Shown in pieces: positions 1 through 64,000 of a stretch of DNA of 64,000 bases. The stretch comes from Burkholderiales bacterium (GTDB taxonomy: Bacteria; Pseudomonadota; Gammaproteobacteria; Burkholderiales; Burkholderiaceae_E). A program made the translations under genes and the position numbers. The stretch spans positions 1-64,000 of the forward strand of contig CANKWX010000004.1 of NCBI GenBank assembly GCA_947487165.1, in the 5' to 3' direction. Below the pieces are notes generated by a model. That model made no database searches. It saw only the letters and a program-made list of their open reading frames with translations, and was not told where the DNA came from. Numbering within the stretch: the stretch's first letter is position 1; every line of letters begins with the position of its first letter.

Positions 1-15
1 AGCGCTCGAAGGGAT

Positions 16-513
16 TCATGTCAATGTCTCGGGAATCGCCTCGCAGGGCTGCTCGGCAACCTGTGCAAGGCATTGCTGCACCGTGCCGTGGCCCGGGATC
101 TCGAGGTCGGGCGCCAGTTCGGCGAGTGGCCTCAGGACAAATGCCCGAGCGTTCATGCGCGGATGCGGCAGGGTCAGGGCCGGTGTGTCGAGCACCGCGT
201 GTCCATGCAGCAGCAGGTCGAGATCGAGGGTGCGCGGGGCGTTGCGATAGGAGCGCGTTCGACCCTGTGTCAGCTCGATCGCCTGCAATGCGGCGAGCAG
301 TTCGAAGGGATCGAGCGATGTGTGCAGCAGCGCCACCGCATTCAGGTAATCGGGCCCGTCGGCCTCGAGTGGCGGGCTCGACCACAGGGATGAATGACGG
401 ACGAGTCGCGTGCCCGGCAGCCTGCCAAGCGCCGCGAAGGCCGCCCCGAGGGCCGCGCGACGTTCGCCGAGATTGGCTCCCAGCGCGACCCAGGCGTCAA
501 CCGTTCCGGCCAT
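16..513 (-). CDS. folK: 2-amino-4-hydroxy-6-hydroxymethyldihydropteridine pyrophosphokinase (HPPK)
   Basis: Transfers pyrophosphate from ATP to 6-hydroxymethyl-dihydropterin in folate synthesis (cytoplasm). The 165-residue product has the usual family length. It carries the HPPK landmarks: an N-terminal VALGANLGERR stretch, and the signature around residues 95-110 with RxxAPRTLDLDLLL followed by LPHPRM. I start at the ATG at 511-513, one base after the pcnB stop, because the longer open frame upstream lies inside pcnB. It is the last gene of the minus-strand run hda-HAD-pcnB-folK and is probably translationally coupled to pcnB. The remaining 15 bases to the window edge hold no recognisable feature. 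Confidence 0.95.
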   Translation of the reverse strand: MAGTVDAWVALGANLGERRAALGAAFAALGRLPGTRLVRHSSLWSSPPLEADGPDYLNAVALLHTSLDPFELLAALQAIELTQGRTRSYRNAPRTLDLDLLLHGHAVLDTPALTLPHPRMNARAFVLRPLAELAPDLEIPGHGTVQQCLAQVAEQPCEAIPETLT

Positions 514-514
514 G

Positions 515-2020
515 TCAGCGCGGCGGGTCGCGGTCGCGCGGTGAGCCGCCGCCCTGCAGGTCAGACGGCCAGTCCCGATCGATGCTCGCGGTGCGATCGA
601 CGGGTGCGCCGTCCTCGGTGATGGCGCCATCGCCGCCGTGATCCGAGTCGCCATTGGCGCTGGTCCGACGGGCACTGTTGCGGCGTCTGCGTCGACGGGC
701 CGGACCGGTACGCGCTTCGCCGGGTCGGGCGTCGAGCAACTGCTCACGGGTGGCGGCATCGCCCTCGACGAATTGCGTCCACCACTGGCCGAGCGACGCA
801 GGCAGTTCGCCGGCCTCGACGCGAAGCAGCAGAAAGTCGAAGCCTGCCCGAAAGCGCAGGTGTTCGAGCGCTCGGATCGCCCCGCGCCCGCCTTTTTCGA
901 GCCGGGGTTGCAGGCCCCAGATTTCGCGCATGTCGGCGATGTGGCGCCGCTGGATCGCGAGCTTCGAGGCTTGCTCGTCGAGCACCGAATCCATCGCCTG
1001 CATCAGCGCCGGAATCGAATGCTCGCCGCCGGCCATCAGCGCCTGCCAGCGATCCGAGACCAGTTGCCACAATAGGGTTGCAAACAGAAAACCCGGTGAG
1101 ACCGACTTGCCGGCCCGTACGCGGTCATCGGTATTGGCCAGCGCCACTTCGATGAACCGCTCGCCATGGGGCTGCTCGAGGATGACGTCGAGCAGGGGCA
1201 GCACGCCGTGATGCAGGCCTTCAGCGCGCAGGCGGCGAACGCAGGCCAGGGCATGGCCCGACTCGAGCAGCTTGAGCATCTCGTCGAAGAGCCGCGCCGA
1301 CGGCACATTCTCGATGAGCGAGGCAAGTTCGCGAACCGGAGCAAGCGTGGCCGGGTCGACCGCGAAATCGAGCTTGGCCGCAAACCGGACCGTGCGCAGC
1401 ATGCGTACCGGATCCTCGCGATAGCGGGTGGCCGGGTCACCGATCATGCGCAGCCTGCGCGCTTTCAGGTCGGCCACGCCACCGAGATAGTCGAGCACCT
1501 GGTCGCCGATCGGGTCGTAATAAAGCGCATTGATGGTGAAGTCGCGCCGCAGCGCGTCTTCATGCTGCGAGCCGAAGACATTGTCGCGCAGCACCCGACC
1601 ATGCTCGTCGGTTTCGGCATCGGTCTGCAGGGCGCGAAAGGTGGAGGTTTCAATGGTCTCGCGCCCGAACATCACATGGACGATCTTGAAGCGCCGCCCG
1701 ATGATGCGGGCGCGGCGAAAGAGCGCCTGCACTTCCTCGGGCGTGGCATCGGTGGCGACATCGAAATCTTTGGGCTGCAGCCCGAGCAGCGAGTCGCGAA
1801 CGCCACCCCCGACCACGAAGGCCTTGTAGCCGCCGCGTTGCAGAACCTCGCAGGTTTTCATGGCGGCCGGCGAAATCTGTTCGCGGCGGATACCGAGCTC
1901 GGCGCCGCGATAACTCAGCAGTTTTGGGCCGGATGCCGGCGGCGGTTTCGTTGCCGGGCTCGCTGGGGTCGGTGCCGGGTTGGCACCCCCCAGAAGTCGC
2001 TTGATGAACTTGACGATCAT
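515..2020 (-). CDS. pcnB: Poly(A) polymerase I
   Basis: Adds 3' poly(A) tails that mark RNAs for decay. The 501-residue protein shows the class II nucleotidyltransferase head: GGGVRD at about 71-76, then DFDVATDATPEEV at 85-97 with the two catalytic Asp residues (DFD). The FRRARIIGRRFKIVHV segment is typical of bacterial PcnB rather than CCA-adding enzyme. The last 65 residues are basic and low in complexity (a run of six Arg within GPARRRRRRNSARR), as in many PcnB tails that contact RNA. It is flanked by the HAD gene (25 bp upstream) and folK (1 bp downstream). Confidence 0.95.
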   Translation of the reverse strand: MIVKFIKRLLGGANPAPTPASPATKPPPASGPKLLSYRGAELGIRREQISPAAMKTCEVLQRGGYKAFVVGGGVRDSLLGLQPKDFDVATDATPEEVQALFRRARIIGRRFKIVHVMFGRETIETSTFRALQTDAETDEHGRVLRDNVFGSQHEDALRRDFTINALYYDPIGDQVLDYLGGVADLKARRLRMIGDPATRYREDPVRMLRTVRFAAKLDFAVDPATLAPVRELASLIENVPSARLFDEMLKLLESGHALACVRRLRAEGLHHGVLPLLDVILEQPHGERFIEVALANTDDRVRAGKSVSPGFLFATLLWQLVSDRWQALMAGGEHSIPALMQAMDSVLDEQASKLAIQRRHIADMREIWGLQPRLEKGGRGAIRALEHLRFRAGFDFLLLRVEAGELPASLGQWWTQFVEGDAATREQLLDARPGEARTGPARRRRRRNSARRTSANGDSDHGGDGAITEDGAPVDRTASIDRDWPSDLQGGGSPRDRDPPR

Positions 2021-2045
2021 GGGCGATCGCCGGTTGCACTCGAAT

Positions 2046-2720
2046 TCATGTGTTGCCTTCGAAAAGCCTCAGGACCGGCCATCCTCGCGTCACGGCGGTG
2101 GCATGCAGGACCGGATCGGGATTGGTCGCGACCGGATCGGTCACCTGCTCGAGCAAGGCGATGTCGTTGCGCGAATCGCTGTAGAACCAGCTGCGCTCGA
2201 AGCCATCGAAGCGCTGGCCGATCGAGCCCAGCCACTCGTGCGTGCGCACGATCTTGCCCTCACGAAACGAGGGCGTGCCCAAAGGTCGTCCGGTGAATTG
2301 CCCGTTGACTTCTTCGAGGGTGGTCGCCACCAGATGGTCGATGCCAAAGGCGCGGGCGATCGGCCCGGTCACGAAGGCATTGGTGGCGGTGACCAGGGCG
2401 ATCAGATCGCCGCGCGCGCGATGCCGGTCGACGAGTTCGCGGGCCTGATCGGTGATCGTGGGGGTGATGACTTCGGCCATGAACTGGGCATGCCAGCGCT
2501 CGAGGGTGTCGCGCGGGTGGGCTGCCAGTGGCGCCAGCTGAAACTGCAGGAATTCGGTGATATCGAGCGAGCCGGCCTTGTAATGCTCGTAGAAGCGGTT
2601 GTTCTCGCGTTCGTAGTCGTCGCCGTCGAGGACGCCCAGCCGAGCCAGGAATCGGGACCACTCGTAGTCGCTGTCGATAGGCAGCAGGGTGTTGTCGAGA
2701 TCGAAAAGTGCCAGATGCAT
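2046..2720 (-). CDS. HAD-superfamily hydrolase, SerB/HAD-IB type
   Basis: Predicted phosphatase of 224 residues. The N-terminal motif FDLDNTLLP supplies the nucleophile and acid/base Asp. A later SDSRNDIALLE segment supplies the metal-binding acid of motif IV, and a VTATNAF stretch fits motif II. The family resembles phosphoserine phosphatase, but the substrate cannot be told. I prefer the internal ATG (MHLALFDLDNT) to the ATG 12 bp upstream, because homologues begin close to the DxD motif and because the upstream ATG sits inside a -10-like TAGAAT (2731-2736) that also contains the hda stop codon. It lies between hda and pcnB in the common betaproteobacterial order. Confidence 0.85.
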   Translation of the reverse strand: MHLALFDLDNTLLPIDSDYEWSRFLARLGVLDGDDYERENNRFYEHYKAGSLDITEFLQFQLAPLAAHPRDTLERWHAQFMAEVITPTITDQARELVDRHRARGDLIALVTATNAFVTGPIARAFGIDHLVATTLEEVNGQFTGRPLGTPSFREGKIVRTHEWLGSIGQRFDGFERSWFYSDSRNDIALLEQVTDPVATNPDPVLHATAVTRGWPVLRLFEGNT

Positions 2721-2733
2721 ATCGGTGCCCATT

Positions 2734-3540
2734 CTACGGCATGTCCTCTGACCCGCTTGCCGCAGGTTCAGGGGGCTCAGGAGGTTCAGGGGGCGTCGCC
2801 TGCAGGAACTCGCGCACCAGCGGCACAGTGAGGGCCCGTTTGCGGGCCAGAGCGAAACAGTCGAGCCGGTCGATCATGGCACGCAACTGGCCGAGATCGC
2901 GCGCCGTGCGAGTCATCAGCCAGGGGATCAGGTCGGCGCTGGCGGTGATGCCGCGCTCGGCCAGCGTGACCGCCAGCGCCCGGGCAATATCCTGGTCGCT
3001 CAGGCGATGCAGCTGAAAGACCAGCCCCCAGCCCAGGCGGGTGGCCAGCTCCGGGATCACCGGCAGTTGCATCGGGGCGCTCGACCCGGCGCTCACCATC
3101 GCACGCACCATCGCGCTCACCACCGTTGTGGCGGCCTCGGCCTGGATGGCATTGAACAGATGAAAGGCGCTTTCCTGGCGTGCTGCGTCGAGCCGATCGC
3201 AGTCGTCGACCAGCCACAGGCTGATCGACGGGTCGTAGTCGAAGTCCGGCAGATCGCTCGATGGCGTCAGTAATCGGGCGCGATGGGTCGTGCCCGCGCT
3301 CCCGCTCGCCAGGGCATGCAGCAGATGACTGCGGCCGCTGGCCGGCAGGCCCCACAGATAAACGAAGCGCGAGCCGGTTGCTGATCCGATGTCGCGCGCC
3401 GGCTCGTTCTGGTCGGGATGACTGCCACTGGCTGTGAGCAGGCGGCGCAGCGAGGCCAGCGCTTCGAGGTTGTCGCCTGCCACGAAGTTGTCGAAGGTCG
3501 GTGGCGGTGGTGCGCCGAGATCGAGGGTGAGCTGGTTCAA
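2734..3540 (-). CDS. hda: DnaA-homologous regulator Hda
   Basis: Hda binds the beta clamp and promotes hydrolysis of DnaA-bound ATP, which limits re-initiation. The protein begins NQLTLDLG, a clamp-binding-type motif, followed by PPTFDNFVAGDN as in DnaA domain III. A degenerate P-loop region reads LWGLPASGRSHLLHA and a Walker B-like LWLVDDCDRL follows. The only start codon that fits homologues is TTG at 3538-3540 (268 residues). The longer frame upstream would extend into purM. No clear Shine-Dalgarno is visible, so the start is uncertain. The C-terminal tail has low-complexity Pro/Glu repeats (PPEPPEPPEP). Confidence 0.85.
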   Translation of the reverse strand: MNQLTLDLGAPPPPTFDNFVAGDNLEALASLRRLLTASGSHPDQNEPARDIGSATGSRFVYLWGLPASGRSHLLHALASGSAGTTHRARLLTPSSDLPDFDYDPSISLWLVDDCDRLDAARQESAFHLFNAIQAEAATTVVSAMVRAMVSAGSSAPMQLPVIPELATRLGWGLVFQLHRLSDQDIARALAVTLAERGITASADLIPWLMTRTARDLGQLRAMIDRLDCFALARKRALTVPLVREFLQATPPEPPEPPEPAASGSEDMP

Positions 3541-3564
3541 GACGATGGCGCGGGGACTGACCGT

Positions 3565-3588
3565 TACAATGCGAGCTGACCCATTGTA
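3565..3588. promoter_or_regulatory. Divergent -10-like hexamers between hda and purM
   Basis: The plus strand has TACAAT at 3565-3570, oriented towards purM. The minus strand has TACAAT at 3588-3583, oriented towards hda. The two lie within the 77-bp gap between the divergent starts. I see no good -35 hexamer for either, so this is only a candidate divergent promoter pair. Confidence 0.35.
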
Positions 3589-3617
3589 TCGGTCCGCACC
3601 GACGGCCCGCACCCAGC

Positions 3618-4697
3618 ATGAGTGATCAGCACGACGGCACTGCGGCAAACGCTTCAGCTCCCCTTTCCTACAAGGATGCCGGTGTCGACATCGATGCCGG
3701 CGATGCCCTGGTCGAGCGCATCAAGCCGATGGCGCGTCGCACACTTCGCGAGGGGGTGCTCACCGGCATCGGCGGTTTCGGCGCGCTCTTCGAGGTGCCC
3801 AAGCGCTATCGCGAGCCGGTGCTGGTGTCCGGCACAGACGGGGTCGGCACCAAGCTGCGGATGGCTTTTGCGCTCGGACGCCATGACACCGTGGGCATCG
3901 ATCTGGTGGCGATGAGCGTCAACGACATCCTGGTGCAGGGCGCCGAGCCGCTCTTTTTCCTCGACTATTTCGCCTGCGGCAGGCTTGATGTCGATACCGC
4001 TGCGCGGGTGGTCGGCGGTATTGCAGCCGGCTGCGAACAGGCCGGCTGCGCGCTGATCGGCGGCGAGACCGCCGAGATGCCCGACATGTATCCCGATGGC
4101 GAATACGACCTTGCAGGCTTTGCGGTCGGTGCAGTCGAGAAGTCCCTGATCATCACCGGTCGCTCGATCGTGCCTGGCGATGTGGTGATCGGATTGGCCT
4201 CCAGCGGCATCCATTCCAACGGCTATTCGCTGGTTCGCAGAATCATTGAGCGGGCCCATGGTGCGCTCGATGCGCCGGCCTTGCAGACCGACTTCGATGG
4301 CCGCAGCTTTGCCGACGCGGTCATGGCGCCGACCCGAATCTACGTCAAACCGGTGCTGTCGCTGATTGCGGCGGTGCCGGTCAAGGGCATTGCCCATATC
4401 ACCGGCGGCGGGCTGGTCGAGAATGTGCCGCGGGTGCTGCCCGATGACTGTCAGGCCATCCTGCATCGCGATGCCTGGACAATGCCGCCGCTCTTCGGCT
4501 GGCTGCAGCGCAATGGCCAGGTCACTGACGCCGAGATGCATCGCGTCTTCAACTGCGGTATCGGCATGGTGATTGTGGTGGCGCCGGGCGATGCCCCGGG
4601 TGCGCTCGCGCATCTGCAGGCCGCGGGCGAGACCGCCTCGGTGATCGGCAATATTGCCGCGCGAGCGGCAGGTGATGCGCCGACGATCGTGATCTGA
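3618..4697 (+). CDS. purM: Phosphoribosylformylglycinamidine cyclo-ligase (AIR synthetase)
   Basis: Closes the imidazole ring of aminoimidazole ribonucleotide, step five of purine synthesis, using ATP. The 359-residue length is normal. Clear family segments are [13 protein letters not shown] near the N-terminus, [46 protein letters not shown], and [13 protein letters not shown]. It is divergent from hda, an arrangement common in Burkholderiales, and 14 bp upstream of tamA. Confidence 0.97.
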
Positions 4698-4711
4698 CAA
4701 GCGGGTGCGAG

Positions 4712-6607
4712 GTGCTGCGAGCGCTGTTATTGGTCGCGTTCATGGCACTTGGCTCAAGCGCTCTTGCGCAGGCGCTCGAGTCCGCGCCACCGCCCCCGGT
4801 CAATCCGGTTGTCAATCCTGCCGCCAATCCGCTGTCCAGGCTGCCGCTGATCGGCCGTTTCTTCGGTGAGCCGGCAATGGAAACCGATGCCGCAAACGGC
4901 GTGGTGGCCCCGCAATACCTGCTCGAAGTGGATGCGCCGTCGCCGCTCGATCGGCAGATCCGCGAATCGACGCTGCTCGGCCGCTGGCGCCAGCGCGCCG
5001 ACTTCGATCCCTCGCAGTTGCCGCTCTTCGTTGCCCGTGCACCGGAGGAAGTCGAGGGGCTGCTCGCCGCCGAGGGCTATTTTTCGCCTCAGATCACAGT
5101 GGTCGAGATCAGGGGTGGCGCACGGGTCGAAGTGAAACCTGGCCCCCGGACGCTGGTCGACACCGTCAAACTGAATTTCAGCGGCGAGGTGGCAAGCCCC
5201 GAGTTTGATGATCTGCGCGCGCGTCTGGCGCGCGAGTGGCTGCTGTCCGATGGGCAGGCGTTTCGATCGCCCGACTGGGAGCGGGCCAAACGCGAAGTGC
5301 TGGCGGCGCTGCGCGATGCCGGGTTCTTGCGGGCGAAAATCACCGACAGCGAAGCGCTGGTCGATGTCGATCGGCGCACGGCGAGTCTGATCGTCGATAT
5401 CGAGTCGGCCGCGCCGCTGCGTTTTGGCGAACTGGTGATCAATGGCCTCGAACGCTACCCCGAGGTGACTGTCGAGGGCCTCTCGACTTTCCGGCGTGGC
5501 GATCCCTACTCGGTGCGCCAGATTGTCCAGCTGCAGACCCGGCTGAACGGCTCGGGCTATTTCACCACGGTCAATGTGCGGCCCGATACCGCGGCGCTCA
5601 CCCGCAATCCCGAGTTGCAGGAGGTGCCGATCCGGGTCGACGTGGTCGAGCGCCAGTCCAAGCGGATTGCGCTGGGCGGCGGCTACGATGCCGCTGCCGG
5701 CTTCAATGTGCTGGCCGCGTTCGAGAACCGCAATGTGGGCGGATTGGGCATCCAGAGCCTGACCGGCGTCACGCTCGAGGCGGAGCGCCAGGTCGCTTAC
5801 AGCAACTGGGACTGGCCGCAGGATCTCGCGGGTTGGCGCTGGCAGGTGGGTGCGCGCGCCGAACACCGCGACATCCAGAACGAACTGGTCGATGCCGCCT
5901 CACTGGTGCTGGCCCGGGCGCATCGGGTGGGCGACAACGAATTCACCTATTCGATGCAGTACCAGCGTGAGCAGCAGAACGTGGTCTACAGCGCCACCGA
6001 CGAGCAGAACTACATCAATACCGCAACCGTCTTCGGTTGGGCCTGGACCCGTCGCCGACTCGATTCGCCGCTTGTGCCCAACAGTGGTTACATCTTTACG
6101 CTCCAGACCTCGGCCGCCTCGCAAGCCGTCGAATCGACCCAGAGCTTTGCGCGAGTCTATACATTGGGCTACTGGCTGATTCCGCTCGAAGACCGGCAGC
6201 AGCGTCAGTTCGGGCGCATGGTGCTGCGCGGCGAACTTGGAATGGTCGCGGCCGACTCCAGCCAGGGCATTCCCTCGGCCAACCTGTTTCGCACCGGCGG
6301 CAGCAAGTCGATTCGCGGCTATACCAACCAGAGCATCGGCGTGGCCGAGGGCCAGGCGACGCTGGGCGGGCGCTATCTCTGGACCGCGAGCACCGAGTAT
6401 CAGCATCTGATCAGTCGTGACTGGGCAGCCGCGGTGTTCTATGACCTCGGCACGGCAACCAATTCGCTCGATGCGCTGCGGCCCTATGTCGGCTACGGTG
6501 TGGGCGCGCGCTGGCGCACGCCGGTCGGCCCGCTCAATATTGACCTTGCCCGCGGCGCGACGCTCGATCAGTGGCGCTTCTATGTCTCGATCGGGGTGGT
6601 GTTCTGA
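4712..6607 (+). CDS. tamA: Outer-membrane translocation and assembly protein TamA (Omp85 family)
   Basis: Outer-membrane half of the TAM complex, which with TamB inserts some outer-membrane proteins and is implicated in phospholipid transport. The 631-residue protein starts with a signal peptide (MLRALLLVAFMALGSSALAQ). It has three POTRA-like repeats up to about residue 300 (for example FGELVINGLERYPEVTVEG) and a C-terminal beta-barrel. The Omp85 L6 signature is seen as GGSKSIRGYTNQS near residue 530, and the chain ends in an aromatic/hydrophobic strand (FYVSIGVVF). GTG is chosen as start because later ATGs would remove the signal peptide. The stop overlaps the tamB start by 1 bp (TGATG). Confidence 0.9.
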   Translation: MLRALLLVAFMALGSSALAQALESAPPPPVNPVVNPAANPLSRLPLIGRFFGEPAMETDAANGVVAPQYLLEVDAPSPLDRQIRESTLLGRWRQRADFDPSQLPLFVARAPEEVEGLLAAEGYFSPQITVVEIRGGARVEVKPGPRTLVDTVKLNFSGEVASPEFDDLRARLAREWLLSDGQAFRSPDWERAKREVLAALRDAGFLRAKITDSEALVDVDRRTASLIVDIESAAPLRFGELVINGLERYPEVTVEGLSTFRRGDPYSVRQIVQLQTRLNGSGYFTTVNVRPDTAALTRNPELQEVPIRVDVVERQSKRIALGGGYDAAAGFNVLAAFENRNVGGLGIQSLTGVTLEAERQVAYSNWDWPQDLAGWRWQVGARAEHRDIQNELVDAASLVLARAHRVGDNEFTYSMQYQREQQNVVYSATDEQNYINTATVFGWAWTRRRLDSPLVPNSGYIFTLQTSAASQAVESTQSFARVYTLGYWLIPLEDRQQRQFGRMVLRGELGMVAADSSQGIPSANLFRTGGSKSIRGYTNQSIGVAEGQATLGGRYLWTASTEYQHLISRDWAAAVFYDLGTATNSLDALRPYVGYGVGARWRTPVGPLNIDLARGATLDQWRFYVSIGVVF

Positions 6608-9600
6608 TGGCCGACGATCCGACCACGACCCGGTCCGACGACAGCGACGATACGAGGCCCGTGCCTGGCTCAGCACCGGTTGTCGCGGCACGCAGGTCGC
6701 GCTGGGGCACGGCTGCGCTGTTTGCCTTGGCCGCAATCGTGGCCGGTGTGCTGGGGGCTTTCACGCATTACGCAGGCAATGGTCAGTTGATCCGTCAGAT
6801 GGCCGCCCAGGCGGTTGCCTATTCGGGTGGGCGACTCGCCATCGAGGCACCCGAGGGTTCTCTCTTCGGTGAAATGCGCGTGCGTCGCATCGTCTGGTCC
6901 GATACCGATCTGAGCGTGACCGTCGACGATGCGCGCCTGTCACTCGACTGGTTCGGACTGTTGCGTCTGGCGGTTGTGGTGCGCGAACTGGTGATCGGCG
7001 AGGTCGAGGTGATCTCAAAACCCTCGGATGCTGCGGCGACATTGCCCGAGTCGCTCACGCTGCCGATCGCGATCGACATCCGGCAAGCGCGCCTCGCCAG
7101 GCTGGTCCTGCGCACTGCGGGCGCACCGGGGCAGGCGTCAGTGGCAGACTCGCCGACCCGCCTGAGCGACCTGTCGGCAAGCCTGCGCTACAACCGGCGC
7201 ACCTGGACCATCGACAAGCTCGCTGTGCATGGCGATTTCGGCGCGGTCTCGGTGGATGGCACGGTTGGCGACACCCGGCCCTTTCCGGTGGCCGCTCACG
7301 CGCTGCTCGAGACCGTCATGACCGACGTGCCGCTGGCAGTCAATGCCACGCTTGGAGGCAATCTGCAGGCCCTGACGCTTGACGCCGGTACGGTGGTGCG
7401 CGAGGCCTCGCTCGCCGCTCAGGCTAGTCTGTCGCCCTTTGCCGAGAAGTGGCTGGGCAAGGCGCTTCTCAAGGTCGATCGCCTCGACCTCGCCCGCTTC
7501 GGCGAGGGACTGCCCGTCACCAGCCTTCAGGGCACCCTCGATGTCGCCGACGATTTCAGTGGCAGGCTGTCTCTGGTCAATGACGCGGTCGGGCCGCTCG
7601 ACCGGCAACGATTGCCGATCGCATCGGTGGAGAGCCGCGTGGTTCTGAAAGATGACCGGCTGAGCCTGGAGGCCCTCAGGCTTGAAGGTCCGCCGGGCCT
7701 GCTGGCCGGGGAAGCCGCATTGATGCTGGCATCGAATCCGTCTTCGAACCAGTCATCGGCGCAGTCATCGGCGCAGTCATCGGCGCAGTCATCGGATAGG
7801 CCCGATTTCACGCTGCGCCTCGCCACCGAGTCGATCGATCTCAGTCGCGCAGTCAGCACGTTGCGCAAGACCGCCCTGCGCGGATCAGTGACCCTCAGGC
7901 CGGTCGGCAAGGGCCTGGCCTTCGATGTGGCGCTGGCCGATCGCGAGATCTCGCTGACCACGCAGGCAAGGCTTGAGGGTGAGGTGCTGACGATCGCCAG
8001 GGCGACGCTGCAGGCACGCGACGGCATCGCCGAGTTCAGCGGCACGGCCGGCATCGCCAAGCCCTATCGTTTCGATCTGCAGGGCACGCTTGCCCGCTTT
8101 GATCCGTCCCGCTTCGCCGATCTGCCCCAGGGCCTGATCAATGGCCGATTCGCAGCATCGGGTGTCGCTGAGCCCAGCGTGTCGGCGCTCGTCAGTCTGA
8201 ATCTGTCAGACAGCCGCTTCAACGGACTGGCGCTGGCGGGTGCGGTGTCGGCGCGCTACGAGCCCGATCGGCTGCGCGAGGTCAATGCCGCGCTGCAGCT
8301 CGGGTCGACCCGACTGAGTGCGCGCGGCGATCTCGGTGCGGTCGCAGACCGCCTCGATCTGTCGCTCGATGCCCGCCAGCTTGCCGAACTCGACAAGCGG
8401 CTCGGTGGTCGTTTGAGCATCGAAGGTCAGTTGCGCGATCGGCTCGCCTCGCCGGGGATGTCGTTGACGCTCACCGGCAGTGAGCTCAAGTTCGAGGGCG
8501 CCGCGAAGGCTCGCGCGGCAGTCGCACATGTCGAGCTGGCAAGGCTCGATGTGCTGCTGGCGATGCTCGGTCGCATCGGCGTGCCGGGCTTGCCGCCCGG
8601 GCCAGCGAAGCTGCCCGCCGGCGACCTGCGCATCGATCTCAAGACCGAGGGCCTGGTGGTGGCCGGCGAATCGGTCGAGCTGTTGAAAGTCGATCTCGCC
8701 GGCGACGCCACGAACCATACGCTGTCGGTCCAGGCGGCCTCACGCGCACTGCATCTCAATGCAAGCGCCCGCATCGAAGGCGGGTTCGCAAACGCAAGCG
8801 GCAATGGCAGCGATCAGGTCTGGCGCGGACGCCTCACCGAGCTGAATCAGAAGCTCACCCCCACCGTGGCACTGAGCACGCCGGCGGCGCTCGAACTGGG
8901 TCGCACGCTGGCCTCCGTCACTGGACTGGCGCTTGCGGTCGATGGCACAAGCGGCGCAGCGCTGCGCATCGAGGAGGCGCGATGGGCGGATCAGCGCCTG
9001 CAGTTGCGCGGCAGTGCGACCGGCTTGCCGATCCGCTGGCTGTCTGCGATCGGCGCCGAGCGCTATCTGCAGATCGACGGCGACAAGGCTCTGCGTCTGG
9101 GCGCGAAGTTCGATCTGAGCGGCACGCCAGGTAAGGTCGACAGCGTGCGCGGCCAACTGGCGGTCTTTCGTGAGTCTGGGGATCTGCTGATCGCCACCGA
9201 TGGCCCTGATGGCGCGGTGGCGGTCGGTTCCCCCACTGCGGCGAGCGTGGGTCTGCCTGCCGGTCTGCAGCAGTTCGATCTCAAGGTCGATGCCGGTGGC
9301 GATCGACTGACCGCCACGGTTGATATCCGCGGTACCGCGATCGGCAGCATTCGTGGCGAGGGGTCGGCACCGCTGCAATGGCCGGCCGGCAGCGCCTTGC
9401 CCGATCTGGCGGTGCCGCTGAACGGGACGGTGAACCTCGAGCTGCCGAGCCTGGCTCTCACCCGTGGCATGGTGGGTGATGCCTGGCGCATCGATGGTGC
9501 GCTCAAGGCAGCGCTGACGCTCGCCGGCACGCTGCGTACGCCGCGCATCAGTGGTCGCATCGAGGGCTCGCGGCTCCTGGCGATTCAGCGCGAGCTCGGC

Positions 9601-10764
9601 ATGCGCCTGACCGATGGCGAGCTGGCGGCCACCCTGCAGGACAATGTCGTCACCATCCAGAAGCTGAGATTTGCCAGCGGCAAGGGATCAGTGAGCATGA
9701 GCGGTACGCTGCGCGCCGACGATCGCAGCGAAGCGGTGGTGGTCCTCGATCAGATGCCGATTCCGCTTGGTGCCGGGCAGCGCCTGCTGTTGTCGGGCGA
9801 AGCGACCGCTACCCTGCAGACCGGACGGCTCAATTTGCGCGGCAGTCTGCGTGCCGATGAGGGCGTCATCGAGATCAGCTCGCCCTCGGGGTCGGACCTG
9901 GCCCGCGATGTGATCGTGGTGCGCAAATCGGCTCAGGCGGCATCGCCCGCTGCCGCCGCCGCCGCCGCGCGCGCGGCTGCTGCCGCTGGTGATCCGGCCG
10001 ATACCAAGGGCTTTCGCATCGTCAGCAATCTGCAGATTGATCTGGGTGATCGCTTCAAGGTCTGGGGCTCGGGCATTGATGCCCGCCTCACCGGGCAGCT
10101 CAGCCTGCGGGGGCGCCTGCCCGATGCGCCCCGGATGACCGGTACGGTTCGGGTGGCCAAGGGCACCTATACCGGCTTTGGGCAGCGGCTCGAGATCGAA
10201 CGCGGGACGCTGGTGTTCAGCGGGCCGGTCGACAATCCGGCGGTCGATATCGAGGCTTATCGGCGTTACCTTCCGGTTGAAGCCGGCGTGGCGATCAGCG
10301 GCACCGCCCGCACCCCGCAGCTCAAGCTGGTCTCGCGCCCTGATGTGCCCGATGCCGACAAGCTTTCATGGCTGGTGCTTGGCACAGGCGCTGACTCCGC
10401 GCGCGGCACCGGCGGTCAGTCAGCGGCGCTTCAGACCGCCGCGGCAGTTCTGCTGGCATCGGGTGATCCCAACGCCACGGCACCCAGCCTGGCCCGGACC
10501 TTCGGGCTGGATGTGCTGTCGGTTCGCACCGGGCAGGGCGGCAGCATCAGTGATCCGGGCTCGGCCGCCAGCTCCGCACAGGACAGCATCGTGACCCTGG
10601 GCAAACGGCTCACCGACCGGCTCTTTCTGAGCTACGAGCAGAGCCTGCGTGGCCTGCAGAATCTGGTGCGCCTGCAGTACGAGCTCACCGAGCGATTGAG
10701 CGTGCGAGCCAGCGGCGGCACGACCAATGCGGTCGACATGATCTGGAGTTATCGCTACGACTGA
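6607..10764 (+). CDS. tamB: Translocation and assembly module inner-membrane protein TamB
   Basis: AsmA-like bridge protein of 1385 residues, anchored in the inner membrane by a helix near residues 35-55 and spanning the periplasm with repetitive beta-groove sequence. The C-terminal DUF490 domain is clear: a segment with KGTYTGFGQRLEIERGTLVFSG, then SRPDVPDADKLSWLVLG, and a terminal RLSVRASGGTTNAVDMIWSYRYD-like end. The ATG overlaps the tamA stop, so the pair is coupled. Two low-complexity insertions are present: SSAQ repeats near residue 385 and a poly-Ala run near residue 1120. The last 10 bp overlap the convergent vapC-like gene. Confidence 0.93.
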   Translation: MADDPTTTRSDDSDDTRPVPGSAPVVAARRSRWGTAALFALAAIVAGVLGAFTHYAGNGQLIRQMAAQAVAYSGGRLAIEAPEGSLFGEMRVRRIVWSDTDLSVTVDDARLSLDWFGLLRLAVVVRELVIGEVEVISKPSDAAATLPESLTLPIAIDIRQARLARLVLRTAGAPGQASVADSPTRLSDLSASLRYNRRTWTIDKLAVHGDFGAVSVDGTVGDTRPFPVAAHALLETVMTDVPLAVNATLGGNLQALTLDAGTVVREASLAAQASLSPFAEKWLGKALLKVDRLDLARFGEGLPVTSLQGTLDVADDFSGRLSLVNDAVGPLDRQRLPIASVESRVVLKDDRLSLEALRLEGPPGLLAGEAALMLASNPSSNQSSAQSSAQSSAQSSDRPDFTLRLATESIDLSRAVSTLRKTALRGSVTLRPVGKGLAFDVALADREISLTTQARLEGEVLTIARATLQARDGIAEFSGTAGIAKPYRFDLQGTLARFDPSRFADLPQGLINGRFAASGVAEPSVSALVSLNLSDSRFNGLALAGAVSARYEPDRLREVNAALQLGSTRLSARGDLGAVADRLDLSLDARQLAELDKRLGGRLSIEGQLRDRLASPGMSLTLTGSELKFEGAAKARAAVAHVELARLDVLLAMLGRIGVPGLPPGPAKLPAGDLRIDLKTEGLVVAGESVELLKVDLAGDATNHTLSVQAASRALHLNASARIEGGFANASGNGSDQVWRGRLTELNQKLTPTVALSTPAALELGRTLASVTGLALAVDGTSGAALRIEEARWADQRLQLRGSATGLPIRWLSAIGAERYLQIDGDKALRLGAKFDLSGTPGKVDSVRGQLAVFRESGDLLIATDGPDGAVAVGSPTAASVGLPAGLQQFDLKVDAGGDRLTATVDIRGTAIGSIRGEGSAPLQWPAGSALPDLAVPLNGTVNLELPSLALTRGMVGDAWRIDGALKAALTLAGTLRTPRISGRIEGSRLLAIQRELGMRLTDGELAATLQDNVVTIQKLRFASGKGSVSMSGTLRADDRSEAVVVLDQMPIPLGAGQRLLLSGEATATLQTGRLNLRGSLRADEGVIEISSPSGSDLARDVIVVRKSAQAASPAAAAAAARAAAAAGDPADTKGFRIVSNLQIDLGDRFKVWGSGIDARLTGQLSLRGRLPDAPRMTGTVRVAKGTYTGFGQRLEIERGTLVFSGPVDNPAVDIEAYRRYLPVEAGVAISGTARTPQLKLVSRPDVPDADKLSWLVLGTGADSARGTGGQSAALQTAAAVLLASGDPNATAPSLARTFGLDVLSVRTGQGGSISDPGSAASSAQDSIVTLGKRLTDRLFLSYEQSLRGLQNLVRLQYELTERLSVRASGGTTNAVDMIWSYRYD
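7750..7796 (+). repeat. 12-bp tandem repeat inside tamB
   Basis: About four copies of the 12-mer CAGTCATCGGCG encode (S)SAQ repeats. They fall in a poorly conserved linker of TamB, so copy number could vary without loss of frame. Confidence 0.8.
9946..9990 (+). repeat. GCC/GCG triplet run (poly-Ala) in tamB
   Basis: A run of GCC and GCG codons encodes an Ala tract broken by a single Arg (AAAAAAARAAAAAG), just before the conserved C-terminal domain. It looks like an expanded flexible linker and a likely replication-slippage site. Confidence 0.6.
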
Positions 10765-11144
10765 GTGGCGGTGGGGCTGAACGCAATGCCCAGCCGTGTG
10801 GCCAGGGCGGCGAGTGGCTTGTCGCGCGTCCAGAGCAAGGTGTTCGGCGTCAGGAGGACGCCAGCGAGCAAGGCCATGTCGATGGCGCCGCAGCCCGAGT
10901 CATGCAGTCTGTGCCGCTCGATCAAGGCAAGTAATTCGTCTGTCGTCGCAACGACTGCATTTTGCAAGCGCTCCAGATCGGCGATCGTGCGCTCTCGGGG
11001 AGTGGGGGGCGTGCCGCAGGCGATTTCAAGCACCACAAGCGGATGGCAAACAATTCCGTCCATTGCAAGCAGTGATTGAAGCAGCCGGTCGGCGCGGCGG
11101 AAATGCGCAATCCAGACCGATGTATCGGCGAGAACCAGGCTCAT
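10755..11144 (-). CDS. vapC: PIN-domain ribonuclease toxin, VapC family
   Basis: Predicted toxin RNase of a type II toxin-antitoxin pair, 129 residues as usual for VapC. Acidic active-site residues are in the expected places: D7 (LADTSVW), E40 (VVLEIACG), D89 (GCGAIDMALLA) and D108 (LLWTRDKPL). The start overlaps the end of the antitoxin gene by 4 bp (ATGA). The 3' end overlaps the convergent end of tamB by 10 bp. The RNA target is unknown; VapC enzymes commonly cut initiator tRNA or rRNA. Confidence 0.88.
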   Translation of the reverse strand: MSLVLADTSVWIAHFRRADRLLQSLLAMDGIVCHPLVVLEIACGTPPTPRERTIADLERLQNAVVATTDELLALIERHRLHDSGCGAIDMALLAGVLLTPNTLLWTRDKPLAALATRLGIAFSPTATQS

Positions 11145-11362
11145 CGTCCAGGTCGTTGAGCGGGTCGTTGAGCGGGTCTGCGGCGAGGAACAGTCTTCAT
11201 GGTCGGGGCTTTGCCGCCCAGGGCGGCGAGGCGTTTGCCGGCCTGCACCTGTACGAAGACCTTCATCGCCTCACGAAACAGGTCGCCCTTGTCCATTCCC
11301 GGGTCGGCGACATCCAATGCCCGCTGATAGAGCTCGTCATCAATGGTGACCGTGGTTCTCAT
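11141..11362 (-). CDS. vapB: VapB-family antitoxin
   Basis: Antitoxin of 73 residues. The N-terminus MRTTVTIDDELYQRALDVA is the ribbon-helix-helix DNA-binding start typical of VapB (pfam09957-type). The C-terminal half is expected to wrap the toxin and ends in an Arg/Pro/Gln repeat (RPAQRPAQRPGR) encoded by a 12-bp direct repeat. I choose the third in-frame ATG (11360-11362) because GGAG lies 6 nt upstream of it. The product probably represses its own operon through the inverted repeat just upstream. Confidence 0.85.
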   Translation of the reverse strand: MRTTVTIDDELYQRALDVADPGMDKGDLFREAMKVFVQVQAGKRLAALGGKAPTMKTVPRRRPAQRPAQRPGR

Positions 11363-11372
11363 ACGCCGCTCC

Positions 11373-11412
11373 AGCATCAAATCTGATGCAGTTTAGCTTC
11401 AAAATTGATGCT
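11373..11412. promoter_or_regulatory. Inverted repeat upstream of vapBC, candidate operator
   Basis: AGCATCAA (11373-11380) and TTGATGCT (11405-11412) form a perfect 8-bp inverted repeat with 24 bp between. A further related half-site CTGATGC lies inside. It sits 10-50 bp upstream of the vapB start, where ribbon-helix-helix antitoxins usually bind. Confidence 0.5.
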
Positions 11413-11504
11413 CGTGCTCGAAGATTGACGCGCCCGTGTTCCATGCGAAGGTGTCGCGCGGCATCGGCTTGAATCACCGCTGTCGTGAGATGTCGCCCGG
11501 TATG

Positions 11505-12098
11505 TCACCCGGCGTCGTTGACGTTGAGCCTGCCCACCACCTCGCCCGCGCTGGGGCGATGCGCGGGCGGGAGCGCCTTAAGATAACCCTCAAGCCCGAG
11601 CGTGGCGAAGCCGTGCACCACCGACCACGTGGCAATCGCTGCCTTGAACACCTCGGGTGAATCCGGCGGCTGATTGCGCACCGCCGCCACAAGCTCGACC
11701 AGAGCCATGAACGCGGCGCGGGCTGCCTGGCTCAAGGGTTCGTCCGACTTGAAGCGCCCCCCGCGCCCGAACATCAGTCGAAAGAGCGCCGGCTCCCGGT
11801 TCGCGAAGGCGATGTAGGCCTCGCCGGCCGCATTCAGCCTGCTCACCGCGCTCACCACTCCAGCCGCGGCCATCGCATCAAGCATGTCGGCGCGCAGTGC
11901 ATCGAAGCCGCCCGCCGCCAGCTCCATCAGCATCGCGTCCTTGCTTGCGAAGTGGCGGTAGGTGGCATTGACGCTCACACCGACGCGCGCGGCCAGGTCG
12001 CGAAGACTCAGATCGGCTTCCGCAGTTTCGGCAAGACGCTCCCTCGCGGCCTGCAGGAGCGCCTCCTTCAGGTGGCCGTGGTGATAGGGCTTGCTCAT
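11505..12098 (-). CDS. TetR/AcrR-family transcriptional regulator
   Basis: Repressor-type regulator of 197 residues. The N-terminal HTH is clear (LSLRDLAARVGVSVNATYRHF, with KDAMLMELA after it). The C-terminal half matches the WHG-type TetR ligand domain (WSVVHGFATLGLEGYL). I start at MSKPYHHGHLKEALL, the usual beginning of this subgroup; a longer frame upstream has no family similarity. It is divergent from the SDR operon across a 157-bp gap containing a strong promoter and inverted repeat, so it probably controls that operon and itself. Confidence 0.88.
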   Translation of the reverse strand: MSKPYHHGHLKEALLQAARERLAETAEADLSLRDLAARVGVSVNATYRHFASKDAMLMELAAGGFDALRADMLDAMAAAGVVSAVSRLNAAGEAYIAFANREPALFRLMFGRGGRFKSDEPLSQAARAAFMALVELVAAVRNQPPDSPEVFKAAIATWSVVHGFATLGLEGYLKALPPAHRPSAGEVVGRLNVNDAG

Positions 12099-12125
12099 GG
12101 TTTTAGCGGCCTTTTCAACATGATG

Positions 12126-12160
12126 TTGACAACGCATACATTCTCGCATACGATGAATGT
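12126..12160 (+). promoter_or_regulatory. Promoter and overlapping operator candidate for the SDR operon
   Basis: TTGACA (12126-12131), a 17-bp spacer and TACGAT (12149-12154) form the best sigma70-type promoter seen in the window, pointing at the SDR gene. An inverted repeat ACATTC (12138-12143) / GAATGT (12155-12160) covers the spacer and -10. It is well placed for repression by the divergent TetR protein. Confidence 0.65.
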
Positions 12161-12255
12161 GTTCGCTGTACACATTGAGCTGAGCTGTCGCTCCGTTGAC
12201 TGACCCACCACCGCGACCGCCCTGCGGTACTGCACTGATAAAGGAAATTGAAGAG

Positions 12256-13080
12256 ATGGAAATGAGAAAGAGGCAGCAGATCGCTGTGATCACCGGCGCC
12301 TCCTCCGGCATCGGTGAAGCCCTGGCCCGGGCGATGGCCGCACGAGGCACGCATGTGGTGCTGGCCGCCAGGTCGGCGGCGAGACTGGAAGAGGTCGCGC
12401 AAGCAATCCGGCGTGCCGGCGGTGTTGCGACCGTGCTGCCGTCCGACCTCTCGCAGCCCGATGCCGCGCAGCGCCTGTACGACGAGGTGACGCGCCTCGG
12501 TCTCGAGGTCGACACGCTGGTAAACAACGCCGGCTTCGGCTATCACGGGCCCTTCGAATCCGAAGCCCTGGAGCACCTGCACGGGCAGCTCCAGGTGAAC
12601 ATGGTGGCGCTGGCCGAACTGACACGCCTGTTCGTGCCGTCATTACTCGCGCGTCGCGGCACCGTCCTGAACCTCGCCTCGACGTCGGCCTTCCAGCCGG
12701 CGCCTTACATGAGCGTCTACGGCGCGACCAAGGCCTTCGTGCTGTCCTTCTCGGAAGCGCTCTGGGCTGAGTACCACGACCGCGGTCTGCATGTCGCAGC
12801 GCTGTGTCCCGGACCGGTCGAAACGCCCTTTATCGACGCTGCCGGCCCCGAGGCCCGGGGCACGGCCGTCTTCAAGCACACGCTGTCGATCGACCAGGTG
12901 GTCCGCGAATGTCTTGCGGCGATGGCCTCGACTCGGCCTACCCGCGTCGTCGGCTGGCGCAACCGCCTGCTTTGCCTGTCCGGCCGTTTTTCCCCGCGCG
13001 AGCTCGTCGCCCGCATGGGTGCTCGAATGATGTTGCCCCGTTCCCTGTCCGTTCCACACTCCAAAGGAGATCTTGCATGA
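12256..13080 (+). CDS. Short-chain dehydrogenase/reductase (DltE/COG0300-like)
   Basis: NAD(P)-dependent oxidoreductase of about 274 residues. It shows the Rossmann glycine motif TGASSGIGEALA, the NNAGFGYHGPF motif, a catalytic Ser in LASTSAF and the YGATK active-site Tyr/Lys. A C-terminal extension (RELVARMGARMMLPRS) suggests membrane or partner association, as in the DltE-like group. ATG at 12256 is chosen, with another at 12262; AAGGAA lies about 10-15 nt upstream. It is the first gene of a three-gene operon and its stop overlaps the next start (ATGA). The substrate is unknown; with the neighbouring BVMO a ketone or alcohol pathway is possible. Confidence 0.88.
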   Translation: MEMRKRQQIAVITGASSGIGEALARAMAARGTHVVLAARSAARLEEVAQAIRRAGGVATVLPSDLSQPDAAQRLYDEVTRLGLEVDTLVNNAGFGYHGPFESEALEHLHGQLQVNMVALAELTRLFVPSLLARRGTVLNLASTSAFQPAPYMSVYGATKAFVLSFSEALWAEYHDRGLHVAALCPGPVETPFIDAAGPEARGTAVFKHTLSIDQVVRECLAAMASTRPTRVVGWRNRLLCLSGRFSPRELVARMGARMMLPRSLSVPHSKGDLA

Positions 13081-13601
13081 AAGCTTCCCGTTCCCCCATC
13101 ACCCATCCCGCGTCGCGCCCGACGCTCGGCCCGATCCGTACGTTCGCCTCGCGCCTATTGCCGACCCTCGCCCCGGCCCTCGCTTCGCTGATGCTGATTG
13201 CTGCGTCTGGGGCGTCAGCCAGCGGTACCGGCCGGATCGATGTGACCGTCACCGGCGTGTCGAGTGCGCCCGGAATGGTTGGCTGCGCCCTGTTCTCGTC
13301 GAAGACCGGATTCCCGATCGAAGTGAAAAAGCACGCAACGACAACGCTCCGGGTCCCGGCGGCCGGCGGCGTGGCAACCTGCAGTTTTGAGAATGTGTCA
13401 CCCGGCGACTACGCGGTCGCGGTGGTGCACGACACCAACGGGAACGAGCAGGCCGACACCAACCTGCTGGGCATCCCCACCGAAGGCGTCGGCTTTAGCA
13501 ACAATGTCATCCCTAAGTTGAGCGCACCCTCGTTCGACGTCTGCCGCTTCGCCGTCGCCGCGGGTCAGCCCACGAAGCTGTCCATTGCGATGAAGTACTG
13601 A
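13077..13601 (+). CDS. Secreted DUF2141 protein
   Basis: Exported protein of 174 residues. A long signal-like N-terminus ends near ASLMLIAASGASASG. The mature part fits DUF2141: an IDVTVTGVSSAPGMVGCALFSS opening, a GDYAVAVVHDTNGNEQADTN motif and GVGFSNNV near the end. Function is unknown. AAAGGAG lies 8 nt before the ATG, and the start overlaps the SDR stop by 4 bp, so the two are coupled. Confidence 0.85.
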   Translation: MKASRSPITHPASRPTLGPIRTFASRLLPTLAPALASLMLIAASGASASGTGRIDVTVTGVSSAPGMVGCALFSSKTGFPIEVKKHATTTLRVPAAGGVATCSFENVSPGDYAVAVVHDTNGNEQADTNLLGIPTEGVGFSNNVIPKLSAPSFDVCRFAVAAGQPTKLSIAMKY

Positions 13602-13695
13602 GCGGTTTGGGGGCGCGTTGGCCGCGGCGATTGTCGCGGCTGATGCGCCGGGCCTGTTGCGTCAGGCGTCATCACCATCCAGAACGGGGAAACCG

Positions 13696-14211
13696 ATGAG
13701 CAAAATTTTCGCCGGCCGTTTCACAGCGCAGATGGACGGGCCGTTTGTCGTCTTCATCATCGGCATGCGCATCAATCGCCTGTGGGCGGTGAACAAGTGG
13801 CTGCCGGTCGCCCGGGCAATGGGCCCGATGACCGAGCATCTGATGGCGCACAAGGAACTCGGGCTGATGCACGCCCAGCCCTTCATCTACTGGCGCGGCG
13901 TGGCGCTTGTCCAGTACTGGCGATCGTTCGAGCAGCTTGAGCGGTTTGCCCGCGATCCGGCCTTGAACCACCTTGAACCCTGGAAGCGATTCAATCGCGC
14001 TGTGGGTGCCGACGGAAGCGTTGGCATCTGGCACGAAACCTATATGGTCGAGGCCGGCAAGTATGAGTGCGTCTATGGAAACATGCCGCAGTTCGGGCTG
14101 GCAGCGGCGGGGGCTCACGCGCCCGCCGTTGGCGCCAAAGAAACAGCCCGGCGACGCCTTGGCATGAAGGGCGAGCCCGCTGTGGCCTCCTATGAGAATC
14201 CGCCTGAATAA
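13696..14211 (+). CDS. DUF4188 protein (monooxygenase-like fold)
   Basis: Protein of 171 residues matching DUF4188: MDGPFVVFIIGMRINRLWAVNKWLPV, then VQYWRSFEQLERFARD, FNRAVGADGSVGIWHETY and VYGNMPQFGLAAAG. Relatives are described as haem-free monooxygenase-like or aldoxime-dehydratase-associated, but no function is settled. GGGGA precedes the ATG. It is the third gene of the operon after the SDR and DUF2141 genes, with a 94-bp gap that contains no other gene. Confidence 0.82.
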   Translation: MSKIFAGRFTAQMDGPFVVFIIGMRINRLWAVNKWLPVARAMGPMTEHLMAHKELGLMHAQPFIYWRGVALVQYWRSFEQLERFARDPALNHLEPWKRFNRAVGADGSVGIWHETYMVEAGKYECVYGNMPQFGLAAAGAHAPAVGAKETARRRLGMKGEPAVASYENPPE

Positions 14212-14241
14212 CCCTCAGCTGACCCCATTAGCGCCCGCAGC

Positions 14242-16035
14242 CTACCTAAACTCCAGCCCATCGAACTGCCCGCTCGCGCGCCACGCATCGAGATACTTGA
14301 AGTAAGCAGTCGCCCCCGCCGGGTACCCCACATTCAGCTTCGCAGCCGGTCCCGGGTCTTGGCCTTCATTGTTGTAATAGCCGGGCGTGCAATCGGGCGA
14401 ACTGGTCATCCGGCCCGGGCTGTTGCGCAGCAGATCAATCCACTCGTTTTCGGCAGCCTCGCTCACCTCGATTTCGCGGTGGCCGCCATCGATTGCATGC
14501 CGCACCATGACCGCGATCGTGCGCGCAGCCTCGGTCAGGTTGTGGGGCACATTCGAGATCAGATTGGCGCCCTGGGTCGGCTGCACGAAAAACGCATTCG
14601 GAAAACCATGCACATGGATGCCGTGCTTGCTGCGCATGCCCTGCGCCCAGTGGTCCGACAGCTTGCGCCCTGCGCGACCCACCAGATCAAACCCGGCCCG
14701 GCGAGCCAGCGACGTCCCCACCTCGAAGCCCGAGGCATAGATGATGCAGTCAACCGGATACTCGGTGCCGCCCACCACAATGCCGGTCTCGGTGATCCGC
14801 TCAACGCCCTTGCCGTCGGTGTCCACCAGATGCACCGTCGGGGTGTTGAAGGCTTGCAGATAAGCGTCATGAAAGCAGGGCCGTTTGCACAGCTGCCTGT
14901 ACCAGGCCTTGAGACTCTCGGCAGTCGCAGGGTCGGTCACGATGTCGTCGACCCGTGCACGGATCTCGCTCATCTTGGCGAAGTCGGCATCCTCATAAGC
15001 GGCCAGCATCTTCGGTACGGTGCGCTCAGCGGGTGGCAGCTTGCGGATCTGCTCACGGATGCGCCGCGCCAGATCGGTCCAGCCGTCCTGCACCAGATCG
15101 ACCTCGGCATTGCCGCCGGCCTGATTCGCGGTGAAGTTCTCGAGCCAGCGCTGCTGCCAGCCCGGTGTGGCAATGCTCGCAAACCAGTCGGGGTCGATCG
15201 GCGCGTTGTTGCGGGTATCGATCGAAGACGGCGTGCGCTGGAACACATGCAGCGACTGGCAGCTGCGCGCCAGATGCGGTGTGCACTGCACCGAGGTGGC
15301 GCCAGTGCCGATCAGGGCGACGCGCTTGTCGGCCAGCCGTGTCATCGGTGCGCCCTGAGGGTCACCGCCGGTATAGGCATAGTCCCAGCGGCTGGTGTGA
15401 AACGAGTGCCCCTTGAAGGATTCGATGCCCGGGATGCCGGGCAGCTTCGGGATATGCAGCGGACCGGTGCCCAGACCGATGTATTGCGCGGTGAAATCGT
15501 CCCCTCGGTTGGTCGTGATGCGCCAGCACGAGGCATCCTCCTGCCAGGTGAGTGAGCTGACCTGGGTATGAAAGAGCGCATTGTCGTAGAGCTTGAAGTG
15601 CCGCCCGATCCGCTGGCTGTGCGCAAGAATCTCGGGTGCGTGCGCATATTTTTCGGACGGCATGTGGCCGGTTTCCTCGAGCAGCGGCATGTAGACCATC
15701 GAGGCGGTATCGCACTGCGCGCCGGGATAGCGGTTCCAGTACCAGGTGCCGCCGAAATCGCCGCCCTTCTCGATGATGCGGACATCGGTGATGCCAGCCT
15801 CCACCAGCCGCGCGCCGGTGGCCAGCCCTGCGAATCCGCCGCCGATGAAAGCGAATTGCACATGGTCGGTTTTCGGCGCGCGCTCGATGACCGGCATATA
15901 GGGATCGTCGAGGTAGTGTGAAAACTGTCCGGCGATCTCGAGGTATTGGTTGTTGCCATCGGCGCGAAGCCGTTTGTCGCGCTCGGCGAGGTATTTCAGG
16001 CGGATGGCTTCTTTGTCGATGACGGGCAGGTTCAT
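14242..16035 (-). CDS. Flavin monooxygenase, Baeyer-Villiger (type I) family
   Basis: FAD- and NADPH-dependent enzyme of 597 residues that probably inserts oxygen next to a ketone. It has the FAD Rossmann motif GGGFAGLATGARL near residue 65, the BVMO fingerprint FKGHSFHTSRWD (FxGxxxHxxxW), and a second Rossmann motif VALIGTGATSVQ. Length and the N-terminal extension (about 50 residues before the Rossmann domain) match cyclopentadecanone- and phenylacetone-type relatives. AGGA lies 8 nt upstream of the ATG. It is convergent with the TetR-controlled operon, whose DUF4188 and SDR products may act on the same compound, but this is inference. Confidence 0.9.
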   Translation of the reverse strand: MNLPVIDKEAIRLKYLAERDKRLRADGNNQYLEIAGQFSHYLDDPYMPVIERAPKTDHVQFAFIGGGFAGLATGARLVEAGITDVRIIEKGGDFGGTWYWNRYPGAQCDTASMVYMPLLEETGHMPSEKYAHAPEILAHSQRIGRHFKLYDNALFHTQVSSLTWQEDASCWRITTNRGDDFTAQYIGLGTGPLHIPKLPGIPGIESFKGHSFHTSRWDYAYTGGDPQGAPMTRLADKRVALIGTGATSVQCTPHLARSCQSLHVFQRTPSSIDTRNNAPIDPDWFASIATPGWQQRWLENFTANQAGGNAEVDLVQDGWTDLARRIREQIRKLPPAERTVPKMLAAYEDADFAKMSEIRARVDDIVTDPATAESLKAWYRQLCKRPCFHDAYLQAFNTPTVHLVDTDGKGVERITETGIVVGGTEYPVDCIIYASGFEVGTSLARRAGFDLVGRAGRKLSDHWAQGMRSKHGIHVHGFPNAFFVQPTQGANLISNVPHNLTEAARTIAVMVRHAIDGGHREIEVSEAAENEWIDLLRNSPGRMTSSPDCTPGYYNNEGQDPGPAAKLNVGYPAGATAYFKYLDAWRASGQFDGLEFR

Positions 16036-16104
16036 GCGTCGGGGTCCTGGGGTGCGTGTGGCGATGGTTCTGGCTTGATACAGAGGGATGATGATCGCTT
16101 GGTG

Positions 16105-16650
16105 TCAGCGCCCAACCTGGGCGCGGCAGGCGGCCTGCATGTCGGGGTTGCGGATGAAGCCGCACTGCGACGCGCCGCCGCCGGTCTGGGCACGGCACAT
16201 CGCCTGCAAATCCGGATTGCGAATGAAGCCGCACTGGCTGCTGTTGCCGCCGGTGGTGGCGCGGCAATAGGCCTGGCGATCCGGGTCATGGATGAAGCCG
16301 CACTGGCTGCTCTGCGATCCGCTTGAGCCCTGATTTGCGGTGCTCGCGCGGCATTCGGCCTGCAGGTCGGCGTCACGGATGAAACCGCACTGACTGCTGC
16401 CACCGCCGGTCTCTGCACGACATCGGGCCTGCAGGTCGGGATTGCGGATAAAGCCGCACTGACTGGCGCCGCTGCCGGTGGTCGCCCGGCAATAGGCCTG
16501 GCGATCGGGGTCGGTGATAAAGCCGCATTGACTGCTCTGGGCCCAGGCGTTGCCCGTGGCGATCATCAGAGCGAGCGTCGTCAGCATCGTCAGCATGGGC
16601 ATGATCACCGGCAAGGGCATGACTCGCATTGGGTGTGCGCGACACAGCAT
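16105..16650 (-). CDS. Secreted six-repeat cysteine protein of unknown function
   Basis: I do not recognise a named family. The predicted 181-residue product has a signal peptide (hydrophobic run ending AWA|Q) followed by six repeats of QCGFIxxPDxQAxCRA. Each repeat has exactly two Cys spaced C-x11-C, so the mature protein has 12 Cys and could hold six intra-repeat disulfides. Repeats 1-3 resemble repeats 4-6 in order, which points to duplication of a trimer. Linkers are Gly/Ser/Thr/Gln-rich. I choose the ATG at 16648-16650 because AGGGG lies about 8 nt upstream; an alternative is 16627-16629. It follows miaA by 4 bp and may be co-transcribed. Confidence 0.75.
   Translation of the reverse strand: MLCRAHPMRVMPLPVIMPMLTMLTTLALMIATGNAWAQSSQCGFITDPDRQAYCRATTGSGASQCGFIRNPDLQARCRAETGGGSSQCGFIRDADLQAECRASTANQGSSGSQSSQCGFIHDPDRQAYCRATTGGNSSQCGFIRNPDLQAMCRAQTGGGASQCGFIRNPDMQAACRAQVGR
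16108..16536 (-). repeat. Six degenerate tandem repeats (coding) in the Cys-repeat gene
   Basis: Units of about 66-84 bp each encode the motif SQCGFI..PD.QA.CRA plus a variable linker. Unit 3 has a longer linker (STANQGSSGSQS) that separates the two trimers. Confidence 0.85.
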
Positions 16651-16654
16651 GGCG

Positions 16655-17812
16655 TCAACCCCTGGCATTGGATTCGTGCAGCGAATCATCCGCGGTTCGT
16701 TTTTCTCGATCCGGGAAGGTCAGCGCGATCAGCGCCGCGACCTGGTCGGGTGCATCCGGCGCCAGACAATCGATCACGTGCCGTTGGGGCATCGAGCGCA
16801 ACCAGGTCAGCTGGCGCTTGGCGAGCTGGCGGGTGGCCGCCACTGACTCGTCGATGAAGACCTGCCGACGCGCCGACGCTGCCGCGCCTTGATCGTCGCC
16901 GTGCTTCATGACCTGCTTCGTGACCTGCTTAGTGCCTTCACTGTAACCGTACCCCAGATCATCGAGATAGCGCCAGGCCTGCCGGTAGCCCACGCAGCGC
17001 ATCGAGGGCATGCCGGTATCGAGGTCGCCCCGCGCTCGCAGTGCCGCCACTTCGTCGAGAAAGCCCGCAGCCAGCATCGCCTCGAAACGCGCCGCAATGC
17101 GTGCGTGCAGCAGCGCGCGGTCGGCGGGCTCGAGTGCAATCGTGAGCAGCGCGGGTGGCGCTTCGGGGTGTGTGCGCGGGGCGCCGATCAGTTCGCTCAT
17201 TGGCCGCCCGCTCAGGGCATGAATCTCGAGCGCCCGCTGGATGCGCTGCGAATCACCGGGCTCAAGGCGCGCGGCGGTTTGCGGATCGATCGTTGCCAGT
17301 CGTGCGTGCATCGCCGGCCAGCCGAGCTGCGCCGCTTCCTCATCGAGCGCGGCACGCGTGGCCGGGTCGGCAGCAGGCAGGTCATCCAGGCCGCTTGCGA
17401 GCGCACGCGCGTAAAGCATCGTGCCGCCCACCAGCAGCGGCAGTCGTCCTCGGCCGCGAATCTCGACAATCAGTTGCCGCGCATCGCGCACGAAACTGGC
17501 GGCCGAATATGACTCGCTCGGATCGATCAGATCAATCAGGTGATGCGGCACGGCAGCCAGTTCGGCTGGCGTCGGCTTGGCGGTGCCAATGTCCATGCCG
17601 CGATAGACCAGCGCCGAATCGACGCTGATGATCTCGAGATCGAAGCGCTCGGCGAGACTCATGGCGATCGCGCTCTTGCCCGAGGCAGTCGGGCCGAGCA
17701 GCACGACCGCATCGGGTGGGGGCGAGCCAGGCACACCTGGCGACAGGCGTGCGTCGGACGGGTTGCGCGCATCGTCCAACGGCGACAACCCCTGCGATGC
17801 CACGAGGCTCAT
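16655..17812 (-). CDS. miaA: tRNA dimethylallyltransferase
   Basis: Adds the isopentenyl group to A37 of tRNAs that read U-starting codons. P-loop [12 protein letters not shown], then [28 protein letters not shown] and [13 protein letters not shown] are diagnostic. The ATG overlaps the mutL stop by 4 bp, giving 385 residues, longer than the usual 310-320. The excess is an N-terminal extension of about 35 residues and an insertion near residue 300 ([16 protein letters not shown]) encoded by a 12-bp direct repeat. The conserved miaA-mutL order supports the call. Confidence 0.95.
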
Positions 17813-20001
17813 CGCCCGCGCAAAAACCAGCGATCGAGTTCGGCCATCGGCACCTGCACCCAGGTCGGTCGGCCGTGGTTGCACTGGTCGGCGCCCGGCG
17901 TCGATTCCATGTCGCGCAGCAGGGCATTCATCTGCTCGAGGCTCAGCCGCTGATTGGCCCGCACCGCGGCATGGCAGGCCATGCCGGCCAGCAGCGCATC
18001 GCGCCGCTCGGTCAGCAGCCGGCTCGCGCCATGCTCGTGCAGCTCGCCGAGCACGTCGCGGGCAAGGCTCACAGGATCGCCTTTGGCGAGCAATGTTGGC
18101 ACGGCGCGTACCGCGAGCGTGTCGGGCGCGACCTGGTCGATATCGAGTCCGAAGGCCAGCAGCTGATCGCGTTCGAGTTCGGCAGTACTGATCTCGGTGT
18201 CGTCGGCGCGAAAGTGGGCGGCAATCAACAGCGGCTGCGAGGCAATCGCCTGCGCATCGAGCCCGGCTTTCAGACGCTCATAGACGATGCGCTCATGCGC
18301 GGCATGCATGTCGACCACCACCAGACCCCCCGCGTTTTGCGCGAGCACATAGATGCCATGCAGCTGGGCAATGGCATAGCCCAGCGGCGGCAGATCTGAC
18401 TGTCCGGCGGCTGAATCGGCTGACTGTTTGTCTGGGTTCTGGCCTGAGTGCGCCTGGTCGAGTGCCGGCGTACCGACGACCACGTTGGCGTCCGACGATC
18501 CGGGCCGATCTGCGTGGCGAGATCCGCCAGACGGTTCGCTGGCATCAGCGGCGTAAAAACGCATCAGCGATGACACTGACTGGTCGGCACCAGATCCGGC
18601 GCCGGAGCGCCGGGCTGAGTCGCCAAACGAGCTGCCTGTTGAACCGCTTACTGCGCTGCTTACCAAGCGGCTTCCTGAGCCAGGCCGGTAGGTCTGGTGC
18701 GAACTGCCGTTGCCCGGTCCGCTCGCGCCGCGCCCGCCGCCCGCCGGTGTCGCCAGTGGCAGTGTCGACTGCCATCGCGGCTGCACCGCCTCCTGCGGGG
18801 TCCAGGAGACAGTGTTGCTCATGGTCATGCGCGAATGGCTGTCATCGGTCGGCGACTGGATACCGGTATCGCCCGCGCCCACCCGAAGTGCCTCGCGCAC
18901 CGCATGAAACACGAAGGAGTGAATCGCCCGTGCATCGCGAAACCGCACCTCGATCTTGGCCGGATGCACATTGGCATCGACCTCGCGCGGATCGATCCAG
19001 AGAAAGAGACACCAGGCCGGATGTCGGTCGCCGTGCAGCACATCGGCATAGGCCTGCTTGACCGCATGCGACAACAGCTTGTCGCGCACGAAGCGGCTGT
19101 TCACATAAAAAAACTGTCGATCGGCCCGCGCGCGGCTGGCGGTCGGCACACCGGCCAGGCCCTGCAGGCGCAGCTCGCCCGCGATGCGCTCGATTGGCCG
19201 CGTGGCGATGTCTTCGCCGAGAACCTGTGCCACCCGATCCTGCCACCGGCCAGCTGGCCACTGCTCGACACTGCGACCATCGACATGGCAACTGAAGCCG
19301 ATGTCGGGAAAGGCGAGCGCCACGCGACGAAAGGCATCGAGCGAATGCGCGGTCTCGGTCCCTTGTGCCTTCAAAAACTTGCGTCGGGCAGGGGTCGATG
19401 AATAGAGGTCGAGCACCTCGACCGTCGTGCCCCGGGGCCCGGCTGCCGGCTGCAGCCTCGACTGCCTGGCGTCGCTGGATGCGTTGTCGCTCGGTGAATA
19501 ATCGATAAGTGCACTGTCGATCATCGTGGCCGAGTCGGCGCTGGCCACACGGCTGGTGATGCGCACTCGCGCTACCGAGGCAATCGCGGCCAGCGCTTCG
19601 CCGCGAAATCCGAGTGTGCCGACCGACTCGAGTTCGCCGAGCGAGGTGATCTTGCTGGTGGCATGGCGTGTCAGGGCCAGGCTGAGCTGATCGGCCTCGA
19701 TGCCGCTGCCGTCATCGCTGACCGAGATGCGCCGCACGCCACCTTCCTCGATGCGCAACGCGATGCGCTGCGCACCGGCGTCGATCGCGTTTTCGAGCAG
19801 CTCCTTGACCACCGAAGCGGGTCGCTCGACCACTTCGCCGGCCGCGATCTGGCTGACCAGATGATCGGGCAGGGCAGCAATCCTGCGGCGCTCGGTTTTG
19901 TTTTCGGTTTGGTCCGCAGTGCGGCCCTCGGACGAGCCGATCGCGTCGATGGATGAGGAAGGGTGGGGAGCCGCCGACCGGCCGAAGGGGATGTCTTGCA
20001 T
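17809..20001 (-). CDS. mutL: DNA mismatch repair protein MutL with endonuclease-type C-terminus
   Basis: Mismatch-repair ATPase of 730 residues. N-terminal GHKL motifs are intact: [34 protein letters not shown] and [12 protein letters not shown] Ser/Gly-rich linker follows, then a C-terminal domain with [12 protein letters not shown], fitting DQHA(X)2E(X)4E except that Gln is Met, plus [12 protein letters not shown] and CNHGRP. These are the metal-site motifs of nicking MutL proteins found in bacteria without MutH. About 40 residues precede the usual start ([11 protein letters not shown]). A TATAAT hexamer sits only 9 bp upstream of the ATG. Confidence 0.95.
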
Positions 20002-20010
20002 GGCGGACCC

Positions 20011-20031
20011 ATTATAGGCGGCGTGTATCAT
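20011..20031. promoter_or_regulatory. Divergent -10 hexamers in the 40-bp mutL/dedA gap
   Basis: The minus strand reads TATAAT (20016-20011), 9 nt before the mutL ATG. The plus strand reads TATCAT (20026-20031), 10 nt before the dedA ATG. The resulting leaders would be at most a few bases. No convincing -35 element is visible for either. Confidence 0.5.
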
Positions 20032-20041
20032 CCGAGCCGCC

Positions 20042-20689
20042 ATGGACATCGCCCAACTCATCGACATCTTTCTGCATCTCGACAAGCATCTCGAGACGGT
20101 GGTCAGCCAGTACGGCGTATGGGTCTATGCGCTGCTCTTTGCGATCATCTTCGTCGAGACCGGGCTGGTGGTCATGCCCTTTTTGCCGGGCGATTCACTG
20201 CTTTTCGTGTGCGGTGCGCTGGCGGCGGTCGGCGGATTGTCGCTGCCGCTGTTGATCGCTCTGCTGATTACAGCAGCGGTGCTGGGCGATGCGCTCAATT
20301 ATTCGATCGGCCGTCGCATCGGGCCGCGGGTCTGGACCTTCGAGCAATCTCGCTGGTTCAATCGCAAGGCTTTTGAGCGGGCCAATGCGTTTTATGAGAA
20401 ACACGGCGCCATCACCATCATCGTGGCGCGCTTTTTGCCGTTTGTACGCACCTTCGCACCCTTTGTCGCCGGCGTGGCCGCCATGAGCTATCGCAAGTTC
20501 GCGCTCTACAACGTAGTGGGCGGCGTGATCTGGGTGGTGAGCCTCACCTGGCTCGGCTATCTGATCGGCAATCTGCCCTGGGTGAAAGCCCATTTTTCAT
20601 GGGTGGCTCTGGCGCTGATCGTGGTGCCCGCATTGCCGGCCCTCATCGAAGTCGCGCGCCACACGGTCTTCAAGCGCCGGGGCGTCTGA
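20042..20689 (+). CDS. DedA-family membrane protein
   Basis: Inner-membrane protein of 215 residues with several transmembrane segments. Family landmarks are FVETGLVVMPFLPGDSLL, GDALNYSIGRRIG, FARFLP-type motif (IIVARFLPFVRTFAPFVAGV) and a re-entrant GVIWV segment. DedA proteins are linked to lipid-carrier recycling and membrane homeostasis. The acidic and basic residues considered essential in the family (E near residue 39, R near residue 135) are present. Divergent from mutL. Confidence 0.93.
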   Translation: MDIAQLIDIFLHLDKHLETVVSQYGVWVYALLFAIIFVETGLVVMPFLPGDSLLFVCGALAAVGGLSLPLLIALLITAAVLGDALNYSIGRRIGPRVWTFEQSRWFNRKAFERANAFYEKHGAITIIVARFLPFVRTFAPFVAGVAAMSYRKFALYNVVGGVIWVVSLTWLGYLIGNLPWVKAHFSWVALALIVVPALPALIEVARHTVFKRRGV

Positions 20690-20711
20690 GACGTAACACC
20701 GGCCGCGAGGC

Positions 20712-22028
20712 TCAAGCCCCCGGTCCGCGAGCCGCAGGCGGATTGCGCCTGAAGTAGTTCCGGATTCCGATGAAGATCGCATCGGCCAGTTGTGCCTGAT
20801 AGCGCGGATCGCGCAGCTTGCGTTCTTCATCGGGGTTGCTGATGAAGGCGGTCTCGATCAGGATCGACGGCACGTCGGGGGCACGCAGCACCGCAAACCC
20901 CGCCTGTTCGATCTGGGCACTGTGCAAGTCGCCAATGCCGCGCAGCTCGCCAAGCACTGCGCCTGCGAGCTTTCGACTGTCCTTGATCTGCGCAGTCGTC
21001 GACAGATCGAGCAGCACCTTGGCCACTTCGCGGTTGCCTGCAGGCAGGTTCACGCCACCGATCAGATCGGCACTGTTTTCGCGACGCGCCAACCACCGTG
21101 CGCCCAGGCTGCTTGCGCTGCGGTCAGACAGCACAAATACCGACGAGCCCTTCGCATGAGGCAGTACGAAAGCGTCGGCATGAATCGACACGAAGAGATC
21201 GGCCGAGACCGCCCGCGCCTTGCTCACGCGGGTGGCCAGCGGCACGAAGAAGTCGGAGTCGCGGGTCATCAGCACCCGTACGCCGGGCTCCGCCTGCAAC
21301 TTTTCGCGCAGTCGCAGCGCGATGTTAAGCACCACATCCTTTTCCATCGTGCCGTTGGGGCCGATCGCACCCGGGTCCTCACCACCATGGCCAGGGTCGA
21401 TCGCAATCGTCAGCAATCGACTGACCTCGGCACCGCGCGCGCGCGGGCGGTCGGGTTCGGCGAGCATCCTGAGTGCGGCTTCGCGCTCGCGGATCAGGGA
21501 GGCGAGCGGATCGTCGCCGATGCCTGAGCCAGCCTGAGGTCTTGGCAAAGCGCCTGCCGCCGGGCTGTTGCGGGTCTGCTCGATCAGTGCTGCCAGAGGA
21601 TCGATCGGCGTCTTCGGATAAAGGTCGAGCACCAGACGATGGCGATAGATGCCGTTGGGCGCGAGCGCAAACACCTGCGGCGACACCGGCACCTTCAGGT
21701 CGAAGACCAGCCGCACGACATGGGCGCGGTTCTGGGCCACTCGCACTGTGGCGATATAGGGATCATCGGCCTGCACCTTGGCCACGATCTCGCGCAGGGC
21801 CGCATCGATATCCACACCCTCAAGGTCGACCACCACGCGAGGCGGATCGCTCGCCACGAAGTGCGAACTCTTGAGCGATTGGTCGAGTTCGAGCGTGACG
21901 CGGGTGTAATCGGGCGCGGGCCAGACCCGCACGCCAAGGATGCCGGCCCCATGGGCACGCGGCAGATCGAGTGCCAGCAATGCGCCGGGCACCGTTCTCA
22001 GGAAGCGCCTGCGGCTGCCCTCAGACAC
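20712..22028 (-). CDS. amiC: N-acetylmuramoyl-L-alanine amidase with AMIN domain (Tat-exported)
   Basis: Periplasmic zinc amidase that cleaves septal peptidoglycan. From the GTG start the N-terminus carries a twin-arginine signal (SRRRFLRTVPGALLAL). An AMIN domain spans about residues 30-140, and the Amidase_3 domain runs from about 205. Zinc ligands are H214 (DPGHGGEDPG), a Glu in MEKDVVL and the His in SIHADAF; the catalytic Glu is in IETAFISN. Length is 438 residues. The start overlaps the tsaE 3' end by 31 bp; tsaE-amiC is a conserved pair. A longer upstream frame lies inside tsaE and is not used. Confidence 0.93.
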   Translation of the reverse strand: MSEGSRRRFLRTVPGALLALDLPRAHGAGILGVRVWPAPDYTRVTLELDQSLKSSHFVASDPPRVVVDLEGVDIDAALREIVAKVQADDPYIATVRVAQNRAHVVRLVFDLKVPVSPQVFALAPNGIYRHRLVLDLYPKTPIDPLAALIEQTRNSPAAGALPRPQAGSGIGDDPLASLIREREAALRMLAEPDRPRARGAEVSRLLTIAIDPGHGGEDPGAIGPNGTMEKDVVLNIALRLREKLQAEPGVRVLMTRDSDFFVPLATRVSKARAVSADLFVSIHADAFVLPHAKGSSVFVLSDRSASSLGARWLARRENSADLIGGVNLPAGNREVAKVLLDLSTTAQIKDSRKLAGAVLGELRGIGDLHSAQIEQAGFAVLRAPDVPSILIETAFISNPDEERKLRDPRYQAQLADAIFIGIRNYFRRNPPAARGPGA

Positions 22029-22540
22029 TGCCGACCCACCTCGCTGAAGGCAAGCAGACTGACGCGGCGGGGCGACTCGGTGTCGATGTCGGTGCCTGCG
22101 GTGTGTGAGTCGGCGGCGAAGTCGAGACTGACCTGCAGATCGGGGTGGGGCAGGTCGGGGCCGGCAAGCTCCGGCCATTCGACCAGACAGACACCGGTGC
22201 CCGCGAAATATTCGTCAAAGCCTGCATCACGCCACTCGTTGGCTGCCGAGAACCGATAAAAATCAAAATGATAGACGGGAAATCTCGAAAGCTCATAGGG
22301 TTCGAGCAGTGTAAAGGTCGGACTGGCCACCCGAGCGGTATGGCCGAGCGCCGCGAGCAGGCTGCGCACCAGCGTGGTCTTGCCAACGCCCAGGGTGCCC
22401 GACAGCCAGATCACCATGCCGGGTGCGATCGAATCGGCCAGACGCCGCGCGAGCGCAGCCGTTGCCGCTTCGTTGGCGATCGCCACCGTGGCCGATTCAA
22501 TCGACGCGTCGGTGAGGGCACCGAAGGGGGCGTCGCTCAT
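21998..22540 (-). CDS. tsaE: tRNA threonylcarbamoyladenosine ATPase TsaE
   Basis: ATPase partner of TsaB/TsaD in making t6A37 in tRNAs that read ANN codons; the partner tsaD is in this window at 39.4 kb. The P-loop GTLGVGKTTLVR, SPTFTLLEPYE and YHFDFYRF motifs and the VEWPE segment are typical. At 180 residues it is slightly longer than usual because of the C-terminal tail, which overlaps amiC. Confidence 0.93.
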   Translation of the reverse strand: MSDAPFGALTDASIESATVAIANEAATAALARRLADSIAPGMVIWLSGTLGVGKTTLVRSLLAALGHTARVASPTFTLLEPYELSRFPVYHFDFYRFSAANEWRDAGFDEYFAGTGVCLVEWPELAGPDLPHPDLQVSLDFAADSHTAGTDIDTESPRRVSLLAFSEVGRQCLRAAAGAS

Positions 22541-22644
22541 GCTGGCAGCGCCGCTGTCGGGATGACTCGCGCATCGCGCCGAAGGCCGCGCGCATCGGCG
22601 CTGCCATCGCTGATCAGACCGCGCTTGTCATCGATGCGGCCACC

Positions 22645-22650
22645 TACAAT
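22645..22650 (+). promoter_or_regulatory. -10-like TACAAT 6 nt before queG
   Basis: TACAAT ends 6 nt before the queG ATG, so transcription would begin at or beside the start codon. TTGTCA lies upstream, but only 14 bp away. Confidence 0.45.
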
Positions 22651-22656
22651 GCGTCG

Positions 22657-23841
22657 ATGACTTCTCCGCCACGAGCGCCCCGCGCGCGCGCCTCGCCGAA
22701 CGCTGATGATTCCATCGGTGATTCGGCCAGCGAATCCGCCAGTGAGTCGGCCATGCAAGCCGGCGATCCGAATTTTGCCGCGCCGCCCTGGATCGATCGC
22801 CTGCGCCAGTGGGCCACCGAGCTCGGCTTTGCCGCCCTCGGTGTGTCGGATGTCGATCTGTCTGAGGCCGGGCCGGGGCTCGACCAATGGCTGGCGCAGG
22901 GCTGTCATGGCGAGATGGAGTATATGGCCCGCCATCGTGAGGCTCGCACCGAGCCGGCCAGGCTGGTGCCCGGGACGGTCCGTGCAGTGATGGTGGCCCT
23001 CGATTACGCCCCCGACGATCCGGCCTGGCTCGATCGGGCCTGGTCGACGCTGGCCGATCATGAGCGGGCTTATGTCTCGCGTTATGCGCTGGGGCGCGAT
23101 TATCACAAGGTCGTGCGTGCCCGTCTGGCAAGCCTTGCAAGACGCCTGCAGGATGAGATCGGTGCCTTCGGTTGGCGCGCCTTTTGCGACTCGGCACCGG
23201 TCATGGAGGTTGAGCTCGCCCGCCGGGCGGGCCTTGGCTGGCGCGGCAAGCACACCCTGCTGCTGGCGCGAGACGGTGGCTCGATGCGCTTCATCGGCAC
23301 GCTCTATACCGACCTTCCTCTGCCCCTCGATGCCCCGGTCGACGAGCATTGCGGCCGTTGCACCGCGTGCATGACCGCCTGCCCGACCCGGGCGATCGTC
23401 GCACCCTACCGGCTCGATGCCAGGCGCTGCATCGCCTATCTCACGATTGAACTGAAGGGCGCCATTCCGCTTGAATTTCGCGAGGCGATCGGCAACCGCA
23501 TCTATGGTTGCGACGATTGTCAGCTCGCCTGTCCCTGGAACAAATACGCGGCGCTTGCATCGTTGCCCGATTTCGCGGCGCGTCAGCGGCTCGATGAGGT
23601 GACGCTGGTTGAGCTTTTCGCCTGGAGTCAGGCGCAGTTCGATTCTCGCTTCGAAGGCTCGGCCATCCGGCGTATCGGCCATGAGCGCTGGTTGCGCAAT
23701 ATCGCGGTGGCGCTTGGCAATGCGCCGTCGAGCGATGAGGTGATTGCCGCCTTGCGCAGCCGCGAAAACGATGCCTCGCCGATGGTGGCCGAGCATGTCG
23801 CCTGGGCGCTGGCGCGCCACGGGCAGGCGATCCGGCACTGA
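22657..23841 (+). CDS. queG: Epoxyqueuosine reductase
   Basis: Cobalamin- and iron-sulfur-dependent enzyme for the last step of queuosine synthesis in tRNA. Two [4Fe-4S] motifs are visible, CGRCTACMTACPT and CDDCQLACPW. The conserved FCDSAPVMEVELARRAGLGW segment and the C-terminal HEAT-like repeat for tRNA binding are also present. The 394-residue length includes about 40 extra N-terminal residues with an SASESASES repeat. An internal ATG at 22753 (MQAGDPNF) would give a more typical length, but no ribosome site is evident there. Confidence 0.93.
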   Translation: MTSPPRAPRARASPNADDSIGDSASESASESAMQAGDPNFAAPPWIDRLRQWATELGFAALGVSDVDLSEAGPGLDQWLAQGCHGEMEYMARHREARTEPARLVPGTVRAVMVALDYAPDDPAWLDRAWSTLADHERAYVSRYALGRDYHKVVRARLASLARRLQDEIGAFGWRAFCDSAPVMEVELARRAGLGWRGKHTLLLARDGGSMRFIGTLYTDLPLPLDAPVDEHCGRCTACMTACPTRAIVAPYRLDARRCIAYLTIELKGAIPLEFREAIGNRIYGCDDCQLACPWNKYAALASLPDFAARQRLDEVTLVELFAWSQAQFDSRFEGSAIRRIGHERWLRNIAVALGNAPSSDEVIAALRSRENDASPMVAEHVAWALARHGQAIRH

Positions 23842-23845
23842 GCCT

Positions 23846-24772
23846 TCAGGAGTCCAGTTCGATCACTCGGTCGGCATTGCCAGGCTTGCAACCCTCTTCG
23901 ATCGGCTCCCAGCCCTCGCGAATCACGATGCGTCGATCGGCATGACAAAACTCGATCCGCCGTGCGCCTGACGCGCGTGCGCGGGCAAATGACTCGATCG
24001 ACTGCGGCATGCTCACGCGAAACCGCCATTGCGACAGATCGTCCTGCGGATGATCGTCACGGTGCAGCCAGGGCAGCACGCCACCCAGCCACATCAGCAC
24101 CGGGTTACCCACCTCGAATTGCGCCGGTTGGTAACCCGCCTGCGCAAGCCAATCCTGCGCCTGCACTCTGAGTTGCGCCGAATCGCTCAATTGACCCCAG
24201 GCGACCGCGAGCATTTCTGCCACCCACTGGTTGCAGTTCTGATAGCGCTGCGCAAAGGCATAGGCATTGGCGCTGTAGCTTGCGCCCAGCAGCCCGAGTG
24301 CCCGGCGATTGTCCAGCGTGATGCGCTCCAGATCGTCTGCGTTGTCCGGCAGCAGAACCACCGACAGAAAGCCGATCGACGGATCGCCGCTGCCCACCAG
24401 AAAGCCTGCAATCCCCTGGTCGAAGATGCGCGGTCGGCGTTCATCGCAATCGAAATAGAGCTGACGAACCGACCACGGGCCGTTCGGATGCGTCCTCAGA
24501 CTGATCCCGGCATGCGAATAACGCATGTCGAAACGGCTCAGATCAATGCCGGATCGCGAGATCAGGGCGACGCGGGTCGACGAGGATTCGAGCGTTGACT
24601 TGACCACCGCAGCGAAGCGCAGCACGGTGTCCTGCTGCCTGGCGTCGAGCTCGGACGGCGGATCACAGTAGTTGAATTGCCCCGCGTGGCACGCGGCCCA
24701 GGGGCCGAGTGCCAGCAGGACGACCCCTGCGACCCCTGCAACCGAGCGCGCCAGCGATCGCGCAAGGCGCAT
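23846..24772 (-). CDS. Secreted DUF2145 protein
   Basis: Exported protein of 308 residues with a signal peptide (hydrophobic VAGVAGVVLLALGPWAACHAG). Features of DUF2145 are FNYCDPPSELD, VALISRSGIDLSRF, YSHAGISLR, DQGIAGFLVG and YQNCNQWVAEML. The spaced His, Cys-Asn and Asn residues resemble a cysteine-peptidase or NlpC-like core, but the function is not known. It starts 4 bp after the preceding gene stops, so the two are co-transcribed. Convergent with queG (4-bp gap). Confidence 0.82.
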   Translation of the reverse strand: MRLARSLARSVAGVAGVVLLALGPWAACHAGQFNYCDPPSELDARQQDTVLRFAAVVKSTLESSSTRVALISRSGIDLSRFDMRYSHAGISLRTHPNGPWSVRQLYFDCDERRPRIFDQGIAGFLVGSGDPSIGFLSVVLLPDNADDLERITLDNRRALGLLGASYSANAYAFAQRYQNCNQWVAEMLAVAWGQLSDSAQLRVQAQDWLAQAGYQPAQFEVGNPVLMWLGGVLPWLHRDDHPQDDLSQWRFRVSMPQSIESFARARASGARRIEFCHADRRIVIREGWEPIEEGCKPGNADRVIELDS

Positions 24773-24776
24773 CAGA

Positions 24777-25232
24777 TCAAAGCGAGACCGGGGTGGAACG
24801 CAGGTCCTGGTGCCAGTCGTCATTGAGCAGCAGGAAGAAGGCCTTTGCGTTACCGGCATCGGCAAACTCCACCCCATACGGGCGCTGGCTTGCATTGATC
24901 GTGCCACCTGCCGCAAGGCCGGTGCGCTCGAAGGTCTGCTGCGGCAGGTCAATCACCAGCGGATCGCCGGCTTTGTCGACCGCCGCCAGCGTCATCCGGA
25001 CCATGCCCTGACGCTGGGGCGTCGGGGTGACCTCGACGATGCGGTAGGGGCCGTTGATGTTGGCCACCACGCGCTTCGAACTGGTGCTCGAATTGTCGAC
25101 CGAATTGATGCTGGCCGACGAAGCGGATGAACCGCCGGCAGCCGACGAAGCGGCAAGGCCGGCAGCCATGGCCGAGCATGATGCGGCGCCGAGCAATGCT
25201 GCAGCGGCGAGGGAGGAGAGGTGCAATGTCAT
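24777..25232 (-). CDS. Secreted hypothetical protein paired with DUF2145
   Basis: Exported protein of 151 residues; I do not recognise a named domain. A signal peptide ends near SAMAAG and is followed by an Ala/Ser-rich stretch. The C-terminal 90 residues look folded (GPYRIVEVTPT, DLPQQTFERTGLAAGG, NAKAFFLLLNDDWHQDL). AAGGA lies 6 nt upstream of the ATG. Its tight spacing with the DUF2145 gene suggests a joint function in the periplasm. Confidence 0.7.
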   Translation of the reverse strand: MTLHLSSLAAAALLGAASCSAMAAGLAASSAAGGSSASSASINSVDNSSTSSKRVVANINGPYRIVEVTPTPQRQGMVRMTLAAVDKAGDPLVIDLPQQTFERTGLAAGGTINASQRPYGVEFADAGNAKAFFLLLNDDWHQDLRSTPVSL

Positions 25233-25321
25233 CAGAATTCCTTCACGGTGATCAGCGGACGATTGAAAACAGGAACACACAACGGAAATCAGATCGGTTG
25301 CCTTGCTGAGGGTTGCGACGC

Positions 25322-26008
25322 TCAGCGAGCTTGGGGCGGGCCGGGTGGGCGCCCGCCGCCACCCTGATTCATCGGCGGACGCCCCCCCTGCCCCGGGTTG
25401 TAGCCGCTGCCGCCGTTATTGGGCGGCGGACGATAGGCCGGGCGCGGGGGCGGCGGCGGGCGGTAACCCCCACTATTGTGAGGCGGCGGGCGATAGGCCG
25501 GCCGTGGTGGCGGCGGTGGCGGCCGATAATGCGGCGGCGGCGGGCGGTAATGCGGCGGTGGCGGCCGGTAACCTGGGCGCCCGTAATAAGGAACAGGACG
25601 CCCGTTCCAGTAGCTCGACTGTCCATACCAGGGGCGGTTGTAGTAGTGCTCCCGCCAGTAGTTGTTCAGGATGAAGGTGGTGATGCCGATTCCAATCACC
25701 GCGCCTGCGACGTTCAGTGCCGCCTGGTTACCGTCGGGCTGCAGAACCATCAGATTGTTCGCTGCGACCCAGCCGCGATGGGGCGGTGATTGCACGTCAC
25801 ACCACGAGTAGTCGCCCAGACAGCCGAGCACGGTGAAGACCGTTCCGGCATAAAGGGCCGAGACCACCGGGAATTCGCGATTCGGGCCGGCCCGAAGGTT
25901 GACGTCGACCCGCGCCTGCGCGGTTTGCTGGGCCTGTACCCCCGAGGTAAGCACCGTCAGGGCAAGCAGGACTGTGATCAGAGCGGCCTTCACATGGCTG
26001 AATGGCAT
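25322..26008 (-). CDS. Secreted SH3-like protein with Pro-rich tail
   Basis: Protein of 228 residues. The signal peptide is MPFSHVKAALITVLLALTVL... ending VQAQ. An SH3b-type domain follows (VDVNLRAGPNREFPVVSAL, GWVAANNL), then a possible membrane-associated helix (AGAVIGIGITTFIL). The last 90 residues are tandem YRPPPP/PPPRPAYRPPP repeats with Gly-rich ends. GGAGGAG precedes the ATG. The combination suggests an envelope protein that binds cell wall through the SH3 fold and spans it with the Pro-rich arm. The coding repeats at 25385-25575 account for the repetitive DNA there. Confidence 0.8.
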   Translation of the reverse strand: MPFSHVKAALITVLLALTVLTSGVQAQQTAQARVDVNLRAGPNREFPVVSALYAGTVFTVLGCLGDYSWCDVQSPPHRGWVAANNLMVLQPDGNQAALNVAGAVIGIGITTFILNNYWREHYYNRPWYGQSSYWNGRPVPYYGRPGYRPPPPHYRPPPPHYRPPPPPPRPAYRPPPHNSGGYRPPPPPRPAYRPPPNNGGSGYNPGQGGRPPMNQGGGGRPPGPPQAR

Positions 26009-26157
26009 CTTGTCTCCTCCAGACTCAACTACAACACGCCTGCTGCCCGACTTTGCGCCGGACGAAGCGTATCTCCCATTTTCGAAACGGGTGGCGCCTG
26101 CCGGCCGTGGGTCAATGCGCTCGAGCAGACAACGCCGCTTGTGTTGGCATCGATCGC

Positions 26158-27051
26158 TCAAACCACCCAGGACAACCAGAACGGGATTGCCACCGCCGAG
26201 GCAATCGTGGTCAAGGTGATCAGCCGCGCCACATAGGGGCCATCACCGCCCATTCGCGTGGCCAGGATGTAGCAGGCCGATGCACTCGGCATCGCGCCGA
26301 ACAGCACCAGGATTTTTGAGGGCAGTGTCTCGAAGCCGGCAAGCCGTGCGATCAGCACGGCGGCAAGTGGCATCGCGACCAGCTTGACCGCCACCGCATA
26401 GATCGCAAACTGGTCGTCGCCCCGGGCATCCGAGAGCTTGAGCCCGGCGCCGACCGCGATCAGCCCAAGTGCCAGCGCGGCACCGCCCAATCGGGTGAGA
26501 TAGGCCGACAGCGGCTCAGGCAGGCTCAGCCCGACCGCATTGACCAGCAGCCCCGATACGGTGGCCACCACCAGCGGATTGCGCAGCAGCGCGCCCCACA
26601 GCCCGGTGCCGCTCTGGCGCGCGAGGCTCCACACCGCCGCGATGTTGCCGGTGGGGACGGCCACTGCCACCACCACTGCACAGATCGCCACGCCCGCGTC
26701 GCCACCAATGCGCTGCGACAGTGCCAGGGCGACATAGGAGTTGAAGCGAAAGGCGCACTGCACTGCACTCGAAAAGCGCCGTGGCTCGACTTTCATCAGC
26801 CGTCCGCCAAGCAGCCCCAGAGCGATGCCGATACACAACACCGCCAGCACCGAGGCGGCAAAGGGCGCGGCCTGCGACAGATCGACCTTGTTGCGAACGA
26901 TCGCGGTAAAGAGCAGCGCCGGAAAGAGCAGGTTGTAAATCAGCTTTTCAAGCGCGCTCCAGAAGCCCTCGCCCCATTGCGTCAGTCGGGCCAGCAGCAC
27001 GCCGGTCAGGATCAGCGCAAGGTCGGGCAGGAGGAGGAGGAGAGTCGCCAT
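26158..27051 (-). CDS. AEC-family (auxin efflux carrier-like) transporter
   Basis: Inner-membrane carrier of 297 residues with about ten transmembrane helices. It has the family layout of two five-helix halves (N-terminal LTGVLLARL..., the FRFNSYVALALSQ segment, and a C-terminal FGAMPSASACYILATRMGGD motif). Bacterial members export or import small organic acids such as malate, but the substrate here is unknown. Divergent from xerD. Confidence 0.88.
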   Translation of the reverse strand: MATLLLLLPDLALILTGVLLARLTQWGEGFWSALEKLIYNLLFPALLFTAIVRNKVDLSQAAPFAASVLAVLCIGIALGLLGGRLMKVEPRRFSSAVQCAFRFNSYVALALSQRIGGDAGVAICAVVVAVAVPTGNIAAVWSLARQSGTGLWGALLRNPLVVATVSGLLVNAVGLSLPEPLSAYLTRLGGAALALGLIAVGAGLKLSDARGDDQFAIYAVAVKLVAMPLAAVLIARLAGFETLPSKILVLFGAMPSASACYILATRMGGDGPYVARLITLTTIASAVAIPFWLSWVV

Positions 27052-27132
27052 GCAGGCAGGGTCGGTGGCAGGGTGGGACCCTGAGCTGCTCGGCTATAGT
27101 CGGGCGCCGCAACGATAGCAGAGGATCCCAGG

Positions 27133-28134
27133 GTGCCAGCGCCCGCAGCACGATCAACCACCTTGCGCTCCGGTGTCGGGAAAGCCGCTGGCGCCGGTGC
27201 GACCCGCCGAGTGACGGCAAGGCCGCCGGCGGCAGTGCCGCCCGACGCGCTCGACCGCGAGCGGCTGCTGGCCTTTTGCGATGCGATCTGGCTCGAAGAC
27301 GGCCTGTCGGGCAATACGCTTGCGGCCTATCGGCGCGACCTGTCAATGTTCGCGGTCTGGCTGGTCAGTCGCGATGCCACCCTGCAGACCGCCAGCCAGC
27401 TCGATCTGCAGGCCTATATCGCCGCACGCCATGCCGGCTCCAAAGCCACCAGCAGCAACCGTCGTCTGACCGTACTGCGCCGCTTTTACCGCTGGCTGGT
27501 GCGCGAACGTTATCGCCCCGACGACCCTACGCTTCGTATCGTCGCGGCCCGCCAGCCGCAGCGGTTTCCGCACACCTTGTCGGAGGGGCAGGTCGAAGCC
27601 CTGCTGGGCGCCCCCGACCCTGCCACCTCGCTTGGTCTGCGCGACCGCGCCATGCTCGAGACGCTCTATGCCACCGGCCTGCGGGTGAGCGAGCTGGTCG
27701 GCCTGAGCAGTGTGTCGGTCAGTCTGGTTGATGGTGTGATCCGCGTCGTCGGCAAGGGCAACAAGGAGCGACTGGTGCCGCTGGGCGAAGAGGCGCGTCA
27801 CTGGATCGAGCGATATCTGCGTGAAGCGCGCCCGCAGCTCGTCGGGCCACGCGCAAGCGATGCGCTCTTCGTGACCGCGCGTGCCGCGCCGATGACCCGG
27901 CAGATGTTCTGGACCCTGATCAAGCGCCATGCCAAGGCGGCCACGATTACTGCGCCGCTGTCGCCGCACAGCCTGCGCCATGCTTTTGCGACCCACCTGC
28001 TGAACCACGGCGCCGACCTGCGGGTGGTGCAACTGCTGCTCGGCCATGCCGACATCTCGACCACCCAGATCTATACCCATGTGGCGCGCGAGCGCCTGAA
28101 GTCGCTGCATGCGCAGCATCACCCCCGCGGCTGA
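27133..28134 (+). CDS. xerD: Site-specific tyrosine recombinase XerD
   Basis: Resolves chromosome dimers at dif with XerC. The core SAM-like domain is followed by the catalytic domain with all expected residues: Arg in ATGLRVSEL, Lys in GKGNKERLVP, His/Arg in HSLRHAFATHLL, His in LLGHADISTTQ and the nucleophile Tyr in IYTHVA. The GTG start gives 333 residues with a 35-residue extra N-terminus; a second GTG at 27211 would give the usual 300 or so. No phage genes surround it, so this is the housekeeping enzyme. Confidence 0.92.
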   Translation: MPAPAARSTTLRSGVGKAAGAGATRRVTARPPAAVPPDALDRERLLAFCDAIWLEDGLSGNTLAAYRRDLSMFAVWLVSRDATLQTASQLDLQAYIAARHAGSKATSSNRRLTVLRRFYRWLVRERYRPDDPTLRIVAARQPQRFPHTLSEGQVEALLGAPDPATSLGLRDRAMLETLYATGLRVSELVGLSSVSVSLVDGVIRVVGKGNKERLVPLGEEARHWIERYLREARPQLVGPRASDALFVTARAAPMTRQMFWTLIKRHAKAATITAPLSPHSLRHAFATHLLNHGADLRVVQLLLGHADISTTQIYTHVARERLKSLHAQHHPRG

Positions 28135-28161
28135 GCCCGGTCAGATAAGGAAAAGCATCGG

Positions 28162-29163
28162 ATGAAAATCTGCATCGTTGGCCTGGGCGCCGTCGGTGGC
28201 CTGATGGCCCACCATCTCATCGAAGGCGGACGCGAGGTGAGTGCGCTTGCGCGCGGCGCCACGCTGGCAGCGGTCCGCGAACGCGGCCTGGTGCTGCGCG
28301 ATGCTGCGGCCACCGACCCGCAGCGTCGGCTCGATCGCAGCGTGCCGCTGCGGGCCAGCGACCGCGCCGAGGATCTCGGTGTGCAGGACCTGATCATCCT
28401 TGCGGTCAAGACCACCGCGCTGGCCTCGGTGCCGGCTGGCATCGCCCCGTTGATGGGGCCGGACACCCTCGTGCTGTCGGCGATGAATGGCCTGCCCTGG
28501 TGGTTTTTTCATGGCTTTGCACCGCCTTGGCAGGGAACTCGGCTCGATGCCTGCGATGCCGATGGCCGCCTCGCCCAGGCGATCGATCCGGCTCGGGTCA
28601 TCGGCTGTGTGCTGCATATGTCGGCGTTTTCGCCGGCACCCGGCATCGTGACCCGAACCCTGGGCGATCGCTACATCGTGGGTGAGCCGGGTGGCGCGAA
28701 GACGCCGCGTCTGGCAGCCGTGGCCGACCAGTTGCGGGTGCCGGGCATCGGGCTGGAGGTGTCGTCACATATCGAGCTCGATGTCTGGCTCAAGCTCTGG
28801 GGCAACATGACGATGAACCCGGCCTCGGCGCTGACTGGCGCCACGCTCGATTTGCTGCTCGACGATCCGCTGGTTCGCGAGTTTGTCTCGCGCGCCATGA
28901 TCGAGGCGGCCGAGATCGGCACTCGCATCGGTTTGCCGATCAGCATGACGCCCGAGGACCGCCATGCGATCACCCGAAAGCTCGGCGCGGTTCGGACCTC
29001 GATGCTTCAGGACACCGAGGCCGGACGCCCGCTCGAACTCGATGCCCTGATCGCGTCGGTGAGCGAACTTGGCCGGCGCACCGGCGTGGCCACGCCCAGC
29101 CTCGATGCGCTGCTCGGCCTTACACGTGTGATGGCGAAGGCGCGCGGACTGCAGCCGAACTGA
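28162..29163 (+). CDS. Ketopantoate reductase family (PanE/ApbA-like) protein
   Basis: NADP-dependent 2-dehydropantoate 2-reductase-like protein of 333 residues. Rossmann motif KICIVGLGAVGGLMAHHL at the start, VKTT after beta-strand 4, then a C-terminal helical domain with the substrate segment ELDVWLKLWGNMTMNPASALTG containing the expected catalytic Lys. Many genomes have several paralogues, so it may not be the pantothenate enzyme. AAGGAAAA precedes the ATG. Its last 44 bp overlap the convergent GMC oxidoreductase gene. Confidence 0.85.
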   Translation: MKICIVGLGAVGGLMAHHLIEGGREVSALARGATLAAVRERGLVLRDAAATDPQRRLDRSVPLRASDRAEDLGVQDLIILAVKTTALASVPAGIAPLMGPDTLVLSAMNGLPWWFFHGFAPPWQGTRLDACDADGRLAQAIDPARVIGCVLHMSAFSPAPGIVTRTLGDRYIVGEPGGAKTPRLAAVADQLRVPGIGLEVSSHIELDVWLKLWGNMTMNPASALTGATLDLLLDDPLVREFVSRAMIEAAEIGTRIGLPISMTPEDRHAITRKLGAVRTSMLQDTEAGRPLELDALIASVSELGRRTGVATPSLDALLGLTRVMAKARGLQPN

Positions 29164-30751
29164 CCGAGGCGGCAGCGCGGATCAGATCGACCGCGCGCTC
29201 GGCGATCATGATGGTCGGCGCATTGGTGTTGCCGCTCACCACCCTCGGCATGATCGAGGCGTCGACCACCCGCAGACCCTCGATGCCCTTGACGCGCAAT
29301 TCGGCATCGACCGGATCGAGCGCACCCGGCCCCATGCGCACGCTGCCCACCGGGTGATAGACCGTGTCGGCGTTATTACGGATGAACTGCTCGATCTCGG
29401 CATCGCTTGTGGCAGTCGCTGAGGCGGCCAGCTCCTTGCCGCCAAGCGTCGAGAGCGCCGGCTGCGACAGAATCGTTCGCATCTGGCGAAAGCCGCTGAC
29501 CATCTTGCGCAGATCGTCGGCGTCGTCCAGAAAGTTGGGGTCGATCAGGGGAGCCGCCAGCGGATCAGCGCTGGCCAGCCTCACACTGCCCCGGCTTTTC
29601 GGCTGCAGCAGGCAGACATGACACGAATAGCCATAGCCGAAGTTGGTCTGCCGACCATGATCTGCGAGCTTGGCGATCGTGAAATGGAACTGCAGGTCGG
29701 GCACTGATTCGCTTGGGGCGCTGCGGATGAAGCCGCCGGCCTCGGCAAAATTGGTGGTGAGCAGGCCCGAGCGCTTGTTACGCCACTCGATGATGCCGGC
29801 GATCGCGCGCGGCACAAAAGACAGGGCGATCCCGAAGAGGCCCTTGAGATGCGGCGCATCGATCACCTGGATCACGTCGATATGGTCGTGCAGTTGCGCA
29901 CCCACGCCAGGTGCATCGAGCACCACCTCGATGCCGTGTTCACGAAGATGGTCTGCCGGCCCCACACCCGAGAGCATCAGCAGCTGCGGTGATTGCAGCG
30001 CGCCCGCGCTCAGCAGCACTTCGCGACTGGCCTTGACCTGCTTGCGCTCGCCGGCCTGCAGATACTCGACGCCGATCGCGCGGCGCCCTTCGAAGAGGAT
30101 GCGGGTGCTCATCGCTTCGGTGATGACGGTGAGGTTGGGGCGCGAGAGTGCCGGTGTGAGATAGCCCTTGGCCGCGCTCCAGCGCTCGCCGTTCTTGTGG
30201 GTCACCTGATACACGCCGACGCCTTCCTGCTCGGCACCGTTGAAGTCGGGGTTGGCCCGATAGCCGGCTTGCACGCCGGCCTTCACAAAGACCTCAGAAA
30301 TCCAGGTCGGGCTGCGCAGGTCCATGACATTGAGCGGGCCGCCGCTGCCGTGCCAGGCATCTGCCCCGCGCTCGTTGTGTTCGGCACGCTTGAAGTAGGG
30401 CAGCACATCGTCATAGCCCCAGCCCGGATTGCCTTGCGCCGCCCAGTGGTCGTAGTCGGCGCGATGCCCGCGGATATAGACCATGGCATTGATCGAACTC
30501 GATCCGCCGATGACCTTGCCTCGCGGCTGATAGCCGCGTCGCCCGTTGAGCCCCTTTTGCGGCACGGTATCGAAGCGCCAGGAGGGGCCGCTTTTGGCCA
30601 TCAGCGCCAGACCTGCCGGGCAGTGAATGGCGACCGAGTGGTCCCAGGGCCCGGCTTCGAGCAGGCAAACCTTCACCGCAGGGTCTTGCGACAGGCGCCC
30701 AGCCAGCACGCAACCGGCCGATCCGCCGCCGATGATCACGTAGTCGTACAT
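29120..30751 (-). CDS. GMC-family FAD oxidoreductase (choline dehydrogenase-like)
   Basis: FAD alcohol oxidoreductase of 543 residues. It shows the N-terminal dinucleotide motif DYVIIGGGSAGCVLAGRL, GMC signature 1 in GKVIGGSSSINAMVYIRG, signature 2 in SAGALQSPQLLMLSGVGP, the active-site His in DTVYHPVGSVRMG and the second in SGNTNAPTIMIAERA. Similar enzymes oxidise choline or long-chain and polyethylene glycol alcohols; the substrate is not determined. AGGAGG lies 7 nt before the ATG. It is monocistronic. Confidence 0.92.
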   Translation of the reverse strand: MYDYVIIGGGSAGCVLAGRLSQDPAVKVCLLEAGPWDHSVAIHCPAGLALMAKSGPSWRFDTVPQKGLNGRRGYQPRGKVIGGSSSINAMVYIRGHRADYDHWAAQGNPGWGYDDVLPYFKRAEHNERGADAWHGSGGPLNVMDLRSPTWISEVFVKAGVQAGYRANPDFNGAEQEGVGVYQVTHKNGERWSAAKGYLTPALSRPNLTVITEAMSTRILFEGRRAIGVEYLQAGERKQVKASREVLLSAGALQSPQLLMLSGVGPADHLREHGIEVVLDAPGVGAQLHDHIDVIQVIDAPHLKGLFGIALSFVPRAIAGIIEWRNKRSGLLTTNFAEAGGFIRSAPSESVPDLQFHFTIAKLADHGRQTNFGYGYSCHVCLLQPKSRGSVRLASADPLAAPLIDPNFLDDADDLRKMVSGFRQMRTILSQPALSTLGGKELAASATATSDAEIEQFIRNNADTVYHPVGSVRMGPGALDPVDAELRVKGIEGLRVVDASIMPRVVSGNTNAPTIMIAERAVDLIRAAASVSSAAVRAPSPSHV

Positions 30752-30922
30752 GGTGAACGCCTCCTCTGATGCGATGGTCGGATCGCGCAAGCGGCGAGCC
30801 TGGTTTCAGGGAAAGCTACCACGGCGAGCAGAGCCGATACACTTGCGCTGCGCGTTCACCTGCTCCTGACCCGCCCCTGACCCGCCCCTTGTCTCGCACC
30901 TCAGCCCGTCCGATGGCCCCTC

Positions 30923-32848
30923 ATGACTGATCCCGCTCAATCCGCTCACGCCCAAGCCGAACATCCCAACCAGTTCGCGCTGATGCGGCAGCGCCGTTTT
31001 GCGCCCTTCTTCTGGACGCAGTTTTTCGGCGCCGGCAATGACAATCTCTTCAAATTTGCTTTCACCGTGCTGGTCACTTATCAGCTGCAGGTCAGCTGGT
31101 TGCCGCCCGAGCAGGCCGGGCTGGTGATCGGTGCGCTCTTCATCCTGCCTTATCTGCTGTTCTCGGCCACCAGCGGCCAACTCGCCGACAAGCTCGAAAA
31201 GCGTCGTCTGTTCCGGCTGGTCAAGGACCTCGAGATTGTGATCATGCTGATTGCGGCCTGGGGTTTTTTCACCGCCAATGTGCCGGCGCTGCTGATCTGC
31301 GTTTTCCTGATGGGTCTGCATTCGACCCTCTTCGGCCCCGTCAAATATGCCTATCTGCCCCAGCATCTGTCGGAGCAGGAGCTCACCGGCGGCAATGGCA
31401 TGGTCGAGATGGGCACCTTCGTGGCGATCCTGCTCGGCAATATTGCCGGGGGTCTCTTGATCGCGATTCCGGGCGAGGGGGTGCGCTATGTCGCGATCGG
31501 CTGCATCGCGGTTGCGGTGATCGGCCGTCTTTGCGCGCAGTTCGTGCCGTTGTCGCCGCCGACCGATCCGGGTCTGGTGATCAACTGGAATCCGTTCACC
31601 GAAACCTGGCGCAATCTGAAGCTTGCGCATGAAAACCTGGTGGTGTTTCGCTCGCTGCTCGGCATCTCATGGATGTGGTTCTTCGGTGCGGTCTTTCTGT
31701 CGACCTTTCCGGCCTTCTCCAAGGATGTGCTCCATGGCGACGAGCAGGTCGCCTCGCTGCTGCTGGTGGTGTTTTCGGTTGGCATTGCGATTGGCTCGCT
31801 GCTGTGCGAGAGCCTGTCGCGCCGGCATGTCGAGATCGGTCTGGTGCCGCTGGGCGCGATCGGCATGTCGCTGTTTTCGCTCGATCTCTATTTTTCGGTG
31901 CGCAGCCTGCCGGTGGTCGAGATGCAGTCGATCGGCCAGTTTGTGGCCGAGCCGCGCCACTGGCGAGTGCTGTTCGATCTCGGCATGCTGGCGCTTTCTG
32001 CCGGGCTCTACAGCGTGCCGATGTATGCGCTCATCCAGATGCGCTCGCAGCCCTCGCATCGCGCCCGCATCATCGCGGCCAACAACATTCTGAATGCGAT
32101 CTTCATGATTGCGAGTTCGGTGATTGCCGGCGCGCTGCTGGGCGCCGGCTTCAGCATTCCGCAGATCTTTTGCCTGCTGGCCATTGCCAACGCGGTCGTC
32201 GCTTTCTATATTTTCATGCTGGTGCCGGAGTATCTGCTGCGATTCATCGCCTTTGTGGTCTCGCGGCTGATCTATCGCTTCAAGGTTCAGGGCGAGCACA
32301 ACATTCCGGTGTCGGGCGCGGCAGTGGTCGTCTGCAATCATGTGAGCTTCATGGACGCGGTGCTGGTCATGGCGGCAAGCCCGCGTCCGATCCGCTTCAT
32401 CATGGATTATCAGATCTTCGCAATCCCGGGTTTCGGTGCGGTCTTCAGGCTGGCCAAGGCCATTCCGATTGCGCCGCAGCGTGAAGATGCCCGTACCTAT
32501 GAGGCGGCCTTCGAGACCGCGCGCACCGTGCTTGCCGAGGGCGATCTGCTCGGCATTTTTCCGGAGGGCGGCATCACCCGCGATGGTGAGCTCAAGGAGT
32601 TTCGCGGCGGCGTGATGAAGATCCTCGAGGCCGACCCGGTGCCGGTGGTGCCAATCGCGCTGCATAACCTCTATGGGTCGTATTTTTCGCGCATCGAAAA
32701 CGGCAAGGCCATGGTCAAGCCTTTTCGGCGTGGAATTTTCAATCGGGTGGCGCTGGTGGCCGGTCCGCCGGTGGCGCCCGATCAGGTCTCGCCGCAAGGA
32801 CTGCATGACGAAGTGGCCCGGCTGCTCGCCGAGCCGGTCAGGCACTGA
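30923..32848 (+). CDS. Fused lysophospholipid transporter (LplT-like MFS) and PlsC-type acyltransferase
   Basis: Two-domain protein of 641 residues. Residues about 15-430 are an MFS carrier related to LplT (FFWTQFFGAGNDNLFKFA, the family start). Residues about 440-640 are a PlsC acyltransferase with NHVSFMD (the HX4D catalytic motif, near 472) and FPEGGITRDG (near 545). It probably flips lysophospholipid inward and re-acylates it, as LplT plus Aas do in E. coli. The acyl-ACP synthetase domain of Aas is absent. A TACACT hexamer lies at 30838-30843. Confidence 0.9.
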   Translation: MTDPAQSAHAQAEHPNQFALMRQRRFAPFFWTQFFGAGNDNLFKFAFTVLVTYQLQVSWLPPEQAGLVIGALFILPYLLFSATSGQLADKLEKRRLFRLVKDLEIVIMLIAAWGFFTANVPALLICVFLMGLHSTLFGPVKYAYLPQHLSEQELTGGNGMVEMGTFVAILLGNIAGGLLIAIPGEGVRYVAIGCIAVAVIGRLCAQFVPLSPPTDPGLVINWNPFTETWRNLKLAHENLVVFRSLLGISWMWFFGAVFLSTFPAFSKDVLHGDEQVASLLLVVFSVGIAIGSLLCESLSRRHVEIGLVPLGAIGMSLFSLDLYFSVRSLPVVEMQSIGQFVAEPRHWRVLFDLGMLALSAGLYSVPMYALIQMRSQPSHRARIIAANNILNAIFMIASSVIAGALLGAGFSIPQIFCLLAIANAVVAFYIFMLVPEYLLRFIAFVVSRLIYRFKVQGEHNIPVSGAAVVVCNHVSFMDAVLVMAASPRPIRFIMDYQIFAIPGFGAVFRLAKAIPIAPQREDARTYEAAFETARTVLAEGDLLGIFPEGGITRDGELKEFRGGVMKILEADPVPVVPIALHNLYGSYFSRIENGKAMVKPFRRGIFNRVALVAGPPVAPDQVSPQGLHDEVARLLAEPVRH

Positions 32849-32884
32849 GACGCAGGCGCCGCGCAACGACTCGCGATCGAGCCG

Positions 32885-33373
32885 ATGGCACCCCGACATG
32901 TCTCCGAGACGCCGGCCACCGCGATGCTGCGCGCCCGCGGCATCGACTTCTCCGAGCATGCCTATGACTATGTCGAGCATGGCGGCACAGCCGAGTCGGC
33001 CCGTCAGCTCGGGCTTGAAGAGCATGCGGTGGTCAAGACCCTGGTGATGCAGGACGAGACCGGCAAACCGCTGATCGTGCTGATGCACGGCGACTGCAAG
33101 GTCTCGACCAAGAATCTCGCGCGTCAGGCCGCCCGCAAGACCATCACCCCCTGCGAGCCGGCAGTCGCCCAGCGCCATACCGGTTTTCAGGTGGGCGGCA
33201 CGTCGCCTTTCGGTGTGCGCAAGCCGATGCCGGTCTATGTCGAAGCGACTGTGCTCGAGTTGCCTCGTCTTTACATCAACGGCGGTCGTCGCGGCTATCT
33301 GGTGGGCATCGCGCCGCAGGTGCTGATCGATCTGCTCAAGGCCACCGCGGTCAATTGCGCGCTGCTCGAATGA
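32885..33373 (+). CDS. ybaK: Cys-tRNA(Pro)/Cys-tRNA(Cys) deacylase, YbaK/EbsC family
   Basis: Trans-editing enzyme that hydrolyses mischarged aminoacyl-tRNA. The 162-residue product has the YbaK fold landmarks: a conserved Lys in AVVKTLVMQ (K51), DCKVSTKNLAR, the GFQVGGTSPFG loop and YINGGRRGYLVGI. It is followed by plsY. Confidence 0.93.
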   Translation: MAPRHVSETPATAMLRARGIDFSEHAYDYVEHGGTAESARQLGLEEHAVVKTLVMQDETGKPLIVLMHGDCKVSTKNLARQAARKTITPCEPAVAQRHTGFQVGGTSPFGVRKPMPVYVEATVLELPRLYINGGRRGYLVGIAPQVLIDLLKATAVNCALLE

Positions 33374-33427
33374 CCGCGGTGTGCTGCGCTGCCGTTTTTT
33401 CGCTGATTTTCTGATCCTCTCCTGTCT

Positions 33428-34060
33428 ATGGATTTCCTCATGTCTTTCACGATGCCCTCGCTTGTCGCCCTGTTGCTGGCCTATCTGATCGGCTCGATCT
33501 CGTTTGCGGTGCTGGTCAGCCGTGCGATGGGTCTGTCGGATCCGCGCAGCTACGGCTCGGGCAATCCGGGTGCGACCAATGTGCTGCGCTCGGGCAACAA
33601 GCTTGCGGCCATCCTCACGCTGGTGGGCGATGCCGCCAAGGGCGCGGTCGCGGTGCTGCTGGTGCAGGCCTTTGCGTCGCGTTTCGGCTTCACGGCGCTT
33701 GTGATCGCCTGCGCCGGGCTGGCCGCGTTCATCGGCCATCTCTATCCGGTGTTTCATCGCTTCCGGGGTGGCAAGGGGGTGGCGACCGCCGCCGGCGTGT
33801 TGCTCGCGCTGTCGCCGGCGCTCGGTCTGTGCACGCTCGGCACCTGGCTGCTGGTTGCGATCATCACGCGCTATTCATCGCTGGCAGCGCTGCTGGCGGC
33901 GGTGTGCGCCCCGCTTTTTGCGTGGTGGCTCTTCGGTGTCGACGCGCTGATCGTGCCGATCGCGATCATGAGTGCGCTGCTGATCTGGCGTCATCGCCAA
34001 AACATCGCCAAGCTTGCGGCCGGCACTGAGAGCCGCATCGTAAAAAAGAAGGCCGGTTGA
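33428..34060 (+). CDS. plsY: Acyl-phosphate glycerol-3-phosphate acyltransferase PlsY
   Basis: Inner-membrane enzyme that makes lysophosphatidate from acyl-phosphate. The three motifs are present: [13 protein letters not shown] with [35 protein letters not shown], and RYSSLAAL later. The chain is 210 residues with about five membrane spans and a basic tail (KKKAG). A second ATG at 33440 is an equally possible start. Convergent with the RlmN-like gene (4 bp apart). Confidence 0.95.
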
Positions 34061-34064
34061 CCCG

Positions 34065-35075
34065 CTAGGCCGACACGATCGGAATCGTCCTTGCCCTCAG
34101 TTGTCCGCAGCCGGCATCGACATCCTGACCGGCCGACTGACGCAGGGTCGCCAGCACGCCGCGTTCGCGCAGCATCCGCACCATGGTGATGGCCCGTTCG
34201 TTCGAGGGGCGTGCATAGCCCAGACCTTCGACTGCGTTGTAAGGAATCAGGTTCATGACTGCGTATTCGCCTGCCAGCAGACGGGCAATGCCTTCGACCT
34301 CGTCGTCGCCGTCATTGACGCCGTCGATCAGGGTCCACTGGTACTGCACCGGATAACCGGTGGTGCGCGCATAGGCCTGCGCCTGCGCGACCAGATCGTC
34401 GGGTGCGATGCGCGGTGCGCGCGGCAGCAGGGTTTCGCGCAGGTCGGCGCGGGTGGTATGCAGCGACAGGGCCAGGGCAGGCTTGACGCGCTGAGTGGGC
34501 AGCCGCTTAAAGACCCTGGCATCGCCCACCGTCGAGAACACCAGGCTCTTGTGGCCGATGCCGCCGAGCGTGCCGAGCACATCGATCGCCTCAAGCACAT
34601 TGTCGAGGTTGTGGGCTGGCTCGCCCATGCCCATGAAGACCACCTTGCGCACCGGCTGACGAGCGCGGGCAGCGATCACCTGCGCCACGATTTCGGCGCT
34701 GCCGACCTGTCGCAGCAGCCCCTCGCGACCGGTCATGCAGAACACGCAACCCACCGCGCAGCCCACCTGCGTCGAGACGCACACACCTTCACGCGGCAGC
34801 AGCACGGTCTCGACCGACTGGCCGTCGGCCAGCGCCATCAGCAGTCGGGTCGAGCCGTCGCGTGCCGGATGACTTGAGCTGACCCGTGCGATGTCGTCGA
34901 GCGAGCGCTGAACCGCAGGCAGGGCTTCACGAAGCCGCAGCGGCAGGAAATCGGCCGGCTTGCGCCCGCCGCTGCCCAAGGGCCGGGTCTCGATCCATTG
35001 CCGAAGCAGATGCACGACATGGGGCTCGCGGGCGCCGTGGCCGCGCAGCTGCTCGCGAACCTCATCGATGCGCAT
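34065..35075 (-). CDS. RlmN/Cfr-family radical SAM RNA methyltransferase-like protein
   Basis: Radical SAM enzyme of 336 residues. It has GVCVSTQVGCAVGCVFCMTG with the CxxxCxxC cluster, GMGEPAHNLDNV, FSTVGDARVFKRLP, and the C-terminal methyl-carrying Cys motif SAGQDVDAGCGQLR, so both Cys of the RlmN mechanism are kept. The N-terminal domain is shorter than in RlmN (usual length about 370-385). It is not in the ndk-rlmN-ispG-hisS context usual for true rlmN in betaproteobacteria. I read it as an RlmN paralogue with an unknown RNA target. Confidence 0.85.
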   Translation of the reverse strand: MRIDEVREQLRGHGAREPHVVHLLRQWIETRPLGSGGRKPADFLPLRLREALPAVQRSLDDIARVSSSHPARDGSTRLLMALADGQSVETVLLPREGVCVSTQVGCAVGCVFCMTGREGLLRQVGSAEIVAQVIAARARQPVRKVVFMGMGEPAHNLDNVLEAIDVLGTLGGIGHKSLVFSTVGDARVFKRLPTQRVKPALALSLHTTRADLRETLLPRAPRIAPDDLVAQAQAYARTTGYPVQYQWTLIDGVNDGDDEVEGIARLLAGEYAVMNLIPYNAVEGLGYARPSNERAITMVRMLRERGVLATLRQSAGQDVDAGCGQLRARTIPIVSA

Positions 35076-35077
35076 CG

Positions 35078-36046
35078 TCAGGCCGCGGGTCTGGCGGGCC
35101 GCAAACGCTCATAGCGTGCCAGCCCGGCGATCGAGGCGACGATGATCGCGCCGCCCAGCAGCGTGCTGGGTCGGATCGGGTCGCTGAAGACGATCCAGCC
35201 GATGCCCGCCGCCCAGAGCAGGTCGACGAACTTGACCGACTGGGTGGCCGAGATGTCGGCCGAAGCGAAGGAGCGGGTAAGGCAGTAGTGACCGACGGTT
35301 CCAAGAATGCCGCCGATCAGGGCCATCAGCCATTGCCAGGCCGACAGCCCGGTCCAGACGGCGAGCGCCAGCGGCAGCGACAGCAGCGTAACCAGCAGGG
35401 TCTGCCAGAAGACGATCACCGAGACCGAGTCGTGCCGGGTGAGGACTTTGGTGAGCAGGAAAGAGGCGGCAAAGACCGGTGCCGAGGCCAGCATCAGCAG
35501 GCTGTACCAGCCGCCGCTGCCCGACAGGCCCTGACCGACCACCACCAGCACCCCCATGAATCCGACCGCCACCGACACCCAGCGGGCGGTGCTCATCGGC
35601 TCCTTGAGTACCCAGGCTGCGCCCACCAGCACGAAGAGCGGATTGGTGAAGCTGATCGCGGTCATGTCGGCCAGCGGCAGATGCGGCAGGGCGAGAAACC
35701 ACAGCGACAGGCCGACGGTGTGCAGCATCGCCCGCCACAGCTGGTCTTTCATCGACTCGGGCTGCAATCCGCGCAGGCCGACTCGCCACAGCAGTGGCAA
35801 CAGCGGCAGCATGCCGAAGGCATAGCGCAGGAATTGCCCCTGCATCGGGTGGATTTCGAGGGTGAGGATGCGCAGCGCCGCGTTGGCGACTGAGAAGGAC
35901 AGGCCTGCGCCGAGCGCCCACAGGATGCCGCGGGTGCTGGGGGACAAGCCCGAAGCCTGCCGCCGAACCGCGCGGGCTCTGACCCTGAGTCGATGGATAA
36001 AGCTTGCGGGCCGCGAAGAATCTGCCGCAGGACGCGTTCGGGCCAT
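35078..36046 (-). CDS. EamA/DMT-family transporter (first copy)
   Basis: Inner-membrane carrier of 322 residues with ten predicted helices in two EamA halves (WALGAGLSFSVANAALRI; ISFTNPLFVLVGAAWVLKEP; QSVKFVDLLWAAGIGW). An Arg-rich stretch precedes helix 1. Substrate unknown. The ATG at 36044-36046 is favoured, as the alternative 21 bp upstream lies across a TACAAT hexamer. It ends 2 bp before the RlmN-like start. Confidence 0.85.
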   Translation of the reverse strand: MARTRPAADSSRPASFIHRLRVRARAVRRQASGLSPSTRGILWALGAGLSFSVANAALRILTLEIHPMQGQFLRYAFGMLPLLPLLWRVGLRGLQPESMKDQLWRAMLHTVGLSLWFLALPHLPLADMTAISFTNPLFVLVGAAWVLKEPMSTARWVSVAVGFMGVLVVVGQGLSGSGGWYSLLMLASAPVFAASFLLTKVLTRHDSVSVIVFWQTLLVTLLSLPLALAVWTGLSAWQWLMALIGGILGTVGHYCLTRSFASADISATQSVKFVDLLWAAGIGWIVFSDPIRPSTLLGGAIIVASIAGLARYERLRPARPAA

Positions 36047-36051
36047 CTGCC

Positions 36052-36057
36052 ATTGTA
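36052..36057 (-). promoter_or_regulatory. -10-like TACAAT 5 nt before the first DMT gene
   Basis: On the minus strand the hexamer TACAAT is followed 5 nt later by the chosen ATG, which predicts a leaderless or nearly leaderless mRNA. Confidence 0.4.
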
Positions 36058-36115
36058 TCGTGCGCACCCGCTGGCGATCGGCCGAGGTGATCGCCAGCCG
36101 TGGGTGCAGGGCGCG

Positions 36116-37402
36116 TCAGCGGCGCCGGTTCACGCCGCACCAGCGGGCGATAAAGCGCGCCAGCACCTCGGTACAGGCCATGGTGCTGTCAATCGAGACC
36201 CACTCGTCGATGCCGTGAATCGATTCCCCGATCGGCCCGTAGCAGGTCGCCGGAATCGGCCCATAGAGATTGAAGGTGCGTGCATCGGTCGTGCCGGTGC
36301 TGACGGTGAGCTCAATGTTCTTGCCGGTCACGTCGCGGTGACAGCGGGCCAGCTCGGTGAGGACCGGCTCGCCGGCGTCCATTACGCAGCCTTCCGACTG
36401 AAAACCCTGATAGATCACCCTGTAGTTCACCGAGGCGCGCGAGGGCGAGGCGGCATGCGCTTCGGCCAATCGTGCCTCGACGGCGGCTTTCACCTGCTCG
36501 CGGCTCATGCCCGGATAAAACGACAGGCGGATATCAGCCCGCGCGGTGGTGGCGACCGACGAATGCCACTCGCCGCCCATCAAGCGGCCGAGGTTGAAGT
36601 TGATCGGATGATCATGATGGCACCACAGGGCGTGGCGTTTCGAGGGCTCGTTCCACTCGCGCTCGAGCAGCTTGAGTTCGGCAAAAAGGTTGCGCGCAGC
36701 ATCGATCGCGTTGGTGCCGGTATGGGCCACCATCGCGTGTACTGGCACGCCGGTGACTTCGAGGGTCAGCCACATCACGCCGAGCTGCGCGCGCAGCAGG
36801 CCGTCGCCCGGCTCGGTGATGATCGCCGCATCGGCGTGATAGCCCTGCACCAGGCAGGCGAGCGCACCGTTGCCGGTGCACTCCTCCTCGATCACCGACT
36901 GCAGATAGACCGGCGCAGCCGGCTCAAGGCCGATCGACTGCAGGGCCCGGAATGCGTTGAGCCAGGCGATGATGCCGGCCTTCATGTCGGCTGCGCCACG
37001 TCCGTAGAGCCGGTCGCCCTCGACCCGTGGCGAAAAGGGCGGCGTGGTCCACATCGAGTCGTTGCCGACCGGCACCACATCGATATGCCCGTTGAGAATC
37101 AGCGATCGGCCCTTGACCTCGCTCGGCCGGTGAACGCCCACCACATTCGGGCGGCCGTCATAGGAGATGATCGACGGCGACCATCCCTTGTGCTGTTTGA
37201 GCTTGGCCTCGTCGATGTCGAAGCGCTCGACTGCCAGCCCCATGCTGCCCATGCGGTCGGCCATCCAGTCCTGTGCGCCGGCTTCCGCGCCGAGCAGCGA
37301 GGGCAGGGCGACGAGTTCGGAGAGCATCGACACGGTATCGGTGCGCAGGGCGGCGGTGGCCTGCGCAATATCGTCTTCGACATCCTGTGCCAGTGTCTGC
37401 AT
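36116..37402 (-). CDS. M20-family metallopeptidase (ArgE/DapE type)
   Basis: Zinc hydrolase of 428 residues. Metal-site motifs are NGHIDVVPVG, YGRGAADMKAG and VIEEECTGNGAL, with a dimerisation lid domain in between (VTGVPVHAMVAHTGTNAID). It resembles acetylornithine/succinyl-diaminopimelate deacylases, but subfamily members also cut carbamoyl or peptide bonds. CAGGAG precedes the ATG by 7 nt. It is flanked by two DMT transporters, which suggests uptake or release of its substrate or product. Confidence 0.88.
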   Translation of the reverse strand: MQTLAQDVEDDIAQATAALRTDTVSMLSELVALPSLLGAEAGAQDWMADRMGSMGLAVERFDIDEAKLKQHKGWSPSIISYDGRPNVVGVHRPSEVKGRSLILNGHIDVVPVGNDSMWTTPPFSPRVEGDRLYGRGAADMKAGIIAWLNAFRALQSIGLEPAAPVYLQSVIEEECTGNGALACLVQGYHADAAIITEPGDGLLRAQLGVMWLTLEVTGVPVHAMVAHTGTNAIDAARNLFAELKLLEREWNEPSKRHALWCHHDHPINFNLGRLMGGEWHSSVATTARADIRLSFYPGMSREQVKAAVEARLAEAHAASPSRASVNYRVIYQGFQSEGCVMDAGEPVLTELARCHRDVTGKNIELTVSTGTTDARTFNLYGPIPATCYGPIGESIHGIDEWVSIDSTMACTEVLARFIARWCGVNRRR

Positions 37403-37479
37403 GGTGTGCTCCTGATGGGGTCGCGAAGGTGCTTGAGTGGGGTCTTGAGGGGGCTCGAGGAGGCTTTCGGCCAAGCCGG

Positions 37480-37485
37480 TAGACT
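37480..37485 (+). promoter_or_regulatory. -10-like TAGACT 7 nt before the second DMT gene
   Basis: TAGACT is followed 7 nt later by the ATG of the DMT gene, so the predicted start of transcription falls at the start codon. Confidence 0.4.
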
Positions 37486-37492
37486 AACAAAG

Positions 37493-38389
37493 ATGCCTGC
37501 TTCCGCCCAAGGTCGCGCTGTCGCGCTGATGCTGTCCGCACTCGCTTGTCTGATCCTGCTCGATACCAGCGGGAAATGGCTGGGCATGCGTGGCGTGCCG
37601 GTGGCCGCGATCACCTGGTCGCGGTATTTCGGTCACCTGCTGGTGGTGCTTGCGGTCTTCATGCCAAGCCGCGGACTGTCGATTCTCAAGACGGCCCATC
37701 CCTTGCGCCAGGGCATGCGAGGCCTGCTGATGGTGACAATCACCATGCTCTATTTCGCGGCCCTGAAGACCATGCCGCTTGCCCAGGGCGCGGCGGTCTT
37801 TTTTACCACGCCGATTCTGGTCACCGTCTTTGCCACTGTGTTTCTCGGGGAGCGTCCGGGCTGGCAGACCTGGGCTGCGGTGGCGCTCGGATTCGCCGGT
37901 GTGCTCGTGATCATCCGGCCGGGCAGCGACCTGCCGCTGGCCGGATCGCTGCTGGTGCTGGCGGCGGCCGCGGGCAACGCGGCCTATCAGACGCTGACCC
38001 GTGCACAGGCCCATGCCGATTCGCCCGAGGTGCAGGTGCTCTACAGCGGGCTGGTGGGTGCCGCCATCATGACCCTGGCTGCACCGCTCTGGTGGTCGCC
38101 GGGCTGGTGGGAGATACCCGGCATGCGTGCGCTCGACTGGGCGGTGTTTGGCCTGATCGGTGTGCTTGGTGCCGCCGGGCATCTGCTGCTGGCGCGCGCC
38201 TACCGATTGGCAGCGGCTTCGCGCCTCTCGCCCTGGTCCTATCTGCAGATGCTGCTGTCGATTCCGATCGGCTGGATAGCGTTCGGCAATCTGCCGGATG
38301 CCATTGCGCTGCTCGGCATGGTCATGATCGCCGTGAGCCCCAATCTGACCCTGCTGCGTCAGCGCCGCGCACCAGAGTCTGCAGCCTGA
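37493..38389 (+). CDS. EamA/DMT-family transporter (second copy)
   Basis: Membrane carrier of 298 residues with ten helices (LMLSALACLILLDTSGKWLG; FFTTPILVTVFATVFLGERPG; ARAYRLAAASRLSPWSYLQMLL). It is not a recent copy of the DMT gene 1.5 kb away, since sequences differ throughout. The open frame runs 1.5 kb further upstream on this strand, but that part is antisense to the M20 gene and is not coding. Divergent from the M20 peptidase. Confidence 0.85.
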   Translation: MPASAQGRAVALMLSALACLILLDTSGKWLGMRGVPVAAITWSRYFGHLLVVLAVFMPSRGLSILKTAHPLRQGMRGLLMVTITMLYFAALKTMPLAQGAAVFFTTPILVTVFATVFLGERPGWQTWAAVALGFAGVLVIIRPGSDLPLAGSLLVLAAAAGNAAYQTLTRAQAHADSPEVQVLYSGLVGAAIMTLAAPLWWSPGWWEIPGMRALDWAVFGLIGVLGAAGHLLLARAYRLAAASRLSPWSYLQMLLSIPIGWIAFGNLPDAIALLGMVMIAVSPNLTLLRQRRAPESAA

Positions 38390-38427
38390 GTCGGCGCAAG
38401 GCACGGGCCATCCTCAGCGCCCCGTAC

Positions 38428-39270
38428 TCAGTCGAGTTCGGCCATCGCAGTCGCGTCGAGTTCGCGAACCAATCCGCGTGCGGCCTGCGGCGAGAGGTTG
38501 AGCAATTCGCCGACCGCAGTGAAGTCGTCCGGCAACGCGGCATTGCGCCAGCCGCTCTGGCTGTGACGGGCCAGCGCTGTGGCCAGCATGACATTACGCA
38601 CCCGGGTCACCGCAGCGTTGTGGTCATCGGTCAGCTGCTGGAGCAGTTCGGGCAAACGCCAGTCCTTCATCAGGGCCTGCTCGAGATCGGCCAGCTCGAT
38701 ATTGAGCACCTCGCGCTGAACCTTCGCTGATCGCAGCGTGGGGTCGGCAGCTTGCCGGCGCGCGATGTCCAGCGCCAGGTCGGGCGCATGACACCACAGC
38801 AAAGCCTCGGCGAAGTCGTGCAGCAAGGCGGCTTCCTGAATGATTTCGGCATCGGTGTCCTGCCGGCAGATCGCAAACCCGAGTGCAAAGCGTGCCGCGC
38901 GATGCGAGCGGCGCAGCACGCGCTCGAGTCCTTCAATGGCGCCTGGAAAGGCGCTCAGGCGGGTTTCAACGGTTTCCTGCTTGCCGAAGGTTCGAAAGAA
39001 GGCGGTGATGCCCATCATCAGGATGGCGCCGGTCACCGTCTCGGTGTCGGTCACCACCCGTGCCGGGCGGTGGCGCGCCACATGGGCCAGCACCTTGAGT
39101 GACATCAGAGGATCGTCGAGCACCACTTCGGCGATATCGCGAGCGGCGATGTCGTCTTCGTTTTCGTGCATGGCCTCGATAGCGATCGCCGTCTGGGCAA
39201 GCACCGGGATATCGGCGTCATGAATCGCCTCGATCCAGGACTCCAGCGTTGTGGGCGCAATCGTCAACAT
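38428..39270 (-). CDS. HDOD-domain protein
   Basis: Predicted signalling protein of 280 residues with an HDOD domain: DIPVLAQTAIAIEAM, then DIAEVVLDDPLMSLKVL, ILMMGITAFFRTF and AALLHDFAEALLWCHAP. HDOD proteins are HD-related but usually lack full metal-site residues; here one HD pair is kept in LLHDFAE. It may relay cyclic-dinucleotide or stress signals. AGGAG lies 5 nt before the ATG. Monocistronic. Confidence 0.85.
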   Translation of the reverse strand: MLTIAPTTLESWIEAIHDADIPVLAQTAIAIEAMHENEDDIAARDIAEVVLDDPLMSLKVLAHVARHRPARVVTDTETVTGAILMMGITAFFRTFGKQETVETRLSAFPGAIEGLERVLRRSHRAARFALGFAICRQDTDAEIIQEAALLHDFAEALLWCHAPDLALDIARRQAADPTLRSAKVQREVLNIELADLEQALMKDWRLPELLQQLTDDHNAAVTRVRNVMLATALARHSQSGWRNAALPDDFTAVGELLNLSPQAARGLVRELDATAMAELD

Positions 39271-39398
39271 GGTGTCTCCTGCGGAAATCCGCCTGAAATC
39301 GTTATCGGCCGTTTAATCAGGGACTTGAGCTGTGGACTTGACCCATCGCCGTGAGCCTGGCAGTCGATCGCGCTGCCCGCACCCCCGCCCGACCGATG

Positions 39399-40430
39399 TT
39401 ACGCAGCGGTGAGCGAGCGCAGCGGCCAGCGCGGCCGGACATCGATCGCACCGGCCTGCGGCAGTGCAGCACCGGCTCGCATCAGCACCTGCAGGCGCAG
39501 CGAGCCGGCAAAGGCAATCATCGCGCCGTTGTCGGTGCACAACGCGGGTTCGGGGCAATGCACCTGCAGGTCATGCCGCAGGGCTGCATCGGCAAGGCGC
39601 TCGCGCAGGCGCCGATTGGCGCTCACACCGCCGGCGATCACAAGCGTTCTCAGCCCGGTCTGGCGAAGTGCGGCCAGCGACTTGGCCACCAGCACCTCCA
39701 CGATAGCGGCCTGCGCTTCGCAGGCCAGATCGGCGCGGGCCTGATCGTCGGGCAGTCCGCGGGCGATGCGGGTGGCAACCGCGGTCTTGAGACCCGAGAA
39801 ACTGAAGTCCAGATCGCCCGAGTGCAGTTTTGGGCGCGGCAGGTCGAAGCGGCCGGCCTTGCCGTGTTCGGCCAGTGCCGCCAGCGCCGGGCCGCCGGGG
39901 TAGCCCAGACCAAGAAGCTTGGCGCTCTTGTCGAATGCTTCGCCGGCAGCGTCGTCGACCGATTCGCCCAGCAGCGTGTATCGGCCGATGCCCTCGACTT
40001 GCATCAGTTGGGTGTGTCCGCCCGAGACCAGCAGGGCGACGAAGGGAAAGGCCGGCGGGTCGGCCGACAGCATCGGTGACAGCAGATGGCCTTCGAGGTG
40101 ATGCACGCCAAGCACCGGTTTGCCCAATGCATAGCCCAGCGCCTGGGCTACCGCCGCCCCGACCAGCAGGGCGCCGGCCAGCCCGGGGCCTTCGGTAAAG
40201 GCGATCGCGTCGATCGCCGATTTGGCCAGTCCGGCCTGATCGAGCACCTGTCGGGTGAGTGGCAGGAGCCGGCGGATGTGATCGCGTGAGGCCAGCTCGG
40301 GGACCACGCCGCCGAAGCGCTCGTGCATCGCGACCTGGGAGTGCAGCGCCTGCGACAGCAGTCCGCGCTCGCTGTCGTAGAGCGCCACGCCGGTTTCGTC
40401 GCAGGAGGTTTCGATACCGAGCGTCAGCAT
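39399..40430 (-). CDS. tsaD: tRNA N6-adenosine threonylcarbamoyltransferase
   Basis: Catalytic subunit of t6A37 synthesis, working with TsaB, TsaC and TsaE (tsaE is at 22.0 kb). The N-terminus [19 protein letters not shown], the iron-binding HHLEGH motif, [10 protein letters not shown] and the ASNK-fold motif [13 protein letters not shown] are all present; 343 residues is normal. A TAAACT hexamer lies exactly 6 nt before the ATG. Confidence 0.96.
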
Positions 40431-40436
40431 CGGGCG

Positions 40437-40442
40437 AGTTTA
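40437..40442 (-). promoter_or_regulatory. -10-like TAAACT 6 nt before tsaD
   Basis: Read on the minus strand, TAAACT is separated from the tsaD ATG by 6 nt, which fits a leaderless transcript. Confidence 0.45.
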
Positions 40443-40464
40443 GCAAGGGCGGTCGTATTGGCCG

Positions 40465-40589
40465 ACCTCCAGGTGACCGTCCTGGCTGCCGGCGTCATCG
40501 AATGCACCGGTGAGCCCAGCCTCAGCGCGGTGCATGCTGCACTTTCATGCGGCATTGGCTGCGGATCGTGCGCGGCGAAGGTCAAATGA
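40465..40589 (+). pseudogene. Remnant of a BFD-like [2Fe-2S] domain (possible nitrate reductase C-terminus)
   Basis: The frame reads VTVLAAGVIECTGEPS, SAVHAALSCGIGCGSCAAKVK and then stops. The CGIGCGSC ending resembles the CGTNCGSC-type end of the BFD-like ferredoxin domain that closes assimilatory nitrate reductases (NasA). No start or upstream domain is present, since the sequence before it is the tsaD promoter region. From memory, nitrate/nitrite assimilation genes often neighbour ybiB in Burkholderiales, so this may be a deletion scar. Tentative: only about 35 residues carry the similarity. Confidence 0.35.
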
Positions 40590-40719
40590 CGGACCATCGT
40601 CGAGTCACCCTCCTGCACCAACGGTTGGCGTCGTTGTTGCTATCCAACACCAGTGCGCTGCAATCGTGCGGTCAGCCCGGCACGGTGCTTGCAACAGACC
40701 TCGCAGACGAGGAGGTCCC

Positions 40720-41721
40720 ATGGATGCCCAGCGCTTCATCAAGGAAATCGGCCGCGGTGGCGAGGGCGCCCGCAGTCTGTCTTACGACACGGCAATGCAG
40801 ATGTTCGAGTCATTGTTCGAAGGACGCTTCGACGACGTCGAGCTTGGCGCGATCCTGATCGCCTTGCGCATGAAGGGCGAGTCGCTCGATGAAGTTCGGG
40901 CGGCGCTCGATGTGCTCGAGCCAAGGCTCAATCGCCTGCCGGTCGATCTGTCGCGCCCGTGTGTGTCGATTCCGAGCTACAACGGCGCCCGCCACACCCC
41001 CAACCTGGTGCCTTTGCTGGCCTGTCTTCTGGCGGATGCCGGCGTTCAGGTGGTCGTGCACGGAGGGGCTGGCGACAAAAGCCGGACGACGACCGCCGAG
41101 ATCATGTCAGCCATGGGACTGGGTGCGGTGCGCGGTATCGGGCAGGCGGTCGATGTCATCGGTCGTGGGGTGCCGGCCTTCGTGCCGGTCGAGCTGCTGT
41201 CGCCGCCGCTGGCCGGACTGCTTGGCTTGCGCGCCCGACTCGGCGTTCGCAACATCGGCCATACGCTGGCCAAACTCATGAACCCGACCCTCGCGCCCGA
41301 CTGCCTGCGGATGGCGAGCTTCACTCATCCCGAATTCAACCGGCTGCAGCACGACTACTTCACTGGCAGTAAAAGACCCGCCATGCTGATGCGCGGCACT
41401 GAAGGTGAGGTGGTTGCCAGCACGCGTCGAGCCGCTCAGATCGATTGGGTTCACGACGGTGAGTGCGAGGTGGCCGTCTTCGCACAGTCAATCGCAGGCA
41501 GCGGACTGCCGGCGCTGCCCGATGCGGCCGATGGGTGTGCGACGGCACGCTGGATCCAGTCGGCACTCGCCGGCGAGCGGCCGGTGCCGCAGGCCATCGA
41601 CCAGCAGGTCGGCGCAGTGCTTGTCGCGCTCGGGATTCGGTCTGCCCGCCACACCCCGCTATCATCTGACGCTTTCGATCAGGCCTTCGGGTCAGCGAAG
41701 GCTCATGGCGCAACAATTTGA
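40720..41721 (+). CDS. ybiB: YbiB-family protein (TrpD2-like, phosphoribosyltransferase fold)
   Basis: Protein of 333 residues with the anthranilate phosphoribosyltransferase fold (RFIKEIGRGGEGARSLSYDTA; ALRMKGESLDEVRAAL; VHGGAGDKSRTTTAEI; RNIGHTLAKLMNP). E. coli YbiB binds nucleic acid without sequence preference and is not a tryptophan enzyme. GGAGG lies 4 nt before the ATG. Its last 17 bp overlap the next gene in another frame. Confidence 0.9.
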   Translation: MDAQRFIKEIGRGGEGARSLSYDTAMQMFESLFEGRFDDVELGAILIALRMKGESLDEVRAALDVLEPRLNRLPVDLSRPCVSIPSYNGARHTPNLVPLLACLLADAGVQVVVHGGAGDKSRTTTAEIMSAMGLGAVRGIGQAVDVIGRGVPAFVPVELLSPPLAGLLGLRARLGVRNIGHTLAKLMNPTLAPDCLRMASFTHPEFNRLQHDYFTGSKRPAMLMRGTEGEVVASTRRAAQIDWVHDGECEVAVFAQSIAGSGLPALPDAADGCATARWIQSALAGERPVPQAIDQQVGAVLVALGIRSARHTPLSSDAFDQAFGSAKAHGATI

Positions 41722-43042
41722 CGCGGTCATCGTCGGTGCGGGTGCCGCCGGGCTGTTTTGCGCCGGCGTCGCGGCCCAGCTCGGCCTGCGGGTCGCCCTG
41801 ATCGACCACTCGGCGCGCCTTGCCGAGAAGATTCGCATTTCAGGGGGCGGTCGCTGCAATTTCACCAATCTGCAGGCTGATCTGCCTGAGCGCTTCCTGT
41901 CGGAAGATCCGCGTTTTGCACGCCATGCCCTGCGGGCTTATCGGCCGGCACAGTTCATGGCGCTGCTCAAATCGCATGGCGTCTCATGGCACGAGAAGCA
42001 TCGCGGGCAGCTCTTTTGCGACGACTCCTCCGAGCGGGTGATCGATGTCCTGCGCAGCGAGTGCGAGCGCGGCGGCGTCCAGTGGTTTCGTCCCTGTGCG
42101 GTCCACGAGGTGGTGCGACTGTCCGCTGGGCCCGCCGATGCGGCCCACGATGCACCCCGATCGTCCGATGCCTCGACCGATACCGGTCGCCGCGTGCGCT
42201 TTGCCTTGCAGACCGATGCCGGTGAGATTCGCTGCGCCTCGCTGGTGGTGGCCACCGGCGGCTTGTCGATTCCGCAGATCGGTGCCACCGACTGGGCCTT
42301 TCGGCTGGCGCGACAGTTTGACCTGAAGGTGGTCGAGCCGCGTGCCGCGCTGGTGCCGCTGACCTTCACCGCCCAGGGCTGGCAGCCGTTTGCAGGTCTG
42401 GCCGGTCTCGCCCTGGAGGTTGATCTCGCGGTGCCGGGGCAGCGCGACGCACCACGCTTTGCCGAAGACCTGCTTTTTACGCACCGCGGTCTGTCGGGTC
42501 CGGCGGTGCTGCAGGTGTCGAGTTATTGGCGCAGCGGCGAGCCGCTGTCGATCAATCTCGCGCCCGACCAGGCCATTGCCGACCGGCTGCTCGAGGCGCG
42601 CGAAGGTACCCGCCAGCAACTCGGCACCGCGCTGGCCACGATCGTGCCGAAGCGCCTGGCGCAGGCCTGGCTGTCGCAGGCCGACCTCGGCACGACCGGA
42701 CCCCTGGCCGGACTCGCGCGACCGCTGTCTGAGCGGCGTCTGGCCGAGCTCGGTAACAGGGCATTGCAGGCTCTGGCGGCGGCCTTTCACGACTGGCGTG
42801 TGCTGCCGGCCGGCACCGAGGGCTATCGCAAGGCCGAAGTCACCGCCGGTGGCGTGGCCACTGCCGAGCTCGACCCGAGAACCCTGCAGGTCAACCGGAT
42901 ACCCGGGTTGCACTTCATCGGCGAGTCGGTGGATGTGACCGGCTGGCTGGGCGGCTACAACTTTCAGTGGGCCTGGGCGAGCGGTTATTGCGCAGCCCGG
43001 GCAATGGCAGCGGGCGCCACCGGCGCCGCCGGCCCCCTTTAA
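41705..43042 (+). CDS. HI0933-family (YhiN-like) flavoprotein
   Basis: FAD-binding oxidoreductase of 445 residues. The N-terminal Rossmann motif is DAVIVGAGAAGLFCAGVAA. The family tag GGGRCNFTN follows near residue 50, and the C-terminal FAD loop is GESVDVTGWLGGYNFQWAWASG. The role of the family is unsettled. It overlaps ybiB by 17 bp, so the two are co-translated. It ends in a 4-bp convergent overlap with the AAA+ gene. Confidence 0.9.
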   Translation: MAQQFDAVIVGAGAAGLFCAGVAAQLGLRVALIDHSARLAEKIRISGGGRCNFTNLQADLPERFLSEDPRFARHALRAYRPAQFMALLKSHGVSWHEKHRGQLFCDDSSERVIDVLRSECERGGVQWFRPCAVHEVVRLSAGPADAAHDAPRSSDASTDTGRRVRFALQTDAGEIRCASLVVATGGLSIPQIGATDWAFRLARQFDLKVVEPRAALVPLTFTAQGWQPFAGLAGLALEVDLAVPGQRDAPRFAEDLLFTHRGLSGPAVLQVSSYWRSGEPLSINLAPDQAIADRLLEAREGTRQQLGTALATIVPKRLAQAWLSQADLGTTGPLAGLARPLSERRLAELGNRALQALAAAFHDWRVLPAGTEGYRKAEVTAGGVATAELDPRTLQVNRIPGLHFIGESVDVTGWLGGYNFQWAWASGYCAARAMAAGATGAAGPL

Positions 43043-44025
43043 AAGCCCATCCTCGGCCGCCTCGCATTGCGCCCGGCCAGGTCGTCGGGTGAAATCTCGT
43101 CCCGTGATTCGAGTCGAGCATTGCCGAAGGCGCTGACCAGTTCGCGTCGCATTTCGCGCGGCGCAATCGCCGACAGCCGTTCGAGCACTGCTGCCGACGG
43201 TGTTTCGGGAAAGGCGCGCCCCCAGTGGTGCGACTCCCGGATGTCGCTGTAGATCGAGGACGCGATCCGTCGCGCGCCGCTGGCGTCGGGCGGCTCGATC
43301 TCATACACATTCATCCGGTTGAGGATCGGCTCGGGGATTCGAGAGGCTTCGTTTGCGGTAGCGATCCAGACGATGTCGGAGCAGTTCAGCGGGATATCGG
43401 CGAATTCGTCGGTGAAGCTGCGAGCGGTATCGTGCTCAAGGAGCGAGTACAGCGCGCCAAGCGGGTCGTAGTGGCTCTCGCCCGACGCCTTGTCGATTTC
43501 GTCGATCACGATCACCGGATTGGCATAGTCGCCATGCACCAGGGTGTCGAAAACCTTGCCCGTGCGCGAGTTTCGCCATTGCGACGAGGCGCCCGACAGC
43601 ACCCAGCCCGCGGTGAGCGAGCTCATCGAGACAAATCCGTAGCCGGTGCCCAGCAGTTGCGACAGGCGTCTGGCAAAGTGGGTTTTGCCGATGCCCGGTG
43701 CGCCCAGCAGCAGCATCGGCGAGACTTCGAGGGGGTCGTCGCTCGCCATGCAAAGCGCCAGTTGCTTGCGCAGGTCGTGCAGGACGTCGCTGAAATTCGG
43801 CAGCTCACGCTCGAGCTCATCGAAATCCGGCATCCTGCCCGGCTTGACGCTGAAACGTTCGCCCCCCACCCTGAGCATCTTCTCGTAGGTTGTGCGAAGT
43901 CCTTCATTGGCGCCTGGCGGGAGTTCTTCCAGAGCGGTCTCGACGGTCTGGGTCGAATAGATCTGCTTGAAACCGGCGACCGAAAACGGTGATCCGCCTG
44001 ATGGAAGCGTCAGAGGGTTGTGCAT
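43039..44025 (-). CDS. Stand-alone AAA+ ATPase related to the Lon ATPase module
   Basis: ATPase of 328 residues. Walker A GAPGIGKTHFARRL, Walker B PVIVIDEIDKAS, a sensor 1 region (IVWIATANEASRI) and an arginine-finger segment (PILNRMNVYEIE) are complete. The order resembles the ATPase core of Lon, but there is no Lon N-domain and no Ser-Lys protease domain. About 110 residues of unassigned sequence precede the ATPase. ATG at 44023-44025 is favoured because GGGAGG sits 6 nt upstream. Likely a chaperone or remodelling ATPase with an unknown partner. Confidence 0.82.
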   Translation of the reverse strand: MHNPLTLPSGGSPFSVAGFKQIYSTQTVETALEELPPGANEGLRTTYEKMLRVGGERFSVKPGRMPDFDELERELPNFSDVLHDLRKQLALCMASDDPLEVSPMLLLGAPGIGKTHFARRLSQLLGTGYGFVSMSSLTAGWVLSGASSQWRNSRTGKVFDTLVHGDYANPVIVIDEIDKASGESHYDPLGALYSLLEHDTARSFTDEFADIPLNCSDIVWIATANEASRIPEPILNRMNVYEIEPPDASGARRIASSIYSDIRESHHWGRAFPETPSAAVLERLSAIAPREMRRELVSAFGNARLESRDEISPDDLAGRNARRPRMGF

Positions 44026-44185
44026 CGACATCCTCCCGAATAGAAACAAAAAAGACACGATTCATTCTGTGCCCAGATGGGTGTCGCAATCAACTATCGT
44101 GCCAGGCCATCTGTCGGAGACCGGCGGTGAGCGACTGGGCCTGCTTCCGGGGCTGGTAATTCGGTCCGCGCGCTGCTAAACTGGC

Positions 44186-44211
44186 GGGCTAAGCTGACGG
44201 GCTAAGCTGAC
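44186..44211 (+). repeat. Two perfect 13-bp direct repeats upstream of rpsU
   Basis: The unit GGGCTAAGCTGAC occurs at 44186-44198 and 44199-44211. A related CTAAACTGG precedes it. It lies just downstream of the candidate -10, so it would be within the mRNA leader. Confidence 0.85.
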
Positions 44212-44254
44212 GGCAGCAAAAAGGCATCAAAAAGCAAGGCACGTCAGAAAGACA

Positions 44255-44293
44255 AGGCAGCAACCCAGGGCAGCAACCCAAGGCAGCAACCCA
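44255..44293 (+). repeat. Three 13-bp direct repeats in the rpsU leader
   Basis: The unit RGGCAGCAACCCA occurs at 44255-44267, 44268-44280 and 44281-44293 with a single A/G difference. The array ends 57 bp before the rpsU ATG. Confidence 0.88.
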
Positions 44294-44349
44294 AGTACAA
44301 GCCAGCATCACGCACCCGACAGCAAGCGTACAAAGAGAGAACCGAGCTT

Positions 44350-44562
44350 ATGACGACCATCCGTGTGAAAGAGAACGAGCCTTTCGACGTCGCTTTGCGC
44401 CGTTTCAAGCGCACGATCGAGAAAACCGGCCTCCTCACGGAGTTGCGTGCACGCGAGTTTTACGAAAAGCCCACCGCCGAGCGAAAGCGCAAGAAAGCGG
44501 CCGCGGTCAAGCGCCACTACAAGCGCCTGCGCAGCCAGATGCTGCCCAAGAAACTCTACTGA
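44350..44562 (+). CDS. rpsU: 30S ribosomal protein bS21
   Basis: Small basic ribosomal protein of 70 residues ([39 protein letters not shown]), full length and highly conserved. It is needed for translation initiation in many bacteria. First gene of the rpsU-yqeY-dnaG-rpoD macromolecular synthesis cluster. Confidence 0.98.
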
Positions 44563-44650
44563 GCGCTCGGCCGAGTTCTCGCCCAAATGCTCGCCCGGGC
44601 CTCCGGTTCACCGGGCAGGTTCTGGCTTGGGTCGATCTGACCATGACCGC

Positions 44651-45115
44651 ATGAATGCTCCGGCCTCTACTTTGAAAGACCGCATCACCGACGATATGAA
44701 GTCGGCGATGCGTGCCCGCGAAACCCTCCGCCTTGGCGCGATCCGCATGTTGCTGGCTGCGATCAAGCAGCGCGAGGTCGACGAGCGGATCACCCTCGAC
44801 GACGCCCAGGTCGCCACCATTGTCGACAAGCTGATCAAGCAACGTCGCGATTCCATCGCCCAGTTCGAGCAGGCCGGTCGTACCGATCTGGTCGATCAGG
44901 AAAAAGCAGAAGTCGCCGTGCTGTCGGTGTATCTGCCGGCCCAAGCCGATGCGGCAGAAATCGAAGTGCTGCTCGCCGCAGCAATTGCCACAACCGGAGC
45001 CGCGGGGCCTCAGGACATGGGCAAGGTCATGGCTGTTCTCAAGGGCAAGCTCGCCGGTCGGGCCGATCTCACGGCAGTCTCGGCGATGGTCAAGAGCCGG
45101 CTTGCTGCGCGCTAG
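44651..45115 (+). CDS. GatB/YqeY domain protein
   Basis: Protein of 154 residues: LKDRITDDMKSAMRARETLRLGAIRMLLAAIK, IDKLIKQRRDSIAQFEQAGR-type core, and a C-terminal tail domain like that of GatB (QDMGKVMAVLKGKLAGRADLTAVSAMVKSRL). It may bind tRNA; the exact role is unknown. It sits in its usual place between rpsU and dnaG. The longer frame upstream overlaps rpsU and is not used. Confidence 0.93.
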   Translation: MNAPASTLKDRITDDMKSAMRARETLRLGAIRMLLAAIKQREVDERITLDDAQVATIVDKLIKQRRDSIAQFEQAGRTDLVDQEKAEVAVLSVYLPAQADAAEIEVLLAAAIATTGAAGPQDMGKVMAVLKGKLAGRADLTAVSAMVKSRLAAR

Positions 45116-45118
45116 ACT
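45113..45118 (+). promoter_or_regulatory. -10-like TAGACT 6 nt before dnaG
   Basis: TAGACT includes the yqeY stop codon and ends 6 nt before the dnaG GTG. It may allow independent leaderless transcription of dnaG. Confidence 0.4.
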
Positions 45119-45124
45119 CGCGGG

Positions 45125-47014
45125 GTGATACCCCAGTCCTTCATCCAGGAGTTGCTTGCCCGCGTCGACATCGTCGAGGTGGTCGGTCGCTCAGTCAAGC
45201 TGAGAAAGGCCGGCGCGAATTTCCTTGGCTTGTGCCCATTTCACGGCGAAAAATCCCCGTCTTTCACGGTGTCCCCCACCAAGCAGTTCTATCACTGCTT
45301 TGGCTGCGGCGTGCATGGCTCGGCGGTCGGGTTTCTGATGGAGCAGGCCGGCCTCGGCTATGTCGATGCGATTCACGAACTTGCCCGCTCGGCCGGGCTG
45401 ACTGTGCCTCAGGAGTCGTCGCCGGGCGATGCTGTCCGACGTGACCCCGACCTGCTCGAGACCCTGGCTGCTGCCGCCAGGTTCTACAAGTCGCGGCTTC
45501 GGGAGGCGAGTGCCGCCATCGACTATCTGAAGGGGCGAGGGGTGAGTGGCGAGACTGCCGCCCGCTACGGTATCGGTTATGCGCCGGAAGGATGGCGCGG
45601 CCTCGAGGCGGCCGTGCCCGATTACTCGGCCCAGGCGCTGGTTGCCACTGGGCTGGTCATCGAGTCCGAGCCCGATTCCGACGCCGATGGCGCCGACGGC
45701 TCCGGCGCAGGTGGTCCGCGCGAGGCGCAGCGCCGGCGCCGCTACGACCGGTTTCGCGACCGGATCATGTTCCCGATCCGCAATCCGCGCGGTCAGGTCA
45801 TCGGATTCGGTGGCCGGGTGATGGGTAAGGGCGAGCCGAAGTACCTCAATTCGCCCGAGACCGCGCTGTTCTCGAAAGGCCGCGAACTTTATGGGCTGTT
45901 CGAGGCACGTGATGCCATCAGGGCAGCCGATTGCGTCATCGTCGTCGAGGGCTACATGGATGTGGTGATGCTGGCGCAGCACGGCGTACGCAATGCGGTC
46001 GCGACCCTGGGCACGGCCACCACCGCCCTGCATGCGCAAAAGCTGCTGCGTCTGGTCGATCGGGTGGTCTTTGCCTTCGATGGCGACGCCGCCGGACGCA
46101 GGGCCGCATGGCGGGCGCTGGAGGGCTGCCTGCCCCATGCTGCCGACACCAAGCGGATCGATTTCTTGTTTCTGCCTGCCGAGCACGATCCCGACAGCTT
46201 CGTGCGCGCCCACGGTGCCGAGGGTTTTGTCGCCGAATTGGCGGCCACGCAGCCCTTGTCCGAGTTTCTGCTGCGCGAACTGTCGTCACGGGTCGACCTG
46301 TCGACCTCCGAGGGCCGTGCCCGCCTTCAGGCCGAAGCCCGGCCCTTGCTGCTGGCGCTTCCGCCGGCCGCCTTGCGCATGCAGCTTGTGCAAACGCTTG
46401 CTACACGGGTCGGCATTCGTGCCGAGGATCTTCTGCAGTTCATCCAGCCCGATTCGCCAGCGCAGCGCGCAGGCCCGTCGCGCGCTGACACCGGGGCTCG
46501 CGGCAATGCGACCGAGCGACCGGGATGGGCCCGCGACCGGACCGCCCGCCAGTCCGAATGGACCGCCTCTCGCGATTGGCGCCGGACGCCGGTGATGCAG
46601 GCTGCGCTGCCCGACCTGCAACGCAGGGCAAGGCTGCTGCTGGCGCTGCATCCTTTTTTGGCTCAGGAGAGTTGGTCAAGCGACTTGCTGCCCGAGCCAA
46701 TCATCGACTGGACGGCGCGTCTCGCAACGCTGCCGTCGGGCGCGAGCTTTGGCGCGGTGATCGAGTCGATCCGGGAGGCTGATCCGCCGCTGGCGGCGGC
46801 GCTCGAGGCCGAGGCGGCTGCCGATCGAGGGCTTCTGTCGGATCTGGACCCGGCCGAGGCCAGGCGTGAGTTCGAAGGCGCCTTGAATCAGCTGCGGCTG
46901 CAGCGGGTGCGTGAGGAAATCGATCGCCTGGCCGCGGGAGGGCTGCAGTCGGAGGCCGACCGTGAACGCTATGCGGATTTACAAGCGATGCGCAAAGCCC
47001 TCACGTCCGGGTGA
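45125..47014 (+). CDS. dnaG: DNA primase
   Basis: Makes RNA primers for replication. The 629-residue protein has the CHC2 zinc finger (C37, H40, C58, C61), the RNAP-like core with FGGRVMGKGEPKYLNSPET, TOPRIM motifs VIVVEGYMDVVML and FAFDGDAAGRRAA, and a C-terminal DnaB-interacting helical region. A Gly/Ala/Asp-rich insertion (ESEPDSDADGADGSG) lies near residue 190. GTG start, 9 bp after yqeY. Confidence 0.97.
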   Translation: MIPQSFIQELLARVDIVEVVGRSVKLRKAGANFLGLCPFHGEKSPSFTVSPTKQFYHCFGCGVHGSAVGFLMEQAGLGYVDAIHELARSAGLTVPQESSPGDAVRRDPDLLETLAAAARFYKSRLREASAAIDYLKGRGVSGETAARYGIGYAPEGWRGLEAAVPDYSAQALVATGLVIESEPDSDADGADGSGAGGPREAQRRRRYDRFRDRIMFPIRNPRGQVIGFGGRVMGKGEPKYLNSPETALFSKGRELYGLFEARDAIRAADCVIVVEGYMDVVMLAQHGVRNAVATLGTATTALHAQKLLRLVDRVVFAFDGDAAGRRAAWRALEGCLPHAADTKRIDFLFLPAEHDPDSFVRAHGAEGFVAELAATQPLSEFLLRELSSRVDLSTSEGRARLQAEARPLLLALPPAALRMQLVQTLATRVGIRAEDLLQFIQPDSPAQRAGPSRADTGARGNATERPGWARDRTARQSEWTASRDWRRTPVMQAALPDLQRRARLLLALHPFLAQESWSSDLLPEPIIDWTARLATLPSGASFGAVIESIREADPPLAAALEAEAAADRGLLSDLDPAEARREFEGALNQLRLQRVREEIDRLAAGGLQSEADRERYADLQAMRKALTSG

Positions 47015-47025
47015 TCGGCTTAAGT

Positions 47026-47031
47026 TATAAT
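47026..47031 (+). promoter_or_regulatory. -10 TATAAT between dnaG and rpoD
   Basis: A perfect TATAAT lies 12 bp after the dnaG stop and 40 bp before the rpoD start. No clear -35 is seen. It is a candidate internal promoter for rpoD. Confidence 0.55.
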
Positions 47032-47071
47032 CAAAGGTTTCCCCGACGTCTCTTCCTTGCGAGGACCGGTT

Positions 47072-50125
<3,054 letters not shown>

Positions 50126-50160
50126 TCTGATCGGGGCGCTGATGCGCCTCAATCGCTGAA

Positions 50161-50195
50161 AAAAAAGCCTGCGTTGCACACGCAGGCTTTCTTTT
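50161..50195. terminator. Bidirectional rho-independent terminator after rpoD
   Basis: An 11-bp stem (AAAGCCTGCGT / ACGCAGGCTTT) with a 5-nt loop is flanked by an A-run on the left and TTTCTTTTT on the right. It can end both rpoD (plus) and the acyl-CoA ligase gene (minus). Confidence 0.92.
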
Positions 50196-50214
50196 TGCGG
50201 CTCGCCCGCCTGCC

Positions 50215-51786
50215 TCAGACGATGCGGCTCTTGTGTCCGGCCCAGTACTTCTCGCGCAACGGTTTCTTGTAGAGCTTGCCGGTCGGCAGCCGGGGCATGG
50301 CGTCGATGAAATCGATCGATCGCGGGCACTTGAGCTTGGCCAGGTTCTGCTGGCAAAACGTGATCAGTTCCTGTGCGAGCTCATCATTGGCGGTCACGCC
50401 GGGCATCGGCTGAACGACTGCCTTGACCTCCTCGCCGAGATCGACGTTCGGCACACCGAACACCGCAGCATCGGCGACCTTGGGATGCGTGATCAGCAGG
50501 TTTTCGCATTCCTGCGGATAGATATTCACGCCGCCCGAGATGATCATGAAGGTCGAGCGATCGGTGAGATAGAGAAAGCCGTCATCGTCGACATAACCCA
50601 CGTCGCCCACGGTGCTCATCGTGCCGTCTGCCGAGCGTGTCTCGGCGGTGCGCTCAGGGTCGTTGAAATAGACGAAGGGTGAGCCGCTCTTGAACCAGAT
50701 CTCGCCAGGCGTACCTTTGGGCGAGGGCTGCATGTTGTCGTCGAGGATGTGCAGATCGCCCATCAGTACCCGACCGACGCTGCCCCGATGCGCCAGCCAC
50801 TCGGCGCTGTCGCAGGCGGTAAAGCCAAGTCCTTCGGTTGCACCGTAGTACTCGTGAATGATCGGCCCCCACCATTCGATCATCTGCTCTTTCACCTGCG
50901 CAGGGCAGGGCGCCGCCGCATGGATCGCGATTTCGAGCGAGGACAGGTCGTAGGCCTCGCGTGTGGCCTGCGGCAGCTTGAGCATGCGGCTGAACATCGT
51001 CGGCACCAGCTGCGAATGGCTGACCTTGTATTTCGGGATCAGGGCCAGGTATTGCTCGGGGTCGAAGTGCTCCATGATGATCACGGTGCCGCCATTGCGG
51101 ATCGTGAGCGACACCGCCGCCTGCGGAGCGGAGTGATAGAGCGGCGCCGGTGACAGATAGATCATGTCCGGGCGATAACGCCACAGTTTCGACAGGAAAT
51201 CGAAGAGCGGCAGCGCTTGGGAGGGGGGCGATTCGGGCAGAGGCCTGACAATGCCTTTTGGCCGGCCGGTGGTGCCTGAGGAATAGAGCATCGGCGTGCC
51301 GAGCCATTCATCGGCAATCGGTGTGGGCGGGAATTCCGCCAGGGCGGCCGCGTAATCGCTGACCAGGCAGTCGCCGATACGCGCCGGCAGTTCGGCACCC
51401 GCGCCACCCACCACCAGGCAGCGCTTGATGCGAGGCGCTTGCGCAATCGCTTTCAGCGCGACCTCCACCTTGCCGATCGAGGTGATCAGCACCTGAGACT
51501 CGCTGTTGTTCAGGATGTAGGCCAGCTCGTCTGCGGTCAGAAAGGAATTGATGCAGGTGCAGTAGAGCCCCGATCGTTCGCCGGCACCACAGGCCTCGAG
51601 GAAGCGGGAATTGTTTTCCATGAACACCGAGTAATGGTCGAGCCGCTTGAGGCCCTCCCCGCGCAGCAGATGCGCGAGCCGATTGGTGCGGGCGTCGTAC
51701 TCGGCGTAGGACACCGATTCACCGCTCGACGCCATGATGAAGGCGGGGCGGTCAGGGTTCAGTTGAGCGTAATGGCCGGCGTACAT
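50215..51786 (-). CDS. Acyl-CoA synthetase (AMP-forming, class I adenylate-forming)
   Basis: Activates a carboxylic acid to its CoA thioester through an acyl-AMP. The 523-residue protein has the P-loop-like motif LYSSGTTGRPKG, the YYGATEG motif, the hinge TGDV-type segment (STVGDVGYVDDDGFLYLTDR) and the catalytic Lys region near the end (PRLPTGKLYKKPLRE). It resembles medium- or long-chain fatty acyl-CoA ligases. GAGGAG lies 6 nt before the ATG. An 11-bp minisatellite lies 50 bp upstream. Confidence 0.9.
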   Translation of the reverse strand: MYAGHYAQLNPDRPAFIMASSGESVSYAEYDARTNRLAHLLRGEGLKRLDHYSVFMENNSRFLEACGAGERSGLYCTCINSFLTADELAYILNNSESQVLITSIGKVEVALKAIAQAPRIKRCLVVGGAGAELPARIGDCLVSDYAAALAEFPPTPIADEWLGTPMLYSSGTTGRPKGIVRPLPESPPSQALPLFDFLSKLWRYRPDMIYLSPAPLYHSAPQAAVSLTIRNGGTVIIMEHFDPEQYLALIPKYKVSHSQLVPTMFSRMLKLPQATREAYDLSSLEIAIHAAAPCPAQVKEQMIEWWGPIIHEYYGATEGLGFTACDSAEWLAHRGSVGRVLMGDLHILDDNMQPSPKGTPGEIWFKSGSPFVYFNDPERTAETRSADGTMSTVGDVGYVDDDGFLYLTDRSTFMIISGGVNIYPQECENLLITHPKVADAAVFGVPNVDLGEEVKAVVQPMPGVTANDELAQELITFCQQNLAKLKCPRSIDFIDAMPRLPTGKLYKKPLREKYWAGHKSRIV

Positions 51787-51836
51787 GAGGTCTCCTCAGC
51801 TTTGTTTGAGGCGAATTTAACACGGGCGAATGAGCT

Positions 51837-51899
51837 GCCACCGAGGTGCCACCGAGGTGCCACTGAGGTGCCGCTGAGGTGCCGCTGAGGTGCCACTGA
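51837..51899. repeat. 11-bp minisatellite upstream of the acyl-CoA ligase gene
   Basis: Five full units and one partial unit of GCCACCGAGGT or GCCGCTGAGGT (51837-51847, 51848-51858, 51859-51869, 51870-51880, 51881-51891, then a decayed copy). The array is noncoding and not a multiple of three, so length changes would be harmless to reading frames but could shift promoter spacing. Confidence 0.9.
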
Positions 51900-51968
51900 A
51901 TGGCTACCGAGAGGTCATTGGCGGCCCTTGCGACCGCTGTCTCGCGGCTGGGCTGCGATCAGATCAGA

Positions 51969-52157
51969 TCAGACCAGACACCACAAGCCCACGCAGACGC
52001 CGAAGATCCACTGCACGAACAGATCGAGCAGTGATCCCAGCACCAGCACGGGAACGCTCACGGCGAGTGCCAGCAGCAGGGCGCCGGCGAGCGTGATCCG
52101 GGGTTCGGGCAGCGCGTGGCCGAGCACGTTTTCGGGACGTTTGATCAGCAGGGGCAT
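51969..52157 (-). CDS. Small hydrophobic protein, hypothetical
   Basis: Predicted 62-residue product with a polar N-terminus (MPLLIKRPENVLGHALPEPR), then two adjoining hydrophobic segments (LAGALLLALAVSVPVLVLG and FVQWIFGVCVGLWCLV). That looks like a small inner-membrane hairpin protein. No strong ribosome site, and no family recognised. Support is the amino-acid pattern alone, which is unlike the Arg/Pro/Ala-rich shadow frames around it. Confidence 0.45.
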   Translation of the reverse strand: MPLLIKRPENVLGHALPEPRITLAGALLLALAVSVPVLVLGSLLDLFVQWIFGVCVGLWCLV

Positions 52158-52235
52158 GGCAGCGGTCAGCGCTTCATCACAGGCGGTTTATCGTGGCATC
52201 GGCAACCGAGGGTCCGGCAGCTTGCCGGTTCGCCG

Positions 52236-52241
52236 TACACT
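52236..52241 (+). promoter_or_regulatory. -10-like TACACT 6 nt before the FemAB-like gene
   Basis: TACACT is followed 6 nt later by the ATG at 52248, another case of the leaderless layout. Confidence 0.4.
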
Positions 52242-52247
52242 TGAACG

Positions 52248-53183
52248 ATGCAGGTGATCTGGACCGGAATCGAGCGCACGACATGGGATGCGCTGCATCG
52301 TACCGCGGCGGCAGCGCTTCAGCAGGACTGGGCCTACGGCGAGGCGATGCAGGCGTTGGGCACGCGCTGCCTGCGCGCGGCCGTCATTCACGATGGGCGG
52401 CTGGTCGGCATTGCCCAGTTTCTGGTCAGGCGCATCGGCGGAATCGCCGCACTCGCCCTGTGTTCGCATGGGCCGGTCTGGTCTGCCGATCTGTCGCCCA
52501 CCGACCGCGAAGCCGCCTGTCGACTGCTCAAGCGCAGTGCACCGGTGCGCTGGCCGCGGGCGATCCTGCTCACGCCCGATGCGGTGAGTGCCGATACAGC
52601 CGGTGTTCGTCGCCTGATCCGGGTCATGACCGGCCATGCCACGGTGCGCATCGACCTCACGCAGGACGTCGCTGCCTTGCGCGCGGCCATGCACGGCAAG
52701 TGGCGTAACCGTCTGGCCGCCGCCGAACGCTCGACCCTCAAAGTGCAAAAGGTCGGCGGCAAGCCCGCGCAGTATCGGTGGCTGCTCGATCGTGAGCTCG
52801 CGCAGCGCAGCGAAAAACGTTATATCGCGCTGCCAGACGGATTCGTCGAGGCCTGGCAGGTGGCCTGTGGCCAGGCCGGGCGCGACCGTCGCACCGATGC
52901 GATGCTCACCTTGCGGGCCGATCTCGGGCGTGATGCAGTGGCCGGGATGCTCTTTCTCATCCACGGCGAAGCGGCGACCTATCAGGTCGGCTGGGTCGGC
53001 GACGCGGGTCGCGATCTCGGTGCCCACAATCTGCTGCTGTGGCAGGGCCTGCAGATGCTCAAGGCGCAGGGCATCCGGATGCTTGATCTGGGCGGTGTCG
53101 ATACCGCGCGCGGTGCCGGCATCGCACGGTTCAAGATCGGCTCGGGCGGCGAGGTGCTGATGCTCGCCGGGACATACCTCTAA
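52248..53183 (+). CDS. GNAT-superfamily, FemAB/BioF2-like acyltransferase
   Basis: Protein of 311 residues that looks like two GNAT halves as in FemX-type proteins: QQDWAYGEAMQALG at the start and a C-terminal GNAT core with FLIHGEAATYQVGWVGDAGRDLGAHNLLLWQGLQ followed by LDLGGVDTARGAGIARFKIG. Family members transfer aminoacyl or acyl groups to cell-wall or exopolysaccharide precursors. The substrate is unknown. Confidence 0.8.
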   Translation: MQVIWTGIERTTWDALHRTAAAALQQDWAYGEAMQALGTRCLRAAVIHDGRLVGIAQFLVRRIGGIAALALCSHGPVWSADLSPTDREAACRLLKRSAPVRWPRAILLTPDAVSADTAGVRRLIRVMTGHATVRIDLTQDVAALRAAMHGKWRNRLAAAERSTLKVQKVGGKPAQYRWLLDRELAQRSEKRYIALPDGFVEAWQVACGQAGRDRRTDAMLTLRADLGRDAVAGMLFLIHGEAATYQVGWVGDAGRDLGAHNLLLWQGLQMLKAQGIRMLDLGGVDTARGAGIARFKIGSGGEVLMLAGTYL

Positions 53184-53211
53184 GCCGCTCGGTTGCTGCG
53201 GCCGCCTGAAT

Positions 53212-54174
53212 TCAGGCGCCGCGCTGCGCCTCGAGGCGCAGGGCCTCGTCGCGCTGCATGCTCGAGAGCAGCTCCGACAGGACCCGATCCGACATCGAGT
53301 GTTCGACCTGGCAGGTGCCGGCGGCCGCATGCCCGCCGCCGCCATATCGCAGGCACAGGTCGCCCACGTTGGTGGCACAGGTGCGCTCGAAGATCGATTT
53401 GCCGATGGCAAAGACCGCGTTCTGTTTGTGCAGGCCCCACATCCGATGAATCGAGACATTGCACTGAGGGAACAGCGCATAGATCATGAACCGGTTGGTC
53501 GCCCAGATCGGATCCTGGTCGCGCATGTCGACCACGACGACATTGCCGTGCACGGTCGATGCCGACAGCAGCTGGTCGACCGCCTTGCCTTCGTGTTCGA
53601 AATAGAGGTCGATGCGTTCGCGTACATCGGGCAAGGCCATGATTTCCTTGACCGTCAGCGTTCGACAGGCATCGATCAGCGCCATCATCAGCTGATAGTT
53701 CGAGATCCTGAAATTGCGAAAACGGCCGAGGCCGGTGCGGGCATCCATCAGGAATCCGAGCATCGTCCAGTCTTTCGGATGCAGCACTTCCTCGACGCTG
53801 TACTGGGCCGAGTCGGCCTGGTCGACCGCACGCATCAGCTGCTCGGTGACATTCGGAAAGGCTTCACGGCCGCCGTAGTACTGCCACACCACGCGCGCCG
53901 CCGAGGGGGCGTTCGGGTCGATCACATGGTTGCCGACCTGTGAGGTGTTGCGAACGATCTCCGACGAGTGATGGTCGAAGGCCAGTCGGGCCGTCGCGAC
54001 ATAGGGCACGTTGGTGGTGATGTCGCGCTCGGTGATCTCGATCTTGCCGTCCTGCATGTCCTTCGGATGAACGAACAGGATCTCGTTGATCAGGCCGATT
54101 TCGCGCAGCAGCACGGCGCACACGAGTCCGTCGAAGTCGGAGCGGGTGACAAGTCGATATTGGGGCTGAGCCAT
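53212..54174 (-). CDS. DHH-family phosphoesterase
   Basis: Metal-dependent phosphoesterase of 320 residues. Motifs include SDFDG (13-16), DHH (67-69), a conserved Asp in RAVDQADSAQ, and the DHHA1-type GGGG motif in RYGGGGHAAAGTCQV. Relatives degrade short RNA (NrnA), cyclic dinucleotides or polyphosphate, and the exact substrate cannot be told here. GGAG lies 7 nt before the ATG. Convergent with the FemAB-like gene. Confidence 0.87.
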   Translation of the reverse strand: MAQPQYRLVTRSDFDGLVCAVLLREIGLINEILFVHPKDMQDGKIEITERDITTNVPYVATARLAFDHHSSEIVRNTSQVGNHVIDPNAPSAARVVWQYYGGREAFPNVTEQLMRAVDQADSAQYSVEEVLHPKDWTMLGFLMDARTGLGRFRNFRISNYQLMMALIDACRTLTVKEIMALPDVRERIDLYFEHEGKAVDQLLSASTVHGNVVVVDMRDQDPIWATNRFMIYALFPQCNVSIHRMWGLHKQNAVFAIGKSIFERTCATNVGDLCLRYGGGGHAAAGTCQVEHSMSDRVLSELLSSMQRDEALRLEAQRGA

Positions 54175-54386
54175 GGTTTCTCCGCGTAAGCCCTGCCAGT
54201 CTTCGTCATCCGACAGGCCGCAACAACCGCTGAACCGACAAGCGGTGCTGTCCTGCGCCCGATCGGATCGCTTTTTTCAGCATTTGTGTCGAAGTTGGCA
54301 CTTTGCCTGAATCGCTGCGCATGCCGTCATGCGGCCCGGATGCGGATTCCGATCTCCCTTGGCGAGGTCACCTGTCACGGCTCCGC

Positions 54387-54392
54387 TAGGAT
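54387..54392 (+). promoter_or_regulatory. -10-like TAGGAT 6 nt before the MFS gene
   Basis: TAGGAT ends 6 nt before the ATG at 54399, which fits leaderless transcription. Confidence 0.4.
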
Positions 54393-54398
54393 GCCAAT

Positions 54399-55568
54399 AT
54401 GACCCGCGGTTTTCTCATTGCCTTCCTGCTCTCCTTCGGCCCCGCGGTCTCAAACTCCTTTGCCCGGTTCGCTTATGCGCTGGTGCTGCCTGCGATGCGC
54501 ACCGACCTTGCGCTCGACTGGTCGCAGGCCGGCGGGCTCAACACCGCCAATGCCGCCGGCTACCTGATCGGTGCGGTGGCGGTGCGGGCGGTGGTCGGGC
54601 GGCTGGGCAACCGGCGGCTCTTTGCGATCGGCATGGTGCTGACCTCGCTGACCGTGCTGGCCACCGGTTTTGTGCGCGACGTTCCGCTGCTGTCGTTCCT
54701 GCGGGTGCTGTCTGGCATCGGTGGCGCCTGTGTCTTCATCTGCGGCGGCGCGCTGTCGGGCAATGTCTTTCCGGGTCGCCCCGAGCGCGCCACCACAACC
54801 ATTGCGATGTTCTTTGCCGGCGCCGGCATCGGCCTGATGCTGTGCGGTGTGGCGATCCCGCTGCTGCTGCAGCAGGTCGGTGATGCGGCCTGGCCACTGG
54901 CCTGGCGCGCTATGGGGGTTGCCGGGCTGGTGATGTCAGTGGCGGCGATCTGGGCGGCCTGGCAGATCGACGAGCCGGGTGCGGCCGCCGGCAGTGCCCG
55001 CTGGGCGGTGCTGCCTTTCATGAGGCAGCTGCTTGCCTATCTGTGCTTCGGTCTGGGCTACATCGGCTATATGACCTTCGTGATCGCCTGGATGCGCATC
55101 AATGGCGCGGGCGTCGGCTTGGTGATGTCGGTCTGGGTGGTGCTGGGCGCGGCGACCCTGCTGGCACCGATGGTGTGGGCCGGGCCCTGCGAGCGCTGGC
55201 GAGGCGGCCGCCCGCTTGCTGCGATCTTGGCCACTTCTGCGATCGGCGCGATGCTGCCGATGGTGTCGATTCACCCAATTGCGCTGCTGAGTTCGGCGGT
55301 GCTCTTCGGGCTGTCGATGTTCAGCGCCCCCTCGGCAATCAGCAGCCTGATCAAGCACTGGCTGCCCAAGCCAGCCTGGGGCTCGGCAATGGCCACCTTC
55401 ACCATCGTCTTTGCCGCCAGCCAGATGGTTGGGCCGGTGGCGACCGGCTGGGTCGCCGACCACTGGGGGTCGCTGCGACCGGGGCTGACTGCGTCGGCCC
55501 TGGTGCTGGCCCTTGGTGCCCTGCTCGCGCTGACCCAGGGGGAGCCGAAAAGCCGGCGTGTGGCCTGA
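54399..55568 (+). CDS. YbfB/YjiJ-family MFS transporter
   Basis: Twelve-helix carrier of 389 residues. The family pattern includes SNSFARFAYALVLPAMRTDLALDWSQAGGLNTANAAGYLIGA, a conserved motif A-like VVGRLGNRR loop, and a C-terminal FTIVFAASQMVGPVATGWVAD segment. Exports or imports an unknown small molecule. The 225-bp gap before it contains only the -10-like hexamer. Confidence 0.87.
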   Translation: MTRGFLIAFLLSFGPAVSNSFARFAYALVLPAMRTDLALDWSQAGGLNTANAAGYLIGAVAVRAVVGRLGNRRLFAIGMVLTSLTVLATGFVRDVPLLSFLRVLSGIGGACVFICGGALSGNVFPGRPERATTTIAMFFAGAGIGLMLCGVAIPLLLQQVGDAAWPLAWRAMGVAGLVMSVAAIWAAWQIDEPGAAAGSARWAVLPFMRQLLAYLCFGLGYIGYMTFVIAWMRINGAGVGLVMSVWVVLGAATLLAPMVWAGPCERWRGGRPLAAILATSAIGAMLPMVSIHPIALLSSAVLFGLSMFSAPSAISSLIKHWLPKPAWGSAMATFTIVFAASQMVGPVATGWVADHWGSLRPGLTASALVLALGALLALTQGEPKSRRVA

Positions 55569-55695
55569 TCGCCAAGCCTGCCATACCGTTTATCGGCCGG
55601 TATTGTCCGTGCAGAGGGGGTGTGGAAGAAATGCCTGTTTTTCAACAGCCTCGTCCGATGGAATAACTCCGCGAATTCAATGACCGGAGATCAAA

Positions 55696-57798
55696 TTGAC
55701 TTTCACCCCCAAACGCCTGACCCTCGCCCTGCTGGGCGCCGGATGTATCGCCCTTGCCGGATGCGGCGGCTCAGATTCCTCGACGACCACCGGATCGACA
55801 TCGACCGGCGGCACGACTACCACCGGCGGCACCACCACGATTCCGACGACGCCCAGCTCGGTCGTGCTGTCCGGCACCGCTGCCACCGGCGCCGCGCTGG
55901 CCGATGCCGACCTGAAGATCTATGACGCCACCGGTGCGGTGGTGTGCGAGGTCAAGACCGGCTCGGACGGCGCCTACACCTGCGATCTCGGCACCTCGCC
56001 CAAGCCGCCTTTCGTGCTGGTCGCTACCCTCGATGACACCAGGCTGGTGAGCGTCGCGCCCGATGCAAACACCGGCACGGTCAACATCACCCCGCTGACC
56101 AACCTCATTGCCTCGACCCTGGCCTCCAACGGCAACCCGGAGCAACTGGTCGACGACATCAAATCCACCCCGGCGAGTGTCGATGCGGCCAAGGTCAAGG
56201 CCTCGGTCGATCGGGTCATGACCGCGCTCAAGCCGCTGCTCGATGCGCTCGGCACCCAGGGCGACCCGATCACCACCGCCTTCAAGGCCGACGGCACCGG
56301 TCAGGACCGGCTGCTCGATCTTGTGCAGGTGAGCGTGCGTCCGGACGGCACCGGCGCCAACAATGAAGTCACCGTGAAAGCGGCGCCCAGTGCCAGCGAT
56401 TCCGATCCGATTCGGATCAGCTTCAAGAGCAGCGACACCGTGATCGCGCCGCTGCCGACCGGCTCGGTCAGCGCCGAATCGCTTGGCAACGACAATGTGG
56501 CGGTGCTGGTGAGCGACATGCTCAAGCGGATGACCGCCTGCTATGCGGTGCCGCTGGCCGATCGGGTCACAAACGGTTCGGCGACCGGGTCGATGCCCAA
56601 GTCGCCAGCCTGCACCAGCCTCTTCCTCAATAACGACCCGGCGAGCTTCCTGAGCAACGGTGCGACCGTCAGCCCCACCAGCGCCTTCAGCGGCATGTTC
56701 AAATCGGGCAGCCCCGGTGTCGTCTTTGACCGCGGCGCTTTCGAATTCAAGCGGGTCAACGGCGACTATGTCTTTTCCTATCGCTGGACCGCTGCCGACG
56801 GCAGCACCGACAACGAGAACATGGTGGCGCGCAAGGTCGACGATAGCTTCAAGCTGATCGGCAACCAGTACAAATACAACGCCACTGTCAGGCCTTACGC
56901 CCAGATGCGCGATCTGGTTAACACGCCGGCCTTCTCGAGCATCAACACCGGCTACAACATCTGGATTGCCAATCGCACTGTCGGCGGAAACGCAGTCTTC
57001 AGCAAGGTGCTGGTGACCACGCCCAAGGGCAATGTCGTGACCTACCGGCCGACCTCAGGGCTGTCATATCTGGTGATCGAAAAGCAGCCTGCTCAAGGTG
57101 GCAACCCCGCAGTGCTCGCATCGACCAGCGTGCTGCGCCTGGCCGGTCGCTATATCGATCCGACGACGCCGGGCCTGCCGAAGGACAAGGAAACTGCGAT
57201 CGTCTTCTCCGATCCGGCGACCGCGACCGACGACATCATCCGGACGATCCCGGACCAGTCGGTCTGGAAGCTCGAGTTCTTCCATGCCGATGGTGTCACG
57301 CCGAACGTGGTGCAGACCTATCGCACCAACAGCCGTGCCATGACGCTGGCCGAGGTGGCGGCGACGACCTTCGTCGACCTCACCGCGCCCGCCCGCGCCG
57401 CCGTGATCGAGGGATCCAGTGCCCTCGGTGCTTTCCCCTTCGATGCGCCTGATGCGGCTTCGCCCAATTGGGTCGACATTGGCACCAGTGGCACCGCTTT
57501 CTGGCGGGTTCCGTCGGGAGCACTCGCGCCGACCTCGATCAGCGTCTTCGGCAAGCCGCCGACCGGCGCCAGCCCGAGGTTCAGTGACACGGTCAACGTA
57601 TCGACCAATGCGCGCGGCGCGATCATCAAGTGCAGCCGGCAGTCGATCAGCGATACGCATTGCGATACGCCGGTCGGGGTGGGCCAGATGGGCCAGTACG
57701 CGGTGGGCTGGAAAGTGGATGCCCTCGAACTCTGGGCACGCAGCTCGCGCCAGGTAGAGATTTCGAAGCTGGTTGGTTTTTACAAGCTGCAGCAGTAA
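55696..57798 (+). CDS. Large lipoprotein with an N-terminal Ig-like (carboxypeptidase-regulatory) domain
   Basis: Predicted lipoprotein of 700 residues with a TTG start and GGAG 7 nt upstream. Lipobox ALAGC with Cys at 23, then a Thr/Ser/Gly linker with TGG and TTT repeats. Residues about 55-130 resemble a carboxypeptidase-regulatory or Big-type beta-sandwich (SGTAATGAALADADLKIYDATG). The rest is unassigned. Likely displayed on the outer membrane; function unknown. Confidence 0.8.
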   Translation: MTFTPKRLTLALLGAGCIALAGCGGSDSSTTTGSTSTGGTTTTGGTTTIPTTPSSVVLSGTAATGAALADADLKIYDATGAVVCEVKTGSDGAYTCDLGTSPKPPFVLVATLDDTRLVSVAPDANTGTVNITPLTNLIASTLASNGNPEQLVDDIKSTPASVDAAKVKASVDRVMTALKPLLDALGTQGDPITTAFKADGTGQDRLLDLVQVSVRPDGTGANNEVTVKAAPSASDSDPIRISFKSSDTVIAPLPTGSVSAESLGNDNVAVLVSDMLKRMTACYAVPLADRVTNGSATGSMPKSPACTSLFLNNDPASFLSNGATVSPTSAFSGMFKSGSPGVVFDRGAFEFKRVNGDYVFSYRWTAADGSTDNENMVARKVDDSFKLIGNQYKYNATVRPYAQMRDLVNTPAFSSINTGYNIWIANRTVGGNAVFSKVLVTTPKGNVVTYRPTSGLSYLVIEKQPAQGGNPAVLASTSVLRLAGRYIDPTTPGLPKDKETAIVFSDPATATDDIIRTIPDQSVWKLEFFHADGVTPNVVQTYRTNSRAMTLAEVAATTFVDLTAPARAAVIEGSSALGAFPFDAPDAASPNWVDIGTSGTAFWRVPSGALAPTSISVFGKPPTGASPRFSDTVNVSTNARGAIIKCSRQSISDTHCDTPVGVGQMGQYAVGWKVDALELWARSSRQVEISKLVGFYKLQQ

Positions 57799-57807
57799 GC
57801 AAAGGCC

Positions 57808-57827
57808 CCGCAGCAAGCACGCTGCGG
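57808..57827. terminator. Hairpin after the lipoprotein gene
   Basis: A perfect 7-bp GC-rich stem CCGCAGC / GCTGCGG with a 6-nt loop lies 10 bp after the stop codon. No U-tract follows, so it may act as a weak or Rho-assisted terminator. A second hairpin (CCTGAGTCGG / CCGACTTCAGG) overlaps the end of the convergent gene. Confidence 0.5.
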
Positions 57828-57856
57828 TGGTGCCCTGCACCCGGTCCTGAGTCGGC

Positions 57857-58177
57857 TCAGCCCGACTTCAGGACATGGGTGGGCCCGGAGACCGCAATAG
57901 CGAATCGCCGGGCCCTCAGTTGATCGACCGAGGTCATCCCTTTGTCGATCATCAGCTTTTCAGCGGCAGACTGCCATTGTTCGAAATAGGAGGTCGGTTT
58001 GCCGCCGGCCGCCTCAATGGCCTGGGCCTGGGCGATTTCATGGGCCAGCGATTCGACCCATTGCCCCCAGGTGAAATGGCCTGCCTGCGACATCGCCACC
58101 ACCAGCGCAAAAGCGCGCGCCTCCCAGGGTTCATTGAACACCGGCTCGAGCGGCGGCTCTGGGGTATCGACCGTCAT
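57857..58177 (-). CDS. Nitrile hydratase accessory/beta-N-terminus-like protein, orphan
   Basis: Protein of 106 residues resembling NHase accessory proteins and the N-terminal part of the NHase beta subunit: FNEPWEARAFALVVAMSQAGHFTWGQWVESLAHEIAQAQ, then TSYFEQWQSAAEKLMIDKGM and a C-terminal VSGPTHVLK. Such proteins help insert metal into nitrile hydratase or thiocyanate hydrolase. No NHase alpha or beta gene is in the window. Its ATG overlaps the stop of the lipoprotein gene by 4 bp, so the two are coupled. Confidence 0.72.
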   Translation of the reverse strand: MTVDTPEPPLEPVFNEPWEARAFALVVAMSQAGHFTWGQWVESLAHEIAQAQAIEAAGGKPTSYFEQWQSAAEKLMIDKGMTSVDQLRARRFAIAVSGPTHVLKSG

Positions 58178-58851
58178 TTCGGTTTGATCGCCATCGGCCC
58201 GAGCAGACCCGCGCGGCGCATCGCATCGATCGATGCGCCCGACAGCCTGGCGACCTGGATCGCCGCGTCGTCGCTGGCGGTCGGCGGCACTCTGACCGAC
58301 CACAGCTCCTGGCCACTTGAGACCTCGAACACACTGGTCGCTTCGCTGAACGCGGTCGCGGCCTGGACGCCGCCAAGCGGAAACCCCAACCCGCCGCCCA
58401 GGGCAACGCCTCGGCCAACGCCGACGCCGCCACCCAGGCCGCCATACAACCCGCCATACAGGCCCCCGGGATAGCCCCATGGCAAGGACGTCCCGTAAGG
58501 ATTGTTGGCCGAGATCGAGACCGATGAAATCACGGCGCTGTCAGCCGACATGGCCTTCGCGGCGCTCAGCACCGCCGGTATGCCCCCGGCCGCCTCGATC
58601 GGTTCGGGCGTTCGCAGCACCACCACGCCTGCGTCGCGCAGTCCGCTGGCCAGGTTGTCTTCGCAGATACGGGCAAGGCTGACATCGGGCGCCCGGCAAC
58701 TCACCAGCACCCTTGACCTGAGCAGCGAGCGATTGGAGAAGGAGGCATCCGACCACGGTCCCTCGATGACGCTTGTGGCGCATCCCGCAACCGCTGTAAG
58801 CGCAATGAAGCAGGCCGCGATCGGCCACCGACTCGATCGTGTCGCGTTCAT
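58174..58851 (-). CDS. Lipoprotein with Gly-rich repeat, hypothetical
   Basis: Predicted lipoprotein of 225 residues (lipobox AVAGC). The N-terminal half has a fold rich in alternating strands (RVLVSCRAPDVSLARICEDNLASGLRDAGVVVLRTPEPI), like DUF4136 or Curli-assembly-type lipoproteins. A Gly/Tyr/Leu repeat (GGLYGGLYGGLGGGVGVGRG) interrupts a SSVSISANNPYG-to-SSGQELWSVRV domain. GGAGG lies 6 nt before the ATG. It is coupled to the NHase-accessory-like gene. Confidence 0.72.
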   Translation of the reverse strand: MNATRSSRWPIAACFIALTAVAGCATSVIEGPWSDASFSNRSLLRSRVLVSCRAPDVSLARICEDNLASGLRDAGVVVLRTPEPIEAAGGIPAVLSAAKAMSADSAVISSVSISANNPYGTSLPWGYPGGLYGGLYGGLGGGVGVGRGVALGGGLGFPLGGVQAATAFSEATSVFEVSSGQELWSVRVPPTASDDAAIQVARLSGASIDAMRRAGLLGPMAIKPK

Positions 58852-58934
58852 GGGGATCCTCCGGGTTGGGTCATGCATCGCCGGCAGCGAACAGATGGTT
58901 CGCCGACCTTGTCAGCAAAGGATCCGATTGTCGC

Positions 58935-59807
58935 TCAGGGCGAGGTCTGCTTGAAGGTATCGCAGGCGCCGGGCTGTCCCGACTTCATGCCAGCGGCGAA
59001 CCAATAGCGGCGCTGTTCACCCGATCCGTGGGTGAAGGCATCCGGCACCACCACGCCTTGCGAGCGCTTCATCATCTTGTCGTCGCCGATCTGCGAGGCG
59101 GCATTCAGGCCGGCCTCGATGTCGCCGCGATCGAGCCAGTTGCGGGCCTGCTGCGAATGATGCGCCCACACGCCGGCATAGCAGTCGGCCTGCAACTCGA
59201 GGCGCACCGACAACTGATTGGCCTGCCGCTCGCCGGCGCGTTGCTGCATCGATTGCACCTGTTTCATGGTGCCCAGCAGGTTCTGCACATGATGGCCGAC
59301 TTCGTGCGCCACCACATAGGCCTGCGCGAAATCGCCGGGCGATGCGAACTGCTGCTTCAGCATGCGATAAAAGCTCAGGTCGATATAGACCGTCTGATCG
59401 TTGGGGCAGTAGAAAGGACCGGCAGCCTTTTGCCCGGTGCCGCAGGCGGTGGGCGTGACGCCATCGAAGATCACCAGTTTGGGAGGGCGGTATTGCTGAT
59501 TCGCCTTTTTGAAGACGTCGGCCCAGACATCTTCGGTGCTGGCGAGGATGATCGAGGTGAACTTGCCGCCGGTATCGGCGACCGGCCCGGTCTGGCCTTG
59601 CACCTGCTGGGGTGTGCTGGGGCTGCCGAGCTGGCTGACACCCTGGACCAGGCCGAGCGCGACCATGGGGTTGATGCCGAGTATCCAGCTGGCCAGCAGT
59701 GCAATACCGATACCGACGATGCCCAGGCCACCGGCCTTGCCGCCGGGCATCTTCATCCCCCTTCGGTCTTCCACATTGCTGCTTTGTCGTCCATCTTCCC
59801 AGCGCAT
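58935..59807 (-). CDS. YpfJ-family neutral zinc metallopeptidase
   Basis: Membrane-anchored protease of 290 residues. One N-terminal transmembrane helix (GIVGIGIALLASWIL), then a soluble domain with the zinc motif HEVGHHVQNLLG and the downstream third ligand region RLELQADCYAGVWAHH. Cys pairs (ACGTG, YCPND) suggest a periplasmic domain. AGGGGA precedes the ATG. Substrates unknown. Confidence 0.9.
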   Translation of the reverse strand: MRWEDGRQSSNVEDRRGMKMPGGKAGGLGIVGIGIALLASWILGINPMVALGLVQGVSQLGSPSTPQQVQGQTGPVADTGGKFTSIILASTEDVWADVFKKANQQYRPPKLVIFDGVTPTACGTGQKAAGPFYCPNDQTVYIDLSFYRMLKQQFASPGDFAQAYVVAHEVGHHVQNLLGTMKQVQSMQQRAGERQANQLSVRLELQADCYAGVWAHHSQQARNWLDRGDIEAGLNAASQIGDDKMMKRSQGVVVPDAFTHGSGEQRRYWFAAGMKSGQPGACDTFKQTSP

Positions 59808-59880
59808 CGACGTCCCCTGATAAAAAGTATTTGTTCCGCCGCCGGATTCTATCGCGACGCTTGCTGCAGCCCGGAGACGG

Positions 59881-59886
59881 TATCAT
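59881..59886 (+). promoter_or_regulatory. -10-like TATCAT before the split tRNA gene
   Basis: TATCAT ends 8 nt before the first tRNA base, a normal distance for a tRNA promoter. TTGCTG lies 14 bp upstream as a poor -35. Confidence 0.4.
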
Positions 59887-59894
59887 CAGCCGGC

Positions 59895-60183
59895 GGGCCT
59901 CTAGCTCATGCTTGGTTAGAGCAGCGGACTCATAGCGCAAGTTGTGCCATACGATTCGGAAACGGCGTATGGGATGGTGTCAAAGTCGGTGAAACCTAAG
60001 TGCATCTCCTGCATAAGGCAACGCCGAGCCAAGCTTCGATGCCTGCGCATCGTTGAAGGTGTAGAGACTTGACGGCACCCACCTAAGTCGGACAGATAAG
60101 GTGAAGGCAAAGTCCAGGGAGTGGCGAAAGCCACACAAACCCGAATCCGTTGGTGCCGTGTTCGACTCACGGGAGGCCCACCA
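59895..60183 (+). tRNA. tRNA with CAU anticodon (probably tRNA-Ile2), split by a group I intron
   Basis: Exon 1 is 59895-59933 and exon 2 is 60144-60183. Joined, they give a cloverleaf: acceptor GGGCCTC/GAGGCCC (7 bp), D-stem GCTC/GAGC, anticodon stem GCGGA/TCCGT (one G-U), loop CTCATAA with anticodon CAT, variable TGGTG, T-stem CCGTG/CACGG, T-loop TTCGACT, discriminator A and encoded CCA. The intron sits after the third anticodon base. By analogy with Azoarcus I call it tRNA-Ile (C34 modified by TilS), but elongator tRNA-Met is not excluded. Odd points: the D-loop is 11 nt (ATGCTTGGTTA), and position 48 is G instead of the usual C. Confidence 0.9.
59934..60143 (+). ncRNA. Self-splicing group I intron (IC3 type) in the tRNA anticodon loop
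   Basis: A 210-nt intron without an ORF. The guide GTG (59944-59946) pairs with exon CAT (C-G, A-T, T-G wobble) to give P1. P2 is CCATACG (59947-59953) / CGTATGG (59966-59972) capped through a GAAA loop (59959-59962). P4 pairs TCGGTG with CGCCGA. P6 is CGATGC/GCATCG. P9 is GTGGC-GAAA-GCCAC (60121-60134). The terminal G (60143) is the omega-G. Conserved blocks such as GTGTAGAGACT, GACGGCACCC and AGTCCAGGGAGTGG match the Azoarcus tRNA-Ile intron from memory, while P2, P5, P6 and P8 differ with pairing kept. Confidence 0.93.
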
Positions 60184-60242
60184 CATTTCTGACGCCGATA
60201 CTTTTTGGTGTCGTTGCTCGTTTGCGTCGAGTTGCCAGAGGC

Positions 60243-61022
60243 TCAGTACCTTGGCATCACCAGGATCTGCTCGAACGGCGACTTCGAAATCGAGACGGCG
60301 CCTTGGTGCGTGCTGACCGCAAGCGCAATGAAGGCAAGCATGACCGATATCGATGTGGTGCCCAGTGTCAGGGCAAGTGCGTTGGACCGTCGGTTGCCGA
60401 GATGGACGATCGCTATCCCGAACTGCGCGAGCAATCCCAGAATGAACGTGCACAACCATCTCGCGCTGTCGACATCCTGATGCACAAGGCTTAGCCGCGT
60501 CAGCCGCGCCGCCGTCACGCTTTCAATCGCTCGGGTCAGTGTGTACAGCGCCGGCGAAGGGCTTTCAAGCTGCGAGATCACCGCCACCGTTGTGTGCAAT
60601 AGCTGCGAAAACTTCTGATCGGTTTCGGGCGAGTCCTTTGACTGCGCAATCAGCGGCCATTCGACCTCGATGACCGAGGCGGCATAGGCTCGGGCCAGTT
60701 CGTGCAAGCCCTCCTTTTTCAGATCCGGAAACGCGTCGACATAGGCGATATAAGCGGCGATCGCAACGCTCTCCTTTTTAACTGCATCCGAATTGCTCTG
60801 GAAGTTGGACCATACCGAGGCTCCCAGGAAGGCTGCGGTCAGCGCGAACATGGTCAATGCCACCATGAATAAAGGCGCCACTACCCCGCCAAAGCTCGCC
60901 ACGAAAGTGCGTGTCCGCCGGTCAAAGCAGAGCAGGTGAATCATCACGGCGCTCAGGGCATAAATTGCAAAGATCGTGCTGAACACGATCGGGTCGTCGG
61001 CATGCAAAAAGGTGGAGATCAT
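60243..61022 (-). CDS. DUF4239 (bestrophin-like) membrane protein
   Basis: Protein of 259 residues with four hydrophobic helices: one near residue 15-35, one near 45-75 (GVVAPLFMVALTMFALTAAF), and two close together near the end (LCTFILGLLAQFGIAIV and TSISVMLAFIALAV). The central soluble part has FGASVWSNF-type and LARAYAASVIEVEWP segments typical of the DUF4239 family, possibly a channel related to bestrophins. No Shine-Dalgarno is evident before the ATG. It is convergent with the tRNA gene. Confidence 0.78.
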   Translation of the reverse strand: MISTFLHADDPIVFSTIFAIYALSAVMIHLLCFDRRTRTFVASFGGVVAPLFMVALTMFALTAAFLGASVWSNFQSNSDAVKKESVAIAAYIAYVDAFPDLKKEGLHELARAYAASVIEVEWPLIAQSKDSPETDQKFSQLLHTTVAVISQLESPSPALYTLTRAIESVTAARLTRLSLVHQDVDSARWLCTFILGLLAQFGIAIVHLGNRRSNALALTLGTTSISVMLAFIALAVSTHQGAVSISKSPFEQILVMPRY

Positions 61023-61330
61023 CGGAGGAGGTCAGGTTCGGCAGGAGATGAGCGGGGCACTGTCGCGGGAAGGCCGCAGGATGTCCGAGTCAGGGCAAGA
61101 ATGCAAAATCGGTTGCAGCCGCGCTGGCTTCGTCGAATCAGGCGCCGTTCACGCCGCAGTGCGACATCGGTCGGATCGATCCTGCATGATCCCGAGGCGT
61201 TCTCCTTGCCTTGAGGAGGCACTTGCGCCCGCAAGTCACAGATCCTGCCGATGGCGATGAAGGCCGCGCAGGAACAGCCTGTAGCGATGCGTCATCCGGC
61301 GCGACTCGACAGGCAATCAGCGGGGTGCTT
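61023..61330. other. Divergent intergenic region before the Crp/Fnr gene
   Basis: A 308-bp gap with no gene I can support; short open frames in it are Arg-rich shadows. I see no clear promoter or FNR-type palindrome. Confidence 0.5.
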
Positions 61331-62191
61331 ATGTTCCAGGATCGCTCACAGGATACGAACCAGACCGGCCCTCAGCAGGGCTGGTATGTCAGACCGGTCG
61401 CGGCGGCGGCCGAAGCGCCGCAGGGCAGATTGACGGATCTGCTGCTTTTGCTGGGCGTCGAGCCTGATGATCGCAGACTGACCGATACGATTCTGGTGCC
61501 CCTGCGCCGCGTCAGTGCCGCATCCACGCTCTTTCACGAGGGCACGCAGTCTGATGCGGTGCATATCGTGCGTTGCGGCACATTCAAGACACTGCGGATT
61601 GCCGAGGACGGCTATGAGCAGGTGCTGGGATTCGCAGGGCGCGCCGAGGTGCTGGGCTTCGATGCGCTTTGCAACGGTCGCCATCCGGCCAGTGCGATTG
61701 CGCTCGAAGAGGCCAGTGTCTATGCCCTGGGACTCCGTGAAATCGATGGACTGCGCCATCGAGTGGGCGCGCTCGACACGGCCCTTCAGCATGCGCTCAG
61801 CAGCCAGCTTGCACGCGCCAGCGAGATTGCCGAGGTGATGGCGGCGGTGGCCTCCGAAGTCAGGCTTGCGCGGTTCCTGCTGCAGCGCTCGGCCCGAATG
61901 GCGGTCTACGGTCAATCATCGCGGCAGTTGCGTCTGCCGATGAGTCGCCGCGACATCGCGAGTCATCTCGGGGTGGCGCACGAAACCGTCAGCCGCTCGT
62001 TCGGCGAGCTCGCGAACTGGGGGTTCATCAGCGTCGACAATCGCGAAATCGGCATCCTCGATGTCGAGGCGCTCAAGGCCTTTGCCCGCATGACCCGCGG
62101 GATGGTCGATGACCGGGGCGCGCGCGGCAGCGAAGACAAGCGATCGCGGGCTCGCACGAAAGGCACCAGCCCGAACCGGATTTCGGCCTGA
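61331..62191 (+). CDS. Crp/Fnr-family transcriptional regulator
   Basis: Regulator of 286 residues. Residues about 50-150 are a cyclic-nucleotide-binding-type beta-roll (STLFHEGTQSDAVHIVRCGTFKTLR). The winged HTH has MSRRDIASHLGVAHETVSRSF, whose E218-S221-R222 matches the FNR recognition signature ExxSR, so it probably reads TTGAT-N4-ATCAA-like sites. The N-terminal Cys cluster of FNR is absent (only C82 and C114), so it does not sense oxygen by an iron-sulfur cluster in the FNR way. The longer open frame upstream is not used. Confidence 0.88.
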   Translation: MFQDRSQDTNQTGPQQGWYVRPVAAAAEAPQGRLTDLLLLLGVEPDDRRLTDTILVPLRRVSAASTLFHEGTQSDAVHIVRCGTFKTLRIAEDGYEQVLGFAGRAEVLGFDALCNGRHPASAIALEEASVYALGLREIDGLRHRVGALDTALQHALSSQLARASEIAEVMAAVASEVRLARFLLQRSARMAVYGQSSRQLRLPMSRRDIASHLGVAHETVSRSFGELANWGFISVDNREIGILDVEALKAFARMTRGMVDDRGARGSEDKRSRARTKGTSPNRISA

Positions 62192-62206
62192 GCTCACTCC
62201 CCGTCC

Positions 62207-62233
62207 GGGTCGCACCGACGTTCGGCGCGACCC
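62207..62233. terminator. Hairpin between Crp/Fnr and hsp20 genes
   Basis: GGGTCGC / GCGACCC (7 bp) encloses CCGA / TCGG (4 bp) with a single A-C mismatch and a 3-nt loop. It lies in the gap between convergent genes and can serve both. No U-tract. Confidence 0.6.
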
Positions 62234-62240
62234 ACGGGAT

Positions 62241-62666
62241 TCAATGCACCGACAGCTTGCGGCCGTTGCCTGAGCCCTTCTTCGGAATCGTCAGTTCAAG
62301 CACACCATTCTCGTATTTCGCTTCAGCCTTGGCGTCATCCAGTGAGCTCGGCAGCGAAAAGCTGCGGCTGGCGTAGCCGTACTGGCGCTCGCTTCTCAAG
62401 ACGCGGCCATTCTTCTTTTCCTCGCGCTCCTTCTTGACCTCAGCGCCGATCGTCACCTGATTGCCCTCGATGCGGACATCAAGGTCCTCCTTGCGAACGC
62501 CGGGGATATCGGCCTTGATGCTGTAACTCGTATCGCTTTCAGTCAGATCGATCCTGATCTGGGGCACGCGCTCGAGCTGATCCATGCGCCATGGCCGCAT
62601 CATGCCGCGCAGGGTGTCTTCGAAAGGGTTGACGGTAAAGGGATCGATCGGAAGCAGGTCGTTCAT
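62241..62666 (-). CDS. Small heat shock protein Hsp20
   Basis: ATP-independent holdase of 141 residues. The alpha-crystallin domain is clear (YSIKADIPGVRKEDLDVRIEGNQVTIGAEV; SFSLPSSLDDAKAEAKYENGVLELTIPKK), with the C-terminal GVLELTIPK strand. I start at the ATG at 62664-62666, 8 nt after AAGGA; an upstream in-frame ATG overlaps that site. The leader has an inverted repeat that could fold. Confidence 0.93.
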   Translation of the reverse strand: MNDLLPIDPFTVNPFEDTLRGMMRPWRMDQLERVPQIRIDLTESDTSYSIKADIPGVRKEDLDVRIEGNQVTIGAEVKKEREEKKNGRVLRSERQYGYASRSFSLPSSLDDAKAEAKYENGVLELTIPKKGSGNGRKLSVH

Positions 62667-62708
62667 GATGGTCATCCTTCATTGAGAAGTGTTCGGGTGA
62701 ATCAGATT

Positions 62709-62747
62709 CGGTTCGGAACGTGAAGTGCACGACGACTCGCCGAACCG
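62709..62747 (-). promoter_or_regulatory. Inverted repeat in the hsp20 leader
   Basis: CGGTTCGG / CCGAACCG, perfect 8 bp with a 23-nt spacer that holds a smaller CGTG / CACG stem. It lies 43-81 nt upstream of the hsp20 ATG. Further down, CTTC-TCAAT-GAAG can mask the Shine-Dalgarno. It could be a regulator site or an RNA thermometer. Confidence 0.4.
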
Positions 62748-62774
62748 TGACAGGTCGTCGATTCTGCGAGAGAG

Positions 62775-63428
62775 CTAGCCGCCGACCTTCAGCTCGTTCA
62801 CGACACGTGTCACGCCAATCGCCGACCAGGCGGCGCCTTCGGCGGCCGCGCGATCGGCCCAGGTATGCACGCTGCCGTGCAGGGTGACGGTCGAGCCGTT
62901 GACAGTGGCGTCGATGTTGCGGGCTTCGCGTTCGGCCCGGCGGGTCAGGGCTTCCCGGATTCGGCCGGCCACATTGGGCGACGTGGTCTGCGGTTTCAGG
63001 GTGATGCTGTTGGTGACGCCGACGACGCCGGTCAGGGCCCGCACAGCCGTCTGCGCACTGCGGCGCTGGTAGTCCCAGTCGAGTTCGCCTGACAGCGTCA
63101 CCCATCCTTTCTCGACCCTGACTTTGAGCCGTTCGGCAGGAATCAGTGCATGCCAGCTGAAGGCGGTTTCGACGGCGGCGGCGATCTCGGAGTCGCTGCG
63201 GTGATGGCCTGGTGCAAGCTTCACATCGAGTTCGATCGCCACTGCCTTGACACCTTCAACCCGTTGCGCGGCTCGTTCAATCGCCGACTTCTCGGCATAG
63301 GTATCGATATGGCCGCTGAGTGTGACGATGCCGTCCTTGACGCTGACGCCGACATTTGTCGCATTGATCGCTCGGTCCCAGTCGAGTTCGGCTTCGACAT
63401 CGGCCTTCATCTGCACATCGGATTTCAT
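62775..63428 (-). CDS. Triple BON-domain protein
   Basis: Protein of 217 residues made of three BON repeats (for example VSVKDGIVTLSGHIDTYAEKSAIERAAQRVEGVKAV, VEKGWVTLSGELDWDYQRRSA, VNGSTVTLHGSVHTWADRAAAEGAAWS). BON domains bind phospholipid and occur in OsmY-type stress proteins; there is no signal peptide here, so it is probably cytoplasmic. CAGGAG lies 6 nt before the ATG. Neighbours are hsp20 and a Crp/Fnr regulator, a stress-type setting. Confidence 0.9.
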   Translation of the reverse strand: MKSDVQMKADVEAELDWDRAINATNVGVSVKDGIVTLSGHIDTYAEKSAIERAAQRVEGVKAVAIELDVKLAPGHHRSDSEIAAAVETAFSWHALIPAERLKVRVEKGWVTLSGELDWDYQRRSAQTAVRALTGVVGVTNSITLKPQTTSPNVAGRIREALTRRAEREARNIDATVNGSTVTLHGSVHTWADRAAAEGAAWSAIGVTRVVNELKVGG

Positions 63429-63509
63429 GGCTGGCTCCTGCATGAGTGAGTTGATCCGGCGAACCGGATGTCCGGAGCAAGAGCCTGCAAGCGTGGCGAT
63501 GGTCTGCAA

Positions 63510-63523
63510 TTGACCGTGCGCAA
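63510..63523 (-). promoter_or_regulatory. FNR-type half-palindrome upstream of the BON gene
   Basis: TTGAC-CGTG-CGCAA resembles TTGAT-N4-ATCAA but has a poor right half. It lies 82-95 bp upstream of the BON start. The nearby Crp/Fnr protein is a possible reader. Weak candidate. Confidence 0.25.
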
Positions 63524-63585
63524 GCCCCCGGCTCGCGCCGGGCAATTGCGCATAAGGAGCATGCTGGTTTGTCGCGATCGGGTTG

Positions 63586-63621
63586 CTGTCAGGCTGATTG
63601 TCAGGCTGACTGACAGGCCGA
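63586..63621. repeat. Three 12-bp tandem repeats before the cyanophycin synthetase end
   Basis: CTGTCAGGCTGA, TTGTCAGGCTGA and CTGACAGGCCGA in a row, in the gap between two minus-strand genes. Confidence 0.75.
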
Positions 63622-63641
63622 TTGAGCGAAGAACGCGTCGT

Positions 63642-64000
63642 TCAGTCCTGCGCGATGCGCCCTGCAATATGCTCGAGCGCTTCCTGGACCTGATCTACCA
63701 GGATCAGGCTCAGGTCGCCCGGGCGCAGTCGCTCGAGCGCCAGATCGATGGCGATGAACTCGCCGCGAATTTCGTCAATGCGCCGGGTTCGACGCGCATC
63801 GGCCAGTCCCTCGCGCAGCAGTGCAATGACTTCGCCATCGCTGCGGCCGCGTTGAGCCGCATCCTGGTAGAGGATGACATCGTCGAAGGCATCGCCCAGG
63901 ATCTGGGTCTGTCGGCGCAGGTCCTCGTCGCGACGGTCGCCCGCCCCGCTGATGACGACCGAACGTCGCTCGGCCGGCAAGGCGGCCACCGCGTCAACCA
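63642..64000 (-). CDS. cphA: Cyanophycin synthetase, C-terminal fragment (gene runs off the window)
   Basis: The last 118 or so residues of a Mur-ligase-type domain: ERRSVVISGAGDRRDEDLRRQTQILGDAFDDVILYQD, GRSDGEVIALLREGL, IDEIRGEFIAIDLALERLRPGDLSLILVDQVQEAL. This matches the C-terminal end of CphA, which builds arginine-aspartate storage polymer (cyanophycin). The frame is open to the window edge, so the gene is cut by the window, not truncated. A CphA-prime form cannot be excluded. Confidence 0.75.
   Translation of the reverse strand, partial: VDAVAALPAERRSVVISGAGDRRDEDLRRQTQILGDAFDDVILYQDAAQRGRSDGEVIALLREGLADARRTRRIDEIRGEFIAIDLALERLRPGDLSLILVDQVQEALEHIAGRIAQD

Follow-up and report, generated by a model that had tools for sequence, protein, structure and literature searches.

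The locus described here raises the question of how a bacterium obtains a working tRNA from a gene that is split by a 210-nt insertion, and of how such an insertion arrives and why it is kept. A sequence-only reading of the window (the whole stretch of 64,000 nt that was analysed) had proposed a CAU tRNA gene at 59895-60183 interrupted by a 210-nt group I intron, and had predicted that gene callers would usually miss it. ARAGORN in its default mode indeed reports no tRNA in the window; once introns were allowed it recovered the gene at exactly these coordinates, with the intron after the anticodon, and once joined the exons form a complete cloverleaf, with CAU as its anticodon and an encoded CCA, as had been proposed. 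Taking all lines of evidence jointly, the best explanation, to which we assign a probability of roughly 0.93, would be a group I intron that is spliced from pre-tRNA-Ile2 and was gained within the window's genus, with an integrative element as its likely vehicle. The features of the locus are given below; R1 is a covariance model built from 45 other loci, none of them from the window's genus.

58935..59807, minus strand: putative neutral zinc metallopeptidase gene, upstream neighbour (Pfam PF04228, E 1.1e-111)
59895..59933, plus strand: 5' exon of tRNA-Ile(CAU), ending with the anticodon CAT (ARAGORN, introns allowed)
59931..59946, plus strand: P1, exon CAU 59931-59933 with guide GUG 59944-59946 (invariant in 52 of 52 rows with letters)
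59934..60143, plus strand: group I intron, 210 nt, omega-G at 60143 (model R1, 222.9 bits; covariation)
59947..59972, plus strand: P2, CCAUACG/CGUAUGG with GAAA loop (two-sided changes in 6 of 7 pairs; 93.3% of cells paired)
59976..60079, plus strand: P3, 59976-59981 with 60074-60079, enclosing P4-P6 (100% of cells paired)
59986..60059, plus strand: P4-P5-P6 domain, P6a 60037-60042 with 60047-60052 (alignment)
60066..60114, plus strand: P7, guanosine-binding helix, 60066-60070 with 60110-60114 (5 pairs, 100% of cells paired)
60080..60103, plus strand: P8, 60080-60083 with 60100-60103 (invariant in 53 rows)
60118..60141, plus strand: P9.0 and P9, the latter 60121-60125 with 60130-60134, GAAA loop (alignment)
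60144..60183, plus strand: 3' exon of tRNA-Ile(CAU), CCA encoded (ARAGORN)
60243..61022, minus strand: Bestrophin-like gene, downstream neighbour (Pfam PF14023)

Detection and structure of the intron

The Rfam group I model, which the sequence-only reading had named as the means of detection, did not find the intron, but a fitting model did. RF00028 gave no match at the window at E ≤ 1, and none at E ≤ 10 to locus L299, which is the window gene. The same model scored the Azoarcus-type control locus L308 at 49.1 bits, below its cut-off of 50, and thus appears insensitive to introns of this type; judging the intron by Rfam alone was rejected for this reason. R1, in turn, matches the window intron with 222.9 bits (E 7.9e-80), its sole match in the window up to E 10, and has a single match in the window's own genome, where 150 of 468 first-look candidates were scored. 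Folding energy was likewise set aside as a yardstick, as the signal is weak (z -1.73, with 14 of 200 shuffles folding equally well) and the P3/P7 pseudoknot lies outside the method. According to the available text of PMC6125680, it seemed unlikely that one alignment, Rfam's for instance, could represent how diverse group I introns are. The only match in the window at the Rfam gathering cut-offs is Bcj11 (Burkholderia RNA 11) at 31611-31732 on the plus strand (86 bits, E 2.3e-13).

All the parts expected of a small intron of this kind were found in the alignment and with R1, including the helices, the GUG guide, the GAAA loops and the terminal G. The group I core is present, with P3-P8, P4-P6, and P7 crossing P3. 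Compensated changes were seen in P3 (two-sided in 2 of 6 pairs in the alignment) and also in P7. The 5' splice site carries a U.G wobble in P1 in 52 of 52 rows with letters, and the last intron base is G. All cells of P9 are paired, with two-sided changes in 4 of its 5 pairs, and 91.5% of those of P9.0. The earlier claim that pairing has been kept by covariation is borne out over 53 sequences: 29 of 55 pairs change on both sides and 95.4% of cells pair, and two-sided changes occupy 294 cells, as against 76 on average in shuffles and no more than 53 in slid controls, the last comparison being favoured by the fact that the structure was drawn from the window sequence.

The closest described counterpart is the pre-tRNA-Ile intron of Azoarcus sp. 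BH72, which is represented here by L308, a locus from the same order with an intron of 205 nt that equals the Azoarcus ribozyme, as given in the available part of PMC8890501, at all 190 unambiguous positions. Between the window intron and that of L308, 169 of 204 aligned bases agree (83%), so the description "Azoarcus-like" is apt. Both sit at the same site of the same tRNA and share the guide GUG, the helices, and GAAA loops in P2 and P9; the window intron differs in its length (210 against 205 nt), in the loop of P1, and in pairs changed on both sides in P2, P5a and P6a. Six pairs in all differ on both sides from the Azoarcus ribozyme of PMC8890501, as far as shown there, with pairing intact, in line with the earlier reading of P2, P6 and other stems: two in P2, one in inner P2, and one each in P5a, P6a and P7. 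Two further window pairs, one in P5 and one in P5a, are unpaired in the Azoarcus row as aligned. The P7 change concerns the inner pair 60070/60110, which is U-A in the window and A-U in Azoarcus, and which across the alignment is A-U in 43 of 53 rows and U-A in 10. With its small size, the lack of a P5abc extension, and its site in a tRNA anticodon loop (alignment and R1), the window intron has the features of the Azoarcus family, and we take both introns to belong to class IC3.

tRNA identity and dependence on splicing

Exon 1 is identical to that of L308 at 39 of 39 positions, exon 2 at 35 of 40 (5 differ), and the spliced window gene would be identical to an intronless CAU tRNA found on a Cupriavidus plasmid. 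From the exon sequences, the window tRNA is read as tRNA-Ile2. In this tRNA, TilS converts C34 to lysidine, after which it reads AUA. TilS is encoded in the window's own genome with a score above the cut-off; it also matches in all 14 control genomes and is present in most bacteria.

The own genome is a 3.78 Mb draft in 140 contigs, 98% complete, with 38 tRNA matches, of which ARAGORN reads 37 genes and 36 anticodons in the stretches fetched for them. Two other CAT tRNA genes are, by reading of their sequences, the initiator and the elongator Met, and no second tRNA-Ile(CAU) was found in the 140 contigs of the draft; splicing must therefore work, if the cell reads AUA. A like dependence is suggested by a sample of 399 genomes of the order, in which 11 match the intron pattern, 310 the intact pattern, 78 neither and none both. 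The two patterns are mutually exclusive (Fisher p 4e-8), and as they never occur together the intron-bearing tRNA appears to depend on removal of the intron. The small RNA that splits the one tRNA-Ile(CAU) gene found in the draft genome very probably cuts itself out.

The pathway that we propose is established group I chemistry, here carried over to the window gene. The guide GUG would pair with the exon CAU in the pre-tRNA, an exogenous guanosine bound in P7 would attack after the U of the U.G pair, and the freed 3' OH of the exon would then attack after the terminal G, joining the exons as CAU|AAUCC. TilS would finally convert C34 to lysidine, so that the window tRNA could read AUA.

An intron decayed to a remnant in a pseudogene tRNA, with AUA read by another tRNA, would also account for the lack of an Rfam match in the window and for an outer P8 that looks weak by eye in the window's clade. 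We regard this as very improbable, since the exons fold as a full cloverleaf, P3, P7 and P9 are fully paired with the change in P7 compensated, the gene is kept in four other genomes of the genus at 96-98% identity, and no other tRNA-Ile(CAU) was found in the own draft genome.

A group I intron in tRNA-Ile2 is of a known kind, and the window copy is one more member. The tRNAscan-SE 2.0 paper (PMC8450103, available text) reports such introns for Acidovorax and Burkholderia; they resemble the window intron in their tRNA, their occurrence in betaproteobacteria and in being missed by a tRNA finder, but are given there as the cause of missing predictions, without sequences, structure or element context in that text. 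Cyanobacteria and plastids have group I introns in tRNA-Leu(UAA) and tRNA-fMet (PMC4033280, available text), alike in lying in the anticodon loop and unlike in the tRNAs affected.

Distribution and origin

The intron had been called rare, which is true per genome (11 of 399 in the order by exact pattern) but less so overall, as a scan of genome contigs with a core pattern found at least 121 places. Among the matches listed, 64 lie in CAU tRNAs, mostly betaproteobacterial according to the record titles, and 12 are without a tRNA call. In the window's genus, five of 12 genomes have the intron, four have the gene without it, and three yielded neither by the same search; the other four intron-bearing genomes are 96-98% identical to the window gene. 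In the family, the intron pattern was found in five of 74 genomes, all of the window's genus, the intact pattern in 48, and neither in 21.

In all nine genus genomes compared, with or without the intron, the zinc metallopeptidase gene precedes the tRNA by no more than 2 kb, although in two intronless genomes it is about 1 kb more distant; its identity is 93-96% inside the intron clade and 75-77% to the other genus genomes. Downstream, the Bestrophin-like gene follows the tRNA in three of the five intron-bearing genus genomes, and matches to the downstream genes are confined to the intron clade (not all of its members) except for one short match to genome G003, a comparison for which the four intronless contigs offer 0.3, 2, 4 and 10 kb.

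Because the intron pattern was found in none of the 62 genomes of the other 15 family genera, a gain within the window's genus would be the simplest origin, a conclusion that rests on exact patterns, with 21 of the 74 family genomes matching neither. Most simply, the intron entered a resident gene in an ancestor of the window's clade. In the intron tree the four of the five genus introns that were included form one clade (99/96), whose neighbour, at moderate support (91/85), is L085, itself among the loci that show the displaced tRNA half described below. The likely vehicle, seen in relatives and not in the own genome, would be an integrative element carrying an intron-bearing replacement tRNA-Ile.

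The converse, an intron ancestral to betaproteobacteria and lost in most lineages, would fit its scattered occurrence (10 of the 159 genera sampled in the order) and the insertion site, which is the same in nearly all CAU loci (ARAGORN splits L093, L149 and L164 otherwise). We consider this improbable in view of the 62 pattern-free genomes from the rest of the family, of intron-bearing genes in relatives that sit on integrative elements, and of an intron tree that departs from the families. The tree implies three changes in Methylophilaceae and four in Comamonadaceae, of which the starred branches force at least two and at least three, respectively; many branches are weak, and the bootstrap had not settled.

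Displaced tRNA halves in relatives

In 32 of the 64 CAU intron loci among the matches listed, a further copy of exon 1, without the rest of the gene, precedes the gene on the same strand at a median distance of 157 nt (136-311). The match reaches the 5' splice site, or at most 10 bases past it, in 31 of these 32 loci. Such a half was found in none of 40 intronless tRNA-Ile(CAU) loci picked from the intact-pattern places of the order and family (Fisher p 6e-9); downstream of one of them, L349, lies a fragment of exon 2. Tandem repeats such as CTTACACACCGCTTACACA, which look like the arm sites of integrases, occur upstream in 24 of 64 intron loci and in 0 of 40 intronless controls; across all tRNA types the repeat pattern occurs in 21 of 39 spacers, and so is common and not universal. 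Among non-CAU intron loci, an upstream match was seen in 7 of 45: it covers the whole of exon 1 in L070 and L114 (Phe and Lys, respectively, as raw ARAGORN calls), and extends little beyond the D arm in the tRNA-Arg loci L105, L118, L130, L134 and L169 (raw ARAGORN calls). No upstream match was found in 109 viral loci with a tRNA call.

Separate 3' halves were seen as well. In eight genomes chosen because a second exon 2 had already been seen, a separate 3' half lies downstream on the same contig and strand in six; in G467 it is on another contig, and G473 has a 22-nt fragment and a second complete intron-bearing gene. The clearest case is the Comamonas MAG G461, where a 5' half of type B (273959) is followed by an intron-bearing gene of type A (274155-274435) and, at 297968, by a 3' half of type B; since the tRNA type of the complete gene is not that of the halves, the element must have brought the whole gene. 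This stretch (L358/L359, G461:C1:271000-300500) and L360-L363 all interrupt tRNA-Ile(CAU) at its anticodon loop: the two halves of the host gene have been pushed apart, and within the left end of the insert lies a replacement tRNA that is complete and carries the intron. At ten right-end candidates, CTCAT forms the five bases before the half in seven, two follow the end of another intron, and one does neither. The CTCAT before the halves indicates that the ends share CTCATAA, the 7-nt anticodon loop, and this shared recombination core is the loop that the intron interrupts.

Two simpler accounts of the upstream halves were rejected. Tandem duplication does not fit, as the sequence before the half is unlike the spacer where read by eye, and the two tRNA types of G461 rule it out as well. 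A mini-element of spacer, exon 1 and intron fails since in L084 and G461 the complete gene differs from the half in both exons.

The window itself has none of these traces. No tRNA half was found in the window or on to contig base 104,000, including the 800 nt upstream of the gene, no upstream half in the genus loci L080, L097, L100 and L133, and no spacer repeat at the window locus. A pair of related loci shows how such a clean state can arise, which for the window is our inference: in L082 the host flank runs straight into the intron-bearing gene, and behind the corresponding flank of its relative L121 (89% over 298 nt) come a half and a spacer.

Integrases and cargo of the elements

Locus L360, which represents the element of Limnohabitans B9-3, encodes at 2457-3878 a tyrosine recombinase of 473 aa (PF00589) with a homologue of 35% identity in L358. 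With these two as queries, both taken from loci with halves, an integrase match was found downstream in 10 of the 32 loci that have a half and in none of the 32 that lack one; the ten include both query loci and two short fragments (L087 and L090), and without the query loci the counts are 8 of 30 against 0 of 32 (p 0.002). The match starts about 100 nt past the tRNA in seven loci. Many loci end soon after the tRNA, so the absence of an integrase says little. No integrase was seen among the scanned proteins of L361 (10 proteins), L362 (3) and L363 (10). Cargo includes type I restriction-modification, AbiE-like and Fic proteins (L363), AIPR (L362) and an MmeI-like protein (L360), and L361 holds ordinary metabolic and regulatory genes. 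At the window, no integrase is present among eight neighbouring proteins scanned, and a search of the own genome at E ≤ 1e-40 found nothing homologous to the L360 integrase.

In the order sample, 13 of 399 genomes match the integrase at E ≤ 1e-40. Five of these matches (L371-L375) lie by a tRNA-Ile(CAU), and the other eight by other tRNAs or none visible. The integrase of L373 is beside an intron-bearing tRNA-Ile(CAU). L374 has two host 5' halves upstream and a replacement tRNA-Ile (about 640-1500 on the integrase strand, ~98 nt before the integrase) whose group I-like intron is of another kind and precedes the anticodon (ACT|intron|CATAA). L371 and L375 each have a host half and an intronless replacement tRNA-Ile(CAU) with the same loop and a changed anticodon stem. 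The stem of the usual target, GGACTCAT, is kept in exon 1 of 63 of the 64 CAU intron loci among the matches listed. In L372 the integrase lies by an uninterrupted tRNA-Ile with an unchanged stem. Ahead of the intact gene this locus also has a tandem array, and its 159-bp unit opens with nt 1-19 of tRNA-Ile.

These elements can be compared with the genomic islands described in the available text of the Islander paper (PMC4383910), which resemble those of the window's relatives, though not the window, in their tyrosine integrase, their crossover in the anticodon loop, and a tRNA fragment at the far end. In the usual island, according to that text, the gene is regenerated by a fragment in attP, whereas the elements of the relatives push apart the two halves of the host gene and have, within their left end, a full replacement gene with the intron. 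The word "intron" is absent from PMC4383910. Group I introns are known in the T loop of tmRNA genes (PMC11915505), whose available text notes no link to integrases, and among the open-licence papers listed, no title or opening of an abstract described integrative elements with an intron-bearing replacement tRNA.

A possible role of the intron in the elements

The position of intron-bearing genes at the edge of mobile DNA in some relatives suggests a reason for the spread of the intron. Elements that split tRNA-Ile need a replacement that is not itself a target, and either an intron in the loop or another stem would serve. On this basis we propose, tentatively and at slightly less than even odds, that the intron has been maintained and spread in elements as a shield against recombination, and that bacteria keeping it, perhaps including the window's clade, are immune. 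Elements with a tyrosine integrase would recombine at the 7-nt loop CTCATAA, splitting the resident tRNA-Ile into two displaced halves, and would bring a full tRNA gene in its place, with a self-splicing intron inside the CTCATAA of that gene. The integrase would be unable to use the interrupted loop, and the RNA would still be made whole. A bacterium keeping the intron gene after loss of the element would then be immune to such elements, and the window copy may be the footprint of one from the past.

The upstream halves might instead be ordinary scars of tRNA islands, with the intron incidental in the anticodon loop, an account that we judge possible but doubtful. Islands with a crossover centred on the anticodon are common, judging from the available text of PMC4383910; the replacement tRNAs of L371 and L375 have no intron; and in L372 the tRNA-Ile next to an integrase of the same family is uninterrupted and keeps its stem, which tells against any strict rule. 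An incidental intron fits poorly, however, with halves in 32 of the 64 intron loci among the matches listed and in 0 of 40 intronless ones, and with the halves of one tRNA type that flank a complete gene of another in G461, which shows that the element carried an entire gene. Also against it are the changed stems of the intronless replacements in L371 and L375, and the intron of L374, which is of another kind and sits elsewhere in this loop.

Related introns in other records

In viral contigs (IMG/VR), four of 119 pattern places lie in CAU tRNAs (L195, L231, L251 and L258). The phage records L054, L311 and L312 have the intron in tRNA-Leu. In L311 (uncultured phage LR756511, 408660-410510), the group I-like intron of tRNA-Leu(UAA) is 700 nt long and contains an ORF in which an HNH-like motif was seen by eye; in L312 (Agrobacterium phage Atu_ph07, 112257-113921), the intron in tRNA-Leu(UAA) is 278 nt long, and the record has no tRNA feature there. 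Among plasmids, L053 (Tritonibacter mobilis) has a group I intron in a tRNA that RF00028 scores at 34.1 bits, below its cut-off, and whose anticodon ARAGORN reads as Ile(tat) but by eye may be TGT; L052 (Comamonas aquatica pB1A) retains the 3' part of a tRNA-Ile intron and a worn exon 2, without the 5' part, near an IS3 family transposase. Two intron-bearing tRNA-Ile genes on contig CAIYZI010000323 (L060 and L135) share a 5' flank and differ in their introns and 3' exons, and one of them looks chimeric. Two record titles look wrong: L058, titled Akkermansia muciniphila, is a Limnohabitans-like intron locus, and the intron gene of L100, titled Bordetella parapertussis, matches the window's genus (G010).

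Conclusions

The window gene was missed by ARAGORN in default mode and by Rfam, though an essential tRNA appears to depend on its intron. It has been an open question by what means introns that lack an endonuclease gene move, and what keeps them in the anticodon loops of tRNAs, and the relatives of the window offer a testable answer: the introns ride on integrative elements whose recombination core is the very loop that they interrupt. If this is true, a self-splicing intron would serve as protection from site-specific recombination, and intron-bearing tRNA genes would mark both past elements and present immunity.
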